Below are positions 1-21,089 of a DNA stretch of 21,089 nucleotides, in pieces. The notes under the pieces were generated by a model. The model worked only from the letters and a program-made list of their open reading frames with translations. It did no database searches and was not told the origin of the DNA. The translations under genes and the position numbers were made by a program. Origin of the DNA: a virus. The stretch is from IMG/VR virus record IMGVR_UViG_3300011114_000078, positions 1 to 21,089 of that record; one strand, written 5' to 3'. Within the stretch, counting starts at the first letter, position 1; every line of letters begins with the position of its first letter.

Positions 1-951
1 GCGCAGATTGGCACTGCCATCCACGCGCTGGCCGAGACGTGCTGGCAGACAGAGGATGACCCAAAGAACTACATCGACAAGTTGGTGGAGGGCATCCGCA
101 TCACCGAGCAGAACGCGGAGTTCGCGCAGCTACACCTGGACACCATCAAGCGCCTGGAGAAAGACTTAGGCCGCGTGCTGGTGGAGCAACACGGGACGGT
201 GCTGAACACCATGCAAGTGTCACTATCTGGGACGTGCGACGTTGTCGGGTACAGCGTCAAGGACAGCATCATCGAGATCGTTGATTTGAAGACGGGTCGC
301 AACTACGTTGACGCTGACTCGGCGCAGTTGAAGATTTACGCACTCGCCATGATGAAGGCGCTAGGCGATTTCCAGACCATCAGGCTGACGATTGTCCAGC
401 CCCAGGTTGGCGTCAACCGCACTCACGAGATGAGCCTGTACGACTTGCTCCAGTGGCGCGATAACGAGTTGATGAAGGCCATCAACGAGATTAGCACCAT
501 GAACGCCTACCCGACACCGTCACGCGATGCCTGCAAGTATTGCCCTGCCAAGCTACACTGCCCAGCCCTGCGGGAGAAGGCTTACGAGTTGCCATTGGCT
601 CCTACCAAGGAACTGACAGACAGCGAGATTGCCACCTGGTTGGAGCAGGGCGAATTGGTGGAGGCTTTCTACGAGGAGTTGCGTAAGGTAGCTACCAAGC
701 GTCTGGAGGATGGCGCGGCAGTGCCAGGCTGGAACCTGGTTCCGAAGCGTGCTATCCGCAAGTGGAAGGCAGACAGTGATATCAGCGCGTTGCCTATTGA
801 ATACAACAAGCTGTACAAGAGCGAGCCAATCACGCCAGCGCAAGCTGAGAAATTACTGAGCAAAGATGATCGGCATCTGCTCGACGATTTGACAGAGAAG
901 GTCTCTAGTGGACTAACTCTGGCAAAGATGTTGGAATCCTCCGACATCTAA
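1..951 (+). CDS. PD-(D/E)XK nuclease, Cas4/RecB-like (DUF2800-like), 5' partial
   Basis: The reading frame is open from the first base, so the true start lies outside the window; the first in-frame ATG (82) is internal. The beginning reads GTAIHALAE, the typical N-terminal motif of phage DUF2800/Cas4-like nucleases. A GTCDVVG motif (bases 229-249) followed by VDLKTG (280-297) supplies the Asp and the D-x-K of the PD-(D/E)XK site, and QLKIYALA matches the following Q-x3-Y helix. A C-x2-C-x5-C cluster (about 532-561) resembles the Fe-S cysteines of Cas4/AddB-type enzymes. The expected role is a DNA exonuclease in phage recombination or replication, in the same block as a putative ssDNA-binding protein and a primase-helicase. 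The family assignment is from motifs; the DUF number is recalled, not searched. Confidence 0.78.
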   Translation, partial: AQIGTAIHALAETCWQTEDDPKNYIDKLVEGIRITEQNAEFAQLHLDTIKRLEKDLGRVLVEQHGTVLNTMQVSLSGTCDVVGYSVKDSIIEIVDLKTGRNYVDADSAQLKIYALAMMKALGDFQTIRLTIVQPQVGVNRTHEMSLYDLLQWRDNELMKAINEISTMNAYPTPSRDACKYCPAKLHCPALREKAYELPLAPTKELTDSEIATWLEQGELVEAFYEELRKVATKRLEDGAAVPGWNLVPKRAIRKWKADSDISALPIEYNKLYKSEPITPAQAEKLLSKDDRHLLDDLTEKVSSGLTLAKMLESSDI

Positions 952-985
952 CATTGGGCGCAAGCCCGTTAACTTAGGAACTGAA

Positions 986-1555
986 ATGCTAAATCTTTCA
1001 AATAACTCTGGATCAGGTAACAGCTACATCCGCTTTGCACCACAGGCTAACGCTTGGACCAACCGCGACGGTGAGGAAATTCAAATCAAAAAGGTGGTCA
1101 TGGACCTGGACTCGGTGCAGACTGGCTGGCTGATGATTGGTGCTGGTGTACGCGACTGGCAGCCGGATGAGGTGCTTGGCGCTAAGAGCCAGTCGCCTGG
1201 CGAGGGCTACAAGCGCGGGTTTGTCGTGACGCTGTACTCAAAGGAACTCGGCCTGGTCGATTGGAGCGCCAACGCTTACGGCCCATGCAAGGGTTTCGAG
1301 AAGATTTACAACGAGTGCGAGAAAGCTGCCGGTGATAACGAGGGCAAGCTGCCTGTCATCGAGTACGTTAACTCTACAGCGGAGAAGGTTGGCAAGGGCA
1401 ACACCCGAGTGCCGAACTTCAAGCTGGTGTCGTGGGTTGCGCGTCCCGCGGGAATGAGTGCGGATGGCGGTGACGACTTTGAGCCGGAGCCAGCACCTGT
1501 ACGCAAAGCCAAGCCTGCGCCAGCACCTGTGATGGATGACGAAGAGTTTTTCTAA
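986..1555 (+). CDS. Putative phage single-stranded DNA-binding protein
   Basis: A 189-residue protein with an AGGAA ribosome binding site (976-980) five bases before ATG. The body is beta-rich, with repeated aromatic residues (WTNRDG, WLMIGAG, LVDWSANAYG), then a low-complexity Pro/Ala/Lys linker (about 165-182), and it ends in MDDEEFF. A flexible linker with an acidic tip carrying aromatic residues is how SSB-type proteins and T7 gp2.5 contact partner enzymes. Phages often pair a DUF2800-type nuclease with an ssDNA-binding protein, which supports the call. No OB-fold signature is provable by eye, so the function is inferred from tail, size and neighbour. It is the last gene before a terminator, so it closes the first transcription unit of the window. 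Confidence 0.6.
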   Translation: MLNLSNNSGSGNSYIRFAPQANAWTNRDGEEIQIKKVVMDLDSVQTGWLMIGAGVRDWQPDEVLGAKSQSPGEGYKRGFVVTLYSKELGLVDWSANAYGPCKGFEKIYNECEKAAGDNEGKLPVIEYVNSTAEKVGKGNTRVPNFKLVSWVARPAGMSADGGDDFEPEPAPVRKAKPAPAPVMDDEEFF

Positions 1556-1569
1556 CCAGTAGTCTGGTG

Positions 1570-1601
1570 GCCGGTGGGTTGATCTCCACCGGCTTTTTTT
1601 T
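1570..1601 (+). terminator. Rho-independent terminator after the ssDNA-binding protein gene
   Basis: A perfect 8-bp stem, GCCGGTGG (1570-1577) with CCACCGGC (1586-1593), closes an 8-base loop and is followed at once by eight T (1594-1601). It lies 14 bases after the upstream stop and 19 bases before the methyltransferase start, so it separates two transcription units. Confidence 0.88.
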
Positions 1602-1620
1602 CCTCTAAAAAAGTACAAGT

Positions 1621-2577
1621 ATGAACATTATCGAATTTGGAGATTGCAGAGAGACCATGAGGCGTTGGAAAGATGAAGGCATCAAAGCGCAGACTTGCGT
1701 CACCAGCCCACCTTATTACGGATTGCGGGACTACGGACACGAAGGGCAGATTGGTTTAGAAGAAACGCCCGAGGAATACATCAAGGCGATGGTTGAGGTG
1801 TTTCGTTGCGTGTGGGATGTGCTGGAGGACGATGGGACGCTGTGGCTTAACATTGGCGACAGCTACTACAACTACCGGCCCGGCAAAGGGCAAGCATTGG
1901 TTAAGCAATCAGTCGCCAACAATGACCAAGATTTACCGCAGACTTGCGCTAGGTGCGGGAACAAGTTGGACGGACTGAAAGAAAAAGACCTAATCGGCAT
2001 ACCTTGGATGCTGGCGTTTGCCCTCCGCGCCGATGGTTGGTATCTACGCCAAGACATTATTTGGCATAAGCCAAACCCCATGCCTGAGTCGGTGCAAGAC
2101 CGATGCACTAAGGCGCATGAGTACATTTTTCTGATGAGCAAGTCGCAAAAATATTACTACGATGCGGAGGCCATCAAAGAGGCCAGCTCTGACCCAGAAG
2201 GTAGCGCAAACAGGTACAAAGCGCCTTTTTTTGCTGGTGAAAAGCATGAAAGCGGTGGGTATTCAGCCACGGGCGCAACCCACACTAAAGGCATGAAAGA
2301 GTTTGATGGAAATCGTAACAAGCGCAGCGTCTGGACAGTTACCACCAAGCCTTACGCTGGCGCACACTTTGCCGTATTCCCGTCTGACCTGATAGAGCCG
2401 TGCATCATGGCTGGCGCACCAGTAGGCGGGATTGTTCTTGACCCGTTTATGGGCAGCGGAACAACAGCGCAAGTGGCGCAAAACCTTGGTAGGCAATACC
2501 TTGGATGCGAATTGAATCCCGATTACAAGCCTTTGCAAGACAAGCGTCTGGCGCAGCGTTCTTTGGTATTGGAGTAA
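1621..2577 (+). CDS. Orphan DNA methyltransferase, beta class (N4-cytosine or N6-adenine)
   Basis: A 318-residue amino-methyltransferase. The catalytic motif IV TSPPYYGLRDYG (from residue 28) precedes the SAM-binding motif DPFMGSGTT (274-282), the permuted order of class beta enzymes (PF01555 family). SPPY rather than DPPY leans towards N4-cytosine, but phage enzymes with TSPPYYGLRDYG vary in target. A CARC pair (Cys109, Cys112) lies in the middle, where related proteins often carry a small zinc-binding insert; only one CxxC is seen here. No restriction endonuclease is next to it, so it probably protects or marks phage DNA rather than forming a restriction system. No Shine-Dalgarno is evident before the ATG, which follows a terminator by 19 bases, so a promoter must overlap the terminator or reading-through is used. 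The primase gene starts 4 bases after its stop. Confidence 0.88.
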   Translation: MNIIEFGDCRETMRRWKDEGIKAQTCVTSPPYYGLRDYGHEGQIGLEETPEEYIKAMVEVFRCVWDVLEDDGTLWLNIGDSYYNYRPGKGQALVKQSVANNDQDLPQTCARCGNKLDGLKEKDLIGIPWMLAFALRADGWYLRQDIIWHKPNPMPESVQDRCTKAHEYIFLMSKSQKYYYDAEAIKEASSDPEGSANRYKAPFFAGEKHESGGYSATGATHTKGMKEFDGNRNKRSVWTVTTKPYAGAHFAVFPSDLIEPCIMAGAPVGGIVLDPFMGSGTTAQVAQNLGRQYLGCELNPDYKPLQDKRLAQRSLVLE

Positions 2578-2581
2578 AAAA

Positions 2582-4639
2582 ATGGACACTGAAACAATAG
2601 CCAAAGCCCTCGGCAACGCCAAGAAGGTCAACGGGAACTGGCTTGCGAGTTGCCCTGTACCTGGCCACGGCAGAGGCAACGGGGACAAGAACCCGAGTCT
2701 GAGTATCAAGGAAGACAATGGCAAGTACCTGTTCCACTGCCACGGTGGGTGCGATCAAGGGTCAGTATTCGACGCTGTCAGGGAACGCAACCTATTGCCA
2801 AGCATCCAGCGCCAGGAGTACAGTCTTGCGCTCATTAAAGGTGAATTGATGACTATGCCAACGCTGGAGCAGGAGTGGGAGTACAAGGACGAGCAAGGCG
2901 AGACGCTGTTTGTAAAGCGAAGATTCAAGACCAACACCGAGAAGGGTAAGACGTACAGCTTGCACAAGGTGGATGCCGCTGGCAACCGCAAGGGCAGCAT
3001 GACAGGTGCGCGGATAGTGCCTTACCGGCTTCCGGAACTCATCAACGCACGGGAATCTGGACGCGCCATCTATCTGGTGGAAGGTGAGAAGGCAGCGGAT
3101 GCCCTGGTCAGCATTGGCGCCATTGCCACAACGTCGCACGCTGGTGCAAGCCACTGGCCGGCAGACATTACCCAATACTTTGCCGGCGCGGTAGTGATAG
3201 TGGTTCCGGACTGCGACGCACCAGGCTGGAAATACGCCAAGCGGGTGGTGGAGGCGCTCTTACCTGTCGCCAAAGCAATCCGAGTGCTGGACCTGAACCT
3301 ACCGGAACTCGGGGACGATGCCTATGAGTGGGTTGCGGACGGCGGTGACCGAGCCAGGCTGGCAGAACTTGCCAAGGCGCTCCCCGTCATCACCGACATA
3401 GACCAGGTGCAGACGCCAGAGTGGATTGTTCCACGGGAAACGGTTGAGGAAGTGCCTGCGCTACCAGAGGAAGAGCCACCCATCCTAGTCCCACGGCAAC
3501 TGCTCAACATTGAGGCTTGGGATGACATTGAGGACGAGCCGGTGGAGTGGCTGATAGACAGCGTGCTGCCTAAGAAGGCTTTTGCAGCCCTATATGGGCC
3601 GCCAGGGTCATACAAGTCATTTGTTGCCTTGGACATTGCCGAGGCGGTGGCAACTGGCAGGCCGTGGATGGGGCGGGAGGTGCAAGCAGCAGGCGCGGTG
3701 CTGTACATCTGCGGGGAAGGCTTTGGCGGCATCGGCGCACGCATCAAAGCCTGCAAGATGCACAACCGCACGCAAGCTGGCGCCGAAATCTACGTCATCA
3801 GGGCCGCGATAAACCTGAGAAGCAGCGCGGAAGACTTCGATCTGCTGGTGGCCTCCATCAAGGATTTAGTCGAGCGCACCGGAGTCCAGTTTGAGTTGGT
3901 GCAGATTGACACTCTAGCCCGAGCATTTGGCGGTGGAAACGAGAACAACTCAGAGGACATGGGAGCATTCATCCACAACGCCGGCCGAATCCAGCGGATG
4001 CTGAATTGCGCCATGATGGTGTTGCATCACTCGGGTAAGGATGCCACCAAGGGTTTGCGGGGACACTCAAGCCTGCTGGGAGCCGTGGACACCCAGCTGG
4101 AACTGCTGAAGATTGACGTAACACCAAACCCGTCAGGCCCGATAGCTGGAAGCGGCACCCTCACGATCAGCAAACAGAAAGACGGCCTCGATGGCGTGAA
4201 GATAGGCTTTGAGATGGTCAGGGTGGAGATTCAAGGCGGGACGCTAGGAATCAGCGATGCCCAGATCAGCCTGGCGGTGAGAGCCAGCGACGAGGCGCTC
4301 CAGCAGCAGGCAAATGCTAGTGCAATCCAACGCGAAACAAAACCATCGAGGACATTGACGGCAAACCAGAAGATAGGTATGCAGGCGCTGCATCGAGCGA
4401 TTAAGAAGAATGGGCATATGACAAACATTAGAGAGGAGAGCCATAAGACCACATCTGAAGACGAGTGGAAAGAGGAATACGGGACTGTGATGCGTGGGAA
4501 AAGGGGCTGGACAAATTACTTTGATAGGTTGGTTGAGCAACTAGTTGGCAGAGGAGTAGCCGGTAAATTTAACAATGGAGTGGCAACATATGTTTGGGCT
4601 ATATATCCGGATGATGAGCCATTTGCTGCCAAAGATTAA
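2582..4639 (+). CDS. Primase-helicase: CHC2-type zinc domain, Toprim, RepA-like (AAA_25) ATPase
   Basis: A 685-residue replication protein. An N-terminal zinc-ribbon-like site uses Cys24, His29 (CPVPGH) and Cys53/Cys57 (HCHGGC), as in phage primases. A Toprim domain follows, with EGEK (E167) and DCDAPG (D210, D212) as metal-binding acids. After a Pro/Glu-rich linker (about 285-300) a RecA-like hexameric helicase domain carries Walker A GPPGSYKS (339-346), Walker B LVQID (D443) and an HHSGKD motif (482-487). The last 100 residues form a Lys-rich, probably winged-helix tail. It should unwind and prime the phage chromosome; no DNA polymerase is in this window. It starts 4 bases after the methyltransferase stop, so the two are co-transcribed. 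The GTATGCA repeat array begins 9 bases after its stop codon. Confidence 0.9.
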   Translation: MDTETIAKALGNAKKVNGNWLASCPVPGHGRGNGDKNPSLSIKEDNGKYLFHCHGGCDQGSVFDAVRERNLLPSIQRQEYSLALIKGELMTMPTLEQEWEYKDEQGETLFVKRRFKTNTEKGKTYSLHKVDAAGNRKGSMTGARIVPYRLPELINARESGRAIYLVEGEKAADALVSIGAIATTSHAGASHWPADITQYFAGAVVIVVPDCDAPGWKYAKRVVEALLPVAKAIRVLDLNLPELGDDAYEWVADGGDRARLAELAKALPVITDIDQVQTPEWIVPRETVEEVPALPEEEPPILVPRQLLNIEAWDDIEDEPVEWLIDSVLPKKAFAALYGPPGSYKSFVALDIAEAVATGRPWMGREVQAAGAVLYICGEGFGGIGARIKACKMHNRTQAGAEIYVIRAAINLRSSAEDFDLLVASIKDLVERTGVQFELVQIDTLARAFGGGNENNSEDMGAFIHNAGRIQRMLNCAMMVLHHSGKDATKGLRGHSSLLGAVDTQLELLKIDVTPNPSGPIAGSGTLTISKQKDGLDGVKIGFEMVRVEIQGGTLGISDAQISLAVRASDEALQQQANASAIQRETKPSRTLTANQKIGMQALHRAIKKNGHMTNIREESHKTTSEDEWKEEYGTVMRGKRGWTNYFDRLVEQLVGRGVAGKFNNGVATYVWAIYPDDEPFAAKD

Positions 4640-4647
4640 GAGTGTCT

Positions 4648-4854
4648 GTATGCAAATGCATACAAAAACGTATGCAACTGCATACACACTTTAGTTTGGA
4701 AATGTATGCAGTTATTTGTCGATGTATGCAATTGCATACAGACTGCATACAAGGTAAATGTGTGCGTGTATGCAGTTACACAAAAATCGTCTAATACGAT
4801 TTGTAACTGCATACATGCATACGCACAATAGTTGTAATTTGAGATAGTGCATAC
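4648..4854 (+). repeat. Iteron-like array: 12 copies of GTATGCA in both orientations
   Basis: GTATGCA occurs on the + strand at 4648, 4670, 4704, 4724 and 4768, and as TGCATAC at 4657, 4679, 4733, 4744, 4808, 4816 and 4848. Ten of the twelve are preceded by T, giving a consensus TGTATGCA(A/G)TT. Three pairs form GTATGCA-NN-TGCATAC palindromes (4648-4663, 4670-4685, 4724-4739). The array fills nearly all of the 229-bp gap between the primase-helicase and the next gene. Such a cluster is typical of a replication origin (iterons) or a multi-site operator. A poor promoter match, TTGTAA (4801-4806) 17 bases before CACAAT (4824-4829), overlaps it. The array is seen directly; its function is inference. 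Confidence 0.9.
4768..4814 (+). other. Long bulged hairpin inside the repeat array
   Basis: GTATGCAGTTAC (4768-4779) pairs perfectly with GTAACTGCATAC (4803-4814) over 12 bp. After a 4-base bulge (4780-4783) the inner arms AAATCGT (4784-4790) and ACGATTT (4796-4802) add 7 bp around the loop CTAAT. No T-run follows, so it is not a standard terminator. It could be a cruciform or a single-strand initiation structure, or a large operator dyad. Confidence 0.8.
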
Positions 4855-4868
4855 ATGAGGGCGTTTTG

Positions 4869-5516
4869 ATGGCATCGAAGAAATTGTTGGAGACTGACGT
4901 TTATCCGAGCGATCGGTTCAAAGTATTTGAGCACTCGCTGATGGTTGAGATGGAACTGGCGAAGATGGAGCATGAGAAGACCTGGGGCATTGACCGAGTG
5001 ATTGACTTGGTGGATGCCGAGTTCCGCAGGAAGTTCAACGCGCAGCGGGAGCGCATTTGGGAGGCCAGCCAGACGCGGGACGAGGAACGATTGGAGAAGG
5101 CCATCAAGGGGATGATTGCGGCCTATAAGGCGCTCACCAGGTGGGCGACTGAGGCAGGCATAGACCAGATGCCTAAAATCGATTGCATGGAACACCGTAT
5201 GGGTGACGGGAGCCTGATGATCATCGTGAGGGATAAGCAGATGGCGACTTGGTACGAGCAGTTTCGTAAAGCGCCAGGCGCACGCTCTATCTGGACACTC
5301 GCGGAACTGGAGGTGGTGATGACGGGTCCGACGCTGACTCAGGTACGCGGGATCAAGGCGGCGATTCCTGGTACGACAATGGTTCCCGTGACGCCGCAAG
5401 GCTCAAGCGGGTTTGAGGAGATGGAGAACGATATCGACATCAGAAAACCGTTCAAGGGTGGCAAGATGTTTGATACGAAGGCAGCAGAAAGGGCTAGGAA
5501 TGAGCGCAGGACGTGA
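4869..5516 (+). CDS. Phage protein of unknown function (215 aa)
   Basis: Not recognised. I start it at ATG 4869 because GAGGG (4857-4861) sits 7 bases upstream; a TTG at 4866 would add one residue only. The first 110 residues are rich in charged helices (AEFRRKFNAQRERIWEASQTRDEER), followed by a more compact part containing RMGDGSLMIIVRD and TWYEQFRKAPG, then a short beta-like stretch and a basic C-terminus. There are no cysteine motifs, membrane segments or known catalytic motifs. It is the first gene after the GTATGCA array and just before terS. A DNA-binding or replication-linked role is conceivable from position alone, but nothing in the protein proves it. Confidence 0.8.
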   Translation: MASKKLLETDVYPSDRFKVFEHSLMVEMELAKMEHEKTWGIDRVIDLVDAEFRRKFNAQRERIWEASQTRDEERLEKAIKGMIAAYKALTRWATEAGIDQMPKIDCMEHRMGDGSLMIIVRDKQMATWYEQFRKAPGARSIWTLAELEVVMTGPTLTQVRGIKAAIPGTTMVPVTPQGSSGFEEMENDIDIRKPFKGGKMFDTKAAERARNERRT

Positions 5517-5566
5517 TTTATGGGACGAGGTGGTATGCAGGGTGCTTGCGGTAACGAAAAACGCTT

Positions 5567-5572
5567 GGAGGG
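5567..5572 (+). promoter_or_regulatory. Ribosome binding site that fixes the terS start
   Basis: GGAGGG lies 7 bases before ATG 5580. The same frame is open from an ATG at 5520, but that start has no comparable site, and the extra 20 residues look unlike a terminase N-terminus. Confidence 0.75.
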
Positions 5573-5579
5573 TCATGTA

Positions 5580-6026
5580 ATGCCTGGGAATCCGAAAGTG
5601 AGAGCAGATATTGCGCTGCTGGAGGACATCGATGACGAGTTGATCCTGTCGATGTTTGAAGAGGGGCGCAGCAAGGCAGACATATGCCGCGGCCTAGGCA
5701 TCGGACGGCGTGCGCTCGATACGTGGATATCGGACAACGACTACGAACCTATAATTACGCGCGCGCGGGTGGAAGCGGCCTCGCATCTCGCTTGCGAGAC
5801 ACTCGCCATTGCGGATGGCATGGACGTGGACAACGGCCAGCGAGACGTGCAGCGCATCCGGACGCGGCAGTGGCTGGCCGAGCGCTGGGATCGGAAGACG
5901 TACGGCACTGACAAGGCGCAGTCGGTGAACATCAGCATCCAAGGTTTGCGTATGGAGGCGCTGCGCCACGTCGAAGTGGTTGAGCAGTTATCCACAGATC
6001 AGATGCCAAAGTTATCCACAGAATGA
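5580..6026 (+). CDS. terS: Terminase small subunit (Sf6 gp1-like)
   Basis: A 148-residue protein. Residues 20-50 form a helix-turn-helix (ELILSMFEEGRS..ICRGLGIGRRALDTWI), the DNA-recognition part of small terminases. The middle (ARVEAASHLACETLAIADG, then DVQRIRTRQWLAERWDRKTYG) matches the oligomerisation core and the conserved WLAxx..KxYG end of Sf6-type subunits. It recognises the packaging site on phage DNA and loads the large subunit, encoded 360 bases downstream. Its last codons contain two of the three DnaA-box 12-mers (encoding QLST and KLST), so this tail is probably constrained by DNA function as well as by protein. In Sf6/P22-type phages the pac site often lies in or near this gene. 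Confidence 0.82.
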   Translation: MPGNPKVRADIALLEDIDDELILSMFEEGRSKADICRGLGIGRRALDTWISDNDYEPIITRARVEAASHLACETLAIADGMDVDNGQRDVQRIRTRQWLAERWDRKTYGTDKAQSVNISIQGLRMEALRHVEVVEQLSTDQMPKLSTE

Positions 6027-6216
6027 GTGCATTTGCTCAAAGATTAAGCAGAAACACGCATAAACACCCTGTTTTCATTCACATAATGGACACTGTATCA
6101 AATACACATTATGGGATTAGTGCAGACGCGCAGCATAATCATCAATGGAATCAACGGGTTACGCATACGATGGCGCAGCGTCAGAGGGGACGCGCAGCGT
6201 GCTGAGTTATCCACAG
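5986..6216 (+). promoter_or_regulatory. Three identical 12-mers with perfect DnaA boxes
   Basis: AGTTATCCACAG occurs at 5986-5997, 6010-6021 and 6205-6216, all in the same orientation; each holds the consensus DnaA box TTATCCACA (5988, 6012, 6207). The first two are 24 bases apart inside the 3' end of terS; the third lies in the following gap. I saw no other copy of the 9-mer in the window. The pattern suggests recruitment of host DnaA at a phage origin, or DnaA-dependent control. Confidence 0.8.
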
Positions 6217-6386
6217 GCTGCAGATCGTTTGTTCGCTGCACGAACTAACCTGGCCGTGGTCGCCCGACCCCCCCCGTGGGGCGCTGGCGGCGGGGCGGTT
6301 GTGGCAGCACCCAAACACCTACCGAGTTGCGATTTCACGCTCCAACTGACCCTCTGACCCCCCTACCCCCCACCTAATTGCGCCCT
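6027..6386 (+). other. 360-bp noncoding region between terS and terL
   Basis: No convincing gene is present; two short open frames here have no ribosome binding site and no recognisable sequence. The first 120 bases are AT-richer than the flanks and contain a dyad (6082-6113). The middle has GACGCGCAGC twice (6125-6134, 6189-6198) with a further GCGCAGC (6173-6179), then the third DnaA 12-mer and a small GTTCG-CTGCA-CGAAC hairpin (6231-6245). The last 120 bases carry C-runs: eight C at 6268-6275, six at 6358-6363 and six at 6366-6371. The composition fits an origin or packaging region, and such gaps are unusual in this tightly packed genome. Confidence 0.7.
6082..6113 (+). repeat. Inverted repeat in the AT-rich part of the terS-terL gap
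   Basis: CATAATG (6082-6088) and TGTAT (6094-6098) pair with ATACACATTATG (6102-6113): 12 bp in total around the loop CAA, with a 5-base bulge (GACAC) on the left arm. There is no downstream T-run. It may be an operator or part of an origin unwinding element. Confidence 0.6.
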
Positions 6387-7814
6387 ATGCCTCCAAAAAA
6401 AAATTTAGCAACTCCCGAGAACCCGTTTATCGAGTTCGCGTTGCGCTACCGGAATGACCCAGTGCTGTTTGTCAGGGAGGTGCTGAACACCGAGCCTGAC
6501 ACTTGGCAAGTAGAGTTCCTGAATCACATTGCGGCTGGCAACCGACGCATCAGCGTACGCTCCGGCCACGGCGTAGGCAAGTCAACGGCCAGCGCCTGGG
6601 CGATGCTCTGGTATCTGTTTTTGCGGTTCCCTGTCAAGATTGTCGTTACAGCGCCGACGTCAAGCCAGCTTTACGACGCCCTGTTCGCGGAACTGAAGCG
6701 GTGGGTTAAGCAGTTGCCGCCCATGCTGCAAGAGCAGTTGGACGTGAAGCAGGACAGGGTCGAGGTGAAGGAGGCTCCCAACGAGGCGTTTATCTCGGCC
6801 AGGACAAGCCGCGCAGAGCAGCCCGAGGCATTGCAAGGTGTTCACTCCGACAACGTCATGCTGGTGGCCGACGAGGCATCCGGCATCCCCGAGGCGGTGT
6901 TCGAAGCCGCAGCAGGCTCAATGTCGGGTCACAAGGCGGTGACGCTGCTGCTGGGGAATCCAGTGCGCTCAACGGGTTTCTTCTATGACACCCACAACCG
7001 GCTGAAGGATGATTGGGTGACGATGAAGGTGAGTTGCGCCGACTCGCCCCGCGTCTCAGAGGCTTACCTGGGCGAGATGGCGGCACGCTACGGCGAGGAG
7101 TCAAATGCCTACCGGATTCGCGTACTTGGCGAGTTCCCGCGCTCAGATGACGATACCGTCATCCCTATGGAGTTGCTGGAGATGGCGCAGCAGCGAGACG
7201 TTGAGCCTAGTCAGTCAGCGCCAATGGTCTGGGGTCTGGACGTCGCCAGGTTTGGGTCGGACCGGTCTGCACTCTGCAAGCGCAAGGGGAACGCGGTGAC
7301 CGAGCCAATCAAGACGTGGAAGAACCTGGACCTGATGCAACTCACCGGCGCGGTGGTGTCCGAGTACGAGTCCCTGCCACCATCCGAGCGACCTACCGAG
7401 ATCCTGGTGGACAGCATCGGCCTTGGCGCGGGAGTGGTTGACCGGCTGCGGGAGCTGAATCTTCCCTGTCGCGGCATCAACGTCTCCGAGAGTCCAGCGA
7501 TGGGCGCGACGTACCGGAATCTGAAGGCTGAGCTATGGCACAAGGCCAAAGCCTGGCTGGAGGGTCGGGACTGCAAGATGCCGAAAGATGAGGCGCTGGT
7601 GGCAGAGTTGGCCATCGTCCGATATTCGTTTACCAGTTCGGGGAAGATTCAGATTGAGGGTAAGGATGAGATTCGCAAGCGCGGGTTCCCGAGTCCGGAC
7701 AGGGCAGACGCCTTTTGCCTGACGTTTGCGTCAGATGCGGTGATCGGAGCATTTGGCGGGGCTAAAGTGTCCTGGAATAAGCCACTGCGCAGGAATCTTC
7801 CGCGAGTAGCATAA
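6387..7814 (+). CDS. terL: Terminase large subunit (packaging ATPase and nuclease)
   Basis: A 475-residue motor protein taken from ATG 6387; a TTG at 6378 is also in frame, and neither has a clear ribosome binding site. The ATPase half has Walker A RSGHGVGKS (58-66), a Walker B strand ending in ADE (VMLVADEAS, D162/E163) and a coupling-type LLGNP segment. The RNase H-like nuclease half has GLDVARFGSDRSAL (D285), ILVDSIGLGAGVVD (D342) and PDRADAFCL (D438/D441), the expected three acidic clusters. It cuts concatemeric DNA and pumps it through the portal. All catalytic residues are present and the length is normal. Confidence 0.95.
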   Translation: MPPKKNLATPENPFIEFALRYRNDPVLFVREVLNTEPDTWQVEFLNHIAAGNRRISVRSGHGVGKSTASAWAMLWYLFLRFPVKIVVTAPTSSQLYDALFAELKRWVKQLPPMLQEQLDVKQDRVEVKEAPNEAFISARTSRAEQPEALQGVHSDNVMLVADEASGIPEAVFEAAAGSMSGHKAVTLLLGNPVRSTGFFYDTHNRLKDDWVTMKVSCADSPRVSEAYLGEMAARYGEESNAYRIRVLGEFPRSDDDTVIPMELLEMAQQRDVEPSQSAPMVWGLDVARFGSDRSALCKRKGNAVTEPIKTWKNLDLMQLTGAVVSEYESLPPSERPTEILVDSIGLGAGVVDRLRELNLPCRGINVSESPAMGATYRNLKAELWHKAKAWLEGRDCKMPKDEALVAELAIVRYSFTSSGKIQIEGKDEIRKRGFPSPDRADAFCLTFASDAVIGAFGGAKVSWNKPLRRNLPRVA

Positions 7815-7842
7815 TTACGCATCCAACCAAAGGAGTGAATCT

Positions 7843-8013
7843 ATGAAGATTACCAAGGCCGCGAAGAAGATTGCTACTGTGATGAAAGAGTACAAGTCGG
7901 GCAAGCTGCACTCTGGCATGACCAAGCGCGTTGTGAAGAATCCCAAGCAGGCGATTGCTATCGCATTGAGTTCTGCTGGCGTAAAGCCTAAACCTATGAA
8001 GGGGAAGATGTAA
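7843..8013 (+). CDS. Small basic phage protein (DUF6496-like, 56 aa)
   Basis: A 56-residue protein with a strong AGGAG (7831-7835) 7 bases before the ATG. The core reads GKLHSGMTKRVVKNPKQAIAIALSSAG, matching the pattern 'KLHSG...VKNxKQAIAIALSEA' of small phage proteins that I recall as DUF6496. It is lysine-rich with no acidic surface, so nucleic-acid binding or packing inside the capsid is possible; the function is not established. Its TAA overlaps the next ATG (TAATG), implying translational coupling. Confidence 0.82.
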   Translation: MKITKAAKKIATVMKEYKSGKLHSGMTKRVVKNPKQAIAIALSSAGVKPKPMKGKM

Positions 8014-8507
8014 TGGCTACACAAACCCGCGACGTTCCTGGTAAGTACCAGGCGGCGATGAATCAGATGATGACGCCGGCCAAGGAGGTGGCTAAGTGCC
8101 CTATGCCTACCCAGGACGTGGTGCTGAATCTGAAGAATCGGGCGAAGGCGATCACCACTGCCGCCTACGGCCCTGAGAATCCCGCGTTGCCGAACACGGC
8201 CTACTGGAAGAAGAAGGCAGACACCTGGGACGTGAGCATCGATGACGCGAAGAAGAGCCGCTGCGGTAACTGCGCGGCGTTTAACGTGCAGGACTCGATC
8301 AAGCAGTGCATTGCTAAAGGAATTGGAAATGAAGCAGACCCTTGGGGAACTATACGACTCGCTGACCTCGGCTATTGCGAGATTTTTGACTTCAAGTGCG
8401 CAGCTACTCGAACGTGCGATGCTTGGGTTACGGGCGGCCCTAACGATGGCAGCGCAGACTCTGAAGAGCCTGTGGACACGAAACTAGAGGGCGGGGTGGA
8501 AGAATGA
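8013..8507 (+). CDS. Cysteine-rich phage protein, probable metal-binding (164 aa)
   Basis: A 164-residue protein with cysteines at 29, 84, 87, 99, 122, 129 and 135. The block RCGNCAAF ... QCIAKG ... LGYCEIFDFKCAATRTCDAW resembles a conserved element found next to phage packaging genes, in which the Cys pattern could hold a metal ion or an Fe-S cluster. The N-terminal 80 residues and the acidic C-terminus (SADSEEPVDTKLEGGVEE) look flexible. There is no signal peptide or membrane segment. Its role is unknown; the head-gene position suggests a virion or assembly component. Confidence 0.82.
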   Translation: MATQTRDVPGKYQAAMNQMMTPAKEVAKCPMPTQDVVLNLKNRAKAITTAAYGPENPALPNTAYWKKKADTWDVSIDDAKKSRCGNCAAFNVQDSIKQCIAKGIGNEADPWGTIRLADLGYCEIFDFKCAATRTCDAWVTGGPNDGSADSEEPVDTKLEGGVEE

Positions 8508-8659
8508 AGAAGCCAGGTTTGTACGCCAACATTCACGCCAAGCAGGCCCGTATTAAGGCTGGCTCAGGCGAGAAGATGAACAAACCTGGCACAAAGGCAG
8601 CGCCCAGCGCAGCCGACTTCCGCAAGGCGGCCAAGACAGCCAAGCCGGTGAAGAAGTGA
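8504..8659 (+). CDS. Small basic phage protein (GLYANIHAK type, 51 aa)
   Basis: A 51-residue, very lysine-rich protein whose ATG overlaps the previous stop (ATGA). It opens with KKPGLYANIHAKQARIKAG and continues SGEKMNKPGTKAAPSAADF, a sequence pattern I recognise from small proteins in many environmental podoviruses next to terL. Its function is unknown. The basic character and position suggest a DNA-packing or internal capsid protein, which is inference. Confidence 0.78.
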   Translation: MKKPGLYANIHAKQARIKAGSGEKMNKPGTKAAPSAADFRKAAKTAKPVKK

Positions 8660-8946
8660 CAGCGGCCTGGACACGCAAGGAGGGCAAGTCGGCCACTGGC
8701 GGGTTGAATGCCAAGGGTCGCGCCAGCGCCAAAGCCGAGGGCATGAATCTCAAGCCTCCGGTGAAGTCCGGCGATAACCCGCGTCGGGCGTCTTTCCTGG
8801 CGCGGATGAGTGGTATGCCTGGTCCTGAGATGAAGGACGGGAAACCGACCAGGTTGCTGCTGAGTCTAAACGCCTGGGGAGCGTCATCCAAGGCAGACGC
8901 CAAGGCCAAGGCGAAGGCCATATCCGCGAGGAACAAGGCCAAGTGA
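8656..8946 (+). CDS. Small basic phage protein (DUF6321-like, 96 aa)
   Basis: A 96-residue protein beginning at a GTG that overlaps the previous stop (GTGA). Key stretches are WTRKEGKSATGGLNAKGRASAK, NLKPPVKSGDNPRRASFLARM and SGMPGPEMKDGKPTRLLLSLNAWG, the conserved order of the family I recall as DUF6321. It ends in an Ala/Lys repeat (KADAKAKAKAIS). Function is unknown. Together with its two basic neighbours it forms a trio of lysine-rich proteins between the packaging motor and the portal. Confidence 0.8.
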   Translation: MTAAWTRKEGKSATGGLNAKGRASAKAEGMNLKPPVKSGDNPRRASFLARMSGMPGPEMKDGKPTRLLLSLNAWGASSKADAKAKAKAISARNKAK

Positions 8947-9635
8947 TAAGCCCCATTGCCATCAGCACCGTCCACGGCAAGAACCTGGCGGTGATGCTGG
9001 CGTCTATCCGCGAGTATTGCCCCGAGATTCCGGTGTACTTGCGCGGTCCTGCCTCGGTCCTGGATCGGTTCGACGCCGACGTGAAGATGGTCGGCCTGCC
9101 TCGCAACTTTGGCGAGGACTACAACGACATCATCAACTGCGCACTGAAGGATTTCGACTCTGTCGTGGTGGCGAATGACGATATTGTCCTGACCCCCACC
9201 AGCTACCGCGTCCTGATGGACGACGTGGATATCATCAGCGACCTGAGCCTGAACCCTGGTTGGGTGGCCTCCAGGTGCGATTCTGCGCGTGCTGTGCAGA
9301 ATATTCGCTGGAATCCCGAGGGTGAAACCATCGATATGTGCAGATTCACGTCCGAATCCAAGATTCGGCGCGCTGATGTCATATCGCCCATATTCGCCTG
9401 GATTTGTGCAGATGCCTTTACCAAATGCCCATTTCCACCCCTAAATTGGTACTCGGATGATGTGCAATGCACCGACCTGGAGGAACTGGGTTACGAGAAT
9501 TATGTGAGCGCGTCCTATGTCCACCATGTCGGGAGCCAGACTGTGGGCGTGAACGCCGAGATGCTAACCAACCAGGCGCTGCCCTGGCTTATGAAACACC
9601 GACCCAAATATGTCCAACGCTGGTTTGACTCTTAA
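8943..9635 (+). CDS. Putative glycosyltransferase (GT-A fold, family 2-like)
   Basis: A 230-residue protein starting at a GTG that overlaps the previous stop. The beginning (ISPIAISTVHGKNLAVMLASIREYCP) looks like the nucleotide-sugar Rossmann start of GT-A enzymes. NFGEDYNDIINCALKDFDSVVVANDDIVLTP gives the conserved 'late N...ND(D)' region, with N78-D79-D80 in the place of the metal-binding DxD. WYSDDVQCTDLEELGYENY (from about residue 168) resembles the catalytic (E/D)D acceptor-side motif. It should transfer a sugar from a nucleotide donor; the acceptor is unknown. It sits within the head-gene operon, overlapping a methyltransferase gene by 26 bases, so the two may act on the same target. 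Confidence 0.65.
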   Translation: MISPIAISTVHGKNLAVMLASIREYCPEIPVYLRGPASVLDRFDADVKMVGLPRNFGEDYNDIINCALKDFDSVVVANDDIVLTPTSYRVLMDDVDIISDLSLNPGWVASRCDSARAVQNIRWNPEGETIDMCRFTSESKIRRADVISPIFAWICADAFTKCPFPPLNWYSDDVQCTDLEELGYENYVSASYVHHVGSQTVGVNAEMLTNQALPWLMKHRPKYVQRWFDS

Positions 9636-10146
9636 CCTGGGGTCCGGTAAGGACTACAAGGATGACGCACTCAACGCTGACATCCGGCCAGACGTAGGCG
9701 CTGATTGGGTTGTGGACATCTCCGATATGCACATTGGAGGGATCGTCCGCTGGAAGGACAGATACGTCACCATCAAGCGCGGAGGCTTTGAGCGAATCAT
9801 TGCCTTTGACGTTTTGGAGCATATCCCCAACCTGGTCAAGGCCATGACCAACTGCCGCGATCTGCTGGCTGATGGCGGTGAGATGCATATCGTCGTGCCC
9901 TACGAGTTGGGTTTAGGCGCTTGGCAGGACCCGACGCACGTCCGAGCGTTTAACGAGAATTCATGGGTGTACTACTGCGCCTGGCACTGGTACTTGGGAT
10001 GGAAAGAACACCGATTTGAGATGACGCACCTGGATTTCCGTCTCTCAGAGTATGGGAAAACCCTAGAATTGGAAGAAGACGAGTTGTTGCGCACGCCTCG
10101 GGCGGTGGACTCCATGTACGTCGTACTTAGAAAGATACCCGTATGA
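9610..10146 (+). CDS. SAM-dependent methyltransferase (class I, type 11-like)
   Basis: A 178-residue protein with SAM motif LNLGSGKDY (8-16), a motif II/III region ending ADWVVDISD, and FDVLEHI (66-72), the standard post-II motif of class I methyltransferases. Later DPTHVRAFNENSW (107-119) is a block common in methyltransferases acting on sugars or small molecules rather than DNA. No DNA-recognition domain or (D/S)PPY motif is present. It overlaps the glycosyltransferase gene by 26 bases and its stop overlaps the portal start (ATGA), so its expression is locked to head assembly. Methylation of a transferred sugar is a plausible, unproven role. Confidence 0.85.
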   Translation: MSNAGLTLNLGSGKDYKDDALNADIRPDVGADWVVDISDMHIGGIVRWKDRYVTIKRGGFERIIAFDVLEHIPNLVKAMTNCRDLLADGGEMHIVVPYELGLGAWQDPTHVRAFNENSWVYYCAWHWYLGWKEHRFEMTHLDFRLSEYGKTLELEEDELLRTPRAVDSMYVVLRKIPV

Positions 10147-12263
10147 ACATGAACGAATTGCCTGTTACCACTGACGTGGCAGCCCAGCAGCCTATGGATG
10201 ACACCGAACTCGAGGCCATCATCGGGCAGGACCTGACAGACGCTGTCAGTTATATCGATTCCGATATATCTCCCATCCGAGCGATGGGAACCGCCTACTA
10301 CCGTGGAGACCCGTTCGGGAACGAGGAAGACGGGCGCTCCCAGGTGGTTGCGATGGAGGTGCGCGACACCGTGTCGGCCATGATGCCAAGCCTGATGCGG
10401 GTGTTTTTCTCTAGCGAGAACACCGTCGAGTACGTCCCCGAGACACCGGCAGACGTGGAACACGCCAAGCAGGCAACCGACTACGCGAATTTCGTGTTCA
10501 ACCGTGACAACAACGGTTTTATGACTACCTACGCCATCTTCAAAGATAGCCTGGTGCGTAAGTGCGGCATTGCTAAGTTCTGGTGGGAGGACTCCGAGAA
10601 GGTGGAAATCACCGACTTCAGCGGTCTGGATGACCAGACCCTACAGGTGCTGATGCAGGAGCAGGCCGAGGTGAAGATTGTTGTGTCATACCCCGACCCT
10701 GATGCGCCTCCCATGCAGCCACAGATTGACCCTATGACGGGTCAGATGTTAGCGCCTCCACCACAGATGCTGCACGACGTGCAGATCAAGCGCGTCACCA
10801 AGGACGGGCGCATCAAGATCATGGCAGTGCCGCCAGAGGAGTTGCTGATAGACCGCCGAGCGCGGTCCTTTGACGATTGCAGCCTGATCGCGCACCGGAA
10901 GATGGCGACCGTCGCCGAACTTATTGCGATGGGCTACGACGAGGACGAGGTGCTGGACAACGTCACAGCCTCCGACCTGGACGATAACGAGGAATATCTG
11001 GCACGCCAGCCGCTGGCCACTGCCATAGGTCAGACCGACAGCGCAAACCCTATGCAGCGGCGCGTCCTGTACATCGAGGCGTACGAGCGCATTGACTACG
11101 ACGGCGATGGCATCCCCGAACTTCGCAAGATTTGCTGCATGGGTTCCGGTTACAAGGTTGTGCGCAATTTGCCGGCGTCCTACATCCCGTTTGTGGACTT
11201 CCCATGCGACCCCGAGCCACACACCAGTCCCATCGAGGCGATGTCCATTTTCGATATCACGCACGACATCCAAGAAATCAAGTCCGAGATTCTGCGCAAC
11301 ACGCTGGACTCTTTGGCGCAGTCCATCCACCCCCGCACTGCCGTAGTCGAGGGTCAGGTCAACATGGATGACGTGCTGAACAACGAGACGGGAGCCGTGA
11401 TTCGTATGCGTGCGCCTGGCATGGTGCAACCGTTCTCCAGCCCGTTCGTCGGGCAGGCCGCGTTCCCCATGCTGGACTACATCGACCAGATCAAGGAAGA
11501 CCGCACCGGCATGAGCAAGGCCGCGATGGGTCTCAACGCCGACGCATTGCAGTCCAGCACCAAGGCGGCGGTGGCCGCCACCATCAGCGCTTCACAGGGC
11601 CGCATCGAACTCACGGCGCGGATGATGGCCGAGGGAATGAAGAAGCTGTTTAAAGGCATCCTGTTCCTGATGGTGACCCACCAGGACAAGCCCCGCACGA
11701 TCCGGTTGCGCGACAAGTTTGTGGAGATCGATCCCCGCGCCTGGAACGCCAACATGGATGTGAGCATCAACATCGGCCTGGGTAACGGCGACACCAACGA
11801 GCGCCTACAGGCTCTGATGATGATTAGCGCCAAGCAGCAGGAGGCTCTGACGCAACTCGGCGCTCAGAACCCGCTGGTAAGCCCATCCATGTACGCCAGC
11901 ACCCTGCGCAAGATTGTGGAACTCAGCGGGTTCAAGGACTCCAGCCAGTTTTTCAATGACATTCCCGCAGACTATCAGCCGCCAGCGCCTCCACCTCCCA
12001 AGCCGACACCAGAGGAGGTGCTGGCCGAGGTCCAGGCCAAGTCCATCGAGGCCGACATCCAGAAGAAGGCCGCCGAGTTGGAACTCAAGCGCGAGCAGAT
12101 GATCCGCGACGATGACTTCCGGCGCGACCAACTGGCGCAGGATGGACTACTAAAGAAATATGAAATTGAGTTAAAGTACAACGCACAAATTAGCAACGCT
12201 GAGATTCAAGCTGTCACCAGCATGAATCGAGAGGCACCCATCAACCAACCTGGAATGGCATGA
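10143..12263 (+). CDS. Portal protein (podovirus type)
   Basis: A 706-residue protein, the right size for a podovirus portal. The N-terminal region has AYYRGDPFGNEEDGRSQVVAMEVRDTV followed by MMPSLMRVFF, characteristic of P22/SU10-type portals. The middle includes DYDGDGIPELRKI and IPFVDFPCDPEPHTSPIEA, and the stretch TGMSKAAMGLNADALQSSTKAAVAA typical of the same family. The last 100 residues start Pro-rich (PPAPPPPKPTPEE) and run into a charged coiled coil (VQAKSIEADIQKKAAELELKREQM), as in the barrel of P22 portals. It forms the dodecameric ring at the capsid vertex, docks the terminase and joins the adaptor. ATGA overlaps couple it to both neighbours. Confidence 0.92.
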   Translation: MNMNELPVTTDVAAQQPMDDTELEAIIGQDLTDAVSYIDSDISPIRAMGTAYYRGDPFGNEEDGRSQVVAMEVRDTVSAMMPSLMRVFFSSENTVEYVPETPADVEHAKQATDYANFVFNRDNNGFMTTYAIFKDSLVRKCGIAKFWWEDSEKVEITDFSGLDDQTLQVLMQEQAEVKIVVSYPDPDAPPMQPQIDPMTGQMLAPPPQMLHDVQIKRVTKDGRIKIMAVPPEELLIDRRARSFDDCSLIAHRKMATVAELIAMGYDEDEVLDNVTASDLDDNEEYLARQPLATAIGQTDSANPMQRRVLYIEAYERIDYDGDGIPELRKICCMGSGYKVVRNLPASYIPFVDFPCDPEPHTSPIEAMSIFDITHDIQEIKSEILRNTLDSLAQSIHPRTAVVEGQVNMDDVLNNETGAVIRMRAPGMVQPFSSPFVGQAAFPMLDYIDQIKEDRTGMSKAAMGLNADALQSSTKAAVAATISASQGRIELTARMMAEGMKKLFKGILFLMVTHQDKPRTIRLRDKFVEIDPRAWNANMDVSINIGLGNGDTNERLQALMMISAKQQEALTQLGAQNPLVSPSMYASTLRKIVELSGFKDSSQFFNDIPADYQPPAPPPPKPTPEEVLAEVQAKSIEADIQKKAAELELKREQMIRDDDFRRDQLAQDGLLKKYEIELKYNAQISNAEIQAVTSMNREAPINQPGMA

Positions 12264-12511
12264 CAGATCAAGTAATTCGCTCTGGCCGCAAGGCACAGGA
12301 ACTCTTAGAGGATGAGACGTTCAACACAGCAATCACCAAGATTGAGAACGAACAACTCTGGATTTTCAAGAGCAGCAAACCCGAAGAATCCGCGAAACGC
12401 GAGATGGCCTGGTCCATGTTGAGGGCAATTGAGAACCTCAAGAATGAACTGACAAAGACCATCGACAACGCAAAAGTGGCGCAGCGTGCGCTGGAACGGG
12501 TTAGCAAATGA
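12260..12511 (+). CDS. Small helical phage protein between portal and scaffold (83 aa)
   Basis: An 83-residue, almost wholly helical protein (FNTAITKIENEQLWIF, SMLRAIENLKNELTKTIDNAK), with ATGA overlaps on both sides. Similar small proteins occur at this place in related podoviruses, but I do not know a function. Coupling to portal and scaffold suggests a head-assembly or minor virion role. Confidence 0.78.
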   Translation: MTDQVIRSGRKAQELLEDETFNTAITKIENEQLWIFKSSKPEESAKREMAWSMLRAIENLKNELTKTIDNAKVAQRALERVSK

Positions 12512-13464
12512 CAGAATCACTCAACATGGACGCAGCAGTCCAGGCACTCACGGCCATACTTCCCGAAGAGGGAGAAAAGTCAACCGACGAGGCGTTATCT
12601 CAGGAAACTGAGGCGGCGGTGGATGAAGAATTGTCCGGTGATGCAGACGCATCGGACGATGAAACACCTACCGAACAGTCAGAGGAAGATGAGGAATCAG
12701 AGGAGAGCGAAGAGCCGCAGACTTTCACCGTCAAAGTAGATGGCAAGGAAGTTACTGTAACGCTTGACGAACTCCAACAAGGTTACTCACGCACTCAAGA
12801 CTACACGCGGAAGACCCAGCAGATTGCCGAGGTGCGCAAGCAAGTCGAGCAAGAGAGCCAGGCCATCCGCGCCGAGCGTGCGCAGTACGCTCAACTGTTA
12901 GGAGCATTGGAGCAACAGGTTCAGCAGGCAGCAGAGCCTCAGATCGACTGGGACCGTCTTTATCAAGAGGACCCCATCGAGTGGGTGAGGCAGAAGGAGT
13001 TAGTGCGAGAGAACCAGACCAAGTACGCGGCTATTCAGAGCGAACAGCAGCGTCTTGCAGAAATCTCACGCGCAGAACAGGCGCAGTCTATGCAGGCATT
13101 TCTTGCTCAAGAGCAGGAAAGACTGATGGAAGTCCTACCCGAGTGGAAGGACCCCGCTAAGGCCAAGGCAGAGAAGGCGCTACTCATTGAGTTCGGTCAG
13201 AAAGCCGGATTCCAGCCTGATGAACTGAAGAATATTTTTGACCACCGTGTCGTGAACGTGCTGCGTAAGGCGGCACTGTACGAGCAGATGATGTCCAAGC
13301 GGGGCAACATCAAACCGGTAGTCAACAATGGCCCAAGACCAGCCAAGCCAGGTGCAGCGGGTCGAGTCTCCACGACAAGCGAGTCAACGCGCGCAAAACA
13401 ACGTCTTGCAAAAAGTGGCCGCGTACAAGACGCGGTCTCCGCAATTGAACTTTTATTAAAGTGA
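12508..13464 (+). CDS. Capsid scaffolding protein
   Basis: A 318-residue protein. Residues 20-75 are strongly acidic and low in complexity (ELSGDADASDDETPTEQS, then runs of Glu and Ser). A short beta-rich segment (FTVKVDGKEVTVTLDELQQG) leads to YSRTQDYTRKTQQIAEVRKQ, the typical start of the long coiled coil in podovirus scaffolds, and a helical stretch extends to about residue 270. The C-terminus is basic (GRVSTTSESTRAKQRLAKSG), as needed for docking on the capsid protein. It sits immediately before the capsid gene. It guides procapsid assembly and is then released or cleaved; no protease domain is visible. Confidence 0.88.
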   Translation: MTESLNMDAAVQALTAILPEEGEKSTDEALSQETEAAVDEELSGDADASDDETPTEQSEEDEESEESEEPQTFTVKVDGKEVTVTLDELQQGYSRTQDYTRKTQQIAEVRKQVEQESQAIRAERAQYAQLLGALEQQVQQAAEPQIDWDRLYQEDPIEWVRQKELVRENQTKYAAIQSEQQRLAEISRAEQAQSMQAFLAQEQERLMEVLPEWKDPAKAKAEKALLIEFGQKAGFQPDELKNIFDHRVVNVLRKAALYEQMMSKRGNIKPVVNNGPRPAKPGAAGRVSTTSESTRAKQRLAKSGRVQDAVSAIELLLK

Positions 13465-13471
13465 GTAAATC

Positions 13472-14434
13472 ATGGCAATCGTAACTAACACTTTCACGAC
13501 CTTTGACGCCAAAGGTATCCGTGAAGACCTGTCCAACATCATCACCAATATCGCACCCGAAGAAACTCCTTACATGAGCAACATCGGCCGCGAATCAATC
13601 AGCAACTCGCTGTTTGAATTCCAAAGCGATACCCTGGCAGCAGCCGCTGCCAACAAGCAGATTGAGGGTGACGATGTCGCCTCCTTTGACGCTGTTACCG
13701 CAACTGTGCGCCTGCAAAACTACGCTCAGATTTCGCGCAAGACCATCATCTTGTCCGCGACTGAAGAGGTGGTCAACAAGGCTGGCCGTCGCAGCGAACT
13801 GGCTTACCAGATCGCCAAGCGTAGCGCCGAACTGAAGCGCGACCAAGAGTTCACCATGCTGAATGGCGCGGTGGCTGCTGCTGGTAGCACCAGCGTTGCA
13901 CGCGGTACTGCATCTCTGGGCGCGTGGGTCAAGACCAACGTCGATATGCAGACCAACGGTACTAATCCGTCATACACCACGCTGCCAAACAGCGCACGCA
14001 CTGACGGTAACGTCCGCACCTTTACTGAGACCATTCTCAAGAATGTGATTCAGCAAGTGTGGGCTGCTGGTGGCGCTCCTAAGATTCTGATGACCGGCCC
14101 TGTTAACAAGCAGCGCGTCAGCGGTTTCTCGGGTATCGCCTCTAGCCGTTTCAACATTAACGGTGGTGAAAAACCTGCAACTTTAATTGGAGCCGTGGAT
14201 TTATACGTCAGCGATTTCGGAACCGTGGCCGTTATTGCGAACAGGTTCCAACGTGAGCGTGACGCCTGGGTGTTGGACCCCGAATACGCCAAGATGGTTG
14301 TGCTGCGTCCTTACCAGCAAATTGAACTCGCTAAGACCGGCGACGCTGAGAAGCGTATGTTGCTGGTGGAGTGGGGTCACAAGGTGCTGGCCGAGAATGC
14401 CCACGGCCTGGCTGCTGACCTGATTACGTCGTAA
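13472..14434 (+). CDS. Major capsid protein (HK97 fold, SU10/DUF5309-like)
   Basis: A 320-residue protein that starts 8 bases after the scaffold stop. Recognisable stretches are NIAPEETPYMSNIGR near the N-terminus, ANKQIEGDDVASFDAVTATVRLQNYAQI, and RSAELKRDQEFTMLNGA, then LMTGPVNKQRVSGFSG, DLYVSDFGTVAVIANRF and VLDPEYAKMVVLRPYQQI. This order is that of the SU10-type capsid proteins (DUF5309). The full HK97-fold length is present. It forms the icosahedral shell. A strong terminator immediately follows, so this is the last gene of its unit and probably the most expressed. Confidence 0.92.
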   Translation: MAIVTNTFTTFDAKGIREDLSNIITNIAPEETPYMSNIGRESISNSLFEFQSDTLAAAAANKQIEGDDVASFDAVTATVRLQNYAQISRKTIILSATEEVVNKAGRRSELAYQIAKRSAELKRDQEFTMLNGAVAAAGSTSVARGTASLGAWVKTNVDMQTNGTNPSYTTLPNSARTDGNVRTFTETILKNVIQQVWAAGGAPKILMTGPVNKQRVSGFSGIASSRFNINGGEKPATLIGAVDLYVSDFGTVAVIANRFQRERDAWVLDPEYAKMVVLRPYQQIELAKTGDAEKRMLLVEWGHKVLAENAHGLAADLITS

Positions 14435-14441
14435 TCAATGG

Positions 14442-14471
14442 AAGGGATCAGGGCAACCTGGTCCCTTTTTT
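14442..14471 (+). terminator. Rho-independent terminator after the major capsid gene
   Basis: An 11-bp stem, AAGGGATCAGG (14442-14452) with CCTGGTCCCTT (14457-14467), contains one T-G wobble and closes on a GCAA (GNRA) tetraloop. Six T (14466-14471) follow, overlapping the end of the stem. It separates the abundantly needed capsid gene from the connector and tail genes that begin 6 bases later. Confidence 0.88.
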
Positions 14472-14476
14472 AACGC

Positions 14477-14791
14477 ATGAACAATCAAGTATTTGACGAG
14501 AACAAGGAAGCGGGTATCACCCGCTTTTGGCATTTCAACGATGAAACTGGCCAGGCAACAATTCAGACTCAGCAGGATGTCACAGCAGTTGTTGAAGCGA
14601 ACAAGGCAGATTTCAACCATGTAGATGAACGCGCAAACTGGAAGGGCGAGTGGCATCACGTTGCCAGCATCCCAGAGGCTGTTTACTACCAACTCAAGGC
14701 CGAGGGTAAGTTAGATGACCAGGCGTACATGAAGCGCTGGCTCAACGACCCCGACAACAGATTTTTCAGAACGAGACCTGGACAAGTATGA
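14477..14791 (+). CDS. Conserved small phage protein (104 aa), function unknown
   Basis: A 104-residue protein starting 6 bases after the terminator T-run. The C-terminal half (FNHVDERANWKGEWHHVASIP, KRWLNDPDNRFFRTRPGQV) is aromatic-rich and resembles small proteins found directly after the capsid gene of related podoviruses. No enzymatic motif is seen. An ATGA overlap joins it to the following glycosyltransferase. Confidence 0.8.
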   Translation: MNNQVFDENKEAGITRFWHFNDETGQATIQTQQDVTAVVEANKADFNHVDERANWKGEWHHVASIPEAVYYQLKAEGKLDDQAYMKRWLNDPDNRFFRTRPGQV

Positions 14792-15453
14792 ATAACTACA
14801 TTGCAGTCTGCACCCCAGCCCGTGACATGGTTCACGCCAACTTCACCTATTGCTTGGTGAATATGGTCTGCTACCACACGCTGAACACGACAGACGCAGT
14901 GAGTTTGAAGATCATGCAGGGTACTCTGATTCAGAACCAGCGTGCCGACTTAGCGCTGGATGCGATGGGAGAGGGCTGCACGCATATCTTGTTCATTGAC
15001 TCAGACATGACGTTCCCGCAGGACATGGTGGAGCGCCTGCTTAAGCATGACCTGGATATCGTGGCGACCAACTGCGCACGCCGACGCATCCCTACCGGAC
15101 CGACTGCTCAGAAGTACGGTCCTGATGGCGAGCGCGAACTGGTCTACACGATGCCCGAGTCAACCGGTATCGAGGAAGTTGGAAGCATCGGAATGGGCGT
15201 GATGCTGATTAAGCGCAACGTCTTTGAGAAGCTGACAGAACCGTGGTTTGAGACTCCTTGGCGCACCGATAAGCGCGGCTACATCGGTGAGGACATCTTC
15301 TTCTGCCGTAAGGCGCAGGCGGCAGGGTTTAGAATCTACATAGACCACGACGTGAGCAAAGAGATAGGCCACATCGGGACGTTTGAATTCAAGCACGACC
15401 ACACCTGGATGATGCGGGACATCGAGAAGGAAAAGGAAGAGCATGGCACTTAG
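14788..15453 (+). CDS. Glycosyltransferase (GT-A fold, DxD motif)
   Basis: A 221-residue protein with the GT-A pattern: a nucleotide-binding start (YIAVCTPARDMVHANFTYCL), then ILFIDSDMTFPQDMVERLL with D71-S-D73 as the metal-binding DxD, GMGVMLIKRNVFEKL and YIGEDIFFCRKAQAAGF (E168-D169 as the catalytic-base region), and a C-terminal HIGTFEF. Similar phage enzymes act on virion or cell-surface polymers. This is the second glycosyltransferase in the head/connector region and it differs from the one before the portal. It overlaps the adaptor gene by 11 bases. Confidence 0.85.
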   Translation: MNNYIAVCTPARDMVHANFTYCLVNMVCYHTLNTTDAVSLKIMQGTLIQNQRADLALDAMGEGCTHILFIDSDMTFPQDMVERLLKHDLDIVATNCARRRIPTGPTAQKYGPDGERELVYTMPESTGIEEVGSIGMGVMLIKRNVFEKLTEPWFETPWRTDKRGYIGEDIFFCRKAQAAGFRIYIDHDVSKEIGHIGTFEFKHDHTWMMRDIEKEKEEHGT

Positions 15454-16066
15454 CACCTACGCTGAACTGAAAGCCTCGGTGGCCGACTGGCTCAACCGTA
15501 GCGATCTCACGTCTGCCATCACCGACTTTGTATCTCTGGCCGAGGCTCAGATGGAGCGTGATCTGCGCACCAGGCAGATGATTGTCAGGGCCAACGCCAC
15601 CATTAACACTGAATACAGCGCACTTCCTGATGACTACCTGGAGGCTAAATCGTTCAAGCTGACGGGTACGAATCCCATCTCCCCGCTGGTATTCCAGACG
15701 ATCAACGCAATAGATGACTTGCAAGTAACTTACACGTCCAGCGGCCAGCCTAAGTATTTTTGCGTGATTGGTGGACAGATTCGCGTACTGCCGACGCCTG
15801 ACACCTCTTACGTTTCCGAGTTGATTTACTACGGGAAACTCAGCAAGCTGTCCACATCGAACACGACCAACTGGCTGTTGACTCTCTCACCTGACGTGTA
15901 CCTTTACGGTTCGCTGCTCCAGGCCGCGCCTTACCTACAGGATGATGCGAGAATCCAGGTATGGGCTGGGTTGTACCAGAAGGGCATCGACGCACTCAAC
16001 ATAGCTGATGAGCGTGGTTCCATGACGGGCGGCGCGTTGATGGCAAGAGCAAGGACATTCGGATGA
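15443..16066 (+). CDS. Head-tail adaptor protein (SU10 adaptor-like)
   Basis: A 207-residue protein opening with TYAELKASVADWLNRSDLTSAITDFVSLAEAQMERDLR, the typical start of podovirus adaptor/connector proteins. The middle is beta-rich (LPDDYLEAKSFKLTG, YFCVIGGQIRVLPTP) and the helical end contains LYGSLLQAAPYLQDDARIQVWAGLYQKG. It should bind the portal ring and link it to the tail nozzle. A purine-rich stretch (AAGGAAAAGGAAGAG) precedes its ATG. Confidence 0.85.
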   Translation: MALSTYAELKASVADWLNRSDLTSAITDFVSLAEAQMERDLRTRQMIVRANATINTEYSALPDDYLEAKSFKLTGTNPISPLVFQTINAIDDLQVTYTSSGQPKYFCVIGGQIRVLPTPDTSYVSELIYYGKLSKLSTSNTTNWLLTLSPDVYLYGSLLQAAPYLQDDARIQVWAGLYQKGIDALNIADERGSMTGGALMARARTFG

Positions 16067-16254
16067 TAGTGACCACTACAAAGGGTGATATGGATGACTC
16101 GCTGCTAGAAAAGCGCGAGGGTTCAGACGAGACTGACAGCGAGACAATTTCGTTCACCGAGTACTGGTTAAATGGTGAAATGGTGCATCGGTCTGTTCAT
16201 GTTGTGCTGAAGCGCAACGTGTTCAGCGAGGGCATAACTCAAATGATTGGATAA
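16063..16254 (+). CDS. Small acidic phage protein (63 aa)
   Basis: A 63-residue protein coupled to the adaptor by an ATGA overlap. The N-terminal 30 residues are acidic (MDDSLLEKREGSDETDSE), and a short beta-like part (SFTEYWLNGEMVHRSVHVVLKR) follows. No known motif. Position suggests a minor structural or assembly role. Confidence 0.68.
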   Translation: MIVTTTKGDMDDSLLEKREGSDETDSETISFTEYWLNGEMVHRSVHVVLKRNVFSEGITQMIG

Positions 16255-16257
16255 AAA

Positions 16258-16719
16258 ATGGCGAACACGCAAGCAATGTGTACATCGTTCAAGGTTGACT
16301 TGCTCAACGCCGTACACGCATTCAATGGAACCGGAGTGCCAGCGCACACTGCATCCACAGCCGACACGTTCAAGGCCGCGCTTTACACCACAGCAGGCAG
16401 CCTGGGAGCCGCTACAACGGCCTACAGCAGCAGCAATGAAGTGTCCGGAACTGGCTATACCGCCGGTGGCGTAACAGTCACCTTTGGCACTGCACCGTCA
16501 TCGACAAGCACCACGGCATTCATCACGCCCAGCGCCAGCATCAGTTTCAGCAACGTCACGCTGTCCACAGCGTTTGACGCGGTCCTGATATACAACTCGA
16601 CTCAGAGCAACAAGGCGGTCAGCGTCCACACATTTGGATCGCAGACAGTTACCGCTGGCACGTTCACTCTGACCATGCCCACCAACGACTCCAGCACCGG
16701 CCTCATCCGGCTGGCGTAA
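16258..16719 (+). CDS. Putative virion structural protein (153 aa)
   Basis: A 153-residue protein, Ser/Thr/Ala/Gly-rich and poor in charge, which suggests an all-beta virion protein. It opens with AMCTSFKVDLLNAVHAF and contains TFKAALYTTAGSLGAATTAYSSSNEVSGTGYTAGG, a pattern I have seen in phage structural genes downstream of adaptors. The C-terminal part (NKAVSVHTFGSQTVTAGTFTL) looks like beta strands. The exact place in the virion is not known. Confidence 0.75.
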   Translation: MANTQAMCTSFKVDLLNAVHAFNGTGVPAHTASTADTFKAALYTTAGSLGAATTAYSSSNEVSGTGYTAGGVTVTFGTAPSSTSTTAFITPSASISFSNVTLSTAFDAVLIYNSTQSNKAVSVHTFGSQTVTAGTFTLTMPTNDSSTGLIRLA

Positions 16720-16735
16720 CTGAAGGAGCAGCGCC

Positions 16736-17440
16736 GTGGCTGCATACGGTACAGGCTACTACGGCAAGGGCGTCTATGGCATAGGCAATGTTGTCATCTC
16801 TGGCAACGCCTCCACGCTTGCCATCGGGACACTGCTTGCCAGTAGGTCAATCCAAGAGGATGGGACGGTTGGAACGGGCAATGTCGGAACAGTCGGGCTG
16901 ACTGTATCCATTGCCATCACCGGCAACGCATCCACAGCATCCATTGGCACTGTAGCGCCAAGCACTACAAAGGCATCCACAGGTAACTCGGCCACCTTAT
17001 CGGTTGGCAGCGTCATTCAAAGCGCTGACATAAGCCTGTCAGGTAACAGCGCAACACTCTCGCCAGGTACTGTTACTAACAGCGCAAGCATGGCCTTAAC
17101 AGGCAACGCATCAACCGGATCGGTTGGAACTGTATCCGCTGAAGTCATATCGTTCCAGGCCATCACCGGAGTGAGTGGAACTGGATCAGTTGGTACTGCC
17201 GCAAATGTCATCTCAATTGAGATAATGGGAAATGGCGCGACTGGCACGGTTGGAACAATCATTGGATTCGGTTGGGGTGCGATACCTGACACTTCCGAGT
17301 CATGGAGCGCGATAGCTGATACATCAGAGACGTGGACGGTTATTGCTGACACGTCAGAGAGTTGGACACCGGTATCTGACACCAGTGAAACATGGGCAGA
17401 TATCTCCGATAATGCAACAACGTGGCAAGTGGCCGCATAG
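16736..17440 (+). CDS. Repeat-rich virion protein (234 aa), probably tail or decoration
   Basis: A 234-residue protein starting at GTG, with AAGGAG (16723-16728) 7 bases upstream. After YGTGYYGKGVYGIG it is built from about seven degenerate units of 19-24 residues around (S/T)GN(A/S)(S/A)TxSxGTV (residues 20-180). The last 50 residues are five 10-residue repeats, DTSE(S/T)Wxx(I/V)(A/S). Such GNA-ST-GTV repeats and W-rich end repeats occur in phage virion proteins that form elongated beta structures. Its position between the adaptor group and the tail fibre agrees. Receptor or glycan contact is possible but unproven. Confidence 0.75.
   Translation: MAAYGTGYYGKGVYGIGNVVISGNASTLAIGTLLASRSIQEDGTVGTGNVGTVGLTVSIAITGNASTASIGTVAPSTTKASTGNSATLSVGSVIQSADISLSGNSATLSPGTVTNSASMALTGNASTGSVGTVSAEVISFQAITGVSGTGSVGTAANVISIEIMGNGATGTVGTIIGFGWGAIPDTSESWSAIADTSETWTVIADTSESWTPVSDTSETWADISDNATTWQVAA
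17288..17437 (+). repeat. Five tandem 30-bp repeats encoding DTSExW units
   Basis: In-frame 30-bp units start at 17288, 17318, 17348, 17378 and 17408. The first four encode DTSESW or DTSETW followed by four residues; the last is degenerate (DNATTW). DNA identity between units is only partial while the protein pattern is strict, so selection acts on the protein. Confidence 0.85.
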
Positions 17441-17449
17441 AGGTACATC

Positions 17450-18748
17450 ATGGCAGATTCAACGACGACCAACTTACTCCTTACCAAACCCGAGGTAGGA
17501 GCCTCAACTGACACGTGGGGCACAAAGATAAATACGGACATGGGGTTAATTGACTCAGTGTTCGATGCGGCTGGAACTGGAACCAGCGTAGGTCTCAATG
17601 TCGGATCAGGTAAGACGCTGGCGGTGGCTGGTACGCTGACTGCTACCGGTACTCAAACACTGAGTGGTACAACAACTATCAGCACCATCACATCTGCGGC
17701 AGCTACGGCACTTACGTTAAAAAGCGCAGGAACCACAGCGGTCACCGTAGACACAAGCCAGAACGTGGGGATTGGGACTTCTTCTCCATCGGTTAGGCTT
17801 CAAGTTGATTCTGGCGCTACTGGGGAAATGCAACGGTATAACTCTACCAGTACAGCCCCGTTTGTCGGTTGGTATGTCAGTAGTACACGCAAAGCGTACC
17901 AGCAATGGGATGCTTCGTATGGTTGGATTTTGGATTCTGAAGCAGCATCCACGGGAATTGTGTTTAGAACGCAAAACAGCGAACGGATGCGTATTGACTC
18001 CAGCGGCAACGTGGGGATTGGTACTACTTCGCCATCGGTTAAGTTTCAAGTTAACCATTCATCTGATGTAGCGGCAATTAACGCATCTGGAGGCGGCGTC
18101 ACGTTAGGTATGAGTAATTCATCTGCAAATGATGTATTGCTTCGCATGACAAATAACTCAAGCAACTTTTACGACATTCGTAATTTAACAAGTGGAAGTG
18201 CTTTTACTATTGGATATAACGGTACAGAACGGATGCGTATTGACTCCAGCGGCAACGTGCTGGTGGGTACTACAAGTTCAGGCGGCGTTGGTTGCACCAT
18301 AACCGCTGATGGAAATGGTCGATATTTTGTTAATAATTGTACTTATAACGGGTTTGGAGTACAAATTTTTAAACAAAATGGAACACAAGTTGGTTCTATT
18401 GCAATTAACTCAACAACTACAACTTACGGAACAACATCTGATTATCGTTTAAAAGAAAATATAGAGCCAATGACGGGGGCTTTATCTATTGTTTCTAGGC
18501 TTAAACCCGTAAAATATAAATGGAAAAAAGATGGTTCTGATGGGCAAGGTTTTATTGCCCACGAGTTGCAAGAAATAATTTCCGATTGTGTAACAGGAAC
18601 TAAAGACGCTGTAGACGCAGACGGCAATCCCGTATACCAAGGCATCGACACCAGCTTCTTGGTTGCAACCCTGACCGCAGCCATACAAGAGCTTTCTGCA
18701 AAAAATGATGCGCTAGAAGCCCGTCTTGCAGCATTGGAGGCAAAATGA
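17450..18748 (+). CDS. Tail fibre with C-terminal self-cleaving S74 chaperone
   Basis: A 432-residue protein with AGAGG (17439-17443) before its ATG. The N-terminus has [22 protein letters not shown], a virion-anchoring motif shared by many phage fibres. The shaft repeats NVGIGT(S/T)SPS and [12 protein letters not shown], short units of trimeric beta structure. The C-terminal 103 residues are an intramolecular chaperone (peptidase S74): SDYRLKENI places the catalytic Ser330 and Lys335, so cleavage before Ser330 should release the chaperone after trimerisation. Then come GFIAHELQ and a short coiled coil ending RLAALEAK. From about 18100 to 18590 the DNA is visibly AT-rich, unlike the flanks. 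It is the probable host-recognition protein. Its stop overlaps the HNH gene (ATGA). Confidence 0.92.
17981..18259 (+). repeat. Exact 33-bp direct repeat inside the fibre gene
   Basis: The same 33 bases, beginning GAACGGATGCGTATTG and ending AGCGGCAACGTG, occur at 17981-18013 and 18227-18259, in frame, encoding [11 protein letters not shown]. Near-identical flanking stretches also recur (about 17765-17812 and 18011-18056). Exact identity at synonymous positions suggests recent duplication or recombination. Confidence 0.9.
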
Positions 18749-19191
18749 ACGAAATTTGGCATCCTTGCGCTGGCTACGAAACTCATTATGAGGTAAGCAA
18801 TTTTGGCAATGTGCGCTCCATTGAACGATACGCAAACAATGGACACAACAACGGCTTGCGTAAACTACCATCAAAGGTTTTAACACCTGCGGTTGGTAAG
18901 TCAGGATATTTGCTGGTTACGTTTTCTGTTGACAACACGCAATCAAGTCAAAACGTGCATCACCTTGTGGCAAGAGCGTTTATTTGCAACGACTCAAACA
19001 AACCACAAGTTAACCATAAAGACGGCAATAAGCAAAATAATTGCTTGGATAATCTTGAATGGGTTACTGCATCTGAAAATGGTCTTCATGCCTATCGTGT
19101 ACTTGGCAATACAGCGTGGAACAAAGGTATGAAACAGCAAGCTCTCATCATTTCCCTGACAGACCGTATCGCGGCGTTGGAGGCTAAATAA
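18745..19191 (+). CDS. HNH homing-type endonuclease with NUMOD4
   Basis: A 148-residue free-standing nuclease. [24 protein letters not shown] (4-26) is a NUMOD4 DNA-binding motif. The HNH_3 catalytic part has HHLVARAFI (72-80) and [20 protein letters not shown] (89-108), with His and Asn residues intact, then [16 protein letters not shown] (122-130) resembles a NUMOD3 tail. The body is AT-rich, but the last 17 codons are GC-richer and encode [11 protein letters not shown], almost the same as the fibre end RLAALEAK; 22 of 28 bases match between the two gene ends. This looks like fibre sequence fused to the nuclease. It nicks or cuts DNA and may spread the adjacent fibre tip. Confidence 0.92.
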
Positions 19192-19424
19192 TGGAATTCC
19201 AGCCAATGTTTAACTTCATCGGTGGTGCGATCCTGGTCGCTGTCGGATGGTGGTGTAAAGAGATATGGGACTCGGTCAAGGCATTGAAGAATGACATCAA
19301 GGCCATAGAAATTGATCTGCCAAAGAACTACGTCAGCAAGATCGACATCGAGAGTCGCTTGGACAAGATTGACGCGACTCTAGAGCGCATCTTTGACAAG
19401 CTAGAGAACAAGGCCGACAAGTGA
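19191..19424 (+). CDS. Small membrane protein with coiled coil (77 aa), lysis region
   Basis: A 77-residue protein with one N-terminal transmembrane segment (FNFIGGAILVAVGWWCKEIW, about 8-27) and a charged helical cytoplasmic or periplasmic tail (VKALKNDIKAIEIDLPKNY, ERIFDKLENKADK). It starts on the last base of the HNH stop (TAATG). Proteins of this build are common before phage lysis genes and are often called holin-like or accessory lysis proteins; no proof of that role is seen here. Confidence 0.8.
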   Translation: MEFQPMFNFIGGAILVAVGWWCKEIWDSVKALKNDIKAIEIDLPKNYVSKIDIESRLDKIDATLERIFDKLENKADK

Positions 19425-19588
19425 TGGATCAGATTGTCTCAGCAGAAAGCCCCTGGCCTAACACTGAGACGAAAACCGTTTTGGTTTGTCGTATCCCTAA
19501 GAAAGATGAGGACAAGAAGATGGGTGCTAATGAGTTTATGGATAAAGATGGACGCATCTGCCGGTGGGCGGTTGTCAATAAAAAATGA
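19424..19588 (+). CDS. Small ORF in the lysis operon (54 aa)
   Basis: A 54-residue ORF whose ATG overlaps the previous stop (TGATG) and whose TGA overlaps the next ATG (ATGA). Such tight coupling on both sides supports it as a real gene. The content is mixed and charged (RIPKKDEDKKMGANEF, then KDGRICRWAVVNKK), with no membrane segment or known motif. Function unknown. Confidence 0.62.
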   Translation: MDQIVSAESPWPNTETKTVLVCRIPKKDEDKKMGANEFMDKDGRICRWAVVNKK

Positions 19589-20075
19589 TTGATCCTTTCA
19601 CGGCGTTTGCGATGGCTCAGGGCGCTGTAACTGGCATAAAAAAGCCATTGCTCTTGGTAAAGACATCCACGGCCTATACAAAGAATTCAGCAGTTTTTAT
19701 CAAGCAGCGGATACAGTTCACCTAGCGAGCAGCAAAGCCAGGATTGCAAGCATAGGAAAGACGGATGCACAGATAAGTTCTCAGGCTCTCCAGATTGCAA
19801 TGGCATCCAAGGCGTTGCGAGAGCATGAGAAGGAACTGAAGGACATTCTTTTCTATAGCGGAAACGCACAGGTATGGGAAGAGATGATGGCAGAGCGAAC
19901 CAGGATGATTAAAGAGCGCAACACATTGGAAAGAGAAGAATCGGAACGTAAGCAAAAGGATAAGGAAGCGAAGGTGGCAATCATTATGAACACACTCTGG
20001 ATCACAGGCGCATCCGCTATCGTTGTCCCACTGGTCAGCATCACGTTTCACGTTATCACTAATAGGGGTTTCTGA
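19585..20075 (+). CDS. Membrane-anchored phage protein joined by -1 frameshift (163 aa)
   Basis: Two frames must be read to obtain the full protein. Frame one starts at ATG 19585 (overlapping the previous stop) and gives MIDPFTAFAMAQGAVTGIKK, then would end at TAG 19723-19725 after 46 residues. A one-base step back at A_AAA_AAG (19638-19644) moves into a frame, open from 19644, that continues AIALGKDIHGLYKEFSSFYQ and runs without stop to 20075. The joined 163-residue product has an N-terminal amphipathic part, a long charged helix (residues about 75-130) and a C-terminal membrane segment (IIMNTLWITGASAIVVPLVSITF, 132-154). Related phage proteins with this layout are, to my knowledge, encoded in one frame. 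A programmed -1 shift, a natural mutation or a one-base sequencing error are the three options. Confidence 0.75.
19638..19644 (+). other. A_AAA_AAG slippery heptamer (dnaX type)
   Basis: The heptamer is phased exactly as X_XXY_YYZ in the zero frame (ATA-AAA-AAG), and a -1 slip puts GCC (19644-19646) next, which is where the continuing frame begins. This is the slippery sequence used by E. coli dnaX. An AGGG lies 15 bases upstream, further than the dnaX spacing, and I see no strong downstream hairpin. Confidence 0.7.
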
Positions 20076-20587
20076 TGATTCCAATTCTCGGCGCATTACT
20101 CGGTACTCTTGCGGAAAGCGGCCTGGGTCTGCTTTCTTCCGCTATCCAGGCCAAAGGCAAGGAGGTGGTCGAGAACACGTTGGGCGTAAAGATACCCGAC
20201 AACCCGACACCGGCTGATGTTGAGAAGCTGCGCGAGTTGCAGTTTCACCATGAAGAGCGCCTGATTGAATTGGGCATTGAGAAAGCCAAGCTGGAGATGG
20301 CCGAGTTGGAGTTGTTTGCCAAAGCCGCACAGAGTGATGCGGATAACGTAACAGATCGCTGGCAGGCAGATATGAACTCTGACTCCTGGCTCTCAAAGAA
20401 CATCCGGCCAATGTCGCTGATTGCTATATTCATGGGGTACTTTCTGTTTGCCATGATGAGCGCCTACGGCCTCAACGCAAACGAGTCCTATGTGACCCTG
20501 CTTGGTAACTGGGGGATGCTGATTATGGGCGCCTACTTTGGAGGCAGGACTGTCGAGAAGCTAGCCGAAATGAGGAGCGCAAAATGA
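20075..20587 (+). CDS. Holin, 3-TM type
   Basis: A 170-residue protein starting within the previous stop (TGATG). The N-terminus is hydrophobic (IPILGALLGTLAESGLGLL, 2-20), a long charged amphipathic helix occupies about 46-100, then SWLSKNIRPMSLIAIFMGYFLFAMMSAYGL and YVTLLGNWGMLIMGAYFGGRTVEK give two membrane spans. The WLSKxIRPM and GAYFGGRTxEK signatures match the Holin_3TMs-type family. It should form the membrane lesion that lets the endolysin, encoded next with an ATGA overlap, reach the cell wall. Confidence 0.85.
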   Translation: MIPILGALLGTLAESGLGLLSSAIQAKGKEVVENTLGVKIPDNPTPADVEKLRELQFHHEERLIELGIEKAKLEMAELELFAKAAQSDADNVTDRWQADMNSDSWLSKNIRPMSLIAIFMGYFLFAMMSAYGLNANESYVTLLGNWGMLIMGAYFGGRTVEKLAEMRSAK

Positions 20588-20922
20588 GCCTAAACCAAGA
20601 ACAGGCAGCTTTCCTATTGGATATGTGCAAGCTGATCCAGCACGCCACAGATCTGGGGTTTATGGTCACTGGTGGAGAGTTGGCGCGTACACCTGAGCAG
20701 CAGGCCATTTACGTCAAGACGGGCCGGTCTAAGACCATGAACTCCATCCACCTCAAGCGGTGCGCGATGGATTTGAATTTCTTCAAGGACGGGAAAATCA
20801 TCTGGGACAAAGCTATCTTGGCTCCGGTTGGTGCGTACTGGGAGAGCCTGCACCCTAAGAATCGATGGGGTGGGAACTTCAAGTCACTGCTAGACTGTCC
20901 GCACTTTGAACGAAACGTATGA
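20584..20922 (+). CDS. Endolysin, M15 family peptidase (L-Ala-D-Glu / D-Ala-D-Ala type)
   Basis: A 112-residue zinc peptidase. ARTPEQQAIYVKTGRS (34-49) is the usual M15 substrate-side motif. SIHLKRCAMDLNFF carries the zinc ligands His56 and Asp63 (H-x6-D), and DCPHFE (104-109) supplies the acid D104 and third ligand His107. WESLHPKNRWGGNF fits the same fold. It cuts peptide cross-links of peptidoglycan. There is no signal peptide, so release depends on the holin just upstream. It is complete and of normal single-domain length. Confidence 0.9.
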   Translation: MSLNQEQAAFLLDMCKLIQHATDLGFMVTGGELARTPEQQAIYVKTGRSKTMNSIHLKRCAMDLNFFKDGKIIWDKAILAPVGAYWESLHPKNRWGGNFKSLLDCPHFERNV

Positions 20923-21089
20923 CAGACTACACAAGCCAGATCACAACGCCAGCGCAGCCGAATATCGGCAACCCTGGCGAGGTATATGACCGCTTGTTTT
21001 TCAGCCAAACACTCAGCAACATCGGGAACTACGCCAAGCGCGTCACAAACGCTTTGGGCGCGTTATTTGGACCGCGTGGGGGTAAGTAC
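20919..21089 (+). CDS. Phage protein, probable virion component, 3' partial
   Basis: Starts with an ATGA overlap on the endolysin gene and stays open to the last base of the window (57 codons). YTSQITTPAQPNIGNPGEVYDRLFFSQTLSN and YAKRVTNALGALFGPRGGKY look like the N-terminus of phage structural proteins often placed after adaptor or lysis genes. It is too short to assign a function. Confidence 0.7.
   Translation, partial: MTDYTSQITTPAQPNIGNPGEVYDRLFFSQTLSNIGNYAKRVTNALGALFGPRGGKY

Follow-up and report, generated by a model that had tools for sequence, protein, structure and literature searches.

The window analysed here is an entire IMG/VR virus record of 21,089 bp, a contig of a tailed phage that carries genes for an exonuclease, a methyltransferase, a primase-helicase, an Sf6-like small terminase subunit (terS), a large terminase subunit (terL) and a portal protein of the SU10 type, the last of which, like TerL, matches a phage family. 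The 3' end of terS and the 360-bp gap that separates it from terL hold the features with which we are concerned (Table 1).

Table 1. Features of the replication and packaging region, in window coordinates.
Feature	Position	Strand	Remarks
Primase-helicase of the replication module	2582..4639	+	TOPRIM-like plus AAA_25
216-aa protein, function unassigned	4866..5516	+	encoded after the primase-helicase and before terS; homologues occur alongside the primase-helicase
terS (Sf6-like small terminase)	5520..6026	+	Pfam Sf6_terminase match; boxes 1 and 2 at 3' end
DnaA box 1	5986..5997, 9-mer 5988-5996	+	AGTTATCCACAG; within terS codons Leu-Ser-Thr
DnaA box 2	6010..6021, 9-mer 6012-6020	+	AGTTATCCACAG; final sense codons of terS; 24 bp past box 1
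Candidate unwinding element	6012..6111		100 bp from box 2; lowest 1% of duplex stability (computed)
Element A	6077..6104		conserved ACATAATGG... dyad
IHF-consensus site	6149..6161	+	AATCAACGGGTTA (WATCARNNNNTTR); exact consensus match
DnaA box 3	6205..6216, 9-mer 6207-6215	+	AGTTATCCACAG; intergenic; 195 bp past box 2
C-tract then G-rich block	6268..6299	+	CCCCCCCCGTGGGGCGCTGGCGGCGGGGCGG; conserved before terL
terL (large terminase)	6387..7814	+	matches phage family

A search of both strands of the window finds the 12-mer AGTTATCCACAG exactly three times, always on the + strand, and the perfect DnaA box inside it, TTATCCACA, has no further copy on either strand of the 21,089 bp. Shuffled sequence is expected to contain 0.10 copies of the 9-mer, and none of 100 shuffles got to three. 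The sequence-only reading had described three 12-mers in the same orientation, occurring nowhere else and two of them written into terS codons. The three copies do begin at 5986, 6010 and 6205; their uniqueness is true at zero or one mismatch, the next-best match lying at 16971 with two; and boxes 1 and 2 each read in frame as TTA-TCC-ACA at the 3' end of the terS open reading frame, whose stop codon occupies 6024-6026. Box 3 falls inside the gap.

Several further elements share this short stretch of DNA. A+T content reaches 61% in 6022-6140, and at the same place in five whole relatives the computed duplex stability ranks in the lowest 0.4-1.2% of 100-bp windows. Of 73 relatives, 43 have the IHF consensus in the gap (its background frequency is 0.107 per kb), and about 40% are without a full match. 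Element A consists of two inverted half-sites around a 6-bp centre, takes family forms such as CTTTACATAATGAACATAGTGTAAAG, and recurs at the same place in relatives and in locus L118. Its left half resembles what we take to be the XerD arm of dif, which makes element A a possible XerCD site, for integration or multimer resolution, in phages with no recognised integrase. The general architecture of dif/XerCD sites has been described (PMC5357621). The C-tract and G-rich block possibly mark a packaging or terminus region; such features also occur at 6358-6371 of the window, at position 315 of L117 (L117:315) and in many loci of a distant family, C72C1, to which we return below. The gap has no Rfam match, and the RNA fold of 6255-6390 is not unusual (z = -0.22).

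With TerL as the query, 80 related loci were found in IMG/VR, some 50 of which are 95-98% identical. Nearly all of these close relatives show the spacing of the window, 24 bp from box 1 to box 2 and 195 bp from box 2 to box 3, and the distance from box 3 to terL shifts through insertions and deletions. Some relatives carry TTGTCCACA at box 3, and in some of the close ones box 2 is damaged (TTATCAACA, ATATCCACA). We aligned 61 distinct terS genes on the anchor LRHVEV, the boxes themselves not being used for alignment. At box 1 the codons are TTA in 60 of 61, TCC in 60 of 61 and ACA in all 61, whereas the other near-invariant leucines in the same stretch (positions -29, -5 and 0) are each written with four or five different codons. 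Because the box-1 codons are frozen while those of other invariant leucines vary, the boxes must be under selection as DNA and not as protein. The single loss of box 1 among the 61, in locus L053 (TTGTCAACA), is accompanied by three other perfect TTATCCACA copies in the same gap, in new places and orientations. The sequence-only reading had held that three perfect boxes imply function, had pointed to the terS 3' codons of relatives as the place to look, and had named synonymous, box-destroying changes as evidence to the contrary; what is found is the opposite, a run of codons conserved in 60 or 61 of 61 genes and one loss in a gap that has three other perfect boxes, and the claim of function is strongly supported by both.

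Beyond the close relatives the boxes move. In clade 2, whose TerL is about 86% identical, an inverted TTGTCCACA lies 38 bp past box 1 instead of box 2, and box 3 is found elsewhere. A scan of IMG/VR viral contigs for any pair of TTATCCACA copies 8-30 bp apart, made without gene information, gave at least 80 loci, and those listed include further diverged members of the same family (L307, L347, L352 and L382) with their boxes in the same gap. After a further TerL search we tabulated 135 gaps with element A: TTRTCCACA occurs three times in 95 of them, twice in 31, once in 7 and in 2 not at all. Related sequences are among those counted, and the counts should not be read as independent events; a better measure is how many distinct arrangements there are. 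At least six main ones occur, and they follow the clades of the TerL tree; examples, given relative to element A with the strand as the sign before each number, are +-93 +-69 +126; +-103 --65 +91; +-113 +-81 --55; and +-79 +-49 --24. Across 11 gaps chosen as representatives, which for the most part are 50-60% identical from clade to clade, the most repeated 9-mers are TATCCACAG and TTATCCACA, with a density of 4.32 per kb in the gaps compared to 0.062 per kb elsewhere in the same loci, a difference of about 70-fold. Judged by sequence, then, the TTATCCACA/TTRTCCACA cluster at the terS-terL junction is a real DnaA-box cluster, whose number and place are kept and whose geometry turns over. A large, unnamed and mainly freshwater phage group ("mainly freshwater" being a reading of contig identifiers and organism context, not of sample metadata) keeps about three perfect DnaA boxes between both packaging genes despite their reshuffled places. 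No named phage gave a direct match to the DNA of the junction, and the literature searched, a partial library, describes no DnaA-box cluster of this kind in a tailed phage.

The replication genes upstream of terS give the boxes a context. One relative, G014, assembles as a 35.8-kb circle with the primase-helicase and the 216-aa protein upstream of terS; neither an integrase nor a DNA polymerase nor a known initiator could be recognised in it (open reading frames of at least 80 aa inspected by eye, a subset of them scanned with HMMs), and in its parts L099:7250-20000 and L100:1-8300 there is no recognised integrase. None of the replication genes scanned has a Rep-like Pfam or PHROG match, and the main repeated motif of the gaps is the DnaA box, so the gaps do not qualify as an iteron origin. 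Structure prediction for the 216-aa protein reached a mean pLDDT of 61.6 and gave no PDB match with an E value below 0.29. Its homologues in the C72C1 family (e.g. L178, L173 and L175) have DDEIPF as their last residues, an ending that resembles the C-terminal tip of SSB and suggests a replication-associated role for the 216-aa protein.

The C72C1 family, with a TerL that is 48% identical, permits a comparison between replication modules. Its loci (L119-L198) carry one of two such modules: some have a Rep-like initiator (HTH_36), others relatives of the primase-helicase and the 216-aa protein, with the same terS-terL downstream of the swap. Among distinct gaps, those with the primase-helicase/216-aa module have a perfect box no more than 450 bp from terL in 10 of 22 cases, those with the Rep initiator in none of 20 (Fisher p = 6e-4, ignoring relatedness). 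Some of the box-bearing loci have AAAGTTATCCACAGGC beside an IHF-consensus site. Boxes of this kind are missing from a sister branch whose primase-helicase is related.

We lean towards reading the terS-terL cluster as a replication origin of the phage that depends on host DnaA, and hold this to be slightly better than an even proposition. High-affinity DnaA boxes at the junction, acting in cis, would recruit the host initiator DnaA; DnaA on two or three boxes, together with a bend introduced by IHF, would melt the low-stability DNA next to box 2; at this opened segment the phage primase-helicase would be loaded, perhaps together with the 216-aa protein; and host polymerase would then copy the phage genome. 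DnaA binding, a replication start at the gap and the helicase-loading step are all steps that we infer. This reading is favoured because two or three strong boxes are retained at one place regardless of orientation and spacing, next to an IHF site and a segment of low duplex stability, and because the boxes are linked to a replication module that has no recognised initiator. Three features expected of an origin are found here: a conserved, above-chance cluster of consensus boxes, an easily melted neighbouring segment, by computation, and an IHF site, by consensus match. Of the functions offered by the sequence-only reading, an origin suits the surroundings best.

Known origins resemble this arrangement in part. 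In oriC and the origins of P1, pSC101 and R6K, DnaA boxes occur together with IHF and a weak segment (PMC4980987). P1 oriR, pSC101, R6K and RK2 are like the phage gap in that about 250 bp hold DnaA boxes together with an IHF site and an AT-rich segment of weak duplex; unlike them, the phage gap has neither iterons nor a recognisable Rep, its geometry varies, and it belongs to a tailed phage, in which it is placed between terS and terL. Bacterial oriC likewise has an IHF site and an unwinding element surrounded by consensus boxes (three of high affinity in E. coli), whereas the phage gap has two or three consensus boxes, is not beside dnaA and shows no GC-skew switch. Phage lambda has DnaA boxes near pO and ori-lambda, and thus host DnaA in a phage replication region (PMC3985674), but in lambda the origin is in the charge of the phage protein O and DnaA modulates transcription close to it, and no O-like initiator is recognised here.

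Other observations count against an origin. Cumulative G-C has no origin-like minimum at the boxes, which after detrending lie nearer a maximum, although a switch in GC skew is not strictly required where nearly all genes share one strand. The box geometry is not conserved, and in RK2 inverting one DnaA box abolished replication (PMC4980987). Gaps with no box (2 of 135) or one (7 of 135), the box-free sister branch and the relatives without a full IHF match all weigh in the same direction, and a site between packaging genes would suit a terminus function too.

An alternative is that DnaA regulates transcription of terL and the late genes, so that the phage senses the replication state of its host. 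The boxes do precede terL and the structural operon, DnaA is known to act as a transcription factor (PMC8203912), and alphaproteobacterial phages provide a precedent for the use of a host cell-cycle regulator, with CtrA sites in their gaps or terminal repeats (PMC9437464). That case also resembles ours in that the sites are concentrated in one non-coding region, though the protein differs, and DnaA sites examined in the same phages showed no positional asymmetry (PMC9437464). However, no sigma-70-like promoter or terminator was found in 5900-6420 (non-sigma-70 promoters lie outside that search), and the late promoter proposed by the sequence-only reading fares worse than the origin on this account; the orientation and spacing of the boxes vary freely, which would be unusual for a promoter-bound regulator, and the distance from box 1 to terL differs by more than 100 bp among close relatives. 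We regard the regulator as unlikely.

Packaging is the next explanation to be weighed: the gap would be a cos or pac site or a terminal repeat, and the boxes would have a part in packaging or in the processing of ends, where they might, for instance, mark those that are freshly replicated. Its site between terS and terL and the conserved C-tract and G-rich blocks agree with this, and the same blocks stand before terL in the distant C72C1 family and in Sinorhizobium phage phiM5. In phiM5, whose TerL is 52% identical, a direct terminal repeat of 357 bp is annotated just upstream of terL and includes a C-tract at position 315. By this example the boxes of the present group may lie in a terminal repeat, because the phiM5 repeat sits just upstream of terL, and a genome end may be near the C-tract/G-rich block, since the phiM5 C-tract falls within the repeat. 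DnaA is not known to have a role in packaging, which speaks against this explanation, and IHF does take part in lambda packaging (PMC11868608), which speaks for it. The C-tracts persist in relatives that have no boxes; the two features are thus separable, and we consider it quite improbable that the boxes serve packaging.

Less probable still is titration, in which the three boxes on each of hundreds of phage genomes would sequester DnaA and halt host initiation. A sink would need the number of boxes to be kept as their arrangement turns over, as is seen, and the boxes are of the strongest consensus type. A datA-like site would use DnaA boxes with an IHF site to sequester or inactivate DnaA, and here boxes and an IHF consensus are both present. 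Yet a sink needs no fixed place, the boxes are confined to one short gap by element A and the IHF site instead of being spread over the genome, and relatives with the Rep initiator have none. Recognition of TTATCCACA by a phage or host protein other than DnaA is very improbable, as the motif is the exact DnaA consensus, including the A/G alternative at position 3, and one Paraburkholderia oxyphila copy of AGTTATCCACAG lies between dnaA and rpmH.

If the DnaA-dependent origin is real, a large environmental phage group starts replication with the host initiator and is tied to the DnaA state of its host; it would be a clear phage case of binding-site turnover at conserved number, and would provide a sequence signature for spotting DnaA-dependent phages and predict a testable dependence on DnaA. 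A wider proposal strikes us as doubtful: that a widespread group of tailed phages, so far undescribed and with no initiator, polymerase or integrase that can be recognised, has between terS and terL a control region like those of oriC and plasmids, made up of DnaA boxes, an IHF site, a Xer-like recombination core and a packaging end, and that one 360-bp gap thereby joins host-DnaA replication, host-XerCD multimer resolution or integration, and packaging.

Prophages with the same gap, sought in bacterial genomes for the host and integration site, were not found, nor was a prophage junction for element A. The 12-mer AGTTATCCACAG is rare in the six proteobacterial genomes searched (0-4 copies each), P. 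oxyphila having four. The copy there at dnaA-rpmH fits recognition by DnaA; it does not identify the phage host.

Some minor observations concern the family at large. Relatives circularise at about 35 kb and encode an HTH protein of the Cro/CI type and a small protein that is RuvC-like by eye (G014 = L099:7250-20000 + L100:1-8300). The slot between the SSB-like gene and the primase-helicase holds a methyltransferase of N6/N4 type in the window (1621-2577) and one that by eye looks to be of cytosine type in G014 (L100:3370-4827). Two candidate patterns were rejected. A general rule of two boxes left and one right of element A is true for clades 1 and 2 and fails in the L352 and L307 clades. A fourth TTATCCACA found 2.03 kb upstream in many relatives is taken as coincidence: it is read as TTT ATC CAC A, encoding a conserved Phe-Ile-His-Asn of the primase-helicase, its Phe codon is TTT in 23 cases and TTC in 10, clade 2 is without this box, and the window itself has TTC.
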